Shown here: positions 1 to 64,000 of the stretch, piece after piece
Numbering within the stretch: position 1 is the stretch's first letter
Layout of the letters: each line of letters starts with the position of its first letter
Assembly: GCF_004114975.1 (NCBI RefSeq)
Contig: NZ_CP030051.1
Coordinates: 5,580,001 to 5,644,000, forward strand
DNA: 64,000 bases
From: Bradyrhizobium guangdongense
GTDB lineage: Bacteria > Pseudomonadota > Alphaproteobacteria > Rhizobiales > Xanthobacteraceae
Direction: 5' to 3'
Position numbers and translations under genes: made by a program
The notes under the pieces: generated by a model
What the model was told of the DNA's origin: nothing
Databases searched by the model: none
What the model saw: only the letters and a program-made list of their open reading frames with translations

Positions 1-1018
1 TGGCATCGAGATCGACGAGATCGCCGAGTTGCGCCAGCAGCTTCGGCACGCCGCCGGCATGATGGAAATGCTCCATATAATGCTCGCCGGACGGCTTGAG
101 GTCGACCAGAACCGGCACCTCGCGGCCGATCTGGTCGAACGCTGCGAGATCGAGCCGGTGCGGCGAGCGATGTGCCATTGCGGTCAGATGGATGAGGCCG
201 TTGGTCGAGCCGCCGATCGCCTGCAGCACGACCTGTGCGTTCTTGAACGACGCCGGCGTCAGGAGTTCGCTCGGCTTCGGTCCCTTGGTCTTGGCCATCT
301 CGGCGGCCACGCGACCGCTGGCCTCGGCGAGGCGGAAACGCTCGGCATGCGGCGCCGGGATGGTCGCGCTCATCGGCAGCGATAGGCCCATAGCTTCGAT
401 CATGCAGGCCATGGTCGAAGCCGTGCCCATCACCATGCAGGTGCCGACCGACGGCGCGAGACGGCCGTTCACCGCCTCGATCTCGGCATCGTCCATGTCG
501 CCGGCGCGATATTTCGCCCAGAGGCGGCGGCAGTCGGTGCAGGCGCCCAGCACCTCGCCCTTGTGATGGCCGACCACCATGGGGCCGACGGGAATGACCA
601 CCGTCGGCAGATCGGCGCTGATCGCGGCCATCACCTGCGCCGGCAGCGTCTTGTCGCAGCCGCCGATCACGATCACCGAATCCATCGGCTGCGCCCGGAT
701 CATCTCCTCGGTGTCCATCGCCATCAGATTGCGCAGGTACATCGAGGTCGGATGCGCGAAGCTCTCGGCGATCGAGATGGTCGGGAACACGAACGGCATC
801 GCGCCCGACAGCATCACGCCGCGCTTGGCGGCTTCGATGATTTGGGGGACATTGCCGTGGCAGGGATTGTAGTCGCTATAGGTGTTGGTGATGCCGACGA
901 TCGGGCGCTCCAGCGCGTCGTCGGAATAGCCCATGGCCTTGATGAACGCCTTGCGCAGGAACAGCGAGAAGCCGGCATCGCCATAGCTCGTCAGACCCTT
1001 GCGCAAGCCACTCGTCAT
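1..1018 (-). CDS. IlvD/Edd-family sugar-acid dehydratase (3' part cut by window edge)
   Basis: About 339 residues of the N-terminal part are visible; the rest lies before base 1. Three cysteine motifs typical of the iron-sulfur dehydratases can be read: NPCHGN (Cys53), GGCDKT and GTCMVMGTAS. IlvD/Edd enzymes dehydrate dihydroxy acids such as dihydroxyisovalerate, phosphogluconate or L-arabinonate. The neighbouring uronate and lactone genes and the divergent GntR regulator favour a sugar-acid substrate over branched-chain amino acid synthesis, which is an inference. The ATG follows GGGAG about ten bases upstream and reads MTSGLRKGLTSYGDAGFSLF. Confidence 0.88.
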   Translation of the reverse strand, partial: MTSGLRKGLTSYGDAGFSLFLRKAFIKAMGYSDDALERPIVGITNTYSDYNPCHGNVPQIIEAAKRGVMLSGAMPFVFPTISIAESFAHPTSMYLRNLMAMDTEEMIRAQPMDSVIVIGGCDKTLPAQVMAAISADLPTVVIPVGPMVVGHHKGEVLGACTDCRRLWAKYRAGDMDDAEIEAVNGRLAPSVGTCMVMGTASTMACMIEAMGLSLPMSATIPAPHAERFRLAEASGRVAAEMAKTKGPKPSELLTPASFKNAQVVLQAIGGSTNGLIHLTAMAHRSPHRLDLAAFDQIGREVPVLVDLKPSGEHYMEHFHHAGGVPKLLAQLGDLVDLDA

Positions 1019-1061
1019 CACGTCACTCCCTGAGTTGCCATTGTGGTACAGGCTGCCCCTC

Positions 1062-1073
1062 GATTGTCAATAA
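1062..1073. promoter_or_regulatory. Candidate GntR operator, half 1
   Basis: GATTGTCAATAA lies 44 bases before the dehydratase start. Its core ATTGTCAAT is itself a near-palindrome, and the 12-mer is the exact inverted complement of bases 1126-1137. The site sits between the divergent dehydratase and GntR genes. The link to this GntR protein is inferred from position. Confidence 0.6.
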
Positions 1074-1125
1074 CATTGGCGCCCGCCCCGCTATTTCTGG
1101 ACCGGCGCACCGCCTAGCCGCCAGA

Positions 1126-1137
1126 TTATTGACAATC
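1126..1137. promoter_or_regulatory. Candidate GntR operator, half 2
   Basis: TTATTGACAATC is the exact inverted complement of 1062-1073, with centres 64 bp apart. It contains TTGACA, a good -35 hexamer reading towards the GntR gene, so a bound repressor could both block that promoter and loop to the other site. Inferred from sequence symmetry only. Confidence 0.6.
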
Positions 1138-1190
1138 TGCCCGTTCTCTGCTCCCTGAGGCAAGCCGGCGGGCGCCGGGAGGCTGAGGGC

Positions 1191-1895
1191 ATGTCCGACA
1201 TCCGCACCGCAGAGGCCAGGCCTGTCAGGCGCGACGATCCTGATGACGTCGTTGCGCGGCTGGAGGAGGACATCATCTTCGGCCGTCTCGCACCGGGCGC
1301 GCGCCTGACCGAGGACGCGCTGATGTCGCGCTACGGCACCTCGCGCCACTTCGTGCGCCAGGCGCTGGTGGATGCCGAACGCCGCGGCATCGTCCGCCGC
1401 GAGAAGAATGTCGGCGCCACCGTGCGGTTCTATGCGGCCGATGAGGTCCGGCAGATCTACGAGGTCCGCGAGATGCTGACCCGGCAAGCCGCGCTGATGA
1501 TCCCCCTGCCCGCGCCCAAAAGCCTGATCGACCAATTGACCGCCTTGCAACGGCAATACTGCGCCAAGGCGGATGTGAAGGATCTGCGCGGCATCCACGA
1601 GGCCAACGACGCCTTCCACCTCGCGCTGTTCTCCGCCTGCGGCAATCCCTACCTAGTACGCTCACTCCAGGACTACATGAACCTGACGCTGCCGATGCGC
1701 GCGAAGAATCTCGCCGATCGCGACGGCCTCGCGCAATCGCGGCGCCAGCACGAGTTGATGATCGAGCTCTTGAAGGGCCGCGACAGCTGGGCACTGGCGC
1801 AGCTGTGCGTGGATCATATGCAGTTCAGCAAGAAGGATTATTTGGCGCGGATTGCGGGAGATCTAGTGCCTCCGTCTATACCCGCTTCTCGGTGA
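1191..1895 (+). CDS. GntR-family regulator, FCD (FadR-like) subfamily
   Basis: 234 residues, usual for FCD-type GntR proteins. A winged helix occupies about residues 18-85 (DVVARLEEDIIFGRLAPGAR, then SRHFVRQALVDAERRGIV), followed by an all-helical FCD domain holding the expected EANDAFHLALFSACGN and RQHELM segments with His residues that bind metal or ligand in this family. It is transcribed divergently from the sugar-acid dehydratase and probably represses it when the substrate is absent. Two inverted copies of ATTGTCAATAA between the genes are the likely operators. The effector cannot be read from sequence. Confidence 0.9.
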   Translation: MSDIRTAEARPVRRDDPDDVVARLEEDIIFGRLAPGARLTEDALMSRYGTSRHFVRQALVDAERRGIVRREKNVGATVRFYAADEVRQIYEVREMLTRQAALMIPLPAPKSLIDQLTALQRQYCAKADVKDLRGIHEANDAFHLALFSACGNPYLVRSLQDYMNLTLPMRAKNLADRDGLAQSRRQHELMIELLKGRDSWALAQLCVDHMQFSKKDYLARIAGDLVPPSIPASR

Positions 1896-1947
1896 GCGAA
1901 CTTTCCGCAAGCCGTAGACTCGCCCTGGTAACAGCGCTCCGTCGACG

Positions 1948-2025
1948 CGTCATTGCGAGCGCAGCGAAGTAATCCAGGGTTCCTCTGCGGTGAGATTCTG
2001 GATTGCTTCGCTGTTCGCAATGACG
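1948..2025. repeat. Interspersed palindromic repeat, family A copy 1
   Basis: Begins with CGTCATTGCGAGCGCAGCGA and ends with the inverted complement (about TTCGCTGTTCGCAATGACG), with AATCCAG/CTGGATT as inner arms and a variable centre. It falls just after the GntR stop codon. Other copies: 2565-2644, 13711-13789, 34721-34807 and 37001-37088. Confidence 0.85.
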
Positions 2026-2045
2026 CGAGGTTCTGTGCGTGTTTG

Positions 2046-2459
2046 TCAAAACCGCCTCAACAGGCCGCGTTCCACACTGGCTTCGCCATAGGCAGCGCAG
2101 GCCCTTTTCGGACTCCTGATCAAATCCGTCCGGACGCGCTTGAACGCCTTGCGGGCGGCCTCGAAAACTTCGGGTCGGAATTTGTCGTGATCGTAGCTCT
2201 CGCCATCGTGAGCCTTGATCGCCGCGGAATAGGCGTCAATCATCGCCATCGCCGCATTGGGGTTGCCGAGCAGCCGGGCGCCGAGCTGGACAGCGCCCGC
2301 GCCATCGACCTCGTAGCCGACGCATCGTTGCTCCAGCACGACCGATGCCGTGACGAGCTGGTCGAGGAAGGTCGCTTCGGCATCGCTGAGCGGTGCAGCG
2401 CGCAACGGCCAGGACACGATCATCCCGAGCATTGCGACCAGTGACAATTTGAATTTCAT
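2046..2459 (-). CDS. Small secreted protein of unknown function
   Basis: 137 residues starting MKFKLSLVAMLGMIVSWPLR, a Sec signal peptide probably cleaved after RAA near residue 22. GAGAG lies nine bases before this ATG, so I prefer it to a longer frame starting ten codons upstream. The mature part is helical and charged, with two cysteines (QRCVGYEV and KRACAAYGE) that could form a disulfide. I do not recognise the family. It stands alone between two palindromic repeats. Confidence 0.65.
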   Translation of the reverse strand: MKFKLSLVAMLGMIVSWPLRAAPLSDAEATFLDQLVTASVVLEQRCVGYEVDGAGAVQLGARLLGNPNAAMAMIDAYSAAIKAHDGESYDHDKFRPEVFEAARKAFKRVRTDLIRSPKRACAAYGEASVERGLLRRF

Positions 2460-2564
2460 TGTCGTGGCTCTCGAATTGCGATCGCACATATCGAGAGCCA
2501 GACGATGTCCATGGGCCGTTGATCTAGATCAACGGCCGTCTCCGCAAATTGACACGCTCGGACA

Positions 2565-2644
2565 CGTCATTGCGAGCGCAGCGAAGCAATCCAGGAATCC
2601 CTCCACGGAAAGACTCTGGACTGCTTCGCTGCGCTGGCAATGAC
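2565..2644. repeat. Interspersed palindromic repeat, family A copy 2
   Basis: Starts CGTCATTGCGAGCGCAGCGA, contains CAATCCAG, and returns through CTGGACTGCTTCGCTGCGCT to GGCAATGAC. It lies between the secreted-protein promoter region and the 3' end of the uronate dehydrogenase gene. Confidence 0.85.
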
Positions 2645-2716
2645 AATGGTGAGAGTTGAGTATCCTACTCTCACCGTCCTTGCAGACACCGTCCGCGGCG
2701 ATGTCTCAGCAAACGA

Positions 2717-3541
2717 TTACCGCTTATTCCAATCGATGATCCGGCTCGCGTCCCCGTCGAATTCCTTGCTCGCGAACGCGCCGCCCTGAAAATGATCGCC
2801 GATCGGATCTGGCTTGAGCTTGGCCTGCTCGGCCATGGCGTGTGCCACATGATCTTCGGAACGGCCGACGGGGCGGTAACCGAATTCGTAGGCGCGGCTG
2901 TTGTCCCACCAGGCGCGCTCGTTCAGCGAGACGCCGTAGAAGACCTCGAAATGGATCTCGGGATGCTCGAGCCCGATCCGGCAGAGCTGCACCAGATCTT
3001 CCGGCTTCAGCCACATCGCGATGCGGCGGTGATCGAGCGGCTTCTCGTCACAATTGCCGATACGAATGCAGGTGACTTTGAGGCCGTGCTTGTCGGCATA
3101 GAGCGCGCCAACCGCTTCGCCGAACACCTTGCTGACGCCATAGCGTCCGTCGGGGCGCACGGTGACGTCGGTGCCGATCTTCTGGTGGCGCGGATAGAAT
3201 CCGACGACGTGGTTGGACGAAGCGAACACCACGCGCTTGACGCCCTTGCGGTACGCGGCCTCGAACAGATTGTAGCCGCCGATAATGTTGGCCTGGAGGA
3301 TGTCGTTCCAGGGGCCTTCGACCGAATAGCCGCCGAAATGGATGATGCCGTCGACGCCCTCGCAGATCGCCTCGCACTGCGCCAGGTCGGACAGGTCCGC
3401 CGCCTTGAACTGCTCGTTCGGCCCGAGATCCGCCGGGGGACGGATGTCGGAGAGCAGCAGATCCGGATAGATCGGCGGCAGCAGCTTGCGCAGGCGCGTT
3501 CCGATTCCGCCCGAAGCTCCCGTCATCAAGATGCGCGGCAT
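2717..3541 (-). CDS. udh: NAD-dependent uronate dehydrogenase (SDR superfamily)
   Basis: 274 residues. N-terminal Rossmann motif TGASGGIG and active-site YGVSK identify an extended short-chain dehydrogenase. The segments GGYSVEGPWNDILQANIIGG, FASSNHVVGFYPR, RPDGRYGVSK, WWDNS and FQGGAF match, from memory, the uronate dehydrogenases that oxidise glucuronate or galacturonate to the aldaro-lactone. The start MPRILMTGASGG follows GAGGAAAG. It is divergent from an SMP-30 lactonase gene 89 bases away, the enzyme class expected to open the lactone, so the two probably act in sequence in the cytoplasm. Confidence 0.85.
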   Translation of the reverse strand: MPRILMTGASGGIGTRLRKLLPPIYPDLLLSDIRPPADLGPNEQFKAADLSDLAQCEAICEGVDGIIHFGGYSVEGPWNDILQANIIGGYNLFEAAYRKGVKRVVFASSNHVVGFYPRHQKIGTDVTVRPDGRYGVSKVFGEAVGALYADKHGLKVTCIRIGNCDEKPLDHRRIAMWLKPEDLVQLCRIGLEHPEIHFEVFYGVSLNERAWWDNSRAYEFGYRPVGRSEDHVAHAMAEQAKLKPDPIGDHFQGGAFASKEFDGDASRIIDWNKR

Positions 3542-3630
3542 ATCTTTCCTCGTATGTGGCGACCGATTTGCGGTCACGTGTCTCTAATGATAGCTGGATT
3601 GTCCAGAGGGAACGAAACGAGAGAACCGAC

Positions 3631-4611
3631 ATGAATGAGGCATCGTCCCACACCCAGGATGCCCGCCAGGGCTGGCGGCCGGCGACTCATTACCCCGATC
3701 CGGCCATTCACGCGCTCGATCCCCGCTTCGAAAAATACTGGCTGAAGCTCTCGGCCGTGGAGCGGCTGACAACCGGCCTGCGCTGGGCCGAGGGTCCGGT
3801 CTGGTTCGGTGACGGGCGCTATCTGCTCTGCAGCGACATTCCGAACCAGCGCATCATCAAATGGGAGGAAGAGACCGGCGCGGTGTCGGTGTTCAGGAAG
3901 CCTTCCAATTTCGCCAACGGCAACACGCGCGACCGCCAGGGCCGCCTCATCACCTGCGAGCACGGCGGCCGCCGCGTGACCCGCACCGAATATGACGGCG
4001 AGATCACCGTGCTGATGGATCAATTCAACGGCAAGCGGTTGAACTCGCCGAACGATGTCGTTGTCAAATCGGACGGCTCGATCTGGTTCACCGATCCCAC
4101 CTTCGGCCTGCTCGGCAATTACGAGGGCTACAAGGCCGAGTCCGAGATCGAGCCGAACGTCTACCGACTCGATCCCGCGAGCGGCAAGGCGGCCGTGGTC
4201 GCCGAGGGCGTGCTGGGCCCGAACGGGCTGTGCTTCTCGCCCGACGAGACGATTCTCTACGTCGTGGAGTCCCGTGGCGTACCGAACCGCAAGATCCTCG
4301 CTTATGATGTCTCGGCCGATGGCACGTCGATTTCGAACAAGCGCGTGCATATCGATGCCGGTCCGGGCACGCCTGACGGCATGCGCTGCGACGTCGACGG
4401 CAATCTCTGGTGCGGCTGGGGCATGGGCGATCCCGAACTCGACGGCGTCGTGGTGTTCGCGCCCGACGGCGTCATGATCGGACGTATCGCGTTGCCCGAA
4501 CGATGTGCCAATCTCTGCTTCGGCGGCGTCAAACGCAACCGCCTGTTCATGGCGGCAAGCCAGTCGATCTACGCACTGTATGTGAATACGCAAGGCGCGG
4601 TGGGGGGATAG
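3631..4611 (+). CDS. SMP-30/gluconolactonase-family lactonase
   Basis: 326 residues, a six-bladed propeller of the SMP-30 family. Visible landmarks are EGPVWFGDGRYLLCSDIPNQ (metal-ligand Glu), FANGNTRDRQGRLITCEHGG, NSPNDVVVKSDGSIWFTDP (Asn and Asp ligands), LGPNGLCFSPD and TPDGMRCDVDGNLWCGW. These enzymes hydrolyse sugar lactones with a divalent metal. The ATG at 3631 follows GAGAG; a longer frame from 3556 would overlap the udh promoter. Its position opposite udh suggests galactaro- or glucarolactone as substrate, by inference. Confidence 0.85.
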   Translation: MNEASSHTQDARQGWRPATHYPDPAIHALDPRFEKYWLKLSAVERLTTGLRWAEGPVWFGDGRYLLCSDIPNQRIIKWEEETGAVSVFRKPSNFANGNTRDRQGRLITCEHGGRRVTRTEYDGEITVLMDQFNGKRLNSPNDVVVKSDGSIWFTDPTFGLLGNYEGYKAESEIEPNVYRLDPASGKAAVVAEGVLGPNGLCFSPDETILYVVESRGVPNRKILAYDVSADGTSISNKRVHIDAGPGTPDGMRCDVDGNLWCGWGMGDPELDGVVVFAPDGVMIGRIALPERCANLCFGGVKRNRLFMAASQSIYALYVNTQGAVGG

Positions 4612-4628
4612 ACGGGTCCTCTCGCCAT

Positions 4629-4738
4629 CGTCATTCCGGGGCACGCCGTCTTCGGCGCGAACCCGGAATCCATCGTGCAGCAGCGCCCGCGGCCAAATGG
4701 ATTCCGGGCTCATCGCTTCGCGATGCCCCGGAATGACG
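4629..4738. repeat. Interspersed palindromic repeat, family B copy 1
   Basis: Starts CGTCATTCCGGGGC, contains ACCCGGAATCCAT and its return ATGGATTCCGGGCT, and ends GCCCCGGAATGACGG. This differs from family A in its outer arm. A half copy of the family A arm (GCTTCGCTCGCAATGAC, about 4751-4767) follows directly. Confidence 0.8.
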
Positions 4739-4769
4739 GCGGAGCAAGTCGCTTCGCTCGCAATGACTA

Positions 4770-4808
4770 GAAAAACAGGAACGCCGGAGCGGTTTGCCGC
4801 TCCGGCGT
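4770..4808 (-). terminator. Rho-independent terminator of the aldehyde dehydrogenase gene
   Basis: ACGCCGGAGCGG and CCGCTCCGGCGT form a perfect 12-bp stem with a 4-base loop. On the minus strand it is followed by TCCTGTTTTT. It lies 23 bases past the stop codon. Confidence 0.9.
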
Positions 4809-4831
4809 CATGTTCATTCGAGCGCTCAAAC

Positions 4832-6262
4832 TTACGCCGCGTTGAAGCCGGCCACCGCCTTCACTTCGAGGAAGTCCTCGAGGCCGAACTTGCCCCACTC
4901 GCGGCCGTTGCCCGACTGCTTGTAGCCGCCGAACGGCGCGGTGCGGTCGTTCGGCACGCCCTGGAGGTTGACGTTGCCGGCACGGATCTGGCGGCCGACG
5001 CGCTTGGCGTCCTCGACCGACGGGCCGTAGACGTAGCCGGCGAGGCCATAGGGCGTGTCGTTGGCGATCTTGACGGCATCGGCTTCGTCCTTGGCGCCGA
5101 TGATGGTCAGTACCGGTCCGAAGATCTCCTCGCGCGCGATCGTCATGTCAGGGGTGACGTCAGCGAAGATGGTCGGACGGACATAGAAGCCCTTGTTGAC
5201 GCCTTCGGGCAGACCCGGGCCGCCGGCGACGAGCGTTGCGCCCTCATCGATGCCCTTCTTGATCAGGCCCTGGATCTTGTCCCACTGGCCGCGGTTCACC
5301 ACGGGACCGATCGTCGTACCATCCGCGCGCGGATCACCCGCCTTGGTCTTGTCGGCGACGGCCTTCGCGATCGCGGCGACTTCCTTCATCTTCGACAGCG
5401 GCACGATCATGCGCGAGGGCGCGTTGCAGGACTGGCCGGAGTTGTTGAACATGTGCATCACGCCGCCGGTCACCGCCTTGGTGAGGTCGGCGCCTTCGAG
5501 GATGACGTTCGGCGACTTGCCACCGAGCTCCTGGCTGACGCGCTTCACGGTGGGCGCGGCGCGCTTGGCCACATCGATGCCGGCGCGGGTCGAGCCGGTG
5601 AAGGAGATCATGTCGATGTCGGGGTGCTCGCTCATGGCGGCGCCGACCTCCGGGCCGAGGCCGTTGACGAGATTGAACACGCCCTTCGGCACGCCGGCTT
5701 CATGGAGGATTTCCGCAAAGATCAAAGCCGAGGTCGGCGTGAACTCCGACGGCTTCAAAATCATGGTGCAGCCGGCGGCGAGCGCGGGCGCGACCTTGCA
5801 GGCGATCTGGTTGAGCGGCCAGTTCCACGGGGTGATCATGCCGACCACGCCGATCGGCTCGCGCAGCACCATGGCGGTGCCGACCGGCTCCTCGAAATGA
5901 TAGTTCTTGAGCACGTCGAGCGTGGTCATGAGATGGCCGAGTCCGGCGCCGGCCTGGAGCTTCTCGGCCATCGGCAGCGGCGCGCCCATCTCGTCGGAGA
6001 CGGCGGCGCCGATCTCCTTGAGGCGGCCCTTGTAGACCTCGATGATCTTCGAGAGTAGCGCGACGCGCTCCTCGCGGCTGGTCTGGGAGAAGGTGGCGAA
6101 GGCGCGCTTGGCGGCGGCGACCGCCTTGTCCACGTCGGCCTTGGAGCCCAGCGCAACCTCGTACATCGCCTCTTCCGTCGCGGGATTGACGACCGGAGTG
6201 GACTTCTTGACGGCGGGATCGACCCAGGCGCCGTCGATGTAGAATTGCATGCGATTGACCAT
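4832..6262 (-). CDS. NAD(P)-dependent aldehyde dehydrogenase
   Basis: 476 residues, standard ALDH length. Catalytic Glu is in SQELGGKSPNVI (about residue 250) and catalytic Cys in NNSGQSCNAPSRM (about 285). ITPWNWPLNQ and FTGSTRAG bind the cofactor. Family members oxidise many aldehydes. In this setting, beside uronate dehydrogenase and a lactonase, 2-oxoglutarate semialdehyde dehydrogenase, the last step of oxidative sugar-acid pathways, is attractive but unproven. The gene stands alone and ends at a strong terminator. Confidence 0.88.
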   Translation of the reverse strand: MVNRMQFYIDGAWVDPAVKKSTPVVNPATEEAMYEVALGSKADVDKAVAAAKRAFATFSQTSREERVALLSKIIEVYKGRLKEIGAAVSDEMGAPLPMAEKLQAGAGLGHLMTTLDVLKNYHFEEPVGTAMVLREPIGVVGMITPWNWPLNQIACKVAPALAAGCTMILKPSEFTPTSALIFAEILHEAGVPKGVFNLVNGLGPEVGAAMSEHPDIDMISFTGSTRAGIDVAKRAAPTVKRVSQELGGKSPNVILEGADLTKAVTGGVMHMFNNSGQSCNAPSRMIVPLSKMKEVAAIAKAVADKTKAGDPRADGTTIGPVVNRGQWDKIQGLIKKGIDEGATLVAGGPGLPEGVNKGFYVRPTIFADVTPDMTIAREEIFGPVLTIIGAKDEADAVKIANDTPYGLAGYVYGPSVEDAKRVGRQIRAGNVNLQGVPNDRTAPFGGYKQSGNGREWGKFGLEDFLEVKAVAGFNAA

Positions 6263-6417
6263 CGTTAACCTCTTCTTGGGGGCTTGGAGGGGGGCGTTTC
6301 GGCAGGCATCCTTGCACGAAAGCGCCGGCAGTTGAACCCGCCATATGCGGGGCCAGCGTTGCGGCGGACGGAGGTTATATGAGCCGAGGGCGGGAACGTG
6401 GCAAGGTTCTCACAGCC

Positions 6418-6522
6418 GTCATTCCGGGGCGCGACAAAGTCGCGAGCCCGGAATCCATTTCGCCACCTGTCCTGACGCCCGATGGATTGCGGGTTCGACG
6501 CTGCGCGTCGCCCCGGAATGAC
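6418..6522. repeat. Interspersed palindromic repeat, family B copy 2
   Basis: Starts GTCATTCCGGGGCGCGACAA, includes GCCCGGAATCCATT and returns through GATGGATTGCGGGTTCGACG to CGCCCCGGAATGAC. It lies directly downstream of the 2-oxoacid dehydrogenase E1 gene. Confidence 0.8.
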
Positions 6523-6538
6523 AGGACGGTTGGCTCCG

Positions 6539-8902
6539 CTACACCGCCATCTTCCGATGCAGCACCGGTGCCCCTGTGGTGAGGCTTTCCGCCGCATCGA
6601 TGATCGCGTTGGCGTCGATGCCGTAGTGCCGATAAAGGTCAGCGATCGTGCCGGTCTGGCCGAACTGCTCGACGCCGAGCGCCTCGACGCGATGACCGCG
6701 GACGCTGCCGAGCCAGCCGAGCGCGCTGGGATGACCGTCGATCACGGTCACGATGCCGCAGTCGCGCGGCAGCGGCGCCAGCAGCTTTTCGATGTGGCTG
6801 AGATGCTGCACGCCGCGCCGATCGCGGCGCAATTTCCGTGCGGCGGTCCACCCTGCGTGGAGACGGTCCGCCGAGGTGATCGCGAGCAGGCCGACGTCGC
6901 GCCTGTCCTCGCCGATGAAGCCGGTGGCCTCGATGGCCTCGGGCGCCACCGCGCCGGTATAGACGATCACGACCTCGGCATTCGGGCCGGGCTTGCGCAG
7001 CCAATAAGCGCCGTCGGTGATGCCTTGTTGCAGCTCTGGCGTCATGATCCGCTGCGGCTGCTCGATGCTGCGCGTCGAGAGCCGCAAATAGACGGAACCG
7101 CCCTCGCCCGGCTCGCGCTGCATGTGCTGAAAGCCGAAAGCCATGATGACAGCAAGCTCGTCGACGAAGGCCGGCTCGAACGAGGCGAGCCCGTCCTGCG
7201 CCATGCCGATCAGGGGCGTTGCGATCGACTGGTGTGCGCCGCCTTCCGGAGCAAGCGTGATGCCTGATGGGGTCGCCGCCACCATGAAGCGCGCATCCTG
7301 GTAGCAGGCGTAGTTGAGCGCATCGAGGCCGCGCTCGATGAAGGGATCGTAGAGCGTGCCGACCGGCAGCAGCCGCGCGCCGTTGATCTGGTGCGACAGG
7401 CCGAGCGCGGAGAGCATGATGAACAGGTTCATCTCGGCAATGCCGAGCTCGAGATGCTGGCCCTTTGGCGAGGCGTCCCAATTGTAGGTCGAGGGAATTT
7501 TCTCGCTGCGGAATAAGTCCGCCTTCTCGGCGCGCGCGAACAGGCCGCGCCGGTTCACCCACGGGCCGAGGTTGGTTGAGACGGTGACGTCGGGCGAGGT
7601 CGTGACGATGCGCTTTGCCAGCTCGCTGTCACCGCGCGCGATCTCGTTCAGCACGAGCCCAAAGCCTTGTTGCGTGGACATCTGCGGCGACGGCTTGAAG
7701 GCGAGCGACGTGGGCACCTCGATAACAGGCGCGGTCAGCCGGCGGCCATCCCTGTTGAACGGCACGCGCGCGAGAAAGGTCTCCAGCTCGGCGGCGCTTT
7801 GCGTCAGGCCCTCGAACTTGTCCCATTCGTGCCCGGGCCGGATGTTCTGGCTCTCGCGGTATTTCTCCATCTGCGCGACCGTCATCAGGCCCGCATGATT
7901 GTCCTTGTGGCCCTGGAACGGCAGGCCAACGCCCTTGATGGTGTAGGCGATGAAGCAGACCGGGCGATCGTGGTCGATGGACTCGAACGCCTCCAACATG
8001 CTCGCCATATCGTGGCCGCCGAGATTTGACATCAGCGCCAGCAGCTCCTCATCGCTGCGCTTGTCGATCAATTTCGTGATCGGGCCCTGATCGCCGATCT
8101 CGTCCTGCAGATGCTTGCGAAAAGCGGCGCCGCCCTGGAAGCACAGGGCTGCGTAGAGTGCGTTCGGACAATTGTCGATCCAGGCCTTCAGCGCTCCGCC
8201 ACCGGGTTCGGCGAACGCTTCACGCATCAGGCGACCGTATTTCACGATGACGACGTCCCAGCCGAAATTGCGGAACACGGTCTCGAACTTTTCCCAAAGC
8301 CCCTCGCGCACGACGGCATCGAGCGACTGCCTGTTGTAGTCGACCACCCACCAGGTGTTGCGCAGGCCGTGCTTCCATCCTTCGGCGAGCGCCTCGAAGA
8401 TGTTGCCCTCGTCCATCTCGGCATCACCGACCAGCGCGATCATCCGCCCCTCGCGGCGGTCCTTCATCCAGCCATGGGCCTTGACGTAGTCCTGCGCCAG
8501 CGAGGCAAACAGCGTCTGCGCGACGCCGAGGCCGACCGAGCCGGTGGAGAAATCGACGTCGTCGACATCCTTGGTGCGCGAGGGATAGGACTGCGCGCCC
8601 TTGAAGCCGCGAAAATTCTCCAGCTTCTCGCGGCTCTGGCGGCCGAACAGATACTGAATGGCGTGGAACACCGGGCTCGCATGCGGCTTCACCGCGACGC
8701 GGTCCTCGGGCCGCAGCACGTGGAAGTACAAGGCCGACATGATGGTCGCGAGCGACGCCGACGAGGCCTGGTGGCCGCCGACCTTCAGGCCGTCCGCATT
8801 CGGGCGGATGTGGTTGGCGTGATGGATGGTCCATGAGGACAGCCACAGCGCCTTGCGGCTGAGGGCTGTCAGGGTTTCGAGACGATCGGAATCAACGGGC
8901 AT
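6539..8902 (-). CDS. Homodimeric thiamine-diphosphate 2-oxoacid dehydrogenase E1 (AceE/MdeB-like)
   Basis: 787 residues, intermediate between transketolase and AceE. The thiamine-diphosphate/Mg motif is seen as GDAEMDEGNIFEAL followed by WWVVDYNRQS; KPHASPVFHAIQYLFGR and STGSVGLGVAQ are N-terminal landmarks, and AEMNLFIMLSALGLSHQ belongs to the pyrimidine-binding domain. GGAG seven bases before the ATG fixes the start. An Lrp-family gene is divergent 130 bases away, the same pairing as mdeB and mdeR of methionine catabolism, so 2-oxobutyrate or another amino-acid-derived oxoacid is a reasonable guess. No E2 or E3 gene is adjacent. Confidence 0.8.
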   Translation of the reverse strand: MPVDSDRLETLTALSRKALWLSSWTIHHANHIRPNADGLKVGGHQASSASLATIMSALYFHVLRPEDRVAVKPHASPVFHAIQYLFGRQSREKLENFRGFKGAQSYPSRTKDVDDVDFSTGSVGLGVAQTLFASLAQDYVKAHGWMKDRREGRMIALVGDAEMDEGNIFEALAEGWKHGLRNTWWVVDYNRQSLDAVVREGLWEKFETVFRNFGWDVVIVKYGRLMREAFAEPGGGALKAWIDNCPNALYAALCFQGGAAFRKHLQDEIGDQGPITKLIDKRSDEELLALMSNLGGHDMASMLEAFESIDHDRPVCFIAYTIKGVGLPFQGHKDNHAGLMTVAQMEKYRESQNIRPGHEWDKFEGLTQSAAELETFLARVPFNRDGRRLTAPVIEVPTSLAFKPSPQMSTQQGFGLVLNEIARGDSELAKRIVTTSPDVTVSTNLGPWVNRRGLFARAEKADLFRSEKIPSTYNWDASPKGQHLELGIAEMNLFIMLSALGLSHQINGARLLPVGTLYDPFIERGLDALNYACYQDARFMVAATPSGITLAPEGGAHQSIATPLIGMAQDGLASFEPAFVDELAVIMAFGFQHMQREPGEGGSVYLRLSTRSIEQPQRIMTPELQQGITDGAYWLRKPGPNAEVVIVYTGAVAPEAIEATGFIGEDRRDVGLLAITSADRLHAGWTAARKLRRDRRGVQHLSHIEKLLAPLPRDCGIVTVIDGHPSALGWLGSVRGHRVEALGVEQFGQTGTIADLYRHYGIDANAIIDAAESLTTGAPVLHRKMAV

Positions 8903-9032
8903 GGCGATGCTCCGGGAAATAAGGCGGATCATACGCCTGCCGCGGCCGCCAAAATTCTCAAACTTTCGCGCTATACCTCCCTTTATTGGGATAGTTTACC
9001 AACATGACCGCCAAAACATAGGTTCCATTCCA

Positions 9033-9494
9033 ATGACCGACCTCGACGCCATCGACCGCAAGATCCTCGGCTATCTCCAGAACGACAGCCGGCTGACCAT
9101 GCAGGAGCTGGCCGACAAGGTCGGGCTGTCGGTCTCGCCTTGCCATCGACGGGTCAAGCTGCTGGAGGAGCGCGGCGTGATCTCGCGTTACATCGCAACC
9201 GTGGACCAGAAAGCGCTGGGGCTGCATGTCAGCGTCTTCATCTCCATCAAGCTGGCGCGGCAGAAGGAGGAGGACCTCAACCGCTTTGCCCGCGCGATCT
9301 CGAAATGGGACGAGGTGCTGGAGTGCTATCTGATGACCGGCAACCGCGACTATCTGCTGCGCGTCGTCGCCGCCGACCTCGCCTCCTACGAGACGTTCCT
9401 CAAGACCAAGCTGACCCGGCTCGACGGCATCGCCTCGATCGAGTCGAGCTTTGCGCTCAGCCAGGTGAAATATTCGATCGCGCTGCCGGTGTAG
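9033..9494 (+). CDS. Lrp/AsnC-family transcriptional regulator
   Basis: 153 residues, typical for Lrp. The helix-turn-helix covers DAIDRKILGYLQNDSRLTMQ and LADKVGLSVSPCHRRVKLLE (residues 4-45), followed by a RAM ligand domain (ECYLMTGNRDYLLRVVAADL). The start at MTDLDAIDRKIL is the family N-terminus; a frame from 8826 would run through the promoter and into the divergent E1 gene. It probably controls the divergent E1 gene in response to an amino acid. It converges on the alcohol dehydrogenase gene with only 4 bases between stop codons. Confidence 0.9.
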   Translation: MTDLDAIDRKILGYLQNDSRLTMQELADKVGLSVSPCHRRVKLLEERGVISRYIATVDQKALGLHVSVFISIKLARQKEEDLNRFARAISKWDEVLECYLMTGNRDYLLRVVAADLASYETFLKTKLTRLDGIASIESSFALSQVKYSIALPV

Positions 9495-9498
9495 GACG

Positions 9499-10578
9499 TC
9501 ATCGCCACGGCTGCACCATGATCTTGGTGTGGGCCTCGGGATTGGCGAGATCGGCGAACGCCTTTGCGACACCGTCGAGACCGACTTCCGCAGTCACCAT
9601 GGCCGCCGCATCCACCTCTCCTTCCGCGATCAGGCGCAGCGAGGCCGCGAACTCCTCCGGCGTGTAGCCGAGCACGTATTGGACGCTGAGCTCCTTCATG
9701 ATGCCGAGCATCGGCTCGTTCCTGTCGCTCTCCATGCAGACCCCGACCACGACGATCCTGGCATCGCGCGGCGCGCCCTCGAACACCTGCTGCAGCAGGC
9801 CGGGCACGCCGACACATTCGAAGATGATCGCGGGCTTGAGCGCCGGCAACATGGCCTGGAACGGCGGCCGCGCCGCCTTCTCCGCCTCCGACATCTGCGC
9901 GTGCTCGGCCCAGGTCGCGTAGGGCTGAGATACTTTGGGATCGACGACGATATCGGCACCGAGCTTTGCGGCGAGCGCGCGCCGCGCCGGCGAATAGTCG
10001 GCGGCGACGATCGGATGCAGGCCTTTGATCTTCAGCGCGGCGATCACCGCGAGCCCGACCGGGCCGCAGCCGATTACGAGCGGCACTTCGCCGCCGCTGA
10101 CATTGGCTTTTGCCACCGCGTGGACACCGACGGCGAGCGGCTCGGTCAGCGCGGCATGTTCCGGCGCAAGGCCGTTGGGCACCTCCAGCAGCAGCGGCTC
10201 GCTGAGCAGCATCTGCTCGGCATAGCCGCCGACGAACTCGTTGGAATAGCCGATGCCCTTGATGCCCTCAGGCGTCAGCAGCGCCGGCAGCGAGCACACA
10301 TGCGTGCCCGGCTTGAGCTTGCGCGCGGTGCCGGGACCGTAGTCGAGGATCTCGCAGCAGAACTCGTGGCCGAAGACGACGTCGCGCGACAGATCCATCG
10401 GCGTCCGCCCGGTCTTCTTCGCCATCTCCACCATCCGCGGCGCATGCTGACGCGCGTGCAGGTCGGAGCCGCAGATGCCGCAGGCGAGCGTCTTGACCAG
10501 TACCTGGCCGGGGCCCGGCTTCGGTTCGGCCACTCCGTCGACGACCATCTCACCGTTCCTGAAGATCGCAGCGCGCAT
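9499..10578 (-). CDS. Zinc-dependent alcohol dehydrogenase, MDR superfamily
   Basis: 359 residues. The N-terminal GroES fold carries catalytic zinc ligands in ACGICGSDLH and GHEFCCE; GCGPVGLAVIAALKIKG binds NAD(P). The four-cysteine structural zinc loop of classical alcohol dehydrogenases is absent, replaced by a segment holding HVCSLPALLTPEGI. Substrate unknown. The start MRAAIFRNGEMV follows GGGAGGAG. An EamA transporter gene lies 60 bases upstream on the same strand, so the two may be co-transcribed. Confidence 0.85.
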   Translation of the reverse strand: MRAAIFRNGEMVVDGVAEPKPGPGQVLVKTLACGICGSDLHARQHAPRMVEMAKKTGRTPMDLSRDVVFGHEFCCEILDYGPGTARKLKPGTHVCSLPALLTPEGIKGIGYSNEFVGGYAEQMLLSEPLLLEVPNGLAPEHAALTEPLAVGVHAVAKANVSGGEVPLVIGCGPVGLAVIAALKIKGLHPIVAADYSPARRALAAKLGADIVVDPKVSQPYATWAEHAQMSEAEKAARPPFQAMLPALKPAIIFECVGVPGLLQQVFEGAPRDARIVVVGVCMESDRNEPMLGIMKELSVQYVLGYTPEEFAASLRLIAEGEVDAAAMVTAEVGLDGVAKAFADLANPEAHTKIMVQPWR

Positions 10579-10638
10579 CCGGCTCCTCCCATCGTTTTGG
10601 AGCCCTTGATAGCACGAAGCGGGACGCACTGACTTGCG

Positions 10639-11625
10639 TCAGGGGTTTGGGGAACGCTCTTCCAGCACCAGAAGCTGGGCCCGCCGAACGCGCTCGCGAT
10701 GGGCGATGTAGAGGCCGCTGGCGACGATGAAGGCCGCGCCGGTGACGGTCCACACGTCAGGCACCTCGCCGAACAGGAAGAAGCCCAGGATGCTGACCCA
10801 CAGCAGCTGCGTGTAGGAGAACGGCGCCAGCACCGAGGCATCGCCGTAGCGATACGCCAGCACGATGATCCACTGGCCGACGGTGGAGGCTACCCCGATC
10901 ACGATGCCGAGCCCGATCGCGGTCCAGCTCGGCGCCACCCAGACGAACGGCACCATCACAGAGAGGATGGCGACACCCGTCAGCGCGGAATAGGCCATGG
11001 TGGTGAGCACGGCTTCCCGCCCGCTCATCATGCGCGTCAGGATCAGCGCCGCGGCCCAGCAAAAGGCCGAAACGATCGGGAAGAACGCGGCGGCATGAAA
11101 CGCGCTCGAGCCCGGGCGCAGGATGATCAACACGCCGAAGAGGCCGATCGCGGTCGCGATCCAGCGGCGCATGCCGACCTTCTCGCTCAGGAAGATGATC
11201 GACAGCGCCGTGACGAACAGCGGCGAGACGAAACCGGTGGCGGACGCCTCCGCGATGGGAAGGAAGCGCAGGCCGGTGATGAAAAACAGTGAGGAGCCGA
11301 GCAGGGCAGCGCCGCGCATCAACTGCAGGCCAAGGCGCTCGGTGCGCATCGCCTGCAGCGGCGAGCCCGGCAGCATCACCGGCGTGAACATCAGCGCGAA
11401 GGTGACGAAGCGGATCCAGGTGATCTCGATCGAGGGCAGGCTGGCGGAAAGATATTTCGCGGTGACGTCGGAGGTGCCGAGAAACACCGTCGAGAGCAAT
11501 ACCAATGCAATGCCCTTGAAGGGATGATCGACGCGCGCAGGCGCGCGGCGAGCCTCCTGCTTCTTCTCCGGCACGGGCATGGGAATACTGTCGAGCCTTG
11601 CGGCTGCGGCGGGCGGCGGTGTCAC
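10639..11625 (-). CDS. EamA/DMT-family membrane transporter
   Basis: 328 residues with about ten hydrophobic segments in two EamA repeats; the first begins KGIALVLLSTVFLGTSDVTA and the second near PIVSAFCWAAALILTRMMSG. The family exports or imports metabolites; the substrate cannot be inferred. The frame opens with GTG at 11625 (MTPPPAAAARLDS). An ATG at 11580 (MPVPEKKQEARRAP) is an equal candidate because neither has a clear Shine-Dalgarno match. Confidence 0.82.
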   Translation of the reverse strand: MTPPPAAAARLDSIPMPVPEKKQEARRAPARVDHPFKGIALVLLSTVFLGTSDVTAKYLSASLPSIEITWIRFVTFALMFTPVMLPGSPLQAMRTERLGLQLMRGAALLGSSLFFITGLRFLPIAEASATGFVSPLFVTALSIIFLSEKVGMRRWIATAIGLFGVLIILRPGSSAFHAAAFFPIVSAFCWAAALILTRMMSGREAVLTTMAYSALTGVAILSVMVPFVWVAPSWTAIGLGIVIGVASTVGQWIIVLAYRYGDASVLAPFSYTQLLWVSILGFFLFGEVPDVWTVTGAAFIVASGLYIAHRERVRRAQLLVLEERSPNP

Positions 11626-11766
11626 TGTGGGAACTCGGCAAAGGCGAATCGAGAACGTTCGTAAAAAACGACAAATGCGCCGCGTTCACAACTTCCGAAA
11701 ACAGGATGCGGATATGCGCTCACGTCCGCGCGCGTCAATACTCCATTAAGAATGGGCGTTTGTGCA

Positions 11767-12606
11767 CTACAGCATGGGCAGGCTGCGCGGCTTCGGGCCG
11801 CGCGGAAAAGCCGCATCCAGCGCCAAAATCTCCTCTTTCGTCAGCACGAGATCGCCGGCGGCCGCATTTTCGCCGGCATGTTCCGCGGACGAGGCCTTCG
11901 GGATCGCGAACACCGTAGTCGCACGGGTGAGGAAGCTCAGCGCGACCTGACGCGGCGTCGCGCGACGCGCCTGCGCGATGCGCGCCAGCACGGCGCCGCC
12001 CTTGCTGCGGTCGTCGGGAAAATCGTCGTGCCCGAACGGCGAATAGGCGACGACGGCGACGCCGTGCCGCTCGCACCACGGGATCACCGCATGCTCGATC
12101 GCGCGCTCCTTGAGATGATAGAGCACCTGATTGCAGGCGACCTTGCCCTCGCCTGAAACCGCGAGAATTTCGTCGAGATCGTCGGCGTCGAAATTCGAAA
12201 CGCCCCAGGACTTGATCTTGCCGGACGACACCAGTTCCTCGAACGCAGCGACGGTGTCCTCGAGCGCGTACGATCCGCGCCAGTGCAGCAGATAGCAATC
12301 GAGGCTGTCAGTCTTCAGCCGCTTCAGCGACCGCTCGCAGGCCGTGATGGTGCCGCGGCGCGAGGCGTTGCTCGGCAGAACTTTCGAGACGAGGAACACC
12401 TCGTCGCGGCGGCCCGTGATGGCGTCGGCAATGACGAGCTCGGCATCGCCATACATCTCGGCGGTGTCGATATGGGTCATGCCCAGATCGAGCCCGCGCT
12501 GAAGCGCGGCAATCGCGCGCTTGCGATCGCCATGATCGAGATACCAGGTGCCCTGCCCGATCACGGAAACGCTGGCGCCGGTTTTGCCGAAGGGATGCCT
12601 GTTCAT
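11767..12606 (-). CDS. Aldo/keto reductase
   Basis: 279 residues, a complete TIM-barrel reductase. The tetrad is visible: Asp and Tyr in HIDTAEMYGDAE, Lys in VSKVLPSNAS and His in CYLLHWRGSY. The NADPH segment near the C-terminus reads AIPKASSAEHAGENAAAG. The ATG at 12606 follows GGAG, preferred over an in-frame TTG four codons upstream. It lies 48 bases downstream of an SMP-30 lactonase gene on the same strand and may form an operon for sugar or lactone metabolism. Confidence 0.88.
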   Translation of the reverse strand: MNRHPFGKTGASVSVIGQGTWYLDHGDRKRAIAALQRGLDLGMTHIDTAEMYGDAELVIADAITGRRDEVFLVSKVLPSNASRRGTITACERSLKRLKTDSLDCYLLHWRGSYALEDTVAAFEELVSSGKIKSWGVSNFDADDLDEILAVSGEGKVACNQVLYHLKERAIEHAVIPWCERHGVAVVAYSPFGHDDFPDDRSKGGAVLARIAQARRATPRQVALSFLTRATTVFAIPKASSAEHAGENAAAGDLVLTKEEILALDAAFPRGPKPRSLPML

Positions 12607-12654
12607 GTTCGTCTCCAATGCCAGCTCTTCAGGTCAGGCAAACCGCCATCCCGC

Positions 12655-13560
12655 TCAAGAGTTCAATCCGCTGATATCGGCGACCAGGACACTGCCGGTC
12701 GCCGATTCCGTGATATAGATCCGATCTCTGTTCGCGCCACCGATGGCGACATTGGTGCAGTTCGGCCCGGCGCAGGACTTGATCCGCGCGATCAATTCGC
12801 CGTTCGGTGCGAACACGAAGACGTGGCCGAGCGAGGCGTGGCCGACGAACAGACGGCCTTTCGCATCCATCGTTAGGCCATCGGGACCCGAGGTGCCGAA
12901 CAGCGAGCAGAACCGGCCGACCTTGGACACGCTGCCGTCCCGCATGAACGGCAGCCGCCATACTGCGTTGTCGCGCGTCATCGCAACGAACAGCACGGTC
13001 TCGGTCGGATCGAGCACCAGCCCATTCGGGCTGACGCCGGTATCGATCAGGCAATCGAGCCGGCCGTTCGACGTCAGCCGATAGACGCGCCCGCTGGGAT
13101 CGTGCAGGCCGGTCTGGCCCTGGTCGGTAAAGAAGATGTCGCCGTTGGAGCCGAGATGCAGATCGTTGCAGCCGCGGAACGATTCCGAATTGCGCGACGT
13201 CAGGACCGGCGTGACGCGGCCGGCCTGGGCATCGAGTTCCATGATGCCATGCATATAATCGGCGACCAGGATACGCCCGTCAGCCGCGATCTTCAGCCCG
13301 TTCGGCCAGCCCTCGTACTCGATCACGAGCAACCACGCACCATCGGGCGCGATACGAAAGATCCGACCGAAGGGAATGTCGACGATGTAGAGATTGCCCT
13401 CCTTGTCGAATGACGGCCCTTCAACAAAACTGTCGGTCGGCACGCCCGGCCGGTTGGCGTCGGCCCAATCCGTCCGCACGCCCTTGCGGCGAAACGTGTC
13501 GGGCATGGCTGAGAAGATCTTGGTTTCGATCAGGCGCGGTGGCGTTTCCAGGTACATCAT
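12655..13560 (-). CDS. SMP-30/gluconolactonase-family protein (second copy)
   Basis: 301 residues. Propeller landmarks include FVEGPSFDKEGNLYIVDIPF, EYEGWPNGLKIAADGRILVA, GCNDLHLGSNGDIFFTDQGQ, GVSPNGLVLDPTETVLFVAM and GTSGPDGLTMDAKGRLFVGH, giving the usual Glu, Asn and Asp metal ligands. It is clearly distant in sequence from the lactonase at 3631-4611. The start is taken at ATGATGTACCTGG (MMYLETPPR), which lacks a strong Shine-Dalgarno. Probably co-transcribed with the aldo/keto reductase. Confidence 0.82.
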   Translation of the reverse strand: MMYLETPPRLIETKIFSAMPDTFRRKGVRTDWADANRPGVPTDSFVEGPSFDKEGNLYIVDIPFGRIFRIAPDGAWLLVIEYEGWPNGLKIAADGRILVADYMHGIMELDAQAGRVTPVLTSRNSESFRGCNDLHLGSNGDIFFTDQGQTGLHDPSGRVYRLTSNGRLDCLIDTGVSPNGLVLDPTETVLFVAMTRDNAVWRLPFMRDGSVSKVGRFCSLFGTSGPDGLTMDAKGRLFVGHASLGHVFVFAPNGELIARIKSCAGPNCTNVAIGGANRDRIYITESATGSVLVADISGLNS

Positions 13561-13710
13561 GGTTGTTGTGATTGTTGAGGGGGAGCGCGGCAGCATAGGG
13601 CACTATCGCGGGCGCGTCGATTGGGGCGGAGGCATGGCACTTCCATGCCACTCCCACGGACGTGCGCCGTGTGAAACGCTTCTGCCCTGCATCCGGGGTG
13701 CATCAACCCA

Positions 13711-13789
13711 GTCATTACGGGCGCAGCGAAGCAATCCAGACTGTCACCGTGGAGGGACTCTGGATTGCTTCGCTACGCTCGCAATGACA
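13711..13789. repeat. Interspersed palindromic repeat, family A copy 3
   Basis: GTCATTACGGGCGCAGCGAA, then GCAATCCAGACTGTC, returning through CTCTGGATTGCTTCGCTACG to CTCGCAATGAC. It lies immediately downstream of nasC. Confidence 0.85.
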
Positions 13790-13805
13790 GGGGAGAGAGC
13801 CGGGC

Positions 13806-16511
13806 CTAGCTCGCGGCACCTGCCAGTTTGACTTCTCTTGCCGACGCAATGTCCGTCGTCGCGATCAGCCGCTTCAGCTCGGGGATGCAGGAGCCGCAAT
13901 TGGTGCCGGCCTTGAGCTTGGCGCCGATCTCGGCCGCGGTCCGCGCGCCGCCCGCGATGCTGTCGCAGATGGTGCCGCGGCCGACGCCGAAGCAGGCGCA
14001 GACGATCGGGCCGGTCGAGGCGGCGCCTTCGCCGGACTTGCCTGACAGCAGCATGCGGCGCTGCTCGTCGGTGACGTAATCGGCCGCGAACAGGCTCTTC
14101 ACCACCTCCCAGTCGCCGGCATCATGCCCGGGGCCGACGAACAGGCAGGTCTCGATGCGGTCGCCCGCGAACGAGGCCGCGCGATAGATGCCGCCGCCGA
14201 AATCGCGATACTCGGCAATGTCCTCGCCGGAGACGGAATCGAGCCAGGCTGGCCAGCGCGACAGATCCGCATTGTCGGCGAAGAGATAGCCGAAGCCGCC
14301 GGCGACAGTGGCGCGGGTCCACAACAGGTTCTGTGGCAGATCGAGCTGCTTGCGCGACAGTGCGAAGCCGCGGAAGACGAACTCGTAAGGAGCGATCGCC
14401 GCCGGCGTCGCCTTCGACTCCGGCTGGCCCGAGAACGGATCGGTGAACGGTGCTACCAGCGCGCCGACGCGGCCGTGCGAAGCATTCATCGCGCTCCAGT
14501 GGATCGGCACGAACAGCGCGCCGCGCTGCTGGCCTTCGCCGACGACGACCTTCAGGATGCACTGACCATAATCGGTGGTGATGCGGGCGTAGCCGTCATG
14601 GACGATGCCGTACTTGCCGGCGTCATCAGGGTGGATCTCGACGAAAGGTTCGGGCAGATGCGCACCCAGGCGCTGGCTCAGGCCCGTGCGTGTCATGGTG
14701 TGCCACTGGTCGCGGATGCGTCCGGTGTTGAGCCTCAGGGGCCTCGAGGGCCCTGTCTCGCCACGCAGCGCCGGCACCTCCGGCGCGACGAAGCGGCCCT
14801 TGCCGTCATTGGTGAAGAATCCGCCCTCGGCGAAGAAGCGCTCGCCTGGTGCCTCGCCTTCGCGCGCAGGCCACTGCACCGGTTTCAAGGCGTCGAAGGC
14901 GTCGTCGGACAGCGAAGTCATCGCACCGATATCGAAGTCGCGGCTGCCGTCGTTCTCGAACGCCGAGAGCGCGGCGTGCTCGCGGAAGATGTCGGCCGCG
15001 GATTTGTAGTTGAAGCTGTCGCCGAAGCCGAGGCGCTTGGCGGTCTCGCTGAGAATCCACCAGTCGGGGCGCGCCTCGCCCGGCGCCGGCAGGAACGAGC
15101 GCTGGCGCGAGATGCGGCGCTCGGAGTTGGTCACGGTGCCCGATTTCTCGCCCCAGGCCAGCGCGGGCAACAGCACATGCGGGCCGGCCTCGACCGTGTC
15201 GTTAGAGAGCACGTTCTCCGAGACCACGAACAGCTCGAGCTTCTTCAGGGCATCGCGGACCATGTCCGCGTCGGGCAGCGACACCGCGGGATTGGTGCCC
15301 ATCACCCACAGTGCCTTGACCTCGCCGCGATTGATCGCCTCGAACAGCTGCACTGCCTTCAGGCCTTCATGGGTGGCGATGCGCGGCGCCTTCCAGAACC
15401 GCCTGACACGATCGATGTCGGGCGGCGTGAAACCCATATGGGCGGCGAGCATATTGGCGAGGCCACCGACTTCGCGGCCCCCCATCGCGTTGGGCTGACC
15501 GGTCAGCGAGAACGGCGAAGCGCCCACCTTCCCGATCCGCCCCGTGGCGAGATGGCAGTTCAGGATCGCGTTGACCTTGTCGGTGCCCTGGGCCGACTGG
15601 TTGACCCCTTGCGAATAGAGCGTGACGACCTTCTCGGTGTCGCGGAACATCTTGAAGAAGATGGCGACGTCCTGCTCGGAGAGACCCGTGGCCAGCGCGG
15701 TCGCGGTGACGCTGCCGGCGATGTTGCGTGCGCGCGCCAGCGCATCGTCGAAGCCGGAGGTGTTCTGCGCGATGTAGTCGCGATCGAGCGCGCCATTGTC
15801 GGCAAGATGGACGAACAGGCCGGAGAACAGCGCGGTATCGGTGCCGGGCTTGAGGCCGAGGAACAGATCGACATCGCTTGCGGTATCGGTGCGGCGCGGA
15901 TCGATCACGATCATGCGCGCGCCGCGCTCCGCACGGTTCTTCAACATGCGCTGGAATAGAACGGGATGACACCAGGCGGCGTTCGAGCCGACGAAGACGA
16001 GCAGATCGGCCTGGTCGAGATCCTCATAGCACCCCGGTACGGTATCGGCGCCGAAGGCGCGGCGATGGCCGGCGACTGAGGACGACATGCACAGCCGCGA
16101 ATTGGTATCGACGTTGGCGGTTCCGACAAAGCCCTTCATCAGCTTGTTGGCGACGTAATAATCCTCGGTGAGGAGCTGTCCGGAGAGATAGAACGCGACC
16201 GCGTCGGCGCCGTCGCGCGCCACGATGTGCTGCATGCGGTGGGCGACATGATCGAGCGCATCGCTCCAGGCGACGCGTTCCAGCACGCCCTTGCAGCGGA
16301 TCATCGGATACAGCAGACGGCTTTCCAGCCCGACGGTCTCGCCGAGCGCGGAGCCCTTGGAGCAGAGCCGACCGAAATTGGCGGGATGATCGGGATCGCC
16401 CGCGATCGCCGCCCCACCCTTGCCGTCGGGCGTCGCCAGCACGCCGCAGCCGACGCCGCAATAGGGACAGGTCGTTCTGGTTGCGCGAAGCGTCGGATCG
16501 ATTGCCGTCAT
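13806..16511 (-). CDS. nasC: Assimilatory nitrate reductase catalytic subunit with C-terminal BFD-type [2Fe-2S] domain
   Basis: 901 residues. The N-terminal [4Fe-4S] site is read in TTCPYCGVGCGVL and GRLCSKGSALG; the molybdopterin domains follow (NTNSRLCMSSSVAGHRRAFG, FVGSNAAWCHPVLFQRM, ANMLAAHMGF). The C-terminal ~60 residues (CACFGVGRGTICD, then TNCGSCIPELKRLI) form a BFD-like [2Fe-2S] module, as in NasA/NasC of cytoplasmic assimilatory enzymes. It reduces nitrate to nitrite. AAAGG ten bases before the ATG fixes the start, 14 bases after the flp stop. It is the last gene of the narK-bjgb-flp-nasC operon. No assimilatory nitrite reductase is in the window. Confidence 0.93.
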   Translation of the reverse strand: MTAIDPTLRATRTTCPYCGVGCGVLATPDGKGGAAIAGDPDHPANFGRLCSKGSALGETVGLESRLLYPMIRCKGVLERVAWSDALDHVAHRMQHIVARDGADAVAFYLSGQLLTEDYYVANKLMKGFVGTANVDTNSRLCMSSSVAGHRRAFGADTVPGCYEDLDQADLLVFVGSNAAWCHPVLFQRMLKNRAERGARMIVIDPRRTDTASDVDLFLGLKPGTDTALFSGLFVHLADNGALDRDYIAQNTSGFDDALARARNIAGSVTATALATGLSEQDVAIFFKMFRDTEKVVTLYSQGVNQSAQGTDKVNAILNCHLATGRIGKVGASPFSLTGQPNAMGGREVGGLANMLAAHMGFTPPDIDRVRRFWKAPRIATHEGLKAVQLFEAINRGEVKALWVMGTNPAVSLPDADMVRDALKKLELFVVSENVLSNDTVEAGPHVLLPALAWGEKSGTVTNSERRISRQRSFLPAPGEARPDWWILSETAKRLGFGDSFNYKSAADIFREHAALSAFENDGSRDFDIGAMTSLSDDAFDALKPVQWPAREGEAPGERFFAEGGFFTNDGKGRFVAPEVPALRGETGPSRPLRLNTGRIRDQWHTMTRTGLSQRLGAHLPEPFVEIHPDDAGKYGIVHDGYARITTDYGQCILKVVVGEGQQRGALFVPIHWSAMNASHGRVGALVAPFTDPFSGQPESKATPAAIAPYEFVFRGFALSRKQLDLPQNLLWTRATVAGGFGYLFADNADLSRWPAWLDSVSGEDIAEYRDFGGGIYRAASFAGDRIETCLFVGPGHDAGDWEVVKSLFAADYVTDEQRRMLLSGKSGEGAASTGPIVCACFGVGRGTICDSIAGGARTAAEIGAKLKAGTNCGSCIPELKRLIATTDIASAREVKLAGAAS

Positions 16512-16525
16512 TCCAAACTGCCTTT

Positions 16526-17743
16526 TCAAGCCGCCCTGGACGGATGCGCCAGCGCGCGGCCGAACATCATGTCGGTACGGATCGCAGCCACCTTCTCGCG
16601 ATTGCGGATCAGCTCGAGATACCAGAGCGCATCGACGGTATCGCCGATCAGCACGGCCCCGGTGAGCCGGCCGTCGGCGATGACGAGCTTCTTGTAGGTG
16701 CCGCGCCTGCGATCGGTGAGAACGAGGCTCTCGCTGCCGTCGCCGCCCATGAAATCGCCGGCGGAGAACACGCTGACGCCGGACACCTTCAGGTTGGTCG
16801 AGACGATGCTGCCCTGATAGGCGGCGGGGCGGCCGGCAAGATGCCGCGCCAGCACGCGCGCCTGCTCATAGGCCGGCTCGACCAGCCCATAGCAGGTGCC
16901 GCGATGCTCGGCGCATTCGCCAATTGCGTAGATGTCGGGCGACGCCGTCTGCATCACGTCGTTGACGACGATGCCACGGTTGACGGCGATGCCGGCGTCC
17001 TTGGCAAGCGCCACGTTGGGTTTGATGCCGGCGGCGAAGATCACAGCGTCGGCCTCGATGCGGCTGCCGTCGGCGAGCTCGACGGCCTCGACATGATTGT
17101 CGCCGTGAATCCGGGCCGTCGAAGCATTGAGCAGGATCCGGATGCCCTTGCGCTCCACCAGTGTCTTGAGCAGGTCGGCGGCCGGCAGATCGAGCTGACG
17201 CTCCATCAGCCGGTCCATCAGATGCAGCAGCGTCACCGGCGCTCCGGCCTTGGCCAGCCCGTACGCCGCCTCGAGCCCGAGCAGACCGCCGCCGACCACG
17301 ACAACGCGCTTCCTGGCAGCAGCGAGCGTCAGCAGCAGGTCGACGTCGCGGCTGTCGCGAAAGGTGTGCACGCCTGCGAGATCGGCGCCCGGCAGGTTGA
17401 GCCGCAGCGGCGTCGATCCTGTGGCGAGCACGAGCTTGGAATATTCCACGCTCTCCTCGCCGTCGATCTTGAGCTCGCGGCGGCCGGTGTCGATCTCGGT
17501 GACGCGATAGCCATACCGAACCGTGACGCCGCGATGGCGCCACCAGTCCGCCGGCCGCAGCTCGATCTCGTGCGAGCCGGTCTCGCCGGCCAGCACGGAG
17601 GAGAGCAGCACTCTGTTGTAAGCGAGCCGAGGTTCATCGCCGATAACGGCAACCGCGTAGCGGCCGAGTGCGGTCTTGGCGAGTTCATCGACCAGACGCG
17701 CGGCCGCCATACCGTTACCGACGATGACGAGGGGCTCACTCAC
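16526..17743 (-). CDS. flp: FAD-dependent NAD(P)H oxidoreductase of the nitrate assimilation operon
   Basis: 405 residues starting at GTG (VSEPLVIVGNGMAAARLVDE) behind GGAG. FAD motif VIVGNGMAAARL at the N-terminus and NAD(P)H motif RVVVVGGGLLGLEAAYGLAK near residue 150; NRGIVVNDVMQTASPDIYAI and GECAEH match the second FAD segment of rubredoxin or nitrite-reductase type reductases. In the homologous Bradyrhizobium operon this protein is proposed to pass electrons to NasC and/or to the haemoglobin. The gene overlaps no neighbour; the haemoglobin stop is 11 bases upstream. Confidence 0.9.
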   Translation of the reverse strand: MSEPLVIVGNGMAAARLVDELAKTALGRYAVAVIGDEPRLAYNRVLLSSVLAGETGSHEIELRPADWWRHRGVTVRYGYRVTEIDTGRRELKIDGEESVEYSKLVLATGSTPLRLNLPGADLAGVHTFRDSRDVDLLLTLAAARKRVVVVGGGLLGLEAAYGLAKAGAPVTLLHLMDRLMERQLDLPAADLLKTLVERKGIRILLNASTARIHGDNHVEAVELADGSRIEADAVIFAAGIKPNVALAKDAGIAVNRGIVVNDVMQTASPDIYAIGECAEHRGTCYGLVEPAYEQARVLARHLAGRPAAYQGSIVSTNLKVSGVSVFSAGDFMGGDGSESLVLTDRRRGTYKKLVIADGRLTGAVLIGDTVDALWYLELIRNREKVAAIRTDMMFGRALAHPSRAA

Positions 17744-17753
17744 GAGACATCTC

Positions 17754-18182
17754 CTATTCGGCGGCCTGCGCCTGTGGGCCATAGGCCTCGGAAATCATGT
17801 AGCCGGACAGCACGCCATAGGCGTCGGTCCAGGCGGTGGCGAGTTCGGGTGTCCAGGCCTCGCCAAGGCCCTTCTCCAAGGTCCAGAGCAAGGTCGCGCC
17901 GACCACGGGATAGTGTTCGGCCTTGGCGCCGTAAGCGACGTGACGCTTGGCAAGCGCGGAGGCCGCGGGAAGAATCGTCTCGAGGTTCGACAGGCCGCTG
18001 ACCACGGCAGCGAGCATGCCCATCAGCTTCTTGCGCTGCTCGGTCATGTCCTGCGGAAACATCGCGCGCACGGACGGGGCGACCTCGAACAAGCGGTCGT
18101 AGAACAGCTGGGAGGCTGCTTCTGAAATCGGCGCGACCTTGGAAAAGCTCTGCTGCACGAGCGCGATCTGTTGAGGAGTCAT
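17754..18182 (-). CDS. bjgb: Single-domain bacterial haemoglobin
   Basis: 142 residues, all globin, with no reductase domain. Landmarks are LVQQSFSKVAPISEAASQLF, FYDRLFEVAPSVRAMFP, the proximal His in LAKRHVAYGAKAEHYPVVGA, and LLWTLEKGLGEAWTPELATA. In B. diazoefficiens the same operon position holds Bjgb, linked to nitric oxide detoxification during nitrate use. Here the flavoprotein gene begins 11 bases after its stop, so the globin and its probable reductase are made from the same message. Confidence 0.93.
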   Translation of the reverse strand: MTPQQIALVQQSFSKVAPISEAASQLFYDRLFEVAPSVRAMFPQDMTEQRKKLMGMLAAVVSGLSNLETILPAASALAKRHVAYGAKAEHYPVVGATLLWTLEKGLGEAWTPELATAWTDAYGVLSGYMISEAYGPQAQAAE

Positions 18183-18262
18183 GATGTTGTCCTGTCTGTT
18201 TCGGTCTGCCTTCGTCCGCGCCGTTGCGGAAAAGGTTCATGGGCCAAACGTCACCAGAGAGA

Positions 18263-18286
18263 CCTCTCCCCGCGTACGGGAAGAGG
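18263..18286. repeat. Strong intercistronic hairpin between narK and bjgb
   Basis: CCTCTCCCCG and CGGGAAGAGG pair over 10 bp (one G-U) around a CGTA loop. It lies in the 122-base gap between the narK stop and the bjgb start within one operon. No T-run follows, so message stability or differential expression is more likely than full termination. Confidence 0.75.
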
Positions 18287-18304
18287 CGATTTTCGTAACC
18301 TCGC

Positions 18305-19687
18305 TTACACCCGCGCTTCGGCGAGGCTTGGCGCGCCTTCACCCTGCGGGCTGCGACGCAGATAGAACCACCAGGTCATAGCGAGGCAGACGGCGTAGAA
18401 CGCGAGGAAGATGGCCAGCGCGAGCTGCGGACCGCCGGTCGCCGCGATCGACTTGCCGAAGCTGCTCGGGATCAGATAACCGCCGACGGCACCCACCGCG
18501 CCGATGAAGCCGACAGCCGCACCGCTCTCGATGCTCGCCGTCTTCAGCGCCAGCGCGCGCGCCGCGTCGCCCTTGCCGCGCACCTTGAACAGGTTTTCTT
18601 CGCGGAAGATCGAGGGGATCATGCGATAGGTCGATCCGTTGCCGATGCCCGTGGTCAGGAACAGGATCAGGAACATCGACAGGAAGCCGGTGAAATCCTT
18701 TTGCCCGACGAAGTAGAGGACGCCGATCGTGGCAGCCGCCATCGCGATGAAATTCCAGAAGGTGATGATGGACCCGCCGAGCTTGTCGGCGAGCCAGCCG
18801 CCGAAGGGTCGCGACAGCGAACCGACCAGCGGCCCGAGGAATGCGATCGAGATCGTCACCGTCGGAAACTGGGTCTTGATCAGCAGCGGAAACGCGGCGG
18901 AGTAGCCGATGAAGGAGCCGAACGTTCCGATGTAGATGAAGGCCATGATCCAGGTGTGCTTGCGCTTGACGATGGCAAGCTGGTTCTTGATCGACGCCTT
19001 CGCCGAGGTCAGGTTGTTCATGAAGAACATGGCGCCAAACACCGCGATCGCGATCGGCAATACCCACATCAGGCCGGCGTTCTGGAGATAGACGCCGCCG
19101 ACCGGCTCTGCCTGGAACAGGTTGATGACGGCGAGCGTCATCAGGATCGGCGTCAACAGTTGCACGCTCGAGACACCGATATTTCCGCCGGCGGCGTTGA
19201 GGCCGAGCGCCCACCCCTTCATCCGGTCAGGGAAGAAGAAGGAGATGTTGGTCATGCTGGAGGCGAAGTTGCCGCCGCCGAGGCCTGCGGTCGAAGCAAT
19301 CAGCAGCATCAGCCAGAACGGCGTGTCGGGCCGGCTCACGAAATAAGCGAGCGACAACGTCGGGATGAACAGAACGGCTGCGCTGAAAATGGTCCAGTTG
19401 CGGCCGCCGAACGTTGTTACAGCGAAGGTGTAGGGAAAGCGCATCAGGGCGCCGATCAATCCCGGCACCGCCACGAGTTGGAACAGTTCGTCGGTCGAGT
19501 AGTGGAAGCCCGCCTGCGGCAGCTTGGTCGCAACGATGCTCCAGATCAGCCAGACGGAGAAGCCGATGTGCTCGGCGACGATCGACCAGATCAGGTTGCG
19601 CCGGGCGACGTCCTTGCCGCCCCCATTCCAGAACGCCTCATCTTCGGGGCGCCAGTCAGAAATCCACGTCGGATTGCCTTCCTTCAT
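18305..19687 (-). CDS. narK: NarK-type nitrate/nitrite MFS transporter
   Basis: 460 residues with about 12 membrane segments. The NarK nitrate signatures are visible: STAGLGGGNFASSMTNISFF and the second motif in TTGIGNGSTYRMIPSIFREE. Conserved Arg residues in ALMRFPYTFAVT and in RMIPSIF match the substrate-binding positions of NarK. It is the first gene of narK-bjgb-flp-nasC and probably imports nitrate and exports nitrite. AAAGGGAC precedes the ATG. A structured leader and a sigma-54-like sequence lie upstream. Confidence 0.93.
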   Translation of the reverse strand: MKEGNPTWISDWRPEDEAFWNGGGKDVARRNLIWSIVAEHIGFSVWLIWSIVATKLPQAGFHYSTDELFQLVAVPGLIGALMRFPYTFAVTTFGGRNWTIFSAAVLFIPTLSLAYFVSRPDTPFWLMLLIASTAGLGGGNFASSMTNISFFFPDRMKGWALGLNAAGGNIGVSSVQLLTPILMTLAVINLFQAEPVGGVYLQNAGLMWVLPIAIAVFGAMFFMNNLTSAKASIKNQLAIVKRKHTWIMAFIYIGTFGSFIGYSAAFPLLIKTQFPTVTISIAFLGPLVGSLSRPFGGWLADKLGGSIITFWNFIAMAAATIGVLYFVGQKDFTGFLSMFLILFLTTGIGNGSTYRMIPSIFREENLFKVRGKGDAARALALKTASIESGAAVGFIGAVGAVGGYLIPSSFGKSIAATGGPQLALAIFLAFYAVCLAMTWWFYLRRSPQGEGAPSLAEARV

Positions 19688-19716
19688 TGGAAATAGTCCC
19701 TTTCGCTAGGAAGCGG

Positions 19717-19780
19717 GACACCGCCTCACGCGGAGGCGTAAAGCTGCACGCTCGGGGAAGCCCCCGTTTTCGGCGGTGTC
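19717..19780 (-). promoter_or_regulatory. narK leader with mutually exclusive stems (possible antitermination element)
   Basis: On the minus strand GACACCGCC (19772-19780) can pair with GGCGGTGTC (19717-19725), enclosing a smaller CGGGG-GCTT-CCCCG hairpin. The alternative stem CGCCTC/GAGGCG (19733-19738 with 19722-19727) uses the same GGCGG bases, so both cannot form at once. NasS-NasT antitermination in nitrate leaders is established in related bacteria; its action here is inferred. No clear T-run follows. Confidence 0.55.
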
Positions 19781-19832
19781 ACGATTTGAATGATTGCTCG
19801 GTGACGGCGTCGATGGCGTCGAAAGGCTTCAA

Positions 19833-19849
19833 TTCAAGCTCCATGCCAA
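19833..19849 (-). promoter_or_regulatory. Candidate sigma-54 promoter for narK
   Basis: On the minus strand TTGGCATGGAGCTTGAA resembles TTGGCACG-N4-TTGCW, with correct spacing but TTGAA in place of TTGCA at the -12 element. The start point would be about 19821, giving a leader of about 133 bases that contains the paired stems at 19717-19780. Confidence 0.4.
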
Positions 19850-19976
19850 ACCACGCTTCGCAGAAAATACGAACGTCCGCAGTGACTTACATCAATTGAT
19901 GAAAAAATGTTCACGCCCATAATTGCATCAAAAACTTGCTCGCCGCTCATTTCTTGAATGCCGATTCGCCTGTTGA

Positions 19977-19991
19977 TTGTGCGGCGCACAA
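19977..19991. promoter_or_regulatory. 15-bp palindrome between narK and the FNT gene
   Basis: TTGTGCG-G-CGCACAA is a perfect inverted repeat in the 687-base divergent intergenic region, 132 bp upstream of the sigma-54 element at 20123. Its location suits an activator site for either transcript. It does not match the NtrC consensus (TGCACC-N5-GGTGCA), so the protein is unknown. Apart from the listed elements the region 19688-20374 shows no convincing gene. Confidence 0.4.
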
Positions 19992-20122
19992 CTCTTGGGC
20001 AGGAGCCCGTTTTCGCGTCAGCTCGCCGCAGCGAGGGGTCAAATGCGACGTCTCGGAGGGGCTATCCGCTTCCGGCATTGGCAAATTCGGCGTCTGATAG
20101 GTGCCCGGCATGGCGCGATCGC

Positions 20123-20139
20123 TTGGCACATCCATTGCT
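20123..20139 (+). promoter_or_regulatory. Sigma-54 promoter upstream of the FNT gene
   Basis: TTGGCACATCCATTGCT matches TTGGCACG-N4-TTGCW at all but one defined position, with the required GG/GC spacing. The start point would be about 20150, leaving a leader of about 225 bases before the FNT start. Sigma-54 dependence fits NtrC-type nitrogen control. Confidence 0.75.
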
Positions 20140-20374
20140 TCCATCCTGCCTAGTCAACGATGACTGACAGTGAGCCGGAGCATCAAGCCACCGAGGCCAC
20201 TGGGAAGCCTGTTCGCTGGTCCGCCAAGGCGGTCATCGTGACGCTATCCCTTGCGCATGTCGGTGCCCCTCTTCGATCCGCGTCCACTCTCTCGGGCGCA
20301 AAGCTCACTGCCTGGCAGAGGCGTCGATCCGGCACGGGCCTGGTCGATCGTGCACATGAGCAAAGGAGCTGTTG

Positions 20375-21214
20375 ATGTCGTATCTCGCACCCTCGGAATT
20401 CGTCACCAAGATGGTGGACGCCGGCGAATCCAAGATCTTCATGTCCACCCGGGATACGGTCATCCGCGCCTACATGGCCGGCGCCATCCTGGCACTCGCG
20501 GCCTGGTTCGCCGTCACTATCAACGTCAACACCGGCCAGCCGATCATCGGCGCGCTGCTGTTTCCGGTAGGCTTCTCCATGCTCTATCTGCTGGGCTTCG
20601 ACCTGCTCACCGGCGTGTTCGTGCTCTCGCCGCTTGCGCTGATCGACAAGCGGCCGGGCGTGACGCTCGGCGGCGTGCTGCGCAACTGGGGCCTCGTCTT
20701 CGTCGGCAATTTCGGCGGCGCGCTCACCGTCGCCTTCATGATGGCGTTCGTCACGACCTTCGGCTTCACCCAGGACCCGGACAAGGTCGGGGCTGCGATC
20801 GGCAATATCGGCGAGGGCCGCACGCTGGGCTATGCGGCACATGGCGCCGCCGGCATGGCGACGCTGTTCATCCGCGGCATGCTGTGCAACTGGATGGTCT
20901 CGACCGGCGTCGTCGGCGCCATGATCTCGACCACCGTCCCCGGCAAGGTGATCGCGATGTGGATGCCGATCCTGGTGTTCTTCTACATGGTGTTCGAGCA
21001 TTCGGTCGTGAACATGTTCCTGTTCCCGTCCGGCCTGATGCTGCACGCCAGGTTCTCGATCCTCGACTATTTCATCTGGAACGAGATCCCGACCGTGCTG
21101 GGCAACCTGGTCGGCGGCCTCGCCTTCACCGGCCTCACACTCTACACGACGCACGTGTTGACCAAGCCGAAGCGGCAGCCGGCCGCCAATCCGTCGAGCC
21201 GCGCCGCGGCCTGA
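20375..21214 (+). CDS. Formate/nitrite transporter (FNT) family channel
   Basis: 279 residues with six predicted membrane helices. FNT hallmarks are GFSMLYLLGFDLLTGVFVLS, the GNFGGAL helix break, LFIRGMLCNWMVSTGV with a gating-type motif, and FEHSVVNMFLFPSGL with the central FEH-VVNM segment. Its place beside the nitrate operon suggests nitrite rather than formate. AAGGAG lies 6 bases before the ATG at 20375. It is driven from a strong sigma-54 element and ends in a strong terminator. Confidence 0.9.
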   Translation: MSYLAPSEFVTKMVDAGESKIFMSTRDTVIRAYMAGAILALAAWFAVTINVNTGQPIIGALLFPVGFSMLYLLGFDLLTGVFVLSPLALIDKRPGVTLGGVLRNWGLVFVGNFGGALTVAFMMAFVTTFGFTQDPDKVGAAIGNIGEGRTLGYAAHGAAGMATLFIRGMLCNWMVSTGVVGAMISTTVPGKVIAMWMPILVFFYMVFEHSVVNMFLFPSGLMLHARFSILDYFIWNEIPTVLGNLVGGLAFTGLTLYTTHVLTKPKRQPAANPSSRAAA

Positions 21215-21233
21215 TCGAATTGGTTTGAGCAAC

Positions 21234-21270
21234 AAGGGAGCTTTGCCTGATAAGGTAAGGCTCCCTTTCT
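21234..21270 (+). terminator. Terminator or attenuator between FNT and kinase genes
   Basis: AAGGGAGCTTTGCC and GGTAAGGCTCCCTT pair over 14 bp (two wobble pairs) around TGATAA, followed by TTTCT. The stem ends within 20 bases of the kinase start, so it may attenuate read-through into that gene. Confidence 0.85.
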
Positions 21271-21283
21271 GTTGGTGGCGAGG

Positions 21284-23017
21284 ATGGGTCGGGGCTTGCA
21301 AATCTCGATCGGGCAGCACTCCGACAAGGGGCGCAAGCCGGTCAACCAGGACTTTCACGGCGCGCTGATTCCGACGGAGCCGCTGTTGAGCCTGAAGGGA
21401 ATCGCCGTCGTCCTGGCCGACGGCATCTCGAGCAGCGCGGTGAGCCAGGAGGCGAGCGAGTCGGCGGTCAAGAGCTTCCTGACCGACTATTACTGTACTT
21501 CCGAATCCTGGACGGTGAAGCATTCGGCGCGGCGCGTGCTTGAAGCCACCAACTCGTGGCTCCATGCCGAAACGCGGCGCAGCCGGTACGCCTATGATCG
21601 CGACAAGGGCTACGTCTGCACTTTCACGGCCATGGTCATCAAGTCGACCATGGCCCACATCTTTCACGTCGGTGACTGCCGGATCTACCGCGTAGCCGGC
21701 AAGGCTCTCGAACAGCTGACCGATGACCATCGCACCATCGTCTCGTCGGAGCAGACCTATCTCGGTCGCGCGCTCGGGATCAACCCGCAGATCGAAATCG
21801 ACTACCAGGCTCTTCAGATCGAAAAGGGCGACATCTTCCTGCTGGCCACCGATGGCGCGTACGAGTTCGTCGATCAACGCTTCGTCACGGCCACACTCGA
21901 GGCCTGTGCCGGCGATCTCGACGGGGCGGCGAGGAGTATCGTCGAGGAGGCCTATCGGCGCGGCAGTGACGATAACATCACCGTCCAGATCCTGCGCATC
22001 GACGAGGTGCCACGGACTGGCTCATCGGAGATCTTTGGCAGTACCGCCGAGCTGCCGCTTCCGCCATTGCCGGAGCCCCGGGCGCTGTTCGACGGTTACC
22101 GCATCGTGCGCGAAGTGCATGCCTCTAGCCGCAGCCATATCTATCTGGCGGTCGACAGCGAGACCGACGAGATGGTCGCCCTGAAGATCCCCTCGATCGA
22201 TCTCCGCGACGAGCCCGCCTATTTGCAGCGCTTCCTGATGGAGGAGTGGATCGCGCGGCGGATCGACAGTCCGCACGTCCTGAAGCCGCGCTCGCGCTCC
22301 AAGCGGCGAAACTATCTCTACGTCGCGACCGAGTTCATCGAAGGGCAGACGCTGCGGCAATGGATGCTGGACCATCCGCGTCCCGACATCGAGACCGTGC
22401 GCGACATCGTGGACCAGATCGCGTCGGGCCTGCGCGCCTTCCATCGCATGGAGATGCTGCACCAGGATCTCAGGCCCGACAATATCCTGATCGACAAGAC
22501 CGGCACCGTGAAGATCATCGACTTTGGCGCGGTCAAGGTCGCCGGCGTGGCGGAAGCATCGCCCGATCCGGCCGACGCCGAAATCCTCGGGACGTTGCAG
22601 TACACCGCACCGGAATATTTCCTCGGCGAAGGCGGCTCCCCGCGCTCGGACATGTTTTCGCTGGCGGCCATTTGCTACCAGATGCTGACCGGAGAGTTGC
22701 CTTACGGCGCCCAGGTTGCCCGCATCAGGGGACGGTCGGACGCATGGAAGCTCCGGTATCGTCCGGCCAGCCACGACGACCGCGCCGTCCCCATCTGGAT
22801 CGACGGCGCGCTACGCAAGGCGCTGCATCCCGATCCCAACAAGCGGCACGAGGACCTGTCCGAATTCACTTACGAGCTCAGGACTCCGAATCCGGCCTAT
22901 TTCGCCACGCGGACCACGCCCCTGATCGAGCGCAATCCGCTGCTGTTCTGGAAGCTGACGACGGTGGTTCTGGCCTGCACCGTCGTCGCCTTGCTCGCCC
23001 TGCTGCATGCGCGTTAG
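21284..23017 (+). CDS. Bifunctional PP2C phosphatase - Ser/Thr kinase membrane protein
   Basis: 577 residues. Residues ~1-235 are a PP2C domain: GRKPVNQD, VLADGISS, VGDCRIYR, LATDGAYEF and RRGSDDNITVQ supply the metal-binding Asp residues. Residues ~265-540 are a protein kinase: ALKIP (Lys), HQDLRPDNILI (catalytic loop), IIDFGAVKV and LQYTAPEYF. A C-terminal anchor reads KLTTVVLACTVVALLALLHA, so the catalytic parts face the cytoplasm. Such fusions occur beside nitrate/nitrite genes in other proteobacteria, suggesting control of transport or assimilation. ATG at 21284 is chosen; a TTG at 21272 is possible but would abut the upstream hairpin. It converges on the dioxygenase gene. Confidence 0.9.
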   Translation: MGRGLQISIGQHSDKGRKPVNQDFHGALIPTEPLLSLKGIAVVLADGISSSAVSQEASESAVKSFLTDYYCTSESWTVKHSARRVLEATNSWLHAETRRSRYAYDRDKGYVCTFTAMVIKSTMAHIFHVGDCRIYRVAGKALEQLTDDHRTIVSSEQTYLGRALGINPQIEIDYQALQIEKGDIFLLATDGAYEFVDQRFVTATLEACAGDLDGAARSIVEEAYRRGSDDNITVQILRIDEVPRTGSSEIFGSTAELPLPPLPEPRALFDGYRIVREVHASSRSHIYLAVDSETDEMVALKIPSIDLRDEPAYLQRFLMEEWIARRIDSPHVLKPRSRSKRRNYLYVATEFIEGQTLRQWMLDHPRPDIETVRDIVDQIASGLRAFHRMEMLHQDLRPDNILIDKTGTVKIIDFGAVKVAGVAEASPDPADAEILGTLQYTAPEYFLGEGGSPRSDMFSLAAICYQMLTGELPYGAQVARIRGRSDAWKLRYRPASHDDRAVPIWIDGALRKALHPDPNKRHEDLSEFTYELRTPNPAYFATRTTPLIERNPLLFWKLTTVVLACTVVALLALLHAR

Positions 23018-23031
23018 CAGGGCTGGCCCGG

Positions 23032-23949
23032 TCAGGCCGGCTCTGCCGCCTTCGTCCCCAGCGGCTTGGGCGCGATGCCGCCGCCCGGCTTGAGGTGGAA
23101 TTCGTAAGTCATCAGATGCCACTTCCCGGTCGCCTTGGTGCCGTCGGGCATCTCGGCATCGGTGCGCGGCTCGACCTTGGCGATGAGGTCGTCCTTGACC
23201 CCGAACACCACGTCGGAATCGAGATATTTGTCGCCGTCCATGAAGACATGGGTGATCAGCGGCTCGTACCCCCTGGCGTTGACCAGGAAGTGCACATGCG
23301 CCGGACGCATCGGATGACGCCTGGTCTGCACGATCATCTCGCCGACGGGCCCGTCGGTCGGGATCGGATAGCTGCACGGCAGAATGGTGCGGAAGAAGAA
23401 GCGGCCATCGGCGTCGGTGATGAAGCGCGCCCGCGCCGAGGCGCCGACTTCGTCATAGTTCGCCTTCTGGGAATCGTAGAAGCCGTCGTCGTCGGCATGC
23501 CAGACGTCGATAGGAACATTGGCGAGCGGCTGGCCCTTGAGATCGGTGACGCGGCTCTGCACGAACATCCGCTCGCCAGTCAGGTTGTTCGGCGAGATGT
23601 CGGTGCCGTGGGCGGTTACCTTGTGCTCGCCGACATAGAACGGGCCCAGCACCGTGGTCTCGGTGGCGCCGTCGCGGTCGCGATGATTGACCGCGTCGAC
23701 CAGCATGGAGACGCCGAGCACGTCGGAGAGCAGGATGAACTCCTGCCTTGTATCGCTGCATTTCTGGCCGGTGCGGGTCAGGAAATCGATGGCGTATTCC
23801 CACTCCTCGAAGGTGAGACCGGTCTTGCTCACGTAATCGTGCAGCGACTTCACCAATTCCTGCAGCAGGAATTTCGCGCGGCGGTCAGGCGTGTTGTCGA
23901 AGCTTTTGACGACGGCTTCGGTAAGCTCGGTCTCGTTGAACTGGGTCAT
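23032..23949 (-). CDS. Intradiol ring-cleavage dioxygenase (hydroxyquinol/catechol 1,2-dioxygenase type)
   Basis: 305 residues. The non-haem Fe(III) ligands of this family can be placed: Tyr in HADDDGFYDSQK, Tyr in LPCSYPIPTDGPVG, and two His in RPAHVHFLVNA. The N-terminal ~100 residues form the helical dimer domain (LLQELVKSLHDYVSKTGLTF). LGPFYVGEHKVTAHGTDISP opens the catalytic domain. Length and the ILPCSYPIP segment fit hydroxyquinol 1,2-dioxygenases, but catechol or chlorocatechol cannot be excluded. No maleylacetate reductase or muconate cycloisomerase gene is adjacent. Confidence 0.87.
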   Translation of the reverse strand: MTQFNETELTEAVVKSFDNTPDRRAKFLLQELVKSLHDYVSKTGLTFEEWEYAIDFLTRTGQKCSDTRQEFILLSDVLGVSMLVDAVNHRDRDGATETTVLGPFYVGEHKVTAHGTDISPNNLTGERMFVQSRVTDLKGQPLANVPIDVWHADDDGFYDSQKANYDEVGASARARFITDADGRFFFRTILPCSYPIPTDGPVGEMIVQTRRHPMRPAHVHFLVNARGYEPLITHVFMDGDKYLDSDVVFGVKDDLIAKVEPRTDAEMPDGTKATGKWHLMTYEFHLKPGGGIAPKPLGTKAAEPA

Positions 23950-24111
23950 GGTGCGTTGCCCTTGTTTTTTCTCGTTGGCCCGTTGAGGCTCCTTGGAGGC
24001 GTTCCAGGCCGGAGCCTACACCATCGGGCGGGCTCGCGTTAAGCGCGACCCGCTTGGAAGAGGGGCGTCATTTCGGCTATCAACGTCGGACAAAACTGCC
24101 CGGAGGAACTG

Positions 24112-25386
24112 ATGCTCGCCCCAACCCCCGCCTCGCCCGAATCCGTCGGCATGTCGAAGGCCGCGCTCGACCGCGTCGATGCCCATCTGAAGGCCAGGTA
24201 TATCGATGCCGGCCGCTTCCCGGGCACGCACCTGCTCGTCTACCGCCGCGGCAAGATCGCCCACAGCTCGGTGCAGGGCCTTGCCGATGTCGAGCGCAAG
24301 GTGCCGGTCAGGGACGACACCATCTACCGCATCTATTCCATGACCAAGCCGCTCACCAGCGTCGCCTTCATGATGCTGGTCGAGGAAGGCCTCGTCGCGA
24401 TCGACGAGCCGGTCGCAAAGTACATTCCGGAATGGAAAAACCTCGGCGTGTTCGTCGCCGGCACCTCGCCGTCCTTCCTGACCCGGCCGCCGTCCCGCCC
24501 GATGCTGATCGTCGACCTGCTGCGCCACACGTCAGGGCTGACTTACGGCTTCCAGCAGCGCTCCAATGTCGACGCCGCCTATCGCGCCGAGAAGATCGGC
24601 GAGGTCGAGAAATCAGGCACGCTCCAGGGCATGATCGAGGGCCTTGCGAAGATCCCGCTGGAATTCTCGCCGGGCGAGGCCTGGAACTACTCGGTCGCGA
24701 CCGACGTGATCGGCTACCTCGTCGGCAAGATTTCCGGCATGCCGTTCGAGCAGTTCCTGAAGGAACGGATCCTGGATCCGCTCGGCATGACCGACACCGA
24801 TTTCCACGTGCCGGCTTCCAAGGCGCATCGCTTCGCCGCGTGCTACTCGGCAGACCCGGGCGGCGGCATGACCTTCCACGCCGGCCAGCACCGCGAGGGC
24901 ATCACGCTCCAGGATGATCCGGCGACGAGTTCGTTCCTCTCCCCGCCCTCCTTCATCTCCGGCGGCGGCGGGCTGTGCTCGACGGTTGCCGACTATCTGA
25001 CCTTCTGCCGCGCGCTGCTCAACGGCGGCGAGCTTGGCGGCGTGAGGCTGATCGGGCCGAAGACGCTGGCGCTGATGACGAGCAATCACGTTCCGGGCGG
25101 GCAGACGCTGCCGGAGATGTCGCGCTCGCTGTTCTCGGAGGCCACCTATAACGGCATCGGCTTCGGCCTGGGATTTGCGGTGACCATGCGCCCGGCCGAG
25201 ACGCTGATTGCCGGCAGCCCCGGCGAATACAATTGGGGCGGCGCGGCTACGACCTCGTTCTGGATCGATCCGGCTGAAGAGCTGATCACGATCTTCATGA
25301 CGCAGGTTCTGCCGTCGAGCGCCTATCCGCTCCGACGCGAGCTGCGCAGCATGGTCTATGCCGCAATCACCGAGAGCAATCTCTGA
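24112..25386 (+). CDS. Serine hydrolase, class C beta-lactamase superfamily
   Basis: 424 residues. The SxxK nucleophile motif is YSMTKPLTSVAFMML (about residue 81), the YxN-type tyrosine is in AWNYSVATDVIGYLVGKISG, and a late glycine-rich block reads EYNWGGAATTSFWIDP. No signal peptide is seen, so it is probably a cytoplasmic esterase or amidase rather than a periplasmic beta-lactamase. GGAGG precedes the ATG. It is divergent from the dioxygenase gene with 162 bases between, so a shared role in aromatic or ester catabolism is possible. Confidence 0.85.
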   Translation: MLAPTPASPESVGMSKAALDRVDAHLKARYIDAGRFPGTHLLVYRRGKIAHSSVQGLADVERKVPVRDDTIYRIYSMTKPLTSVAFMMLVEEGLVAIDEPVAKYIPEWKNLGVFVAGTSPSFLTRPPSRPMLIVDLLRHTSGLTYGFQQRSNVDAAYRAEKIGEVEKSGTLQGMIEGLAKIPLEFSPGEAWNYSVATDVIGYLVGKISGMPFEQFLKERILDPLGMTDTDFHVPASKAHRFAACYSADPGGGMTFHAGQHREGITLQDDPATSSFLSPPSFISGGGGLCSTVADYLTFCRALLNGGELGGVRLIGPKTLALMTSNHVPGGQTLPEMSRSLFSEATYNGIGFGLGFAVTMRPAETLIAGSPGEYNWGGAATTSFWIDPAEELITIFMTQVLPSSAYPLRRELRSMVYAAITESNL

Positions 25387-25403
25387 CCTTCCTAACATTT
25401 GTT

Positions 25404-25437
25404 GCAATGGGCTCCGCGTCATCGCGGAGCTCATTGC
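25404..25437. terminator. Bidirectional terminator between the hydrolase and small genes
   Basis: GCAATGGGCTCCGCG and CGCGGAGCTCATTGC pair over 15 bp (one G-T) around TCAT. The plus strand continues TTCTCTGC and the minus strand ACAAATGTTAGG. It separates the convergent hydrolase and 26-residue gene. Confidence 0.75.
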
Positions 25438-25444
25438 TTCTCTG

Positions 25445-25525
25445 CTAGTGGAAATGGCCGATCAGATAGATTCCACCGCCGATCACCAGCACGGCCGGAA
25501 CGGCCCACAAGATCAAGACTGGCAT
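25445..25525 (-). CDS. 26-residue single-pass membrane microprotein
   Basis: Reads M-P-V-L-I-L-W-A-V-P-A-V then a glycine-rich hydrophobic stretch ending in YLIGHFH; the whole protein is about one membrane helix with a His-containing tail. GAGGAGG lies eight bases before the ATG, an unusually good ribosome site for such a short frame. The stop is followed within 8 bases by a strong terminator hairpin, so the unit looks complete. It lies 12 bases downstream of a small secreted-protein gene on the same strand. Function unknown. Confidence 0.6.
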   Translation of the reverse strand: MPVLILWAVPAVLVIGGGIYLIGHFH

Positions 25526-25537
25526 TTGTCATCCTCC

Positions 25538-25771
25538 TCAGTTTGACGTGCAGACCTTGACGGTCTTCATGCTGCTCTCAGCCTCGGTGCGCGATTTGTA
25601 GATCGTGCCCGAAGGACTGACGACCGTCATTGACGAGTCCGTCGGCTTCTTGTCGACGACGGTGCATTTCTTGGTCTTGACGTCCTGCACGACGTAGAAC
25701 TCGTCGGCCGCGAACGCCGGCAGAGAGAATGCAGTAATCATCAGCGCTGCGGTCATGATCTTCAGTTTCAT
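25538..25771 (-). CDS. Small secreted protein of unknown function
   Basis: 77 residues: signal peptide MKLKIMTAALMITAFSLPAF with cleavage after AFA near residue 22, then a compact ~55-residue domain (EFYVVQDVKTKKCTVVDKKP, ending MKTVKVCTSN) with two cysteines that could pair in the periplasm. GGAGGAGGA precedes the ATG; the longer frame with nine extra codons ignores this. It shares a strand with the 26-residue membrane protein 12 bases downstream. I do not recognise a named family. Confidence 0.75.
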   Translation of the reverse strand: MKLKIMTAALMITAFSLPAFAADEFYVVQDVKTKKCTVVDKKPTDSSMTVVSPSGTIYKSRTEAESSMKTVKVCTSN

Positions 25772-25910
25772 CTGGTTCCTCCTCCAATCGCCGGGCATTC
25801 GGCACCCGGTCTATTCAGGAACGGGAAAAACTAGCAATTTGTTCCTATTGAACCGGAACGACGCCTTCGGCGGGATGTTGACGGAGCGGTCATCTCTCGG
25901 AGTCGATCGC

Positions 25911-26003
25911 ATGTCACCGCATCGCGAGGCCCGGATCGCCGGGCTGAGCTTGGCGGCCGTTTATGCCCTCTGCCTGCTGCTCACCGCAATCAGCATGAGC
26001 TGA
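25911..26003 (+). CDS. 30-residue putative membrane microprotein
   Basis: MSPHREARIAGLSLAAVYAL followed by CLLLTAISMS: a charged N-terminus and one hydrophobic helix. GGAG lies eight bases before the ATG. The open frame extends to 25755, but the upstream part reads through the promoter of the divergent secreted-protein gene. Coding is plausible, not proven. Confidence 0.4.
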   Translation: MSPHREARIAGLSLAAVYALCLLLTAISMS

Positions 26004-26139
26004 GATGAACTGCGTTCCAGAACTCCTGTTCCGAACCGCCCGCCGGATACGAAAAATCATGGCGCCGCGCCTGCCCTGCCCGTATGGTTTGAGAAAATCA
26101 TAATCCGGCGCGATCGCGCTGGAACCGGGGCGCCCGCGT

Positions 26140-27648
26140 TTGTCGAAACTCACCTTGCCGGTCCGACTCGCTCTCCTGGTCACGGGAACGATGCTGCCCT
26201 TGATCGTCTTCGCGGTCGGCATTGCCTATTTCAATTATCGTCAGGACCGCAGCGACGCGACGCGCCGGGTGCTCGAGACGGTGCGGAGCATGCGTCTCGT
26301 GCTCGATGCCGAAGTGCAGCGGATGACGGGCGGCTTGCAGGTGCTCGCGCTCAGCGATTCCCTGCGCAACGGGGACTTCGACGGCTTCCGGCGTCTCGCC
26401 GTCGGATTCATCAGTCAATATGGCGAAGACAGCGTCCTGCTGCTGGCCGACAGGTCCGGGCACCAGCTGTTCTCGACGGCCACGACCGAAACGAAGAATC
26501 TGCCGTCGCGCAACAACCACGAAATCGTCGAACGGGTCTTTGCGAGCAAGGCGCCGCAGTATTCCGATCTGTTCGTTGGATCGACCAAGAAGCGTGCGAT
26601 CGTTACGGTCGAGGTCCCCGTAATGCGCGACGGCGAAGTCGCCTATGCGCTCTCCTTCAGCCCGCCGATCGACATTTTCCAGCACCTGATCGAGCGGCAG
26701 CGCCCGGACGAGCGATGGACCGTATCGCTGCTGGACAGCAAAGGCATCGTTTTCGCGCGCGCTCCCAATCCCGGCGAGACGTTTGGCAAGCAGGCATCGC
26801 CATCGCTCTTCGAGGCGATGTTCCGCTCACCCGAGGCGGTTCTGTCGAGCGTCTCGCTCGACGGCGTCGCGCTTGCTTCGGCCTATACGCGATCGCGGCT
26901 GACCGGCTGGACCATCGCGGCCGGACTCACCGAGAGCTCGCTGATCGCGCCGCTCTGGCGCAACATCGCGATCACCAGTCTGATCGGCGGCGTGCTGCTC
27001 CTGGTCGGCCTCACCTTTGCGATCAGGATGGCAACGACGATCGCGCGCGGCGAGATGCTGCACAATCTTCTGATCGAGGAGCTCAACCATCGCGTCAAGA
27101 ACACGTTGGCGCTGATGCAGGCGATTGCGGTGCAGACTTTTCGCAGCGCAAGTCGCGACGAGCGAACCAAGTTCGAGGGGCGCCTCGGCGCGCTCGCCGA
27201 AGCACATAACCTTCTCAGCCAGGAGAAGTGGGCAGGCTCGGAACTGCGGGACGTGATCGCACGCGCGCTCCAGCCGTTCCTGCTTGCAAATCCCGATCGC
27301 ATCCGCATGGCCGGCCCCGGCGTGCCAGTGTCGCCGCGGCTCGCCGTGGTGCTGTCGATGATCGTGCACGAGATCGCGACCAACGCCGCGAAATACGGCG
27401 CCTTGTCCAACGAGACCGGCCGGGTGACGCTGGACTGGGAGGTCCTCGCCGACACGCCGAAGCCGCGGCTGCGGCTGATCTGGACCGAACTCGGCGGCCC
27501 ATTGGTGACGGCGCCGGTACAGCGCGGCTTCGGCTCTCGCCTGATCGAGCGCAGCGCACGCGACCAGCTCGGCGGCGAAGCCACGGTCGACTTCCTGCCG
27601 CGGGGCGTGGTCTGCACGGTGACCTGCGCGCTGGACGGGGAGCGGTGA
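26140..27648 (+). CDS. HWE-family sensor histidine kinase with extracytoplasmic sensor
   Basis: 502 residues. One N-terminal helix (LALLVTGTMLPLIVFAVGIA), a ~220-residue extracytoplasmic sensor resembling a double Cache domain, and a second helix near residue 285 (IAITSLIGGVLLLVGLTFAI). The kinase core has the phosphoacceptor His in EELNHRVKNTLALMQAIAVQ and the ATP-domain block HEIATNAAKYGALS and GFGSRLIERSARDQLGG, the HWE/HisKA_2 pattern. No response regulator is adjacent. The frame opens with TTG (MSKLTLPVR); an ATG 17 codons in would cut the first helix. The cycloisomerase-like gene follows after 16 bases. Confidence 0.87.
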   Translation: MSKLTLPVRLALLVTGTMLPLIVFAVGIAYFNYRQDRSDATRRVLETVRSMRLVLDAEVQRMTGGLQVLALSDSLRNGDFDGFRRLAVGFISQYGEDSVLLLADRSGHQLFSTATTETKNLPSRNNHEIVERVFASKAPQYSDLFVGSTKKRAIVTVEVPVMRDGEVAYALSFSPPIDIFQHLIERQRPDERWTVSLLDSKGIVFARAPNPGETFGKQASPSLFEAMFRSPEAVLSSVSLDGVALASAYTRSRLTGWTIAAGLTESSLIAPLWRNIAITSLIGGVLLLVGLTFAIRMATTIARGEMLHNLLIEELNHRVKNTLALMQAIAVQTFRSASRDERTKFEGRLGALAEAHNLLSQEKWAGSELRDVIARALQPFLLANPDRIRMAGPGVPVSPRLAVVLSMIVHEIATNAAKYGALSNETGRVTLDWEVLADTPKPRLRLIWTELGGPLVTAPVQRGFGSRLIERSARDQLGGEATVDFLPRGVVCTVTCALDGER

Positions 27649-27664
27649 AGCAAGGATATCCCAA

Positions 27665-28798
27665 ATGAAGATCACCAAAGTTCGCACCCACGTCCTCGAA
27701 GCCAAACTCTCGCAGCCTTTCGCCTATTCGCGCGCCTGGTACGACACCCGCAGCGCGATGCTGGTCGAGATCGAGACGGACGACGGCGTGACCGGCTGGG
27801 GCGAATGCTACGGACCTGCGCGGATGACGGCGGCGGTCGTCACAAGCGTCGCGCCATGGCTGATCGGCGAGGACCCGCTGCGCACCGAAGTGCTGTGGCA
27901 AATGATCTACGCGCGCCTGCGCGATCACGGCCAGAAAGGCGTCGTGATCCAGGGCTTGAGCGGCATCGACATCGCGCTGTGGGATATCAAGGGCAGGCAT
28001 TTTGGCGTGCCCGTGCATCAGCTGCTCGGTGGCGCCGCGCGGAGGGAGGTGCAAGCCTATGCGACCGGGCTTTACCGGCGCAAATCCGGCGATCCGCTCA
28101 AATATCTGCCGGAGGAAGCGGCCGCTTATGCCGCCGAAGGTTTTCGCGCCGTGAAGGTGAAGGTCGGCTTCGGCATAGCGGAGGACGCCGCCGTCACCCG
28201 CGTCGTGCGCCAGGCGATCGGTCCGGACGTTGCACTGATGGTGGATGCCAACCACGCCTATGATGCCGTCGCCGCGATCCGGCTCGGCCGGCTGATCGAA
28301 CCCTACGAGATCGGATGGTTTGAGGAGCCGGTGCCGCCGGAGGATGTCGCGGGCTATCGCGCGGTGAAAGCCGCGCTGACGATCCCCATCGCCGGCGGCG
28401 AATGCGAATTCACGCGCTTCGGCTTCCGCGACCTGTTCGCCTCGCACGCGCTCGACGTCGCCCAACCCGATACCTGCGCAGCCGGCGGCCTCAGCGAATG
28501 CAAGAAGATCGCCGACATGAGCGAGGCGTTCGGCATCCGCTACAATCCGCATGTCTGGGGCACCGGAATTGCGCTCGCGGCCTCGCTTCAGCTCCTTGCC
28601 GTGCTGCCTTCGCACACGCCGACTTCACTGGCACCGCTCGAGCCGATGCTCGAGTTCGATCGCACCGAACATCCGATCCGGCAGGCGATCCTGAAAGAGC
28701 CGATCGAGCACGTGAACGGCGTGGTTCGTGTGCCCGATGGTCCGGGCCTCGGCATCGAGATCGACCGCGAGGCGCTGGCGCGATTTGCGCTGACTTAG
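27665..28798 (+). CDS. Mandelate racemase/enolase-superfamily enzyme, D-galactarolactone cycloisomerase-like
   Basis: 377 residues. The capping domain begins MKITKVRTHVLEAKLSQPFA. Catalytic KxK in RAVKVKVGFG; metal ligands in LMVDANHAYDA, WFEEPVPPED and AGGECEFTRFG; catalytic His in YNPHVWGTGIA. The C-terminal EPMLEFDRTEHPIRQAILKE and DGPGLGIEIDREAL strongly recall Agrobacterium Gci, which opens galactarolactone to 3-deoxy-2-keto-hexarate. That would link it to the uronate dehydrogenase at 2.7-3.5 kb. It follows the histidine kinase by 16 bases and is probably co-transcribed. Confidence 0.83.
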   Translation: MKITKVRTHVLEAKLSQPFAYSRAWYDTRSAMLVEIETDDGVTGWGECYGPARMTAAVVTSVAPWLIGEDPLRTEVLWQMIYARLRDHGQKGVVIQGLSGIDIALWDIKGRHFGVPVHQLLGGAARREVQAYATGLYRRKSGDPLKYLPEEAAAYAAEGFRAVKVKVGFGIAEDAAVTRVVRQAIGPDVALMVDANHAYDAVAAIRLGRLIEPYEIGWFEEPVPPEDVAGYRAVKAALTIPIAGGECEFTRFGFRDLFASHALDVAQPDTCAAGGLSECKKIADMSEAFGIRYNPHVWGTGIALAASLQLLAVLPSHTPTSLAPLEPMLEFDRTEHPIRQAILKEPIEHVNGVVRVPDGPGLGIEIDREALARFALT

Positions 28799-28869
28799 CG
28801 TAGCACCGAAAGATCGTCGCGCTTGTCCCGCTTTAGCGGCGACGCAAGCCACCATCGAAGGGATCAAAC

Positions 28870-28888
28870 GCGCCGTCCGCGACGGCGC
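28870..28888 (-). terminator. Hairpin immediately after the ccdA-like gene
   Basis: GCGCCGTC and GACGGCGC form a perfect 8-bp stem with a 3-base loop, one base beyond the stop codon; the minus strand continues GTTTGATCCC. The T-run is weak, so termination is probable rather than certain. Confidence 0.5.
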
Positions 28889-28889
28889 C

Positions 28890-29621
28890 CTACCCGATCG
28901 TCTGCAGCGACGGAAACGTCTCCAGCAGCCAGATGCTCACATTGGAGACCGCGCCGGTGAGGAAGCCGATGCCGGTGATCACCATCAACACGCCCATGGC
29001 GCGCTCGACATTGACGAGGTGGCCCTTCATGCGCGCGAACAGCTTTGTGAACTGCTCGATCATCAGCGCGGCAATCAGGAAGGGAATGCCGAGACCGGCG
29101 GAATAGACCGCGAGCAGGCCGGCGCCCTTCGTCACGGTGGCTTCGGCCGCGGCGATCGAGAGGATGGCTGCGAGGATCGGGCCGATGCAGGGCGTCCAGC
29201 CGAAGGCGAAGGCGAGGCCCATGATGTAGGCGCCCCAGAGCCCGACGGGCTTCGGAATCGGAAGCCGCCCTTCCCGCATCAACAGGCCGATGCGCGTCAG
29301 CCCGAGGAAGTGCAGCCCCATCACGATGATGACGATGCCGGCGAGGATCGACAGCTCCGCCGACCAGGCGCGGATCAGTCCGCCGATCAGAGAGGCGCTG
29401 GCGCCGAGCGCCACGAACACCGTGGAGAAGCCCAGCACGAACAGCAGCGCCGAGATCATGATAGCGCGCTTCGAGGCCGTGTCAGGCTCGTCGCTCTCGA
29501 CATGCTCGATCGTGGCGCCGGTGAGATAGATCAGATAGGGCGGCACCAGCGGCAGCACGCAAGGGGAGAGAAAGCTGACGAGGCCGGCAATCAGCGCCGC
29601 CGTAATCGAAACATTTTGCAT
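28890..29621 (-). CDS. CcdA/DsbD-type membrane thiol-disulfide carrier
   Basis: 243 residues, six to seven membrane segments. The redox pair lies in LVSFLSPCVLPLVPPYLIYL and FAFGWTPCIGPILAAILS, the paired Pro-flanked cysteines of CcdA. CcdA passes reducing power from cytoplasmic thioredoxin to the periplasm for haem attachment to c-type cytochromes, a need created by FixO and FixP at the right end, though these genes are 30 kb away. The start MQNVSITAALIAGL is chosen over a 15-codon longer frame because it places the first helix at the N-terminus. Confidence 0.87.
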   Translation of the reverse strand: MQNVSITAALIAGLVSFLSPCVLPLVPPYLIYLTGATIEHVESDEPDTASKRAIMISALLFVLGFSTVFVALGASASLIGGLIRAWSAELSILAGIVIIVMGLHFLGLTRIGLLMREGRLPIPKPVGLWGAYIMGLAFAFGWTPCIGPILAAILSIAAAEATVTKGAGLLAVYSAGLGIPFLIAALMIEQFTKLFARMKGHLVNVERAMGVLMVITGIGFLTGAVSNVSIWLLETFPSLQTIG

Positions 29622-29829
29622 GATGCAGTCAAAACCATCCCGGGCGCTCGGGCTGGGCGCGGTCAACGCGCACGGGACCAGAGCCGAACCGGCTCTGGTG
29701 TAGCCGATGCCGGGGAATGCGCAACAGAGGCGCGATCAAACCAGGGCTCCTCCCGATGCCATCTGCGATCACAGATGCGGCACCGGGACGCGCACAGATC
29801 TCGCAAAAAAGCGAGATCCGGCGGCGCGG

Positions 29830-30096
29830 CTACTTCACCACGCGGAGCAGCGGACGCCGGGGCTGGTCCTGCGTCTGCTTGGAGGGGGACGGCGGCTCGC
29901 TGGCAGCGCTCCGCAGCATCTCGTCGCACAGCGCCTTGAGGTCGGCACTGTCAATTCCTTTGAGCTTCATCCTGACGTCGAGGATGACGATCGAGAGCAA
30001 TTCGGCCGACTCGCGGCTGTTGCCTTCGTTGAGAACCTTCCAGCACTCCTCGAGCGTCTCGAGCACCGCCTGCAACTGTTCGTCTGAATGCGACAC
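29830..30096 (-). CDS. Small helical protein of unknown function
   Basis: 88 residues from a GTG start preceded by GGAAAG. VSHSDEQLQAVLETLEECWK and DVRMKLKGIDSADLKALCDE are amphipathic helices, and the tail SPSKQTQDQPRRPLL is basic and probably disordered. No domain recognised. A longer frame begins at 30177 (GTG) but lacks a ribosome site. Confidence 0.5.
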   Translation of the reverse strand: MSHSDEQLQAVLETLEECWKVLNEGNSRESAELLSIVILDVRMKLKGIDSADLKALCDEMLRSAASEPPSPSKQTQDQPRRPLLRVVK

Positions 30097-30565
30097 CGGC
30101 GTTCTTTCCGTTAATTCGGCCTGCGAGACGTGCTTGAAACGATCCCCTCGGCCCCCAAAGAGCACCAAGGATAACACGAGGACTCCGTGCCCTCGAAGAC
30201 GATTTCGGTGTGTTCCTGCGTTGAAACAGCGGTTCCAGACGGCATCATTCGGCGCAGCAAGCCAGAACGGTGAAGGGTGAAACGTTTGAGCGGGCGCGAT
30301 TGATCCGTCTCATCGGGGCGCAAGACGTCTTGCATGCCTGCCTCTGGTCCAGTTGGACCCGGCAATCCCGCAGCCATTCTACGGCTCGCAACGGAACGCA
30401 CGCCTACCCCTCTTCCGGACAGAAATCAGCCCGTTCCCAACCCCAAGCACACCTAAATACCGTCTCTGGCGCGGTAAGTATGAGTTCAAAACTCACCGTT
30501 CCCCAACCCGTCGTGGTTGTGGTTTGCGCTAGATTCTGCCAGTTTAGCGGCCCGAAGGGACTTGT
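30097..30565. other. 469-base intergenic region with palindromes, no gene seen
   Basis: No convincing reading frame. It contains GCAAGACGTCTTGC (30320-30333, perfect 14-bp palindrome) and GGTCCAGTTGGACC (30346-30359), both upstream of the LysR gene and possible regulator sites. An A-rich patch around 30478-30495 may include the LysR promoter. Confidence 0.4.
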
Positions 30566-31615
30566 ATGCATTCCTTAGCGGAAAGGGGCGTTCCACGAGA
30601 GGAACGCCTAAAGACAAACATCAGCGGCCTCTCGGACTGGGATGCCGCCCGCATATTCCTTGAAGTCGTTCGATGCGGAAGCTTCCGATCGGCGGCCGAA
30701 CGCCTGTCGTTATCGATCAACGCCGTCCGCCGCCGAATCGATGATTTCGAGCGCCAGACCGACACCACGCTCTTCACCCGCGACGTCCATGGCACCCATC
30801 TTACCGATGAAGGCGCACTGGTGGTCGCGGCCGTCGAGCGCATGGAGGCAGCTGCCTTCGACGTGATGCGCACCAGTGATTCGACCGCCAACGCCCTCAC
30901 CGGCGAGGTCCGCGTCGCCGTCACCGAAGGATTGGGTACGTTCTGGCTCGCTCCGCGCTTGGTGGAATTCCAGCAGGCCTATCCGAAGATCCTGGTCGAT
31001 CTGCATTGCGCGATGCGCTCGGCCGACGTCTCCCGCCATGAGGCGGACGTCGCCATCCATCTGTCGCGCCCCTCGGCGCTCGACGTCAAGCTGGTGCGGC
31101 TCGGCCGCATGCACCTGATGTTCTGGGCCTCCCGGAGTTACGTCGAGAGATATGGCGCGCCGCGCTCGGCGGCGGAATTGATCAAGCACCGCCTGGTGCT
31201 GCAATTCGCCGATCAGATCGCCGCCAAGGAAACCTTCGAGAGCTTCTTCCCGGGCGTTCCGGAGCGTGACCTTCTGGTCATGAAGACCAACGTCTCAAGC
31301 GCCAATTATTGGGCGGTCGCGAATGGCGCCGGCATCGGCGTCTTCCCGAGCTATGCCATTGCGCTTGGCGGGAAGTTGATTCCACTAGAGGTCGAGTTGA
31401 ACCGACCGCTGGATATCTGGTTGTCCTACCATCCCGGTAGCGGCCGGATTCCCCGCGTGCGGCACATGATTGACTGGCTGATCGAAGCTTTCAATCCGGC
31501 TCGCTTCCCGTGGTTTAAGGAAGAGTTCGTGCACCCGCATGAATTCAAGGACTCGTATATGGGCGAACCCCTGACCCAGCTCTTCGGGGGATTTTCAACC
31601 GAAGAACAAAGGTGA
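30566..31615 (+). CDS. LysR-family transcriptional regulator
   Basis: 349 residues, about 50 more than usual: ~20 extra at the N-terminus and ~30 at the C-terminus. The winged helix is at about residues 26-85 (DAARIFLEVVRCGSFRSAAE, RLSLSINAVRRRIDDFERQT), then the ligand domain (GEVRVAVTEGLGTFWLAPRL). Its stop codon overlaps a GTG in the next gene, so the LysR and XRE proteins may be translationally coupled. No structural gene is divergent, so the target is unclear. Confidence 0.87.
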   Translation: MHSLAERGVPREERLKTNISGLSDWDAARIFLEVVRCGSFRSAAERLSLSINAVRRRIDDFERQTDTTLFTRDVHGTHLTDEGALVVAAVERMEAAAFDVMRTSDSTANALTGEVRVAVTEGLGTFWLAPRLVEFQQAYPKILVDLHCAMRSADVSRHEADVAIHLSRPSALDVKLVRLGRMHLMFWASRSYVERYGAPRSAAELIKHRLVLQFADQIAAKETFESFFPGVPERDLLVMKTNVSSANYWAVANGAGIGVFPSYAIALGGKLIPLEVELNRPLDIWLSYHPGSGRIPRVRHMIDWLIEAFNPARFPWFKEEFVHPHEFKDSYMGEPLTQLFGGFSTEEQR

Positions 31616-31623
31616 AAACAGAG

Positions 31624-32016
31624 ATGAAAGCAGCGGCGAAAAGGATGAAGCAGCGCAGTGCCGGCAAGCCGGACATTGAGCTTGGCAAGCGGATCCGTCT
31701 GCGGCGCGTCGAGATGAAGATCTCGCAGGCCGAGCTGGGCGAAAAGCTCGGCGTCAGCTTCCAGCAGGTCCAGAAATACGAGAAGGGCGTCAATCGCGTC
31801 GGCGCGGCTCGTCTTCAACAGATCGCCTCCGCCCTCGATGTGCCCGTGACCTTCTTCTATGACGGCGACAACAAGGCCCGCGAAGTCGAAAGCCTCCTGT
31901 TCCTGGACTCGGCTTTCAGCCTCCGCCTGCTGCGCGCCTACAGCAAGATCAAGGACCAGACGGTGCAGCGTCAGCTCGTCTCGCTGATGGAATCGATCGC
32001 GGCGAACGAGGACTGA
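31624..32016 (+). CDS. XRE-family regulator, PraR-like
   Basis: 130 residues. A Cro/CI helix-turn-helix spans IELGKRIRLRRVEMKISQAE and LGEKLGVSFQQVQKYEKGVN, then RVGAARLQQIASALDVPVTF and FYDG, a layout I recall from rhizobial PraR and related phase or biofilm regulators. The C-terminal helices (LRLLRAYSKIKDQTVQRQLV) probably dimerise. ATG at 31624 is chosen; GTG at 31612 overlaps the LysR stop and may be used in coupling. It ends before a classic terminator at 32145. Confidence 0.88.
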   Translation: MKAAAKRMKQRSAGKPDIELGKRIRLRRVEMKISQAELGEKLGVSFQQVQKYEKGVNRVGAARLQQIASALDVPVTFFYDGDNKAREVESLLFLDSAFSLRLLRAYSKIKDQTVQRQLVSLMESIAANED

Positions 32017-32052
32017 GCCGGTCGACGGTCCGGTCCTTCCGGCCCGATGTTC

Positions 32053-32084
32053 AATCCGCCGCGCCGCGGGGGCGCGGCCGGATT
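32053..32084. repeat. Inverted repeat after the XRE gene
   Basis: AATCCGCCGCGCC pairs with GGCGCGGCCGGATT over 13 bp with one bulge. It has no T-run and precedes the true terminator at 32145. Confidence 0.6.
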
Positions 32085-32144
32085 GGGCGTGATATGACGA
32101 CTCAGGTTTGGGCCCGCGCGCCATCCGCGCGGTCTTGGCTTTTC

Positions 32145-32171
32145 GGGGCGGCCTGGCCGCCCCTTTTCTTT
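32145..32171 (+). terminator. Rho-independent terminator of the LysR-XRE unit
   Basis: GGGGCGGC-CTG-GCCGCCCC, perfect 8-bp stem, followed by TTTTCTTT. The remainder of 32017-32420 holds no recognisable gene; the transpeptidase promoter should lie in 32172-32420. Confidence 0.9.
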
Positions 32172-32420
32172 GCGCTATGCCGGCATCCGCCGTCATTGAT
32201 CGCTGATATCGCGAACCCTTCCTGACCTTGCTGCGACCTAATCGAGAGCCGTGGTGCCAGGAATGCACCGGTTCGATGTGCCACGCTTAATGGGACCGCA
32301 ACCCCGATGCCCTAGCCTTCCGCCAATTTCAGCGAATCGGCGCATGCGGCCTGGGCGGCCGGGACGCGCCGACACGAGCGCCCGTTGCGGGTCTCGTCCT
32401 CATGGGGAAGACCGGACAAA

Positions 32421-33767
32421 ATGTCGAAACGCCATGTCGTGATCATTGCCATGGGCCTGCTTGCCAGCGCTTCGGCGCTTGCGCAGACCGAGACCACGGG
32501 CCAGAGCGGCCCCAAGGCCAATAGTTCGTCCGGCACGGTGCCCGCGACCGCCAACCCGGCTCACGCCGCCGCGCCAAAAGCCGCAGCAGCCCCGGCCTCC
32601 ACCGCCGAGAGCCGCTCCGCCGCGGCGCTCGCGCTGACGCATGAGCCGACCTATGATGAAGGCACCGCCCAGCGGATCAAGGACGCGGCGCTGAGCTATT
32701 CCGACCTTGCGGTGCGCGGCGGCTGGCCGACGATTCCCGCGGACGCAAAATTCGCGCTCGGCGTCCAAGGGGCCAATGACGATCTGCTCCGCAAGCGGCT
32801 GATCCTCTCCGGTGACCTTGCGTCCGACAAAGCGAGCGGCGCCTATGACCAGGATCTCGCTGACGGTGTGAAGCGCTTCCAGGCCCGTCACGGCCTTGCA
32901 CTTACGGGCCTGATGACGCCGCGCACGCTCGCGGCCATGAACGTCCCGGTGCAGAAGCGTATCCGCCAGCTGGAAGCCTCGCTCGAGCGGCTCGAGAACA
33001 CCAATTTCAGCTTCGGCCAGCGTTATGTCGTGGTCAACATCCCCGCCGCCTACGCCGAGGCGGTCGAGAACGACGTGGTGGTGCGGCGCTATCGCGTCAT
33101 CGTCGGCAAGACCGAAAAGCCCTCGCCGACATTGACGGCCCAGATCACCGGCGTCGTGCTCAATCCGACCTGGACGGTCCCCTCCTCGATCGCCAAGACC
33201 GAGATCTCCGCCCACATGCGCAAGGACCCGACCTATCTGTCGCGCATGCACATGGAGGTGCTCGACGCCCACGACAATCCGATCGATCCGCGTTCGGTCG
33301 ACTGGTCGGGCACGCACACGCCGAACTTCACCGTGCGCCAGCAGAACGGCAGCTTCAACGCACTCGGCGCGGTCAAGATCGACATGCCGAACTCCTATTC
33401 GGTCTACATGCACGACACCAACCAGCGCAATCTGTTCAGCGACGACTACCGCTTCGATTCCCACGGCTGCTCGCGCGTCGACAATGTGCGCGATCTCGCC
33501 GCCTGGCTGCTCAAGGACCAGCCGAAATGGACCCGCGCCGCGATCGATGCAGAGATCGCCACCGGGCAACATCAGGACGTCGCCATGGCCAGGAAGGTCC
33601 CGGTCGCCTGGATCTATCTCACGGCCTGGATGACCAAGGACCAGACCATCCAGTTCCGCAACGACGTCTATAACCAGGACGAACAGTTGCTGGAGGCGAC
33701 CGCCGAGGAAGCGGCGTTCTTCAGCAACGCCGGCAACCACCCGCTGACCGCGCATATGGCGCAATAG
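32421..33767 (+). CDS. L,D-transpeptidase (YkuD/YcbB type) with peptidoglycan-binding domain
   Basis: 448 residues. Signal peptide MSKRHVVIIAMGLLASASAL, then an Ala/Pro-rich linker (~residues 24-70), a PG_binding_1 domain (DLADGVKRFQARHGLALTGL, MTPRTLAAMNVPVQ) and a YkuD catalytic domain (RRYRVIVGKTEKPSPTLTAQ) ending in the nucleophile motif HDTNQRNLFSDDYRFDSHGC followed by SRV. Such enzymes cross-link peptidoglycan stems 3-3 or attach proteins in the periplasm. GGGGAAGACC precedes the chosen ATG, and a 12-codon longer frame lacks a ribosome site. Confidence 0.9.
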   Translation: MSKRHVVIIAMGLLASASALAQTETTGQSGPKANSSSGTVPATANPAHAAAPKAAAAPASTAESRSAAALALTHEPTYDEGTAQRIKDAALSYSDLAVRGGWPTIPADAKFALGVQGANDDLLRKRLILSGDLASDKASGAYDQDLADGVKRFQARHGLALTGLMTPRTLAAMNVPVQKRIRQLEASLERLENTNFSFGQRYVVVNIPAAYAEAVENDVVVRRYRVIVGKTEKPSPTLTAQITGVVLNPTWTVPSSIAKTEISAHMRKDPTYLSRMHMEVLDAHDNPIDPRSVDWSGTHTPNFTVRQQNGSFNALGAVKIDMPNSYSVYMHDTNQRNLFSDDYRFDSHGCSRVDNVRDLAAWLLKDQPKWTRAAIDAEIATGQHQDVAMARKVPVAWIYLTAWMTKDQTIQFRNDVYNQDEQLLEATAEEAAFFSNAGNHPLTAHMAQ

Positions 33768-33875
33768 GCATGCAATCGCGGCACGGGTGGCTGCGGATCT
33801 CTTCACCCGCCGCAGTTGACCCGGACCTCGGGCTGACAGCACATTGCGCCTTGTCTGAAGACAAGCGAGCGCGCG

Positions 33876-34691
33876 ATGCCTGACCTCTCCCAAAATACCC
33901 CCTACGCCGACGGCAAGATCCTCAAGCAGGTCATCGACGGCGTCGGCGTGATCACCTTCAACAATCCCGACAAGCGCAATGCGATGTCGCTGGAGATGTG
34001 GGAGGGATTCGGCGAGGCGCTGACAGCCTTGCGCGACGACGAGACGGTGCGCGTCGTGATCCTGCGCGGTGCCGGCGGCAAGGCGTTCGTGTCGGGCGCC
34101 GACATCAGCCAGTTCGAGAAGGTCAGGCACAACGCTGCCGCATCCGAAGCGTATGCCAGGCGCAGCGCCGCCCAGCGCGCGCTGCTTGCCGATTATCCCA
34201 AGCCGACCATCGCGTGTATCGAGGGCTTCTGCCTCGGCGGCGGCATGCAGGTCGCGATGCTCGCCGACATCAGGATATCAGCGCATGGCAGCCAGTTCGG
34301 CATTCCCGCGGCAAAGCTCGGCATCGCTTATGGCTATGACGGCTTGAAGCACCTGGTGTCGCTGGTCGGGCCGTCCTGGGCCCGGCTCCTGATGTATACC
34401 GGCATGCGCATCGACGCGGCGGAGGCGCTGCGCATCGGCCTCGTCGAGCGCCTGTTCCCCATCGATCAGCTCTGGGGAGAGACGATGGCGATCGCGCAGA
34501 CCATCTCCGAAAACGCCCCGCTCGCGATCAAGGCCGCCAAGATCACCATCGCGCAGGTGCTGAAGGACGAAAGCGCCCGCGACATGGACGCGATCAAGGC
34601 GATCGGCACGGTCTGCATGGACAGCGCCGATTTTCGCGAGGGCCGGCAGGCCTTCATGGAAAAGCGGAAGCCGCAGTTCAGGGGAAGGTAA
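33876..34691 (+). CDS. Enoyl-CoA hydratase/isomerase-family protein lacking both usual catalytic glutamates
   Basis: 271 residues, full crotonase fold: FVSGADISQFEKV and GFCLGGGMQVAMLADIRISA supply the oxyanion-hole backbone. Aligning by eye with rat hydratase, Glu144 corresponds to Gln125 (GGGMQ) and Glu164 to Ala145 (FGIPAAKLG). A classical hydratase is therefore unlikely; isomerase, thioesterase, decarboxylase or a non-enzymatic role is possible. It stands alone, with the transpeptidase gene 108 bases upstream and a palindromic repeat downstream. Confidence 0.83.
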   Translation: MPDLSQNTPYADGKILKQVIDGVGVITFNNPDKRNAMSLEMWEGFGEALTALRDDETVRVVILRGAGGKAFVSGADISQFEKVRHNAAASEAYARRSAAQRALLADYPKPTIACIEGFCLGGGMQVAMLADIRISAHGSQFGIPAAKLGIAYGYDGLKHLVSLVGPSWARLLMYTGMRIDAAEALRIGLVERLFPIDQLWGETMAIAQTISENAPLAIKAAKITIAQVLKDESARDMDAIKAIGTVCMDSADFREGRQAFMEKRKPQFRGR

Positions 34692-34720
34692 AGGGTCGCC
34701 TCGAGCGCACGTCTTTCCGT

Positions 34721-34807
34721 CGTCATTGCGAGGAGCCCTTGCGACGATGCAATCCAGAAAGCATCTGCGGAGAGATTCTGGATTGCTTCGCTGCGCTCGC
34801 AATGACG
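34721..34807. repeat. Interspersed palindromic repeat, family A copy 4
   Basis: CGTCATTGCGAGGAGCCCTT then GCGACGATGCAATCCAGAAA, returning through TCTGGATTGCTTCGCTGCGC to TCGCAATGACG. The outer left arm is the GAGGAGCCCTT variant seen in part of the copy near 37.07 kb. Confidence 0.85.
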
Positions 34808-34946
34808 AAGCGGAGAGAACGGCACTCTGGAACTCGCCGGTAGTCTGAACCTTCATTCACCAAGATTAAATTCCTCGCGCGGTTTGTCGCGGTAGCAACC
34901 ACTTGATCCCTCGCAAGTTCTTCCGCCACCAACGAGGGAGATTGCG

Positions 34947-35225
34947 ATGAAACTCAAATTTGCTGTTCTTGGTCTGGCTGCCATAGGCGGTGCCGCGCTG
35001 GCGTCGGGACAAGCGCTCGCGGCAATGCCGAACGGCATCCCGCAGGCCGACCAGGTTGCGAGCGGTCCGGCGGCGCATGTCGATCAAGTGCGGATGGTCT
35101 GCAATGCCTGGGGCCGCTGCTGGTGGCGTCCGAACTATTACGGCGCCTACGGCTTTTATGGCCCGCGGCCGTTCTACGGCCCGCGCCCCTGGGGCTGGCG
35201 CCATCGCTACTGGCACCGCTGGTGA
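34947..35225 (+). CDS. Small secreted aromatic- and Arg-rich protein
   Basis: 92 residues. Signal peptide MKLKFAVLGLAAIGGAALAS with cleavage after ALA near residue 26; the mature C-terminal half is rich in Tyr, Trp, Pro, Gly and Arg (NYYGAYGFYGPRPFYGPRPW, ending HRYWHRW). Two cysteines lie in VCNAWGRCWWRP. GAGGGAG precedes the ATG. Such low-complexity small secreted proteins are common in Bradyrhizobium; function unknown. Confidence 0.78.
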   Translation: MKLKFAVLGLAAIGGAALASGQALAAMPNGIPQADQVASGPAAHVDQVRMVCNAWGRCWWRPNYYGAYGFYGPRPFYGPRPWGWRHRYWHRW

Positions 35226-35230
35226 ACGAG

Positions 35231-35251
35231 AAGGGGCCGCAAGGCCCCTTT
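35231..35251 (+). terminator. Rho-independent terminator
   Basis: AAGGGGCC-GCAA-GGCCCCTT: 8-bp stem with a GNRA tetraloop and TTT, six bases past the stop of the small secreted-protein gene. Confidence 0.85.
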
Positions 35252-35310
35252 GCCCCACGCTCCCGATCGAAGAGACGAATCCCGCTCGTTCAGCAGACCA
35301 GGCAGCAGCT

Positions 35311-35850
35311 CTAGGAAGCCGCTTCGTGGAGAAGTTGGCCCGCAGTTACGATGCGCACTGAGCGATTTGTTAAGAGGTTGCTCCAGACCCGATGGTGATG
35401 TCGGATCACGGCAGCAGCGTCCATATGCGGCCGATCGCTCACTGTATGAGCGTCACTGGCAACAACGACGTGGTGGTCGCTTGATATTGCCGAACGGACC
35501 GTTGAATCGACGCAGGAATCGGTCGCCCAGCCGGTGACGATGACCCGATCCGGCGCAATTTGAGCCAAGGTGCTGTGCAGCCCGGTTCGAACAAACGGAT
35601 CGTTCAATGTCTTCTCGATCACGGCGTCGTCTGTGTGACGATCCAGTTCGGGCAGAAATGACCACCCCTCGGCGTCCCGCTCAAAACCATCGCCCGGCTT
35701 GCCGCAGTGCCTGATCCATATGACCTTGCCAGATCTTTCACGCACCATCGCGGTAAGCAAATTTATGCGTCGAACCACGCCCTGAAGATCGTGCTTCGGC
35801 GCACCATTCAAGAGGCCCACCTGCATGTCGAGCACAATGATCGCGTCCAT
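35311..35850 (-). CDS. Isochorismatase-family cysteine hydrolase
   Basis: 179 residues. Catalytic triad placed as Asp in AIIVLDMQVGLL (residue 8), Lys in VIEKTLNDPF and Cys in VTGWATDSCVDSTVRSAISS. The family includes nicotinamidases and other amidases or isochorismatases; HMDAAAVIRHHHRVW does not tell them apart. The start has no good Shine-Dalgarno. It lies 41 bases downstream of the dehydrogenase gene on the same strand and may be its operon partner. Confidence 0.85.
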   Translation of the reverse strand: MDAIIVLDMQVGLLNGAPKHDLQGVVRRINLLTAMVRERSGKVIWIRHCGKPGDGFERDAEGWSFLPELDRHTDDAVIEKTLNDPFVRTGLHSTLAQIAPDRVIVTGWATDSCVDSTVRSAISSDHHVVVASDAHTVSDRPHMDAAAVIRHHHRVWSNLLTNRSVRIVTAGQLLHEAAS

Positions 35851-35891
35851 CGGACTGCTCGGCTATTTCGAGAACTGAATATACACCTTCC

Positions 35892-36971
35892 TCAGAGCGC
35901 CGCGAGCACCGCCCTGGTGATATCCGCCGTGCCATTGCTGCCACCAAATTCCATCGGCGTGAGACCCCCGGCATAGACCTGATCGACCGCGCGCTCGATT
36001 TGCTCGCCTGCCTCCGTCGCGCTCTCGATGCCGTGCTTGTCGGCGAGCCAGTCCAGCATCATCGCCGCCGACAGGATCATGCCGGTCGGGTTGGCCTTGC
36101 CCTGTCCCATGATGTCAGGGGCGGTGCCGTGGCATGGCTGGAACACCGCGTAGGTGTCACCGATGTCGGCCGAAGGCGCCATGCCGAGGCCGCCGATCAG
36201 GCTCGCGGTGATGTCGGAGACGATGTCGCCGAACATATTCTCCATCACCATCACGTCGAAATCCCATGGGCGCTTGACCAGCATCGCCGCGCAGGCGTCG
36301 ACATAGAGCCGATCGGTCTTCACGTCCGGATGCTTCTTCGCGATCTCGTCGAAAATGCCGCGGAAGAACGCAAACGCCTTGAACACGTTCGCCTTGTCGA
36401 CGCAGGCGAGGGTTCCCTGCTTGCCGCGCGCCTTGCGCCGCTCGGCGAGGCGAAACGAGAAGTCGAACAGCCGCTCGGATGTCTTGCGCGTGATCACCAT
36501 GGTCTCGCGCGCGTCCTCGTGGGTGACGACGCCCTTGCCCATCGAGGCGAACAGGCCTTCGGTGGACTCCCGGATCACCACGAGATCGATGCCGCGCTGG
36601 TCGGCGCTGACGATCGGGCTCGGCACGCCGGGAATGAGGCGCGCCGGGCGCACGCCGGCATAGAGATCGAAGATGAAGCGCAGCTCGATCTGCGGCGCGA
36701 TTTCGGTGTTGTCGGGGTAGCGCACCGACGGCAGACCGCAGGCCCCGAGCAGGATCGCGTCCGCCCCCTCGCACAGCTTGATCGTCGAATCCGGCATCGA
36801 CTTGCCGGTGGCGAGATAATTGTTGGCGCCCGCCGGCGCCTCGGTGAAGCGGAAGCTCAGGCCCGACCTGTCGCCGACCTTGCGCAGCACTTCGAGCGCG
36901 GGCGCCATGACTTCGGGACCAATGCCGTCACCGGCGAGCACGGCAATGTGAAAGGCGTTGTTTGCGGACAT
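35892..36971 (-). CDS. Isopropylmalate/tartrate-type beta-decarboxylating dehydrogenase
   Basis: 359 residues. VLAGDGIGPEVM opens the family fold; substrate Arg residues in LRFIFDLYAGVRPARL, IRESTEGLFASMGKG, and metal-binding Asp residues in FDVMVMENMFGDIVSDITAS; NAD loop in QPCHGTAPDIMGQGKANPTG. The decarboxylating dehydrogenases include LeuB, tartrate and homoisocitrate enzymes. With no leuC or leuD nearby, a catabolic tartrate- or malate-like role is more likely than leucine synthesis. AGGAAA precedes the ATG at 36971; the longer frame to 37082 reads through a palindromic repeat and is rejected. Confidence 0.85.
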   Translation of the reverse strand: MSANNAFHIAVLAGDGIGPEVMAPALEVLRKVGDRSGLSFRFTEAPAGANNYLATGKSMPDSTIKLCEGADAILLGACGLPSVRYPDNTEIAPQIELRFIFDLYAGVRPARLIPGVPSPIVSADQRGIDLVVIRESTEGLFASMGKGVVTHEDARETMVITRKTSERLFDFSFRLAERRKARGKQGTLACVDKANVFKAFAFFRGIFDEIAKKHPDVKTDRLYVDACAAMLVKRPWDFDVMVMENMFGDIVSDITASLIGGLGMAPSADIGDTYAVFQPCHGTAPDIMGQGKANPTGMILSAAMMLDWLADKHGIESATEAGEQIERAVDQVYAGGLTPMEFGGSNGTADITRAVLAAL

Positions 36972-37000
36972 GGGTTTCCTACGCGACGAAAGAAGTGGCC

Positions 37001-37088
37001 CGTCATGGCGAGCGAAGCGAAGCAATCCAGAACTGCATCTGCGGAAACATTCTGGATTGCTTCGTCGCTTCGCTCCTCGCAATGACGC
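37001..37088. repeat. Interspersed palindromic repeat, family A copy 5
   Basis: CGTCATGGCGAGCGAAGCGA then AGCAATCCAGAACTGC, returning through TCTGGATTGCTTCGTCGCTT to TCCTCGCAATGACG. It separates two dehydrogenase genes read in the same direction and would lie in any shared message. Confidence 0.85.
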
Positions 37089-37094
37089 GTCGAA

Positions 37095-38162
37095 CTACGG
37101 CACGAGCACGGTGCGCCCGACCACCGCGCCCTGCTGCAATTGCAGCAGCGCCTCGTTGGCCTTGTCGAGCGGCAGCCGCGTCACCGGGATCGGCGGCACC
37201 TTCTTCGCACGCACGAGATCGAGCAGTTCCTGCGTCTCGCGCAGGTTTCCCACATAGCTGCCTTGAATCGTCACCGCCTTGATCGGAATCAGCGGCAGCG
37301 CCCAGGTCGCGCCGCCGCCGAACAGGCCTACGATGACGAGCTTGCCGCCCTTGGTCAGACAGTCGAAGCCGAGCTGCGTCGTCGCGGCGTTGCCGACGAG
37401 ATCGATCACCGCGCGGATCGGACCGCCGGCCTTCTTTGCCAGCTGCTCCAGCGCATCCGGCGCCTTGGGATCAACAGTTGCAAGCGCGCCGGCCTTTTCC
37501 GCGGCCTCGCGCTTCCTGGCGTCGATATCGACCATGATCGCACCCTTGCCCCCCATCGCCTTCAAGAGCGAGAGCGCCATGAGCCCGAGACCGCCGGCGC
37601 CGAACATCACGATCGGCGTGTCGAAATGCTGCTCGACCTTCTTCAGCGCGCTGTAGGTGGTGACGCCCGAGCACGCATAAGGCGCGGTCGTCGCGGGATC
37701 GAGCCCCCTGAGGTTGAGCAGGTAACGCGGATGCGGCACCAGCATGTGATCGGAATAACCGCCATCGCAATAGACGCCGAGCGAGCGCGGGGTCAGGCAC
37801 ATGTTCTCGTCACCGGCAAGGCACGTCGCACATTTGCCGCAGCCGATCCAGGGATAGACCAGGCCGACATCGCCGAGCTTGAGATCGCCCTGGTCGGCCG
37901 GCTTCACGTGGGGGCCGAACGCAACAACCTCGCCGACAGTCTCGTGGCCCATGGTCAGCGGCAGATTGATGCCGCGATCCCTCAGCGACAGCGGCTTGCG
38001 GCCATGGCCCAGATCGTAGCCGCCTTCCCAGATGTGAAGGTCGCTGTGGCAGACGCCGGCGGCCTTGACCTTGATCAGCACCTGCGTGCCCGACGGCTGC
38101 GGCGTCGCCTCATCGAACTCCTGCAGCGGCGCCTTGAAATCGGCAACCTTGAAACTCTTCAT
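37095..38162 (-). CDS. Zinc-dependent alcohol dehydrogenase (class with structural zinc)
   Basis: 355 residues. Catalytic zinc ligands in GVCHSDLHIWEGG and MGHETVGEV; structural zinc loop GCGKCATCLAGDENMC; cofactor motif MFGAGGLGLMALSLLKAMGG. It is a standard medium-chain NAD-dependent alcohol dehydrogenase, unlike the 9.5 kb copy that lacks the structural zinc. Substrate unknown, perhaps ethanol or an aromatic alcohol. GGGAGGA precedes the ATG. A repeat separates it from the downstream dehydrogenase. Confidence 0.88.
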   Translation of the reverse strand: MKSFKVADFKAPLQEFDEATPQPSGTQVLIKVKAAGVCHSDLHIWEGGYDLGHGRKPLSLRDRGINLPLTMGHETVGEVVAFGPHVKPADQGDLKLGDVGLVYPWIGCGKCATCLAGDENMCLTPRSLGVYCDGGYSDHMLVPHPRYLLNLRGLDPATTAPYACSGVTTYSALKKVEQHFDTPIVMFGAGGLGLMALSLLKAMGGKGAIMVDIDARKREAAEKAGALATVDPKAPDALEQLAKKAGGPIRAVIDLVGNAATTQLGFDCLTKGGKLVIVGLFGGGATWALPLIPIKAVTIQGSYVGNLRETQELLDLVRAKKVPPIPVTRLPLDKANEALLQLQQGAVVGRTVLVP

Positions 38163-38243
38163 CAGCGTCCTCCCGGCATTCGTCTTGTCGTCGCCACCAT
38201 GCCACGGGCGGCCAAGTGAGACAAATCCGGGACTCGTCTTAGT

Positions 38244-39215
38244 TCAGGCCAGCGGATGGTGGCAAGCCGCGAACTGGCCTGACGTGACCTCGCGCAACTC
38301 CGGTATCTCCGCGCTGCATCGCTGGTCCGCCCGCGGGCAGCGGGTGCGGAAGCGGCAGCCGGAGGGCGGCGCAATCGGCGACGGCGGCTCGCCGGTTGCC
38401 ACACTCTCGGCGGGACGCACATCCGGATCAGGCACCGGAATCGCCTGCAGCAGCAGCGCCGTATAGGGATGCGCGGGTCTCGCGAACAATTGCTCCGATG
38501 GCCCGACCTCGCAGAGCCGGCCGAGATACATCACCGCGACGCGGTCGCTCACGGCTTTGACGACCGCGAGGTCATGCGCGATGAACAGCAGCGTCAGGCC
38601 GAACCGCGCCTTCATCTCCTCCAGCAGATTCAGGATCTGCGCGCGAATGGAGACGTCGAGCGCCGAGACCGGCTCGTCGCAGACGATGAATTCGGGATTG
38701 AGTACCAGCGATCGCGCGATCGAAATGCGCTGGCACTGGCCGCCGGAGAATTCGTGCGGCAGGCGGTTCGCCACGAGTTCGGGATCGAGCCCGACAGCGG
38801 CGAGCACGTCGTGAACCCTGCGCCTGCGCTCGGCGGCGTCCTTGACACCGGCGATGATCAGCGGTTCGGCGACGATGTCGCCGATGCGCCGGCGCGGATT
38901 GAGCGAGGCGATCGGATCCTGGAAGATGAGCTGCACGCGGCGGCGCATCTTGCGCAGCGCCTCGCCCTCCATCGCGGTGAGGTCCTCGCCGTCGAACAGC
39001 ACGCGGCCGGACTTGGCGCGGCGCAATTGCAGCACGGCGCGCCCCAGCGTCGACTTGCCGCAGCCGGATTCACCGACCAGCCCCAGCGTCTCGCCCCGCG
39101 CGACATGAAGGCTGACGCCGGAGACGGCATGCACGGTCTTGTTGCCGAGCCCATATTCGACGACGAGATTGTCGACGTTCAGGAGCGGCTCGTCGCGCAC
39201 GGCCAGCTGCATCAT
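38244..39215 (-). CDS. Dipeptide/oligopeptide ABC transporter ATPase (DppF-like)
   Basis: 323 residues. Walker [19 protein letters not shown]-loop in IFQDPIASLNPRRR, signature EFSGGQCQRISIARSL, Walker B FIVCDEPVSALD and switch His in FIAHDLAVV. The C-terminal oligopeptide-ABC extension has a cysteine cluster (FRTRCPRADQRC, then FAACHHPLA), as in DppF/OppF. It overlaps the preceding ATPase gene by 4 bases, consistent with coupled translation. It is the last gene of the five-gene importer operon. Confidence 0.9.
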   Translation of the reverse strand: MMQLAVRDEPLLNVDNLVVEYGLGNKTVHAVSGVSLHVARGETLGLVGESGCGKSTLGRAVLQLRRAKSGRVLFDGEDLTAMEGEALRKMRRRVQLIFQDPIASLNPRRRIGDIVAEPLIIAGVKDAAERRRRVHDVLAAVGLDPELVANRLPHEFSGGQCQRISIARSLVLNPEFIVCDEPVSALDVSIRAQILNLLEEMKARFGLTLLFIAHDLAVVKAVSDRVAVMYLGRLCEVGPSEQLFARPAHPYTALLLQAIPVPDPDVRPAESVATGEPPSPIAPPSGCRFRTRCPRADQRCSAEIPELREVTSGQFAACHHPLA

Positions 39216-40204
39216 GCGCCGATCCTTTCCGCCATCTGGATCGGGTGGAAGCAGGCATAGAGATGATCGGCCGTCTCGGCGCTCATCAGGCCCGGCTTGG
39301 CCTCACGACAGCGGCTGGTGGCATAGCGGCAGCGCGGCGCGAAGGAGCAGCCCTTCAGCGGCCGGGTCGGATCGGGCGGCCGGCCGGAAATCGCCGGCAA
39401 CGGCGTATGCGGCGCGGTCTCCAGCTTCGGAATCGCCGCCAGCAGCGCTTCCGTGTAAGGCATATGCATGCGTTTGAACAACGCCTGCGTCGGCGCGCGC
39501 TCCACCACCCTGCCCGCATACATCACCGCGACCTCGTCGGCGCGGCCGGCGACGACGCCGAGATCGTGCGTGATGATGATCATCGCCATATGGCGGCGGC
39601 GCTGCTCGCGCGCCAGCAGATCGAGGATCTGCGCCTGGATGGTGACGTCGAGCGCCGTGGTCGGCTCGTCCGCGATCAGCAGTTTCGGCTCGCAGGACAG
39701 CGCGATCGCGATCGCGATGCGCTGGCGCATGCCGCCGGAGCATTGATGGGGATATTGCGCGAGCCGCTGCTCCGGCGCCGGGATGCCGACGGCGGCGAGC
39801 AGCTCGATGCTGCGCTTGCGCGCGGCGGGCGCCTCTAGCTCGAGATGCTCCTGAATCGTCTCCATCAGCTGAGTGCCGATGGTAAGCACCGGATTGAGCG
39901 AAGTCATGGGGTCCTGGAACACCACCGCGAGGTCGCGCGCGCGGAGGCGGCGCAGGCTTTCAGGGGCGAGCCGGACCAGATCCTGACCGTCGAACGTGAC
40001 GCGCCCCGTGAGCTTCGCCTTCCTCGGCAGCAGCTGAAGGACCGCGCGCGACAGCATGGTCTTGCCGCAGCCAGATTCACCGACGATTCCGAGCGTGCGG
40101 CCCGCCTCCAGCGACAGATCCACATGGTCCACGGCGCGCAAGATACCGCGCGGGGTCGGCAACTCGACCGCGACGTCCTCGATCGTCAGGAGCTGTGTGC
40201 TCAC
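39212..40204 (-). CDS. Dipeptide/oligopeptide ABC transporter ATPase (DppD-like)
   Basis: 330 residues from GTG ([20 protein letters not shown]). Walker [17 protein letters not shown], signature [16 protein letters not shown], Walker [13 protein letters not shown], switch [11 protein letters not shown], and the Cys-rich tail ([12 protein letters not shown]). The open frame extends to 40978, but that extra part is antisense-like sequence in another frame of dppC; the GTG overlaps the dppC stop as GTGA. It energises uptake of peptides or similar solutes at the inner membrane. Confidence 0.9.
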
Positions 40205-41073
40205 AGCGCCCCCTGACGCGGGTCGGTCAGCGCCCGCATGGTGTCGCCGACGAGGTTGAACGCCAGCACGGTGAGGAACAATCCGGCCGCCGGCAGGAAG
40301 GCGAGCCGCGGCGCGACGTCGAGGCTGTCGCGCCCCTCGCCGATCATGCTGCCCCAGCTCGCCATCGGCGGCGGCACGCCTAGGCCGAGAAAGGACAACG
40401 CCCCCTCGACCACGATGGTGACGGCGACACCGAGCAGGAAGAAGGCGAGCAGCGGCAGGATCACGTTCGGCAGCAGCTCGCGCAGCAGAATGCGCGCATG
40501 GCTGGCACCCAGTGCCTCGGCCGCGATCACGAATTCGCGCCGCGCCAGAGACAGCGTCGCTGCGCGCGCGACCCGCATGAAGGCGGGAATGCCGAGCACG
40601 CCGAGGATGACGGTGAGATTGGGAATGGACTGGCCGAGATAGGCTGTGACCGCGAGCGCGAAGATCAGCGGCGGAAACGCCAGCAGCACGTCCATGCTGC
40701 CGACCACCAGCGTTTCGAACCTCCCGCGGAAATAGCCGGCGAGCAGACCGAGCGCACCGCCGATGCCGAGGCCGATCAATGGGGCGATCAGCCCGACTGT
40801 CAGCGAGACGCGCGCGCCAAAGATCAGCCGGGCCAGTTCGTCGCGGCCGAGACCGTCGGTGCCAAGCCAGTGCTCGCTGGAAAAGGCGGCGCGCCGCTCC
40901 AGCATGTCCATGTCGACGGGATTTTGCAGCGGCAGCAGAGGCGCAAGAATCGCAAGCGCGAGGATGATGGCGAGCCAAAGGCTCGCGATCCAGAACAACA
41001 GCCCGAGCTTGCGCTTGCGCCTGACCGGCGCGGCTGTCACCTCGTCCTGCATCGAGAGCTCAAGCGTGGCCAT
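40201..41073 (-). CDS. ABC transporter permease (DppC-like)
   Basis: 290 residues. An N-terminal helix (GLLFWIASLWLAIILALAIL), then the five-helix permease core with the cytoplasmic EAA-type loop AAEALGASHARILLRELLPN. Start MATLELSMQDEV follows GAGGATC and overlaps the dppB 3' end by 14 bases, tight packing typical of an operon. It pairs with DppB to form the channel. Confidence 0.9.
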   Translation of the reverse strand: MATLELSMQDEVTAAPVRRKRKLGLLFWIASLWLAIILALAILAPLLPLQNPVDMDMLERRAAFSSEHWLGTDGLGRDELARLIFGARVSLTVGLIAPLIGLGIGGALGLLAGYFRGRFETLVVGSMDVLLAFPPLIFALAVTAYLGQSIPNLTVILGVLGIPAFMRVARAATLSLARREFVIAAEALGASHARILLRELLPNVILPLLAFFLLGVAVTIVVEGALSFLGLGVPPPMASWGSMIGEGRDSLDVAPRLAFLPAAGLFLTVLAFNLVGDTMRALTDPRQGAL

Positions 41074-42013
41074 GACGGATCCTCGGATCGAGCACGGCAT
41101 AGAGCATGTCGACGATGAAGTTCACGAGCACGAAGCCGCAGGCGACGAGCAGCACCACACCCTGGAGGATGACGAGGTCACGGGTATAGATCGCCCCGAC
41201 CAGCAGCCGGCCGATGCCGGGCAGCGCGAAGATCGATTCCACGATCAAGGTGCCGCCGAGCAGGCGACCGATGTTGATGCCCGTCACCGTCACCAGCGTC
41301 AGCGACGACGGCTTGAGCGCATGGACGAACAGGATGCGCGATGGCTTCAGGCCCTTGGCCTTCGCGAGCGCGATATAGTCCTCCTGCAAGGTCGCGATCA
41401 TGTCGGAGCGCAGCACGCGCATGATTCCAGGCCATTCCGCCAGCGCCAGCGTCAGCGCCGGGAGCACGAAGAAGCGCAAGTTCGCGAGCGGCTCTTCGGT
41501 GAACGGGACATAGCCGGTCGCCGGCAACCAGTGCAGCTCGACCGCGAACAGATAGATCAGGAGGATCGCCACCAGGAAGGACGGCATCGACAGCATCGCA
41601 AAGGCGCTGCCGGTCATGAAGCGATCGAATGCGCCGCCGGCGCGCGCGGCGCAGGCGATCGCGATCGGCACGCCGATCAGGAGCCCGACGAACTCCGCCA
41701 TCAGCATCAATTCGAGCGAGACCGGAATGCGCTCGGAGACCGCCTGCAGCACCGTCTGCCCGGTGCGGAACGAGCGGCCGAGGTCGCCTTGGAGGACGTG
41801 CCCGAGCCAGCTCAGGTAACGCCACCATAGCGGCTGGTCGAGCCCCATGTCATGGCGGAGCGCCGCGACGTTCTCCGGCGTCGCCTGATCGCCGAGGATG
41901 ACCATGGCAAGATCACCCGGCAGCAGCGAGGCGATCAGGAAGGTGAGCAGCGAGACGGCGAGCAGCACCGGCAGGATCGCCAGCAGCCGCCGCACGATGA
42001 AGTTCAGCATCAC
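41060..42013 (-). CDS. ABC transporter permease (DppB-like)
   Basis: 317 residues. First helix LLAILPVLLAVSLLTFLIAS, conserved LGLD-type N-terminal segment seen as LRHDMGLDQPLWWRYLSWLG, and the EAA loop ALAKAKGLKPSRILFVHALK. Six helices in all. A second ATG one codon later is possible. It follows the binding-protein gene by 4 bases. Confidence 0.9.
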   Translation of the reverse strand: MMLNFIVRRLLAILPVLLAVSLLTFLIASLLPGDLAMVILGDQATPENVAALRHDMGLDQPLWWRYLSWLGHVLQGDLGRSFRTGQTVLQAVSERIPVSLELMLMAEFVGLLIGVPIAIACAARAGGAFDRFMTGSAFAMLSMPSFLVAILLIYLFAVELHWLPATGYVPFTEEPLANLRFFVLPALTLALAEWPGIMRVLRSDMIATLQEDYIALAKAKGLKPSRILFVHALKPSSLTLVTVTGINIGRLLGGTLIVESIFALPGIGRLLVGAIYTRDLVILQGVVLLVACGFVLVNFIVDMLYAVLDPRIRHGHA

Positions 42014-42017
42014 CAGG

Positions 42018-43562
42018 TCATTCCAGCCAGGCGTCGGAGACGTCGATCACGCTGTTGTAGATTTTCGGAAAGCCTTTCAGCTTCGCGCTCGACAGCGCGT
42101 AATAGGTGTTCTGGAACGTCCAGAACCAGATCGCTTCCTTGTTGATGAGCCGGCTGATGGCGCAATAATCCTCGGTGCGCTGGCCGACATCGGCGGTGAC
42201 GCGCGCATGGTCGAGCAGCCGGTCGAGCTCCGGATCGGAGAAGCCGGCGAGCGCGAGCGGGCTGCCGGTATGGAAGTTCGCGTACATCTGCGGATCGGGA
42301 TCGGCGAGATCGACGATACGCCACGGCGTCAGCTGGAATTGGCGCGTGAAAGCGCGCGAGGGAATGGTCGCCTGATCGACCTGCTCGATCTCCATGTTGG
42401 CGCCGACGCGCTTCCAGAATTGCTGCAGCACCTGGCCGATCATGCGGCCGCGGGGCGTCGCGGTGACCAGCATCCTGAACTCGACCGGCTTGCCGTAGTC
42501 CTTGATCAGCGCCTTGGCCTTCTCGACATCGTAAGGCAGCGCGCCATCGTCCTTGCACTTGACCCAGGACCCATCGCCGTAAGGATTGCTCGCGGGCCGG
42601 CTCAGGCCGTTGCTGATTGCCTGCGACATTTTGGGCCGGTCGATCGCCATCACCAGCGCCTGGCGCACGCGGACGTCGTCGAACGGCGCCACCTTGGTGT
42701 TGAAGGCGTAGACCTGCGCACCCGAGCCCTTGTAGGTGTGTACGGTGAGCTTAGAGTCCTTCTGCGCCTTCATGATGTTGTCGGCGTCGTTTTCGTCGTC
42801 CCAGATAATGTCGGCCTCGCCCGATTGCAGCGAGGCGAAGCGTGACTGCGCATCGGGCAGCGGCTTCAGAACGATGCGGTCGAGGTACGGACGGCTCTTG
42901 TCCCAATAATTGGGATTCTTCTCCAGCACCATGCGGTCGCCGGCGGTCCATGATTTCAGGATATAGGGACCGGTGCCGACCGGGTTGCGGTTGTAGTCGT
43001 CGCCCTTGGTCTTCCACGCCGTCGGAGAGTGTACGACGTTGTTTTGGCTCTGGATGGTGATCGTCGCCGGCAGGTTCACCGAGGGGTCGGTGAGATGATA
43101 GACCACGGTGTATTCGTCGGGCGCCAGCACCTCCTTGACGTTGGTGATGTAGAAGGCGCAACGGCACTTGTTGGCCGGGTCCTTCTGCCGGTCGAAATTG
43201 TCCTTGAAGGCCTGCGCATTGAACGGCGTGCCGTCATGGAATGTCACGCCCTTGCGCAGCTTGAAGGTCCAGGTCTTGTAATCGTCGGAATGGGTCCAGG
43301 ACTCCGCGAGCTTCGGCGCCGCCTCGCCCTTGTCATCGAGCGTGACGAGCGTGTCGAAGATCGCGGCCGCCGCGGTGAAGGTGGAGGTATCGTAGACGCC
43401 GACCTTGAGCGGATCGAAGCCCGGAATGTCCAGCTCCTGGCCGACGGTGATGCTGCCGCCGGCCTTCTGCGCCGACGCCGGACCGGCCAGCGGGACGATC
43501 GCAAATGCCGCAACAAGGAAAATCGGCGCGTGCCTGCGCGCCGCAGCAGCAATCCTGGTCAT
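42018..43562 (-). CDS. Periplasmic solute-binding protein, family 5 (dipeptide/oligopeptide type)
   Basis: 514 residues. Signal peptide MTRIAAAARRHAPIFLVAAF with likely cleavage after ASA; SBP_bac_5 landmarks include APKLAESWTHSDDYKTWTFK, LRKGVTFHDGTPFNAQAFKD, YNRNPVGTGPYILKSW and PNYWDKSRPYLDRIVLKPLP. GGGAGGAACC before the ATG fixes the start; a frame to 44021 is open but antisense to the CoA-transferase gene and rejected. It is the first gene of the importer operon. The ligand may be peptides, glutathione or an opine-like compound. Confidence 0.92.
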   Translation of the reverse strand: MTRIAAAARRHAPIFLVAAFAIVPLAGPASAQKAGGSITVGQELDIPGFDPLKVGVYDTSTFTAAAAIFDTLVTLDDKGEAAPKLAESWTHSDDYKTWTFKLRKGVTFHDGTPFNAQAFKDNFDRQKDPANKCRCAFYITNVKEVLAPDEYTVVYHLTDPSVNLPATITIQSQNNVVHSPTAWKTKGDDYNRNPVGTGPYILKSWTAGDRMVLEKNPNYWDKSRPYLDRIVLKPLPDAQSRFASLQSGEADIIWDDENDADNIMKAQKDSKLTVHTYKGSGAQVYAFNTKVAPFDDVRVRQALVMAIDRPKMSQAISNGLSRPASNPYGDGSWVKCKDDGALPYDVEKAKALIKDYGKPVEFRMLVTATPRGRMIGQVLQQFWKRVGANMEIEQVDQATIPSRAFTRQFQLTPWRIVDLADPDPQMYANFHTGSPLALAGFSDPELDRLLDHARVTADVGQRTEDYCAISRLINKEAIWFWTFQNTYYALSSAKLKGFPKIYNSVIDVSDAWLE

Positions 43563-43734
43563 GGTTCCTCCCGGGATCCTCGTCCGATGTTTCGGATCGT
43601 TGAATGACTCGGAGGCGAGATTGGCGACAAATGCGCGCGACGGCAAGGGGAACGCGCGAGCGATCAGTTGCCGCATGCGGCGGCGCAATGTTGCTCGGCG
43701 CGTCGCGGATGTTTTGCCTGTCGGAATTGACGCA

Positions 43735-44898
43735 TCATTCGCGAAGGCCGATCTCCTCGCGCAGCGCATCCGTATGCTCGCCGAGCACGGCGATCGTCCT
43801 ACCCGGCGTGGTGTCGGCACCCGACATCCGGAACGGCAGATTGAGCACCTGAAACGAGCCGCCTCCGTCCTGCACGGACGAGAGCGCTTGCCGGTGCGCG
43901 AGCTGCGGATCGGCCAGCGCCTCTGACACGGTGCGATAGGCCGAAGCCGGCACGCCGGCGGCGCCGAGCGCTGCGAGACACGCGTCGGTTGCGAGCTGCC
44001 GCGACCAGGCTTCGACGCCATCCATCACCTCTGCCCAGTTCTCGCGTCGCGTGGCATAGGTCGAGAAGCGAGGGTCAGAGATCCATTCGGGGCGGCCGAT
44101 CACGCCCATCAGGGCCTGAAACGTCTTCTCGCTGGCGACCGTGATCATCACATAGCCGTTCGCCGTCTCGGTCGGCCCGAACATCGGGCGCGGCGGCGGC
44201 TTTACGGCAAATTGCGCGCCCTGCAATTCGGTCAAGGTCAGCGACAGCATCGATTCCAGCATGGAGACATCGATGTGCTGGCCGAGCCCGGTCACGCTGC
44301 GCTGATAGAGCGCGGAGGCGATCGCGCCGAAGCCGTAGGTGCCGGTGACGACGTCGGCATGATAGATGCCGCAATAGTCGGGCCTGTTGCGGCCGGGCTG
44401 ATAGGCAAGATGCGCCATATCGTAGCCGGAGGCGGCATGGATTACCGGCGCGTAGGCCGGCAGCTCGGCCGAGGGGCCGGTCTGGCCGTAGCCGGAGATC
44501 GAGCAATAGATCAGCCTGGGATTGACCGGGCGCAGGCTGTCGCAGTCGAGCCGCAGCCGGCGCATCACGCCGGGACGAAAATTCTCGACCAGGATGTCCG
44601 ACGTGGCGACCAGCCGGCGGACCACCTCGCGCCCGTCCTCGGACTTGAGGTCGAGCACCACGCTCTTCTTGCCGACATTGAGCTGGCCGAACACGGTGCT
44701 GCAGCCCTTGCGCAACGGTGGCCGGGTGCGCATCGTCTCGCCGCCGTCGGTCTCGATCTTGATGACCTCGGCGCCCATGTCGGCCAGCATCCGCGCGCAA
44801 TGGGGCCCGGCGATGGTGGTCGAAAAATCCAGCACCCTGAGGCCCGCGAAGGCCTTTGTCGTCATCCCCTCATGCTTATCTGCTAGCTGCATCCCCAT
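43735..44898 (-). CDS. CaiB/BaiF-family CoA-transferase
   Basis: 387 residues. LDFSTTIAGPHCARMLADMG and AEVIKIE at the N-terminus, GKKSVVLDLKSEDG, NFRPGVMRRL, and catalytic Asp in GIYHADVVTGTYGFG. Class III CoA-transferases move CoA between carboxylic acids such as oxalate, formate or carnitine. It lies upstream of the importer on the same strand with a 172-base gap, so it may activate the imported compound. Three starts compete: 44898, 44892 (better spacing to AAAGGGG) and 44865. Confidence 0.87.
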   Translation of the reverse strand: MGMQLADKHEGMTTKAFAGLRVLDFSTTIAGPHCARMLADMGAEVIKIETDGGETMRTRPPLRKGCSTVFGQLNVGKKSVVLDLKSEDGREVVRRLVATSDILVENFRPGVMRRLRLDCDSLRPVNPRLIYCSISGYGQTGPSAELPAYAPVIHAASGYDMAHLAYQPGRNRPDYCGIYHADVVTGTYGFGAIASALYQRSVTGLGQHIDVSMLESMLSLTLTELQGAQFAVKPPPRPMFGPTETANGYVMITVASEKTFQALMGVIGRPEWISDPRFSTYATRRENWAEVMDGVEAWSRQLATDACLAALGAAGVPASAYRTVSEALADPQLAHRQALSSVQDGGGSFQVLNLPFRMSGADTTPGRTIAVLGEHTDALREEIGLRE

Positions 44899-45074
44899 GC
44901 CCCTTTGGAACCTTCATTGTTCTCTCTTGTTGATGCGGCGACCCTAGAGGGCGGCGGCTGAGTAGGAAAGTCTTTACCGATCAGACGCGCCGCGTTGGGG
45001 GGCTGGAGAATTTCCGGAGCAACTGGACCCGTTCTTGCATAGCAGCAAACGGGATCGGATGAGGGCAGCTGTTC

Positions 45075-46490
45075 TTGAGGGTCTTGTTCGTCACGACAGA
45101 GATGGACGACTTCGTCCGCGTCGGTGGACTCGGCGCCGTGTCCGCGGCCTTGCCTCGTGCGCTCCGTCCCTTCGCCGATATCCGGATCATGCTGCCCGGC
45201 TATCGCGACATCATCGAGCAACTCACGCATATTCAGATCGTTGGCCGCTGCCCGGCATTCGCGGAAATGCCGGCCTGCTCGCTGGGCCGGGCCGCGACCA
45301 AGGACGGAATGCCTGTTTATGTGCTGTTGTGCTCGCAGCTCTACGACCGGCCCGGCAACCCCTATGGCGACGAGTCCGGGCGCGACTGGCCTGATAACGA
45401 CATCCGCTTCGCGCGGTTTGCTTCGGCGGCCGCTGAGCTGGCCATGGGCATGCTGGACAAGAATTGGGCAGCAGACCTGATCCATGCCAATGACTGGCAG
45501 GCCTCGCTCGTGCCGGCCTATCTCGCCTGGCGCGGCGCCAAGCTGCCGTCGATCCTGACGATCCACAACCTTGCCTATCAGGGTCTCTTCCCGAAGGAGT
45601 CGTTGCGGCGGATCGGCGTCCCCGAAAGCTCCTTCCACATCGACGGCGTCGAGTTCTACGACCAGCTCTCCTTCCTGAAGGCGGGGCTGGTCTATGCCTC
45701 CCACCTCACCACCGTCAGCGGCACCTATGCGCGCGAGATCACGACCGAGGAATTCGGCTGCGGCCTCGAAGGCCTGCTGCGCGTCCGCTCCGAGGCGTCC
45801 GAGCTCACCGGCATCCTCAACGGCATCGACGAGAGCTGGGACCCGCGCTATTGCGCCCAGCTCGCGCAACAATTCGGGGCCGGCGACTGGGTCGGCAAGA
45901 AAGCCAATGCGGATTACGTGCGCAAGCAGTTCGGGCTTGCCGTCTCGCGCGGGCCGATGTTTGCGATCGTCGCACGGCTCGTGCATCAGAAGGGCATCGA
46001 CCTCGTGCTGTCGGCCGCCGACGAGATCGTCGACGCCGGCGGGCAGATCGTGGTCACCGGCTCCGGCGAGCCCGCGCTCGAGCAGGCGCTGATCGACGCG
46101 CATCGCCGCCGCCCCGACGCCATCGGCGTCACCATCGGCTTCAACGACGCCCAGGCGCGGCGCATTTTCGCCGGCAGCGATTTCACCTTGATGCCCTCCC
46201 GCTTCGAGCCCTGCGGGCTCAGCCAGATGTACGCCCAGCGCTTCGGCTCGCTGCCGATCGGGCACCAGACCGGCGGCCTTGCCGAAACCATCAGCGACGG
46301 CGAGACCGGCTTCCTGTTCTCGAGACCGTCGCACGAATCTTTCCTCGGCGGCGTCCGCCGTGCCTTCGAGGCGTTCATGGCCCACGACCAGCTCGACACC
46401 ATGCGCCGCAGCGCCATGGGCCGGTCATTCTCCTGGAGCATCTCGGCGGGAAGTTACAGCAAGCTGTACCGGAAGCTGGCGGCGGCGTGA
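45075..46490 (+). CDS. glgA: Glycogen synthase, GT5 family
   Basis: 471 residues, normal GlgA length. N-terminus MRVLFVTTEMDDFVRVGGLG, then NDWQASLVPAYLAWRGAKLP, TIHNLAYQGLFPKESLRRIG, and C-terminal SRFEPCGLSQMYAQRFGSLP followed by HQTGGLAETI with the catalytic Glu. It adds ADP-glucose to glycogen. The usual KTGGL near residue 15 reads VRVGGL, so the substrate-contacting Lys is replaced; activity should still be likely given the intact C-terminal site. Start is TTG. No other glg gene is adjacent. Confidence 0.85.
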   Translation: MRVLFVTTEMDDFVRVGGLGAVSAALPRALRPFADIRIMLPGYRDIIEQLTHIQIVGRCPAFAEMPACSLGRAATKDGMPVYVLLCSQLYDRPGNPYGDESGRDWPDNDIRFARFASAAAELAMGMLDKNWAADLIHANDWQASLVPAYLAWRGAKLPSILTIHNLAYQGLFPKESLRRIGVPESSFHIDGVEFYDQLSFLKAGLVYASHLTTVSGTYAREITTEEFGCGLEGLLRVRSEASELTGILNGIDESWDPRYCAQLAQQFGAGDWVGKKANADYVRKQFGLAVSRGPMFAIVARLVHQKGIDLVLSAADEIVDAGGQIVVTGSGEPALEQALIDAHRRRPDAIGVTIGFNDAQARRIFAGSDFTLMPSRFEPCGLSQMYAQRFGSLPIGHQTGGLAETISDGETGFLFSRPSHESFLGGVRRAFEAFMAHDQLDTMRRSAMGRSFSWSISAGSYSKLYRKLAAA

Positions 46491-46605
46491 GCTGCGCGTT
46501 CTCTCATGCCCCGGACGCAGCGCAGCGTCTCTTCGACGGTGCGCTGCTGAGCCGGGGCCCATGTCGCACCGGATTTCGCGGCTCCTGGATCCCGGCTCTG
46601 CGCCG

Positions 46606-46623
46606 CAACGCTCACGCGTTGCA
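46606..46623. repeat. Hairpin in a repeat-like stretch after glgA
   Basis: GCAACGC-TCAC-GCGTTGC, 7-bp perfect stem, inside 46505-46645 where ATGCCCCGGACGCAGCGCAG and CTTGTCCGGGACAC form a degenerate long inverted repeat. It may be a third interspersed palindrome family. Confidence 0.5.
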
Positions 46624-46650
46624 GCTTGTCCGGGACACGGAGATCATTCC

Positions 46651-47616
46651 TCACCCCTTCCCGCGCACGTCCATTTGCGGGCGACCAATCCAGGCGCGGT
46701 TGAGGCAGCGGGTCATCCAGTCCGGCTGCGGCTCGCCGCGCAAGCGCGCCTGCGCTTCCTGGTAGGGACCGACATAGCGCAGCCGGTCGGGCAGTTTCGG
46801 ATAAACGCGCGTGATCCACCGCAGGGCGTTCTGCGCAGATTTCTTGTCGCGCGCGTCGAGCTCAAGACCGAACCCTAAGCGCAGGCGCTCCGGCAGCAGG
46901 CTTGCCGTGAGCGCGCGGTACCATCGCGGCGGCCGCAGCCACGGACGTGCGCCACCGAAAATCTGCGCCGCGATCTCGCGCGCGGCCGGGCTCACGGTGA
47001 GCGTCTCCGACTGCACCATCGCGGCCATGTAGGCCGCAAAGCCGGACCAGTCGGCCGGCAGGTCATCCGCCGTCAGTCCGAACAGCGCGCCGAACGTCCG
47101 GCTTTCGGTCCAGTAGCGCTCGCGCTCCGCCACCGAGAACGGCGGCAGAACCAGATCGTGCGCCATCAACGCGGTCTCGACCAGCGTGGCATGAACCCAG
47201 CGCAGCGACGGGATGTCGTTGGCACAGTAACGCGAGCCGGCCGCGAACGGACCGACGGTCTCCGGCATCTCGCCGACGATCATGCTGTGGCGCCGGTGCA
47301 GTTGCCGCGATGACGACAGCGCCCGGTCGAGCGAGCCGAACACCATGGCAAAGACGATGTCGAAGGTGCGATGGAAGCGCCCGATCGGATCGGCAAGAGT
47401 CCTGGAATGTTCGGCGATCGCGGCCGCGACCCAGGGATGCGCGAGCTGCAGCAGCAGCGCCCGGCCGGCGCCGAGGAAGATGACGGCCTCCCGGTCGATC
47501 CGCCAGGTCACCGTGTCAGGACCGAACACGCCCGCGATCGGTCCCGCCGCGCAAGCGCGGACCTGATCGAGAGCTATCTCCAGCTCGTTCCCGGATACCA
47601 CCTGCAGGGACCTCAT
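46651..47616 (-). CDS. MpaB-like (DUF2236) putative oxygenase
   Basis: 321 residues. Conserved DUF2236 features: LLLQLAHPWVAAAIAEHSRT, SLRWVHATLVETALMAHDLV and the central ERYWTESRTFGALFGL region. The family includes rubber oxygenase and MpaB-type haem proteins using His ligands. The start MRSLQVVSGNELEIALDQ lacks a strong Shine-Dalgarno; a longer frame overlaps the patatin gene. It lies 67 bases downstream of the patatin gene on the same strand, so it may be third in a bdhA-patatin-mpaB unit. Confidence 0.78.
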   Translation of the reverse strand: MRSLQVVSGNELEIALDQVRACAAGPIAGVFGPDTVTWRIDREAVIFLGAGRALLLQLAHPWVAAAIAEHSRTLADPIGRFHRTFDIVFAMVFGSLDRALSSSRQLHRRHSMIVGEMPETVGPFAAGSRYCANDIPSLRWVHATLVETALMAHDLVLPPFSVAERERYWTESRTFGALFGLTADDLPADWSGFAAYMAAMVQSETLTVSPAAREIAAQIFGGARPWLRPPRWYRALTASLLPERLRLGFGLELDARDKKSAQNALRWITRVYPKLPDRLRYVGPYQEAQARLRGEPQPDWMTRCLNRAWIGRPQMDVRGKG

Positions 47617-47683
47617 CGACTGCGGCTTGCTACGATCCGCAACGCCTGTGGCAATTCGATGAAGCGAGCGTCGGCCTGAGGCG

Positions 47684-48826
47684 CTATTCCGCGGCCATCG
47701 GCATGTCGTCCAGATGCTCGTGCAGCACCACGCCCGACAGCGGATCGAATTCGCCGACCCACGGCGCGCGCGCCAGCACCGAGCGGGTATGTGCATAGCC
47801 CGCGTCCCAACGCTGCATGATCCCGGACGGGCTGAAGTCGATGTCCTTGGTGTGGCTTTCGCGATCGAGCTGAGGGGCGAGCAGCCGCACCACATGCATC
47901 CGGGTCGGACAGCCATAGCTGGTCAATTCCCTCACGGCGGGATCGGCGCGCTCGCTTTCGGACAGACGCCCGGCGAGCTGGTTGATGACGTGGCGCAGAC
48001 GATGGGCCTGCTGCTGCCGGACGATCTGGCTCGCGATGCGGCTGGAGTACTGCACGTCCTTGTGACGGTTCAGCACCTCCGCCATCGTGGTCGGCTCGGT
48101 GCCGACGGGATTCCACAGATGCACCGCGAAGATCAGCGAATCCTTGCGCGGGTTGTCGTCAAAGACCGCCTCGGTCGGCGTGTTCGACAGGATGCCGCCG
48201 TCCCAATAGAGCTCGCCATCGATCCGCACCGCGGGGAATGCCGGCGGAAGCGCGCCCGATGCCATGATGTGCTTCACCGTCAGCTCGCCGTCGCGGCTGT
48301 CGAAATAGCGCATCTGGCTGCTACGGACATGCGCCGCGCCGACCGTCAACCGCGGCGCGCAGCGATTGACCAGGCTGAAATCGACGAGCTCGCGGAGCGT
48401 CTTCTCCAGCGGCGCGGTCGAATAGAAGCCCGCGTGATCGGTTCCCAGCGGGTAGGAATCGCCGGCATGCGCCAGCGGATTGGGGCGGAAGAAGCCGGGA
48501 ATGCCGTTGGTGACGGTCGACCAATAAGCCAGCTTGTCATTGAAGCCGGGAAACGCGCTGCGCAGATTCCAGACCGGGTTCTGCTCCATCCGCTTCCAGA
48601 ATTCTTTCAGCCGCGCCAGCCGCTGTCCCGGCTCGTTGCCTGCAATGAGGCTTGCATTGATCGCGCCGATCGAGGTGCCGATGATCCAGTCCGGCTCGAT
48701 GCCGGCCTCGTGCAGGGCCTGGTACACGCCAGCCTGGTAGGAGCCGAGGGCGCCGCCGCCCTGGAGGACCAGCACGACCTGGCCCGGCAGGTCCTTGCTC
48801 TTTGCGTTGTCCTGTGTGCCGTTCAT
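47684..48826 (-). CDS. Patatin-like phospholipase
   Basis: 380 residues. Oxyanion segment VLVLQGGGALGSYQAGVYQA, nucleophile GTSIGAINASLIAG (GxSxG) and catalytic Asp in YWDGGILSNTP. The C-terminal half (FAVHLWNPVGTEPTTMAEVL, SGIMQRWDAGYAHTRSVLAR) is the DUF3734-type extension. AGGAGCGAACC before the ATG at 48826 fixes the start; the frame open to 49057 is rejected. It follows the 3-hydroxybutyrate dehydrogenase gene by 85 bases, a pairing suggesting a role in polyhydroxyalkanoate or lipid turnover. Confidence 0.88.
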   Translation of the reverse strand: MNGTQDNAKSKDLPGQVVLVLQGGGALGSYQAGVYQALHEAGIEPDWIIGTSIGAINASLIAGNEPGQRLARLKEFWKRMEQNPVWNLRSAFPGFNDKLAYWSTVTNGIPGFFRPNPLAHAGDSYPLGTDHAGFYSTAPLEKTLRELVDFSLVNRCAPRLTVGAAHVRSSQMRYFDSRDGELTVKHIMASGALPPAFPAVRIDGELYWDGGILSNTPTEAVFDDNPRKDSLIFAVHLWNPVGTEPTTMAEVLNRHKDVQYSSRIASQIVRQQQAHRLRHVINQLAGRLSESERADPAVRELTSYGCPTRMHVVRLLAPQLDRESHTKDIDFSPSGIMQRWDAGYAHTRSVLARAPWVGEFDPLSGVVLHEHLDDMPMAAE

Positions 48827-48911
48827 GGTTCGCTCCTGATGGGCCTGCGTCGGTCGAATGTTCGCCGTCGGCCGCGACTTGTTACGCCGCTGCGAACGAT
48901 CCCGTTTCATG

Positions 48912-49736
48912 TCAATGCGCGGTCCAACCACCATCGACGGGAAGCGCAATGCCGGTGATCGAGGCGGCCGCGTCCGTCGCCAGGAACACCGTGAGCGCGC
49001 CAAGCTCCTCGACCGTGGCGAAGCGCTTGTTCGGCTGCTGCGGGAGCAAGACATCACGGATCACCTGATCGCGGGAAATGCCGTGCGCGGTGGCCTGCCC
49101 GTCGATCTGCGCCTCGACCAGCGGCGTGTAGACGTAACCGGGGCAGATCGCGTTACAGGTGATGCCCTCTTCCGCGGTCTCCAGCGCCGTCACCTTGGTC
49201 AGGCCGACGATGCCGTGCTTGGCGGCGACATAGGCCGCCTTGAACGGCGAACCGACCAGGCCGTGCGCGGATGCGACATTGACGATGCGGCCAAAGCCGT
49301 TCCGGCGCATCGCCGTCAGTGCGAGCCGTGTCGTGTGAAAAGCCGACGACAGGTTGATCGCAAGGATCTGGTCCCATTTCTCGACCGGAAACTGGTCCAG
49401 CGGCGCGACATGCTGGATGCCCGCATTGTTGACGAGGATGTCGAGCCGGCCGGACTCGGCGATGGTGGCTGCGATCATCTCGGCGATCGATTTCGGCCTC
49501 GTCATGTCGGCCGGCGAATAGCTCGCCTTGACGCCGAATTCGGCAGCGATCTGCTCGCGCGTCCGGCCGATTTCGCTGACGACACCAAGGCCATTGAGCA
49601 CAATGTCGGCGCCGGCGGCAGCCAGCGCCCGCGCGATGCCGAGGCCGATTCCGCTGGTCGATCCGGTGATCAATGCCACCTTGCCGGCGAGCACGCGTGA
49701 CGAAGCGGACGCCTGCGTCTTGATCGGGACATTCAT
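48912..49736 (-). CDS. bdhA: D-3-hydroxybutyrate dehydrogenase (SDR)
   Basis: 274 residues. NAD motif ALITGSTSGIGLGIARALAA, NNAGIQHVAPLDQFPVEKWD, and active site with Ser in NVASAHGLVGSPFKAAYVAA and the YVAAK motif. The IQHVAPLDQFP and SPFK segments are typical of 3-hydroxybutyrate dehydrogenases, which convert 3-hydroxybutyrate to acetoacetate during polyhydroxybutyrate breakdown. It is divergent from a LysR gene and leads the patatin gene. Confidence 0.88.
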   Translation of the reverse strand: MNVPIKTQASASSRVLAGKVALITGSTSGIGLGIARALAAAGADIVLNGLGVVSEIGRTREQIAAEFGVKASYSPADMTRPKSIAEMIAATIAESGRLDILVNNAGIQHVAPLDQFPVEKWDQILAINLSSAFHTTRLALTAMRRNGFGRIVNVASAHGLVGSPFKAAYVAAKHGIVGLTKVTALETAEEGITCNAICPGYVYTPLVEAQIDGQATAHGISRDQVIRDVLLPQQPNKRFATVEELGALTVFLATDAAASITGIALPVDGGWTAH

Positions 49737-49927
49737 GATCCAAACCTCTTCGGGGCAAACAGCCGGCGCGGGTCAGCGCCGTGGTCAGGCCGAAATGTGC
49801 CGGATCATCCAATCCTGTGAAAATGCCGGTTGGCTTCCGAGTCCATACGTCCGCGCTATCGCAGCCGGGATGTCATTCCCGGCGCCGATGGGCTAGATTT
49901 TCGTCGATCCTGCTGGGGAGCCGAACC

Positions 49928-50809
49928 ATGGAAATGCATCAGGTCCGCTACTTCCTCGCCGTGGCGCAGCTCTTGAACTTCACGCGCGCCGCCGAGGAAT
50001 GCAACGTGACGCAGCCGTCGCTGACGCGCGCGATCAAGCAGCTCGAGGCCGAGCTCGGCGGCGACCTGTTTCGCCGCGAGCGCCCGGCCGCCCAATTGAC
50101 CGAGCTCGGCCAGCGCATGCATCCGCTGCTCAAGCAGTGCTATGACGCCGCCGCCGGCGCCCGTTCGCTTGCCTCCTCATTCAAGAGCGGCGAGATCGGT
50201 GCGCTGCGTATCGCGCTGACGCATTCGGTCGACCTTGCGTTGCTGATACCGCACCTCAACGAGATCAAACGACAGTTCAACCGGCTCGAATTCCGATTCC
50301 TGCGCGGCTCGAGCAGAGATGTCGGCGACTTCCTGAAGAAGGGGGAGGCGGAGCTCGGTATCGCGGCCGAGATCGACGAGGCCTGGGACCGGCTCGATAC
50401 CTGGCCACTCTTCACCGAAGGCTTCGAGCTCGTCGTCAGCAGCGGACACCGGCTGGCCGGCCGCAGCAACATATCGGTGGAGGATTTGCGCTCCGAACAA
50501 TTGCTGAGCCGGACCTTCTGCGAGCATTCCGGCCGCATCTCTGCCAGCCTGCGCGAGCATGGCATTGATCACGGCCACGAGATATCGAGCGAGCGCGATC
50601 TGATCGAGCTGGTCGAAGCCGACATCGGCGTTGCCATGGTCCCCCACACCTCGCCCGTGCCGGAAACGCTGACCCGCGCCGCGGTCACAGGGCTCGACGC
50701 CCGCCGCACCGTGAGCCTCTACGGTGTGGCTGGACGCCAGCGCACGGCGGTGGCCAATGCCGTGATGCGGATGCTGCGCGGCGCGGACTGGCGAGCGGTT
50801 GCCGGCTGA
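49928..50809 (+). CDS. LysR-family regulator divergent from bdhA
   Basis: 293 residues, usual LysR length. HTH at MEMHQVRYFLAVAQLLNFTR to AIKQLEAELGGDLFRRERPA; ligand domain starts GALRIALTHSVDLALLIPHL. GGGGAGCCGAACC before the ATG fixes the start at 49928, not the upstream frame at 49781. It probably controls bdhA and the patatin gene, whose promoter it faces across 191 bases. Confidence 0.9.
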   Translation: MEMHQVRYFLAVAQLLNFTRAAEECNVTQPSLTRAIKQLEAELGGDLFRRERPAAQLTELGQRMHPLLKQCYDAAAGARSLASSFKSGEIGALRIALTHSVDLALLIPHLNEIKRQFNRLEFRFLRGSSRDVGDFLKKGEAELGIAAEIDEAWDRLDTWPLFTEGFELVVSSGHRLAGRSNISVEDLRSEQLLSRTFCEHSGRISASLREHGIDHGHEISSERDLIELVEADIGVAMVPHTSPVPETLTRAAVTGLDARRTVSLYGVAGRQRTAVANAVMRMLRGADWRAVAG

Positions 50810-50836
50810 ATTCGCTTGAGGAGCGTGCAGGTCGCG

Positions 50837-51553
50837 TCAGCGATCGGCGCTTGCGCTTTCGAGCGCTGCAAGCAGATCGTCGATCTCCATGCGCTTGCGG
50901 AAATCCGGATCGACGAAGCGGGCCTTGACGATGCCGTCGCGGCCGACCACGAACACGGCCGGGATCGGCAGCATCCAGCCGTCATTGCCGTGAAATTTCG
51001 CCATGTCTTGATAGGACAGCAAGTTCTGGATCTCGGCGCCGAGCCAGATCGCCAGATTCAACGACAGCGCGTAGCCGTTATCGAGATCGGTCAGGATCGG
51101 GAATGGCGCAGCGGAATCGACCTTGAGTTGCCGTGTATATTCCTGGGTTTCCGGCACGATGGCGACGATCCGCGCTCCCATGGCCTCGATGCGATCGAGC
51201 GCCTGAACCACGGCACGGACGTTGAGCCGGCAATAAGGACACCAGTGCCCACGGAAGAACATCACCGCGACCGGCCCATCCTCCAGGAGGGTCGGCAAGG
51301 TGACGAGACGTCCGCTTTCATCCGGCAGCATGAACGGCGGCATCGGATCTCCCGGACGAGGCGCTGTCTCGCCACCGCCGTTCCCACCCAATCGCGCCAC
51401 CAGGCGATCGACCGCCTCGCCATAGGCCGGGAAGACCTCGCGGCTGGCATCGGCATAGGCGCGGAGCTGTTCGTTGAGCGTGCCATCCATGTCGCGACAG
51501 CGCTGGAAGGCGGCCCTGAGCCGCTCGGCATCGGCTGGCGAGAGAGACGTCAT
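50837..51553 (-). CDS. AhpC/TSA-type peroxiredoxin-like protein
   Basis: 238 residues. An N-terminal helical region of ~70 residues, then a thioredoxin fold with VMFFRGHWCPYCRLNVRAVV holding a CPYC redox site, AIVPETQEYTRQL and PIPAVFVVGRDGIVKARFVD. The first Cys is the peroxidatic position of AhpC/TSA proteins. Start at 51553 follows GGAGCTGAAG; an ATG 5 codons upstream is weaker. Likely an antioxidant reductase in the cytoplasm. Confidence 0.82.
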   Translation of the reverse strand: MTSLSPADAERLRAAFQRCRDMDGTLNEQLRAYADASREVFPAYGEAVDRLVARLGGNGGGETAPRPGDPMPPFMLPDESGRLVTLPTLLEDGPVAVMFFRGHWCPYCRLNVRAVVQALDRIEAMGARIVAIVPETQEYTRQLKVDSAAPFPILTDLDNGYALSLNLAIWLGAEIQNLLSYQDMAKFHGNDGWMLPIPAVFVVGRDGIVKARFVDPDFRKRMEIDDLLAALESASADR

Positions 51554-51596
51554 CTTCAGCTCCGGCATTCTTGAGACGAATACTAGTTTCCCGTTC

Positions 51597-51619
51597 CGGC
51601 CGCCCGCAAGGGGCGGCCG
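51597..51619. repeat. Hairpin between small secreted-protein and peroxiredoxin-like genes
   Basis: CGGCCGCCC-GCAAG-GGGCGGCCG, 9-bp perfect stem, 15 bases after the stop of the 51.6-51.9 kb gene. No T-run follows on the minus strand, so it may be a processing or partial termination signal. Confidence 0.5.
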
Positions 51620-51633
51620 CGACTCGGGGCCGA

Positions 51634-51918
51634 TCAGTTGACGTAGAAATTGCCTGTCGGATCCAGCCGGCCCGGCGTGTAGTACAGCGAACCGTTGTCC
51701 ATGAAGAAGACGGTGTTTTCGGGCACCTTCTTGGCGTTCTTCATCATCGCCTCGTGGTTCTTCTCGGCCGGGGCCATCGCCATCGCCGACATCTTGCCGG
51801 GCCCACCATAGACATAGGCCATTCCGGCCTTGAAGTCCCAGGCCGCCTCCGAGAAGGCCGACGTGGCGATCACCGCGAAAGCTGCGGTGGCGATCATGGT
51901 CTTGGACAATTTCGTCAT
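51634..51918 (-). CDS. Small secreted protein of unknown function
   Basis: 94 residues. Signal peptide MTKLSKTMIATAAFAVIATS then AFSEAAWDFKAGMAYVYGGP. Met-rich mature part (KMSAMAMAPAEKNHEAMMKN), which could bind copper or act as a redox sink, speculatively. GAGGAGCATTCC precedes the ATG. It leads the peroxiredoxin-like gene by 80 bases on the same strand and may share its transcript. Confidence 0.75.
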   Translation of the reverse strand: MTKLSKTMIATAAFAVIATSAFSEAAWDFKAGMAYVYGGPGKMSAMAMAPAEKNHEAMMKNAKKVPENTVFFMDNGSLYYTPGRLDPTGNFYVN

Positions 51919-52155
51919 GGAATGCTCCTCCGGATTGACGTGAACGCCCGCCGATCGGGCGTGGGCCCATCCGACACCGGCTAGGTCGAAAGCGGAAATG
52001 CCGATGCCCAATCGGTTCGATAGCCGCCACGCATCAACATAGCGCTCGGCTATCGCATCGAGAGCAAGCCGGCATTTCAGGAGCGACGCAGCTTTCGCGA
52101 CACTGCTGGCATAGCCGGCAACCAGCGGGGTTGCGGCCAACACAGGAGACCTCCC

Positions 52156-52632
52156 ATGTCCACGAGCCACACATTGTCGCGCCTGATCTGGCCCGGCCTT
52201 GCCATCGTCGGCGCACTCTCGGCGCAGCCCGTGTTCGCCGGCGAATGTCCGGCCGACAAGATCAAGCCGAACGCACAGCAGATGGTCGACTACAAGCCGG
52301 TGGGCGTCACCGACGTCACGCTTGGCGCGATCGACCTCGGCAAGCAGCCGGCGCATCTCGAAGGCCGCGAGCTGCGTTTCCGCAAGCTCACCATCGCGCC
52401 CGGCGGCATCGTGCCCTGGCACAGCCATGACGATCGCCCTGCCCTGATCTTCGTGCAGCAAGGCGAAATCGTCGAATACGCCTCCAACTGCGTCGATCCG
52501 ATCGTGCACAAGGCGGGCGACCTTCGCCCGGAAGTGTTTGGCACCTCGCATTGGTGGAAGAACCTCGGCAAGGAGACGGTCGTTCTCTATGTCGGCGACG
52601 TCCGCAAGGATCCGCACGATCACAACATGTGA
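52156..52632 (+). CDS. Periplasmic cupin-domain protein
   Basis: 158 residues. Signal peptide with hydrophobic core LIWPGLAIVGALSAQPVFAG, cleaved after FAG or VFA, then one cupin barrel: IAPGGIVPWHSHDDRPALIF gives metal-binding His residues and GDLRPEVFGTSHWWKNLG the second motif. AGGAGACCTCCC precedes the ATG. The MFS gene follows 95 bases later on the same strand. Substrate unknown. Confidence 0.8.
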   Translation: MSTSHTLSRLIWPGLAIVGALSAQPVFAGECPADKIKPNAQQMVDYKPVGVTDVTLGAIDLGKQPAHLEGRELRFRKLTIAPGGIVPWHSHDDRPALIFVQQGEIVEYASNCVDPIVHKAGDLRPEVFGTSHWWKNLGKETVVLYVGDVRKDPHDHNM

Positions 52633-52727
52633 CGAGCACGCCGGCCCCGCTTGCTCGTGACGTGGCGCCCGGATGCCTTTCCCCCGCAAGCCGGGTGCCT
52701 CTCACTCTTAATAGGAGATGTCGGCTC

Positions 52728-53924
52728 ATGACTGATCTGTCCGCACATATGAAGCCGTCTGCGATGGCGATGCATTCGCCCGGGCAGGCGCTTCGCTCGC
52801 TCGTGATCGGGCTGACCGCATTCCTGACTGTCGTCGATCTGTTCGCGACGCAGGCGATCCTGCCCTCGCTGACGCGCCATTACGGCGTCACGCCCGCGGC
52901 GATGGGCTTCGCCGTCAATGCCAGCACGTTCGGCATGGCGGTCGCCGGGCTTGTCGTGGGTCTCTTCAGCCCACACATCAATCGCCGCACCGGCATTCTG
53001 CTTAGCCTGATGCTTCTGGCGATCCCGACCAGCCTGCTCGCGGTCGCGCCTAATCTTGCTGTGTTCACCGCGCTCCGGGTCGTCCAAGGGCTCTGCATGG
53101 CCTCTGCCTTCGCATTGACCCTCGCCTATCTCGGCGAGCAATGCAGCGCGATGGACGCGGGCGCCGCGTTTGCCGCTTACATTACCGGGAACGTCGCCAG
53201 CAACCTGGTCGGGCGGCTGATCTCGGCCGCGGTCGCCGATCGCTTCGGGCTTGCCTGGAATTTCTACTTCTTTGCGGCCCTCAATCTTGCCGGTGCCGCG
53301 CTGGTCTACTTCAACATCAAGCGTGTCCAGCCGATGGCCACGACGAGGCTGATAGAAGCGCCGTTTGCCGCCATGGTCGCGCATTGGCGCGATCCGCGGC
53401 TGCGGGCGGCTTTCGGCATCGGCTTCTGCATCCTGTTCGCCTTTATCGGCACCTTCACATTCGTCAACTTCGTGCTAGTCCGGCCGCCGCTGTCGCTCGG
53501 CATGATGGACCTGGGGCTGATCTATTTCGTCTTCCTGCCATCAATCGTGACGACGTTGCTGGCCGGACGGGTCGTATCGCGCCTCGGGATACGTCCGACA
53601 ATCTGGTGCGCGCTCGCCGTTGCTGGCGTCGGCCTGCCGCTCATGCTCACGCCGCATCTCGGCGAGGTGCTCGCCGGCATGGTCCTGGTCGGCGTAGGCA
53701 CCTTTTTCGCGCAGGCCGCCGCCACCGGTTTCGTCGGACAGGCGGCAGCCGACAATCGTGGCGTTGCCAGCGGCACCTATCTCGCCTGCTATTTCTGCGG
53801 CGGGCTCGTCGGCACAGCCGTGCTCGGCCGCTTGTTCGACGGCTTCGGCTGGCATGCGTGCGTTGCCGGGATCGCGCTCGCCCTCGCGGCCGCGGCCCTG
53901 CTCACCTTCGCGTTGAAGCGCTAG
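52728..53924 (+). CDS. MFS transporter
   Basis: 398 residues, 12 predicted helices. LVIGLTAFLTVVDLFATQAI, then LPSLTRHYGVTPAAMGFAVN and SPHINRRTGILLSL (the loop 2-3 signature), with LAGRVVSRLGIRPTIWCALA in the second half. DHA1-like drug or metabolite exporter. Its stop shares the tetranucleotide CTAG with the convergent fixS stop. A GGAG lies a little far (about 12 bases) from the ATG. Confidence 0.83.
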   Translation: MTDLSAHMKPSAMAMHSPGQALRSLVIGLTAFLTVVDLFATQAILPSLTRHYGVTPAAMGFAVNASTFGMAVAGLVVGLFSPHINRRTGILLSLMLLAIPTSLLAVAPNLAVFTALRVVQGLCMASAFALTLAYLGEQCSAMDAGAAFAAYITGNVASNLVGRLISAAVADRFGLAWNFYFFAALNLAGAALVYFNIKRVQPMATTRLIEAPFAAMVAHWRDPRLRAAFGIGFCILFAFIGTFTFVNFVLVRPPLSLGMMDLGLIYFVFLPSIVTTLLAGRVVSRLGIRPTIWCALAVAGVGLPLMLTPHLGEVLAGMVLVGVGTFFAQAAATGFVGQAAADNRGVASGTYLACYFCGGLVGTAVLGRLFDGFGWHACVAGIALALAAAALLTFALKR

Positions 53925-54091
53925 CGCTTCGCGGGCACTTCCTGCGGCGGCGGGTCGTCGTCGGCAATCGCCCGCCAGGCCGCGCCGTCGAGATCGTCGT
54001 ACTGGCCGCTGCGGAGCGACCAGAGGAAGGCGGCAAGGCCGGCGCCTCCGAGCAGCAGCGCCAGCGGCACCAGGTAAACCAGGATCTCCAT
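53921..54091 (-). CDS. fixS: cbb3 oxidase maturation protein CcoS/FixS
   Basis: 56 residues: MEILVYLVPLALLLGGAGLA, one membrane helix, then FLWSLRSGQYDDLDGAAWRA, the conserved CcoS core. FixS is needed to insert haem and copper cofactors into the cbb3 oxidase. The ATG shares one base with the fixI stop (TGATG). Its stop overlaps the MFS stop tail-to-tail through CTAG. Last gene of fixGHIS. Confidence 0.92.
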   Translation of the reverse strand: MEILVYLVPLALLLGGAGLAAFLWSLRSGQYDDLDGAAWRAIADDDPPPQEVPAKR

Positions 54092-56283
54092 CACACGATC
54101 TCCCGCGAGGCGCTGCGGGCACGCAGCGAATTGAGCATCACCACGATCGACGATCCGCTCATGGCGGCCGCCGCGATCAAGGGCGTGACGACGCCGCTGA
54201 TCGCGATCGGCACGGCAAGCACATTATAGCCGATCGCAAGCCAGAGATTTTGCCGCATCAGATGCAGTGCCTTGCGCGCGGAATCGATCGCAGCGACGAC
54301 CGGAGCCAGCGGCCGGCCGAGGAAGACGAGATCGGCGGTGGCCTGGCTGAGATGCGCAGCCGAGATCGGTGACATCGAGACATGGGCGGCCGCCAGCGAC
54401 GGCGCGTCGTTCATGCCGTCGCCGACCATCAGCACCTTTGCACCGCGCTGCTTCAATTCCTCGATCCGCGCGATCTTGTCGGCCGGCGTGACGCCGGCGC
54501 GCCATTCGGCGACGTCGAGCGCGTGAGCCGCTGCGACCACCGCGGGTTCGCGGTCGCCGGAGAGGATCTCGATGCCGATATTGCGGGCCTTCAGCGCCGC
54601 GATCACCGCCTGCGCGTCCGGACGCAGGCCCTGGCGCACGGAGAGGATGAACTTATCCTCTCCCCTGCTGAAGGCCACGATGGACGCTTCGGGATCGAGA
54701 CGGGTCGCGTCGGCGACCAGCGCCTCGGCGCCGCAGAAGGATGGACGGCCGAGGCGAAGCTCGACGCCGTCGGCCACGGCGCGCACGCCCTGCCCGGCCT
54801 CTTCGATCGCATTGAGGATCGGTGACTTTGCACCCGCGGCCTGCGCGACCGCGGCGGCGACCGGGTGATGGCTCGACAGTGCAAGGCGACCGGCGAGATC
54901 GAAAACATCGGCCGGGATGTCGGCGGCGTTGGTGACGTCGAGATCCGGCAACGTCAACGTGCCGGTCTTGTCGAAGATGACATGGTCGGCTTCGGCCAGC
55001 CGCTCGATGGCATCGCCGGAGTTGAGCAGCACGCCCGCCTTGAACATCGCGCCCGAGGCCACCGTCTGCACGGTCGGAATCGCAAGACCGAGCGCGCAGG
55101 GACAGGTGATGATCAAGACGGCAACGCCGGTGACAATAGCGTCATGCCAGCTCGCGCCCGCGATGACCCAGCCCAAAATGGTGATGAGCGCGGTCGCATG
55201 CACCACCGGCGCATAGAGCCGCGAAGCGCGGTCGGCGAGCCGCATGTAGCGCGAGCGCGCCTGGAGCGCGTTGTCGAGCAGCCGCGTGATCTCGGCAAGC
55301 AGCGTTGCTTCCGAAGCCGCCGAAACCCGTACCCGCAACGTGCCGGAGATGTTCATCGAGCCGGCATAGATGGGCGTGCCCTGCTCGGCCGTCACGTAGA
55401 GCGTCTCGCCGGTAATCAGGCTCTGGTCGATCTCGGAACGCCCCTCGATCACGCTTCCGTCGACCGCGCAGCGCTCGCCGGGCCTGAGCAGCACGATATC
55501 GCCGGGATGGATCGCGGCGACCGGCACCTGCGAGATTTCGTCGGGTCCAACGAATTTGGCCGCAGTCTCCGCCTTCAGCGCCGCAAGGTTGCCGGCAACA
55601 GCGCGGGTCCGCCGCCGCATGTTCTGGTCGAGGAAGCGGCCGACGAGCAGGAAGGTGAGCAGCATGATCGCCGCATCGAAATAGGCGTGCTCCGCATGAT
55701 TGATGGTCTCGACCACGGACATGCCGAGCGCAAGGCACACGCCGATCGAAATCGGCACATCCATGTTGGTGGTCTTGTTCGACAGCGCGCGCCAGGCCGA
55801 ACGGAAGAACGGCTGGCCGGCATAGGCCGCGGCCGGCAGTGCGATCAGCGCAGACAACCAGTGGAAGAAATCGCGCTGCTCCGGCAGCATGTCCGTGACG
55901 TTGCCCGACCACACCGGGATCGACAGCATCATCACGTTCATGGTGGCGAACGCGGCGACGCCGAGGCAGCGCAGCAGGAAGCGGGATTCCGCGACCTCGG
56001 TCGCTTCCGCGCTCTGGGTCTCGTAAGGGTAGGCCTTGTAGCCGAGTTCCTCGAGCCGATCGATGAAGCGAGCCGGATCGAGCGTACCCTCTTTCCATTC
56101 CAGCGCGACGCGCCGGTCGGTGAGGTTCACCCGCGCCAGCGTGACGTCGGGAATCGCCGACAGACCGCGCTCGATCTTGGCCATGCAGCCGGCGCAATGA
56201 ACGCCCTCGACCGCCAGGTCGATATGCTGGACGCCTGCGCCCGCGGCGCGGACGTAGTGAGAGAAATCGCGCGTCACCTGCAT
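54091..56283 (-). CDS. fixI: Copper-exporting P1B-type ATPase CcoI/FixI
   Basis: 730 residues. Heavy-metal domain motif GVHCAGCMAKIERGL near residue 30, eight membrane helices, metal-passage motif ITCPCALGLAIPTVQ, phosphorylation motif FDKTGTLTLP and MVGDGMNDAPSLAAAHVSM. FixI delivers copper for CuB of the cbb3 oxidase. It overlaps fixS by one base and follows fixH by 10 bases. Confidence 0.95.
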   Translation of the reverse strand: MQVTRDFSHYVRAAGAGVQHIDLAVEGVHCAGCMAKIERGLSAIPDVTLARVNLTDRRVALEWKEGTLDPARFIDRLEELGYKAYPYETQSAEATEVAESRFLLRCLGVAAFATMNVMMLSIPVWSGNVTDMLPEQRDFFHWLSALIALPAAAYAGQPFFRSAWRALSNKTTNMDVPISIGVCLALGMSVVETINHAEHAYFDAAIMLLTFLLVGRFLDQNMRRRTRAVAGNLAALKAETAAKFVGPDEISQVPVAAIHPGDIVLLRPGERCAVDGSVIEGRSEIDQSLITGETLYVTAEQGTPIYAGSMNISGTLRVRVSAASEATLLAEITRLLDNALQARSRYMRLADRASRLYAPVVHATALITILGWVIAGASWHDAIVTGVAVLIITCPCALGLAIPTVQTVASGAMFKAGVLLNSGDAIERLAEADHVIFDKTGTLTLPDLDVTNAADIPADVFDLAGRLALSSHHPVAAAVAQAAGAKSPILNAIEEAGQGVRAVADGVELRLGRPSFCGAEALVADATRLDPEASIVAFSRGEDKFILSVRQGLRPDAQAVIAALKARNIGIEILSGDREPAVVAAAHALDVAEWRAGVTPADKIARIEELKQRGAKVLMVGDGMNDAPSLAAAHVSMSPISAAHLSQATADLVFLGRPLAPVVAAIDSARKALHLMRQNLWLAIGYNVLAVPIAISGVVTPLIAAAAMSGSSIVVMLNSLRARSASREIV

Positions 56284-56293
56284 GGCGTAAACC

Positions 56294-56779
56294 TCAGTTC
56301 AGGATCACGCGGTTGCGCGACAGGAACACGCGCTCGCCCTTGGCGTCACCCTCGATGACGAGATCCCACTGGCCCGGCGCGACGGAGGCGGCATTGCCGC
56401 GATAGACGCCGCTGCCCGCCTCGGCGAGCTCGACCGCAAGGTCGGCGCGCTTGTCGGTCGGCCGCTCGAGGCGCCCCTCGAATGTCAATCCGGTCACCGG
56501 TCGGTCCGCCGCGTCGCGGGCCTCGACCTGAAGCACGGCATTGCCGTCGGCGCGCCGCTCGATATGCGCACTGACCTTCCATTTGCGCGCCGCCTGATCC
56601 TGCGCCGCCGAGATCTCGCGGTCATAGACGAGGCCTGCGGCATAGGGGCTGTCAACCTCGGTGCCGGGCAGCGTCGCGATCGCGAGCTTCATCATGGTGA
56701 CGTTGACGCCGATCACGACCCCGAAGAAGGCGACCAGCATCAGCAACACCTTGGTTCCGGTCAGCGGTTTGGCGGCCAT
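56294..56779 (-). CDS. fixH: cbb3 oxidase assembly protein CcoH/FixH
   Basis: 161 residues. One N-terminal membrane anchor (VLLMLVAFFGVVIGVNVTMM) and a periplasmic domain starting AIATLPGTEVDSPYAAGLVY; YDREISAAQDQAARKWKVSA is a recognisable FixH segment. It stabilises assembly of the oxidase. Located between fixG and fixI, 15 bases after fixG. Confidence 0.93.
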   Translation of the reverse strand: MAAKPLTGTKVLLMLVAFFGVVIGVNVTMMKLAIATLPGTEVDSPYAAGLVYDREISAAQDQAARKWKVSAHIERRADGNAVLQVEARDAADRPVTGLTFEGRLERPTDKRADLAVELAEAGSGVYRGNAASVAPGQWDLVIEGDAKGERVFLSRNRVILN

Positions 56780-56794
56780 TGCGATCTCCTGAAC

Positions 56795-58261
56795 TTACGG
56801 CGCGACGAAATTGTCGGTGGTGGAGGCGACCACGCCGAGCCCGATATCGGTGACGTGGAAGCGGACCGGGATCGATTTCTCCGGATTATTGTCGGCCGGC
56901 GCGGTGACGAGCAGACGCAGCTCGCTGGTGGAGTCGCGCGGGATCACGATCATCGGCCTGTCCGGCGTCACCGAATCGACGCCGACGACGTGAATCGTGG
57001 GATTGACCGGACCGTCCGCATCGATCGCGATGACGCGATCATAACCGCTCTTGTTCAAGAGCCGCACCGTATAGGCGTTGCGGATCGAGCCGTCGCTGAG
57101 CTTGACCGCGAGCGGGTTGCGGTCGTGCAGCACGTTGACGTCGAGCAGGCTGCGGGTCGCGAGTGTATAGATCATGATGCCGCCGACCGCCGCTATGATC
57201 GCGCTGTAGACCACGGTGCGGGCGCGGACGAAGCGGTAGATCGGCGCCTTGCCTTCCTGGCGGCGGTGGATGTTGATGTCGTTGTCGTAGCCGATCAACC
57301 GCTTAGGCCGGCCGATCTTGCTCATTACGTTGTCGCAGGCGTCGATGCAGAGTCCGCACTGGATGCATTCGAGCTGCGGTCCGTTGCGGATGTCGATGCC
57401 GGTCGGGCAGACCGCGACGCATTGGTAGCAGTCGACGCAATCGCCGACCTGCTCGCCGAGCGCGCGCAGCTCCGCGGCCTTCTTGACCGAGGTGCGCTTC
57501 TCGCCGCGGTCGTAGCGGTAGGTGACGTTGAGCGCCCATTCGTCGGTGAGCGCGGCCTGGATGCGCGGCCAGGGGCACATGTAGGTGCAGACCTGCTCGC
57601 GCATATAGCCGGCGAGTAGATAGGTCGTCGCGGTGAGGATGCCGATCCAGGCATACGCGACCATCGGCGCCTGGAAGGTCAGGAGATCCTTCACCAGCGT
57701 CGGTGCATCGCTGAAATAGAGCACCCAGGCGCCGCCCGTCCACCACGCGATCATGAGCCAGATCGTATGCTTGGCGGCGATCTCCGAGACTCGCTTCAGC
57801 GTCAGTGAACCCGCCTGCTTGTCCTTGCGCATGCGCTCGCGGCGGTCACCCTCGACGAAGCGCTCGACGGCGTAGAACAGGTCGGTCCAGACCGTCTGCG
57901 GGCAGAGATAGCCGCACCAGATGCGGCCGCCGACCGAGTTCATCAGGAACAGCGCCACCGCGGCGACGATCAGAAGGCCGGTGAAGTAATAAACCTCCTG
58001 CGGCCACAGCTCGATGAAGAAGAAATAGAAGCGGCTGTTGGGCAGATCGATCAGCACCGCCTGGCTGGGGGCGCCAAGGCCGCGATTCCAGCGCACGAAG
58101 GGCAGGAAATAATAGACGCCGAGGCAGAACGCCATCAGGCCCCATTTGATGCGGCGGAAGGTACCGGAGACGCTCTGGGGATAGACCTTCTTGCGGGCGG
58201 CGTAGAGCGGCGCGTTGTCGTCAACCGGTGTGAGGTCTTTCGGATTTACGGCTTTGTTCAT
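56795..58261 (-). CDS. fixG: Membrane ferredoxin-like protein CcoG/FixG
   Basis: 488 residues. Several helices (IELWPQEVYYFTGLLIVAAV, GGRIWCGYLCPQTVWTDLFY), then two [4Fe-4S] motifs, DCVDCYQCVAVCPTGIDI and QCGLCIDACDNVMSKIG, and a C-terminal periplasmic domain. CcoG reduces copper for cbb3 maturation. First gene of fixGHIS; a FixK-type box lies about 63 bp upstream of its ATG. Confidence 0.95.
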   Translation of the reverse strand: MNKAVNPKDLTPVDDNAPLYAARKKVYPQSVSGTFRRIKWGLMAFCLGVYYFLPFVRWNRGLGAPSQAVLIDLPNSRFYFFFIELWPQEVYYFTGLLIVAAVALFLMNSVGGRIWCGYLCPQTVWTDLFYAVERFVEGDRRERMRKDKQAGSLTLKRVSEIAAKHTIWLMIAWWTGGAWVLYFSDAPTLVKDLLTFQAPMVAYAWIGILTATTYLLAGYMREQVCTYMCPWPRIQAALTDEWALNVTYRYDRGEKRTSVKKAAELRALGEQVGDCVDCYQCVAVCPTGIDIRNGPQLECIQCGLCIDACDNVMSKIGRPKRLIGYDNDINIHRRQEGKAPIYRFVRARTVVYSAIIAAVGGIMIYTLATRSLLDVNVLHDRNPLAVKLSDGSIRNAYTVRLLNKSGYDRVIAIDADGPVNPTIHVVGVDSVTPDRPMIVIPRDSTSELRLLVTAPADNNPEKSIPVRFHVTDIGLGVVASTTDNFVAP

Positions 58262-58317
58262 CGCTCAGCGCTTCCTGGAAGGTGCGATTGAACCTAGCCC
58301 CCGCGCCAACGAGGCCA

Positions 58318-58331
58318 TTGATCCAACGCAA
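58318..58331 (-). promoter_or_regulatory. FixK-type box of fixGHIS
   Basis: On the minus strand TTGCGTTGGATCAA fits TTG(A/C)-N6-(T/G)CAA exactly. Its centre is 63.5 bp from the fixG ATG. It adjoins the fixP terminator stem, whose T-rich tail supplies the first bases of the box. Confidence 0.75.
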
Positions 58332-58332
58332 A

Positions 58333-58356
58333 CGGGGGCGGATTTCTTCGCCCCCG
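58333..58356 (-). terminator. Terminator between fixP and fixG
   Basis: CGGGGGCG and CGCCCCCG form a perfect 8-bp stem, loop AAGAAATC on the minus strand, followed by TTTG. It lies 26 bases past the fixP stop and directly abuts the FixK box of fixG. Confidence 0.75.
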
Positions 58357-58381
58357 CTGGAACCTGTTGTCCGCCGATCGA

Positions 58382-59257
58382 CTATTTGCCGCCGCCCAGC
58401 GAGTGGACATAGACCGCCATCGCCTTGATGGTGGCGGGGTCGAGACGCCCTTCCCAGGCCGGCATGACACCGGCACGGCCGTTCGTGATGGTCTCGATCA
58501 AGACCGCCTCGTCGGAGCCGTAGAGCCAGATCTTGTCGGTCAGGTTGGGAGCGCCGAGCTCCTGGTTGCCCTTGCCGCCATCGCCATGGCAGGCGACGCA
58601 ATTGTCCGCGAAGATCTTCTCGCCCTTTGCGGCGTCGTAGCCGTTGCGGGTCGGCAGGCCCGACAGCGAGCGCACGTAATTGGCCACCGTGACGATCTCG
58701 TCCGGCTTCAGCACGCCGTCCTTGCCGAAGGCCAGCATCTGGCCCTCGTGAGTCTTGGCGTGGCCGGAGCGCGCGCCGAACTGGATGGTCTGCATGATCT
58801 GGTCGAGCGTGCCGCCCCACAGCCAGTCGTCGTCGTTCAGGTTCGGGAAGCCCTTGGCGCCGGCCGCGCCGGAGCCGTGGCACGGCGCGCAATTGTCGCC
58901 GAACACGGTCTTGCCCTTGGCGCGGGCGAGCGCCAGCAAGGCCGGGTCCTTCTCGATGTCGGCGAGCGAAGCCGTGGCCAGCGCCGCCATCTTGTCACCC
59001 CGGATCTTCTCGAGATTGGCAAGCTCGACCGCGACGTCGGCGCGCGACGAGTAGCCGAACAGGCCCGTCGTGTTGCTCGAGATCAGCGGCCAGGCCGGAT
59101 AGACGACCCAGTAGGCGATCGCCCAGACGATGGTCAGGTAGAAGCAGATCACCCACCAGCGCGGCAGCGGCGTGTTGAGCTCCTTGATGCCGTCCCATTC
59201 ATGGCCGGTCGTGGCCCTGCCGGTGACGGAATCGATTTCGCTATGATGGTCGGTCAT
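58382..59257 (-). CDS. fixP: cbb3 oxidase dihaem cytochrome c subunit CcoP/FixP
   Basis: 291 residues. N-terminal helix WWVICFYLTIVWAIAYWVVY, then two CxxCH haem sites, DNCAPCHGSGAAGAKGFPNL and DNCVACHGDGGKGNQELGAP. FixP carries electrons from the bc1 pathway to FixO and FixN. Membrane-anchored, periplasmic. Follows fixQ by 6 bases. Confidence 0.96.
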   Translation of the reverse strand: MTDHHSEIDSVTGRATTGHEWDGIKELNTPLPRWWVICFYLTIVWAIAYWVVYPAWPLISSNTTGLFGYSSRADVAVELANLEKIRGDKMAALATASLADIEKDPALLALARAKGKTVFGDNCAPCHGSGAAGAKGFPNLNDDDWLWGGTLDQIMQTIQFGARSGHAKTHEGQMLAFGKDGVLKPDEIVTVANYVRSLSGLPTRNGYDAAKGEKIFADNCVACHGDGGKGNQELGAPNLTDKIWLYGSDEAVLIETITNGRAGVMPAWEGRLDPATIKAMAVYVHSLGGGK

Positions 59258-59263
59258 GATCTC

Positions 59264-59428
59264 TCACTCCTCCCGCAGGGGCAAGCTGGCCGCATCGTCG
59301 AACGCAGCCTTGTTGCGGGGCCAAAACGCGTAGGCGATGATCGCGAGAAAGATCGCGACGAAGACCGGCGTCCAGATCGTGGTCACGAGACCGGACGCTA
59401 GATTGTCGAGTGTCAGGATGGCTTTCAT
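59264..59428 (-). CDS. fixQ: cbb3 oxidase small subunit CcoQ/FixQ
   Basis: 54 residues. MKAILTLDNLASGLVTTIWT then a single helix (PVFVAIFLAIIAYAFWPRNK), the typical CcoQ layout with FWPRNKAAFDDAA. GAGAAGG precedes the ATG; the longer frame overlaps fixO and is rejected. It stabilises the association of FixP with the core. Confidence 0.93.
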   Translation of the reverse strand: MKAILTLDNLASGLVTTIWTPVFVAIFLAIIAYAFWPRNKAAFDDAASLPLREE

Positions 59429-59441
59429 CGGTGATGCCTTC

Positions 59442-60176
59442 TCAGCGAAGATTGGCTTTCTCGTTGTAGATCTTGAAGTCAACCAGGGTGCCGAGCATCT
59501 GGAGGTACGCGATCAGCGCATCCATCTCGGTCGGCGTGCCGGGCTTGCCGTCGAAATTGTGCACCACGGCCTTGGCGTAGCGCTTGGTGAAGGCATCGGC
59601 GCCGGCATTGTCCGGATCGGCCTGGGCCTTCATGTCGGCGGCCGCATTGGCGATCTGGTCGTCGGTATAGGGCACGCCCACCGTCCGCAGCGTCCGCATG
59701 TGGTCGGCGATCGCGTCAGGATCGACTTCGGTCCTGGCGAGGAACGGATAGCCCGGCATCACCGATTGCGGCACGATCGCGCGCGGGTTGGTGAGATGGG
59801 TCACGTGCCAGTCGTCGGAATATTTGGCGCCGACGCGGGCGAGATCGGGACCGGTACGCTTCGAGCCCCACTGGAACGGGTGATCGAACATGCTCTCGGC
59901 GGCGAGCGAGAAGTGGCCGTAGCGCTCGACCTCGTCGCGCAGCGGGCGGATCATCTGCGAGTGGCAGAGATAGCAGCCTTCGCGGACGTAGATGTTGCGC
60001 CCGGCCAGCTCCAGCGGCGTGTAGGGCCTGACGCCGTCGACCTTCTCGATCGTGCTCTTGAGGTAGAACAGCGGGGTGATCTCGACGAGACCTCCGATCG
60101 CGACCACGAGCAGGATGCCCACGACCAGGATGATCGAGTTCTTTTCGAAGACTTGGTGGCGTGTCCAGAACGACAT
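59442..60176 (-). CDS. fixO: cbb3 oxidase monohaem cytochrome c subunit CcoO/FixO
   Basis: 244 residues. N-terminal helix [20 protein letters not shown], one haem site [20 protein letters not shown], and conserved [20 protein letters not shown] and [20 protein letters not shown] with the axial Met. Follows fixN by 10 bases. Confidence 0.96.
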
Positions 60177-60186
60177 TGTTTGCTCC

Positions 60187-61836
60187 TCACTCCGCCGGCT
60201 GAAGAGCGACGGGCATCTGGACTTCCTGCTCGCCGACGCGAACCGTCATCCAGAGATTGTAGGCCATGATCAGCGCGCCGATCAGGAACAGGGCTCCGCC
60301 GGCGGCGCGGATGATGTAGAAGGGATGCATCGCCTCGACGGTCTCGATGAAGGAATATTCGAGGAAGCCGAGCGAGGTGTAGGCGCGCCACATCAGACCC
60401 TGGAGGATGCCGGACACCCACATCGCCGAGATGTAGAGAACGATGCCGAGGGTGGCGATCCAGAAGTGCCAGTTGACGAGCTTGAGGCTGTAGAGGCCCT
60501 TGCGATTCCACACCCACGGCACCAGGCAGTACAGCGCGCCGAAGGAGACGAAGCCGACCCAGCCGAGCGCACCGGAATGCACGTGGCCGATGGTCCAGTC
60601 GGTGTAGTGGCTGAGCGAGTTGACCACCTTGATCGACATCATCGGGCCTTCGAAGGTCGACATGCCGTAGAAGGCGACGGAGACGACCAGCATGCGCAGC
60701 ACGGGATCGGTCCGCAGCTTGTCCCAGGCGCCCGACAGCGTCATCAGGCCGTTGATCATGCCGCCCCACGAGGGCATCCACAGCATGATCGAGAAGGTCA
60801 TGCCGAGCGTCTGCGTCCAGTCCGGCAGCGCCGTGTAGTGCAGATGGTGCGGGCCGGCCCAGATGTAGAGGAAGATCAGCGCCCAGAAGTGCACGATCGA
60901 GAGACGATAGGAGTAGACCGGCCGCTCGGCCCGCTTCGGCACGAAGTAGTACATGATGGCGAGGAAGCCGGCGGTCAGGAAGAAGCCGACCGCGTTATGG
61001 CCGTACCACCACTGGAACATGGCATCCTGGATGCCGCCCCAGGCGATGTAGGACTTCGAGCCGAAGATCGACACCGGCAGCGCGGGGTTGTTGCCGAGGT
61101 GCAGGACCGCGATCGTCACGATGAAGGCGAGATAGAACCAGTTCGCGACGAAGATGTGCGGTTCCTTGCGCTTGAGGATGGTGCCCAGGAAGACGAGCAG
61201 GTAGGTGACCCAGACGATGGTCAGCCAGAGGTCCGAATACCATTCGGGCTCGGCGTATTCCTTGCCCTGCGTGACGCCGAGCAGATAGCCCGTGCCGGCG
61301 ATGACGATGAAGTAGTTGTAGCCGAGCACGACGAACCAGGGCGCGAGATAGCCGGCAAGGCGCGCGCGGCAGGATTTCTGCACCACGTAGAAGGAGGTGC
61401 CGAGCAGCACGTTGCCGCCGAAGGCGAAGATCACCGCGGAGGTGTGCAGCGGCCGGAGCCGGCCGAATTGAATCCAGGGCAGATCGAAGTTCAGCGCGGG
61501 CCAGGCCAGCTGCGAGGCGATGATGAGCCCCACCAGGAAGCCTGCGATGCCCCAGAACATCGCCATGAATGCGGTGAACTTGATCGGGCCCAGATTGTAG
61601 TTGGGCCGGCCGTTGATCTCCTGCGGCGGCAGCGCCGCCGGGCGATCGTAATAGCGGTTGATGATGAAGAACACCGCGGCCAGGCTCGCGGCGGCGCTGA
61701 GCGCAGCATGAAAGGCGAAGGGCGCATCGAGCGCCTTGGCCGAAGCGATCAGGCACAGGAAGGCAGTGACCGCGAATATGAGCGCCAGGCCGCTTTCGCC
61801 TGTCGTCATGGATTTCGAGATGGAGGGCTGGGGCAT
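60187..61836 (-). CDS. fixN: cbb3 oxidase catalytic subunit CcoN/FixN
   Basis: 549 residues, 12 or more helices. Haem and CuB ligands are seen in [53 protein letters not shown] and [20 protein letters not shown]. It reduces oxygen to water with high affinity, as needed in microaerobic nodules. First gene of fix[14 protein letters not shown] is chosen as the start (AGAGAG upstream); the 15-codon longer frame is unlikely. A perfect FixK/FNR box lies 65 bp upstream. Confidence 0.96.
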
Positions 61837-61894
61837 CGCGGATTCTCTCTGAAAGAACACGCTGCCAGAAACCACATTCACCCTCGCGGGGAAT

Positions 61895-61908
61895 TGATTG
61901 AAATCAAG
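61895..61908 (-). promoter_or_regulatory. FixK/FNR box of fixNOQP
   Basis: TTGATTGAAATCAA is a perfect TTGAT-N4-ATCAA palindrome, centre 65.5 bp before the fixN ATG. Class II activation would place the start point about 40 bp downstream. In Bradyrhizobium the activator is FixK2. Confidence 0.92.
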
Positions 61909-61992
61909 ATAGATGGATTTCTGTTAATGCGAGGCTGCCGATCGGCGAGCGCAGCGATGTCTTAAGCCTCGGGCCGAGCATTGCGGGCCGCG

Positions 61993-62014
61993 ACCTCCGG
62001 AACATCACGGAGGT
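61993..62014. repeat. Inverted repeat after the CBS-domain gene
   Basis: ACCTCCG-GAACATCA-CGGAGGT, 7-bp arms, 27 bases beyond the CBS gene stop and upstream of fixN. No T-run follows on the minus strand. Confidence 0.4.
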
Positions 62015-62041
62015 GGAACCGCAGGATTCAACAGCGTTGCA

Positions 62042-62467
62042 TCAGTCGTTCGCGGTCGCCTTCAGCGCCACGATGACGTCCTGGCGCGCGACGATTCCGA
62101 CCAGCTTCTGGCTGCTGTCGAGCACGATGATGCTCCGGATGCGATGCTCGACCATGATCTGGAGCACGCGCGTCAACCGCGTCTCGGGGCTGACATAGAT
62201 GAATTCCGGAGTCATGACGTCGCCGACCTTGCGGCTCATCAGGTCGTGATAGCGCGGCAGCATCTGACTCGGCGTGAACGCAAAGCACTTCAGGATGTCG
62301 AACTTGGTGACGATTCCGACGACCTGCCCGTCGTCCTCGACCGGATAGGAGTTGAAATCGTCCTGCTCGAACATCTCGCTCAGCGCGAGCAGATTCTGGT
62401 CACGCTGCACCGTGCTGACGTTGCGCGTCATGTAACCTTCGACGGTCTGCTCAAGGAATTTGTACAC
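62042..62467 (-). CDS. Tandem CBS-domain protein
   Basis: 141 residues from GTG behind GAGGAC. Two CBS motifs: VEGYMTRNVSTVQRDQNLLA with YPVEDDGQVVGIVTKFDILK, and VGDVMTPEFIYVSPETRLTR with IIVLDSSQKLVGIVARQDVI. CBS pairs bind adenylates or sense energy or ionic state. It follows the universal-stress gene by 38 bases, so the FixK-type box ahead of that gene may drive both. Confidence 0.9.
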   Translation of the reverse strand: MYKFLEQTVEGYMTRNVSTVQRDQNLLALSEMFEQDDFNSYPVEDDGQVVGIVTKFDILKCFAFTPSQMLPRYHDLMSRKVGDVMTPEFIYVSPETRLTRVLQIMVEHRIRSIIVLDSSQKLVGIVARQDVIVALKATAND

Positions 62468-62505
62468 GGCACGTCCTCATCAATTCTTGTCTGCCGGTCT
62501 TCCCG

Positions 62506-63336
62506 TCAGTGCGACAGCAGCACGCAGCGGGCGGTTTGCGTGACCAGATATTCAGTGACGCCGCCGAGAACGAGTTCGCGGAAGCGGGAATGACCGTAGG
62601 CACCGGCGACGATCAGACCGGCGCCGACATCGTCGGCGATCCTCTCCAATTGCACGACGGCGGTCTCGTTCCCGGCTTCCGGGACGCGCGCGGTCGCGGT
62701 GACACCGTGGCGGGCGAGCCAGGCAGCGACGTCGCTGACATGGGTCATCACGGCCGAGCGGTCATCGTCCTTTTCCGGAATCTCGGCGATGACGACGTCC
62801 CTGGCCTTGCGCAGCAGCGGCAGCGCATCGGCCACGGCCCGTCGCGCCTCCGGCGTGTCCTTCCAGGCCACCAGCACGCTGCGCGAATCGAGCCAGTTAA
62901 TCCGGTCGGGGACGACCAAGAGCGGTCGGCCGGTCTGCATCACCAGATCCCTGGGGCTGACCAGCGAAAAGGCGTCGGAGAAAACAGGGCTCTGCCCGCC
63001 GCTGACGATGATGTCGGCGCAGCGTGCCTGCGCCAGGACATAGCGTGCGGGAAAGTCCATGGCGCTACGCCATTCCGCACGCGCGCTGCGCGTCCTGGTC
63101 GCGGCACGGAATTGCGCCTCCAGATCGGCGAGGCGCCGTTTGACGGAGCCCTCTTCCTGGTCGATCAGTCGCTGGGCCGCGATGCCGTCAGTGAAATAGA
63201 GCGGCGGGGCGAAGCGCGCCGCGGCGATTCCGATGATATCAGCCTCGAATCGCTCGGCAAGCTCGCCCGCGACCTCGAGGCGGGCGTTGTTCGGCTGATC
63301 CAGCGCCAAGCTGACCATCACGGTCGCGTATGTCAT
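62506..63336 (-). CDS. Universal stress protein (two UspA-like domains)
   Basis: 276 residues. First domain MTYATVMVSLALDQPNNARL and later GGQSPVFSDAF; second domain RSVLVAWKDTPEARRAVADA ending in GAGLIVAGAYGHSRFRELVL and GGVTEYL, the ATP-binding G-2x-G-9x-G(S/T)-type segment. GGAGGATCCAC precedes the ATG at 63336. A FixK-like site lies at the same 65-bp spacing as before fixN. Universal stress genes next to cbb3 genes fit a low-oxygen regulon. Confidence 0.9.
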   Translation of the reverse strand: MTYATVMVSLALDQPNNARLEVAGELAERFEADIIGIAAARFAPPLYFTDGIAAQRLIDQEEGSVKRRLADLEAQFRAATRTRSARAEWRSAMDFPARYVLAQARCADIIVSGGQSPVFSDAFSLVSPRDLVMQTGRPLLVVPDRINWLDSRSVLVAWKDTPEARRAVADALPLLRKARDVVIAEIPEKDDDRSAVMTHVSDVAAWLARHGVTATARVPEAGNETAVVQLERIADDVGAGLIVAGAYGHSRFRELVLGGVTEYLVTQTARCVLLSH

Positions 63337-63394
63337 GTGGATCCTCCAAGGCAATCAATCTAAGCAAATTGTACGCCTGCCCCCGCGCCGGGAG

Positions 63395-63408
63395 ATGAGA
63401 TAGATCAA
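63395..63408 (-). promoter_or_regulatory. FixK-like box upstream of the universal-stress gene
   Basis: On the minus strand TTGATCTATCTCAT matches TTG(A/C)-N6-(T/G)CAA at seven of eight positions (last A is T). Its centre is 65.5 bp before the ATG, the same distance as the perfect box of fixN. Confidence 0.55.
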
Positions 63409-63537
63409 TCGCCGGCCTGCCGCGCGCGACGCCAGCCGGCGTCAGACGACGGACCTTGCCTCCGGGCCGGGCTTGGGCGACATTGCGGCCAGCGGTAACC
63501 GCATCCGGAGCCAACCGCATCAGAAGAGGAGCATCGC

Positions 63538-64000
63538 TTGTCGCCGACCCGTGTAACGCACCCGCCGGACGACCATCGCGGCGAGCATTTCCGGGTCCGA
63601 ATCGAGGGATTCGGCGTCGGTACCTGGGATCTCGACCTCTCGACGCGCGAACTGGAATGGTCGGAAACCGCGCGGATCCTGCTCGGTATCGAGCGGGGCC
63701 AGCCGGCAAGCTACGACCTCTTCCTCTCGCGGCTCGAGCCTGCGGACCGTGAACGGGTCGAGAGCGCCATCAAACAGGTCACCGAGCATGGCGGCGGATT
63801 CGACGTTTCCTTCCGGATTGCAGGAACATCCGACCGGGGCAAATGGATCAGGGCTCGCGCCGGCCTGATCAGGGATGAGGCCGGCCTTGCCCGCCATCTC
63901 AGCGGAATCCTCCTCGATATCGACAAGGAGAAGCAGGTCGAGGAAGCGCTGCGCACCCGCGAGACCCACCTCCGGTCCATTCTTCAGACCATTCCCGACG
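63538..64000 (+). CDS. fixL: Oxygen sensor histidine kinase FixL (5' part, cut by window edge)
   Basis: 154 codons of the N-terminus are visible. SPTRVTHPPDDHRGEHFRVR, IEGFGVGTWDLDLSTREL, QPASYDLFLSRLEPADRERV and RARAGLIRDEAGLARHLSGI closely match the first PAS domain of Bradyrhizobium FixL as I recall it; the haem-binding second PAS, starting near HLRSILQTIPD, lies past the edge. FixL phosphorylates FixJ when oxygen is low. GAGGAG six bases before a TTG fixes the start. Divergent from the universal-stress gene. Confidence 0.92.
   Translation, partial: MSPTRVTHPPDDHRGEHFRVRIEGFGVGTWDLDLSTRELEWSETARILLGIERGQPASYDLFLSRLEPADRERVESAIKQVTEHGGGFDVSFRIAGTSDRGKWIRARAGLIRDEAGLARHLSGILLDIDKEKQVEEALRTRETHLRSILQTIPD

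Follow-up and report, generated by a model that had tools for sequence, protein, structure and literature searches.

A PP2C phosphatase-kinase fusion conserved beside an FNT channel gene suggests phosphorylation control of nitrogen-anion uptake

In Bradyrhizobium guangdongense, a gene that fuses a PP2C phosphatase to a Ser/Thr kinase follows a gene for a channel of the formate/nitrite transporter (FNT) family. Comparison across genomes indicates that these two genes are a conserved unit and that the divergent nitrate operon is a local neighbor. Many bacterial families keep the pairing, and from this it seems that the fusion switches the FNT channel on and off. The reading we prefer, and to which we give a probability of roughly one half, is that of an RpoN-driven module for nitrogen-anion uptake: the fusion controls the channel reversibly, and its dose is limited by a hairpin between the genes. 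The domains, conserved catalytic residues, pairing, hairpin and promoter-like site on which this reading draws are features of the sequence (Table 1); "the window" denotes the whole stretch of 64,000 nucleotides that was analyzed.

Table 1. Features of the window discussed in the text, with their positions and the evidence for them.
Feature	Position	Strand	Evidence
narK-globin-flp-nasC operon, divergent context outside the conserved pair	13806..19687	-	profile matches
sigma-54 (-24/-12) promoter-like site TGGCACATCCATTGCT	20124..20139	+	upstream of FNT, pattern match
FNT-family (formate/nitrite transporter) channel gene	20375..21214	+	PF01226; start ATG 20375
hairpin, 14-bp stem and 6-nt loop, in the FNT-kinase gap	21234..21267	+	folding, covariation
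PP2C phosphatase - Ser/Thr kinase - C-terminal transmembrane helix fusion	21284..23017	+	Pfam domains, alignment, start comparison

The fusion has 577 residues, with the PP2C domain at the N-terminus, the kinase C-terminal to it and a hydrophobic helix at the C-terminus. Numbered from an ORF that starts at a TTG, residues 44-209 match PF13672 (PP2C_2, 52.3 bits, cut-off 24) and residues 287-525 match PF00069 (Pkinase, 125 bits, cut-off 31.7). The start appears better placed at the ATG of position 21284 than at the TTG of 21272; an ATG stands at the former position in 79 of 80 relatives (the best 80 of 370). With both domains above their cut-offs and the C-terminal helix present in 106 of 111 fusion relatives, the initial annotation was right to see one membrane-anchored protein with a phosphatase and a kinase.

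Active sites were counted in an alignment of these 111 relatives, of which 68 FNT-linked fusions and 28 fusions linked to transporters of the MFS type were scored. The PP2C aspartates D23, D46, D131, D190 and D230 are kept in 68/68 and 28/28, and the catalytic Lys, Glu, Asp, Asn and DFG Asp of the kinase in 67/68 and 28/28, respectively. Because both residue sets are kept across both kinds of fusion, phosphatase and kinase activities both look to be under selection. The Pfam match and the metal/phosphate aspartates place the protein among the PP2C (PPM) phosphatases, and the Pfam match and the K/E/D/N/D set place it among the Hanks-type Ser/Thr kinases, where it departs from type in three respects: it has no Gly-rich loop (the corresponding region reads EVHASSRSHIYLA), and its catalytic loop, HQDLRP, has HQD for HRD and Arg for Lys at D+2. 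The earlier statement that all key residues are intact thus holds for the PP2C aspartates and the kinase K/E/D/N/D residues, but not for these three elements. HQD is found in 63/68 FNT-linked versus 10/28 MFS-linked fusions, and the D+2 residue is Arg in 65/68 of the former and Lys in 28/28 of the latter, so that HQD together with Arg at D+2 is typical of the FNT-linked branch. A separate fusion branch of one family (f54; L175, L176, L177, L178, L181 and L193) keeps neither residue set in any of its six members (0/6) and retains length and C-terminal helix, as a double pseudoenzyme; its neighbors include inorganic diphosphatase, PFK-like and DsbD-like genes, and genomes G050 and G260 additionally encode an active-type fusion copy.

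The FNT gene lies directly upstream of the fusion on the same strand, as first described, and its product matches PF01226 with 205.1 bits (cut-off 34.6). The initial annotation had staked its reading on a neighborhood conserved in other genomes, and such conservation is found. Among the near loci, defined as the best 80 of 370 stretches encoding a fusion relative, FNT adjoins the fusion in 80/80, with the FNT of L069 running off its contig. The closest fusion relatives listed are nearly all from Bradyrhizobium records. One record titled "Frankia sp. RB7" (L008) has a fusion 91% identical to that of the window in the Bradyrhizobium gene order, and its title is probably wrong.

The divergent nitrate operon behaves differently. 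Within the same best 80 of 370, it lies upstream in 60/60 of the close relatives L001-L060, but only 1/20 of L061-L080 shows any nitrate-operon gene there, a 44-residue NasC match. The position opposite the nitrate operon, which had been stressed for this locus, therefore holds here and among the closest relatives and is lost beyond them. Of the linked candidate substrates named at the time (FNT, NarK and NasC), FNT has proved the conserved partner, and narK and nasC are no longer kept outside L001-L060. The order narK-globin-flp-nasC is that of the B. japonicum operon for nitrate assimilation and NO detoxification controlled by NasS-NasT, as described in the part of the publication available to us (PMC4724949), in the text of which "kinase" and "FNT" occur 0 times.

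For a wider view, FNTs and fusions were searched in 397 sampled genomes of the phylum and then joined, with 125 fusion rows used. These genomes hold 67 FNTs at least 59% identical to that of the window; 58 of them lie directly upstream of a fusion in the same direction, in 24 families and with gaps of 16-618 nt between match ends, two are adjacent to but convergent with a fusion, and seven have no adjacent fusion. The channel apparently can do without the fusion, judging by these last seven of 67. None of the 32 more distant FNTs is adjacent to a fusion. Sorted by identity of the fusion, FNT is directly upstream in 44/48 at 53% or more, 8/9 at 47-52%, 5/30 at 40-46% and 1/38 below 40%.

The nearest solved relative of the window FNT is LCIA (9v2a, E 1.9e-28), which we take to be a bicarbonate/nitrite channel; entries of the NirC/FocA type come next, at 6e-13 or weaker. 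FocA, NirC and LCIA belong to the same PF01226 family, but the window FNT stays under the NCBIfam cut-offs for FocA (107.7 against 290.1 and 42.7 against 440), NirC (38 against 293) and fnt, and is neither a FocA nor a NirC equivalog by these models. FocA is controlled by a partner protein, PflB; we know of no FNT channel under phosphorylation or other covalent control. Two residues of the window FNT, T11 and T28, are candidate phosphosites: among 57 linked and 34 unlinked FNTs, Ser or Thr occupies the first position in 93% versus 12% and the second in 98% versus 18%, figures that are confounded with descent. Both residues are also present in L203, L204 and L206, which are orphan FNTs. The B. 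guangdongense genome holds two further FNTs. One, 45% identical to the window FNT, is flanked by an ANTAR gene and a nitrite/sulphite reductase gene, all on the same strand, so the reductase may obtain its nitrite independently of the window FNT. This stretch (G000:C1:4088308-4092542; L195, L198 and L201) is away from the window, and the sole cyanase gene found in the genome, at 3160117, is also outside it.

Sigma-54 promoters follow the consensus TGGC[AT]CN5TTGC[AT], and TGGCACATCCATTGCT is the only full match to it on either strand of the window. Sites with at most one mismatch precede FNT in 60/61 Bradyrhizobium loci (17 perfect, 237-271 nt from FNT) and in 17/20 of the next relatives (13 perfect, 59-361 nt). 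Among distant linked loci they are found in 10/41, none perfect, versus 7/38 unlinked FNTs, and the site is not general among FNT-fusion loci. The same search on the reverse strand, as a control, returned sites with at most one mismatch in 24/61 Bradyrhizobium loci, 2/20 next relatives, 1/41 distant linked loci and 0/38 unlinked FNTs; these matches may stem from the promoters of the divergent nitrate genes. The claim for the site rests on its constant place and on the perfect matches, and with a GG-N10-GC -24/-12 element at a conserved place we regard it as a predicted promoter.

Published expression data bear on this point. In rpoN mutants of Bradyrhizobium sp. DOA9, fnt (41483) and "prkC" (41482) are both reduced, according to the part of the paper available to us (PMC13207237). 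The promoter string printed there for both genes is found in the DOA9 locus (L025, 7007-7021), some 74 nt before FNT, which identifies DOA9 fnt and prkC as orthologous genes; the string differs from the sigma-54 site that we propose. In that part of the paper the authors discuss prkC as a cell-wall kinase, a reading against which the FNT-fusion gene order speaks for a transporter-linked role. Between the sigma-54 site and FNT, the leader also holds an inverted repeat, GTCAACGATGAC (20153-20164) and GTCATCGTGAC (20232-20242), and similar elements recur in the aligned FNT leaders of relatives; they could serve as a binding site or act as an RNA element. When the FNT leader was folded and aligned, no clear match to a two-hairpin leader of the NasT/ANTAR type emerged, and Rfam at gathering threshold gave no match in the whole window.

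The hairpin in the gap between FNT and the fusion has stem arms at 21234-21247 and 21254-21267, with two G-U pairs, and ends 16 nt before the ATG. A 96-nt region around it folds with -46.2 kcal/mol (z -4.87), which 0/200 shuffles equaled, and the hairpin next to the start region is thus as initially reported. The T-run ascribed to it is not: a terminator scan of 19500-23100 found 0 sites, and the window hairpin has the GC-rich stem of an intrinsic terminator without the T-run. At least four T among the 8 nt that follow the stem occur in 3/57 Bradyrhizobium hairpins, 7/18 in L061-L080 and 7/23 distant ones, so that classic termination fits some relatives better than it fits the window.

A hairpin of -20 kcal/mol or lower occurs in every one of the 57 Bradyrhizobium gaps (out of 61) that measure 33-250 nt, versus 11/285 shuffles. 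L061-L080 reach -20 in 17/20 gaps versus 3/100 shuffles; in L069 and L080 the hairpin is 92-130 nt from the start. In more distant families 24/40 gaps fall in the range of 33-250 nt, and 14/24 of these reach -20, versus 13/120 shuffles and versus 24/112 other codirectional gaps of the same loci, the latter defined by greedy ORF calls (Fisher p 0.0007, relatedness ignored). The remaining 16/40 distant gaps lie outside this range, several at 0-20 nt, and abutting genes leave no hairpin between them. Stem sequences differ in the farther relatives, and the place of the stem is similar. In an alignment of 40 hairpins of the Bradyrhizobium group, 95.7% of cells pair, double changes occur at 8/15 pairs, and the covariation score of 0.251 exceeds those of 500/500 shuffles and of slid versions (best 0.194), while the number of further pair types was matched by 15/500 shuffles; the 40 were picked post hoc from 81 near loci, with near copies excluded along with gaps that carry other inserts, and this choice leans towards structure. 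We take the hairpin to be a selected structure in Bradyrhizobium, and one that is frequent, not general, elsewhere. Three longer gaps (L027, L029 and L053) keep the stem and then have an inserted repeat of about 200 nt before the kinase start.

The proposal that the hairpin attenuates kinase expression is plausible, since it is conserved with compensatory changes. What tells against it is the poor T-run and the reported RpoN dependence of both DOA9 genes, which implies that transcription passes the hairpin. The same two observations, along with a stem that ends just ahead of the kinase ATG, would fit a hairpin that stabilizes the FNT message or marks its processed end, or that shields the ribosome-binding site of the kinase; we consider this a serious alternative, if one somewhat short of even odds, given that terminator-like stems with T-tracts do occur in the same gap of some relatives (e.g., L123, L134 and L135).

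In a quick tree of 97 fusions, with a midpoint root used for drawing only, the FNT-linked fusions form one clade (SH-aLRT 100) of 57 rows: 54 FNT-linked, two convergent with FNT and one without. This clade stands among fusions preceded by MFS transporters of the NarK/NasA type, one representative of which scores 350 bits against a TIGR00886 cut-off of 312. As such carriers precede the sister fusions, a transporter is the common neighbor of fusions, and we infer that the MFS pairing is older than the FNT pairing. Tentatively, and with somewhat less confidence than would make it an even bet, we extend this to the idea that reversible phosphorylation gates FNT and that the fusion serves throughout the phylum as a regulator dedicated to nitrogen-anion transporters. 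In several branches its partner would be a NarK/NasA-type carrier; a single move would have brought it to the unrelated FNT channel fold, the catalytic loop changing from Lys to Arg at D+2 with the move.

Other nitrogen genes accompany many of these loci. A cynS gene lies within 4 kb in 18/42 distant FNT-adjacent loci versus 0/28 MFS-linked loci, nirB within 8 kb in 16/42 versus 21/28, and nasC within 9 kb in 10/42 versus 16/28; NIT-ANTAR proteins are encoded near some fusions (L129, L138, L150, L152 and L153). The nirB, nasC and NIT-ANTAR neighbors would suit a fusion that targets another nitrogen protein (NirB/NirA, NasC, a NIT-ANTAR or NasT regulator, or PII) and adjoins a transporter through a shared nitrogen regulon. 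We think this rather unlikely: one or more of cynS, nirB and nasC are found near 29/42 distant FNT-linked loci, but in the other 13/42 all three are absent within the scored distances and FNT is still adjacent. The same 13 loci also tell against the reading we prefer. Plasmids speak in the same sense. Of 33 plasmid records with a match, the annotation of nine was examined, and in 8/9 an annotated FNT is directly upstream of the fusion; in the ninth, from Sulfitobacter, the fusion is at the start of the record and its upstream side lies outside. On 3/9 plasmids cynS is beside the pair (Acinetobacter haemolyticus, Psychrobacter, Sulfitobacter), and on 3/9 nirB-nirD is upstream (Ideonella, Pseudoalteromonas, Acinetobacter sp. 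NCu2D-2), but the Azospirillum, Methylobacterium and Cupriavidus plasmids carry FNT and fusion in a stretch without nitrogen-protein genes such as nirB, nasC or cynS. FNT, fusion and cynS of the A. haemolyticus plasmid (L247), near an IS element, and of Psychrobacter pA17P2 (L249) are on plasmids typed mobilizable and look like a mobile nitrogen-anion module.

Both branches share a nearly invariant juxtamembrane motif of approximately PLIERNPxxFW, which the Pfam kinase match does not cover, with W556 kept in 67/68 FNT-linked and 27/28 MFS-linked fusions. Contact with either transporter fold through this region would also fit a fusion that works as a sensor, with FNT or the anion as the input that signals through the kinase to expression or metabolism, but this we hold to be quite improbable, as the linkage of any downstream regulator is less constant than that of the transporter.

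Together, these features suggest a model in which FNT and the fusion are a dedicated two-gene module for the uptake of small nitrogen anions, nitrite and/or cyanate; the catalytic activity, substrate and topology of the fusion, the dose effect of the hairpin and the anion transported are what we infer from them. Under nitrogen limitation, sigma-54 RNA polymerase would start at the promoter at 20124 and transcribe the two genes. Partial termination or processing at the hairpin between them would lower the amount of downstream message, giving fewer copies of the regulator than of the channel. The C-terminal helix would hold the fusion at the membrane, with its catalytic domains in the cytosol, where it may reversibly phosphorylate either the channel itself or a gating partner protein. 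Acting together, the kinase and phosphatase domains would then set the open and shut states of the channel as the nitrogen supply changes.

The fusion architecture has been known in print since 2005, when a PP2C-kinase fusion of Pseudomonas (gi|9947763) with the same domain order, PP2C at the N-terminus and kinase at the C-terminus, was placed in a class called uncharacterized (Krupa and Srinivasan, 2005; PMC1262709); the part of that account available to us does not mention a transporter. NCBI names the architecture "bifunctional protein-serine/threonine kinase/phosphatase". The P. aeruginosa fusion gene PA1782 presumably lies by nasA and nirB and would then belong to the MFS-linked branch, which differs from the window fusion by its Lys at D+2. 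Kinases of the Stk1/PknB type and phosphatases of the Stp1 type have related catalytic domains (NF033483, 154.6 bits; NF033484, 103.2 bits), but the window fusion is far under the curated cut-offs of 450 and 230, joins both domains in one chain and is not a PASTA kinase, with no PASTA repeats in the Pfam search. In nitrifiers, an FNT gene adjacent to cynS has been discussed as a possible cyanate transporter, much like the relatives of the window with FNT beside cyanase; the word kinase has 0 occurrences in that paper (PMC10753782). Full-text searches of an open-access library returned no description of an FNT-kinase pairing or of a function for it. The state of the plant nitrate transporter NRT1.1 is set by the opposing action of the kinase CIPK23 and PP2C phosphatases, which is an analogy of working only, since the transporter fold is unrelated and the plant enzymes are separate proteins.

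To our knowledge, physiological substrates are known for few bacterial Ser/Thr kinases. Here, in a harmless soil bacterium, gene order ties a kinase and phosphatase in one protein to a single transporter and so points to a candidate substrate. If the model is true, nitrogen-limitation control by RpoN would be coupled to regulation of nitrite or cyanate uptake at the post-translational level.
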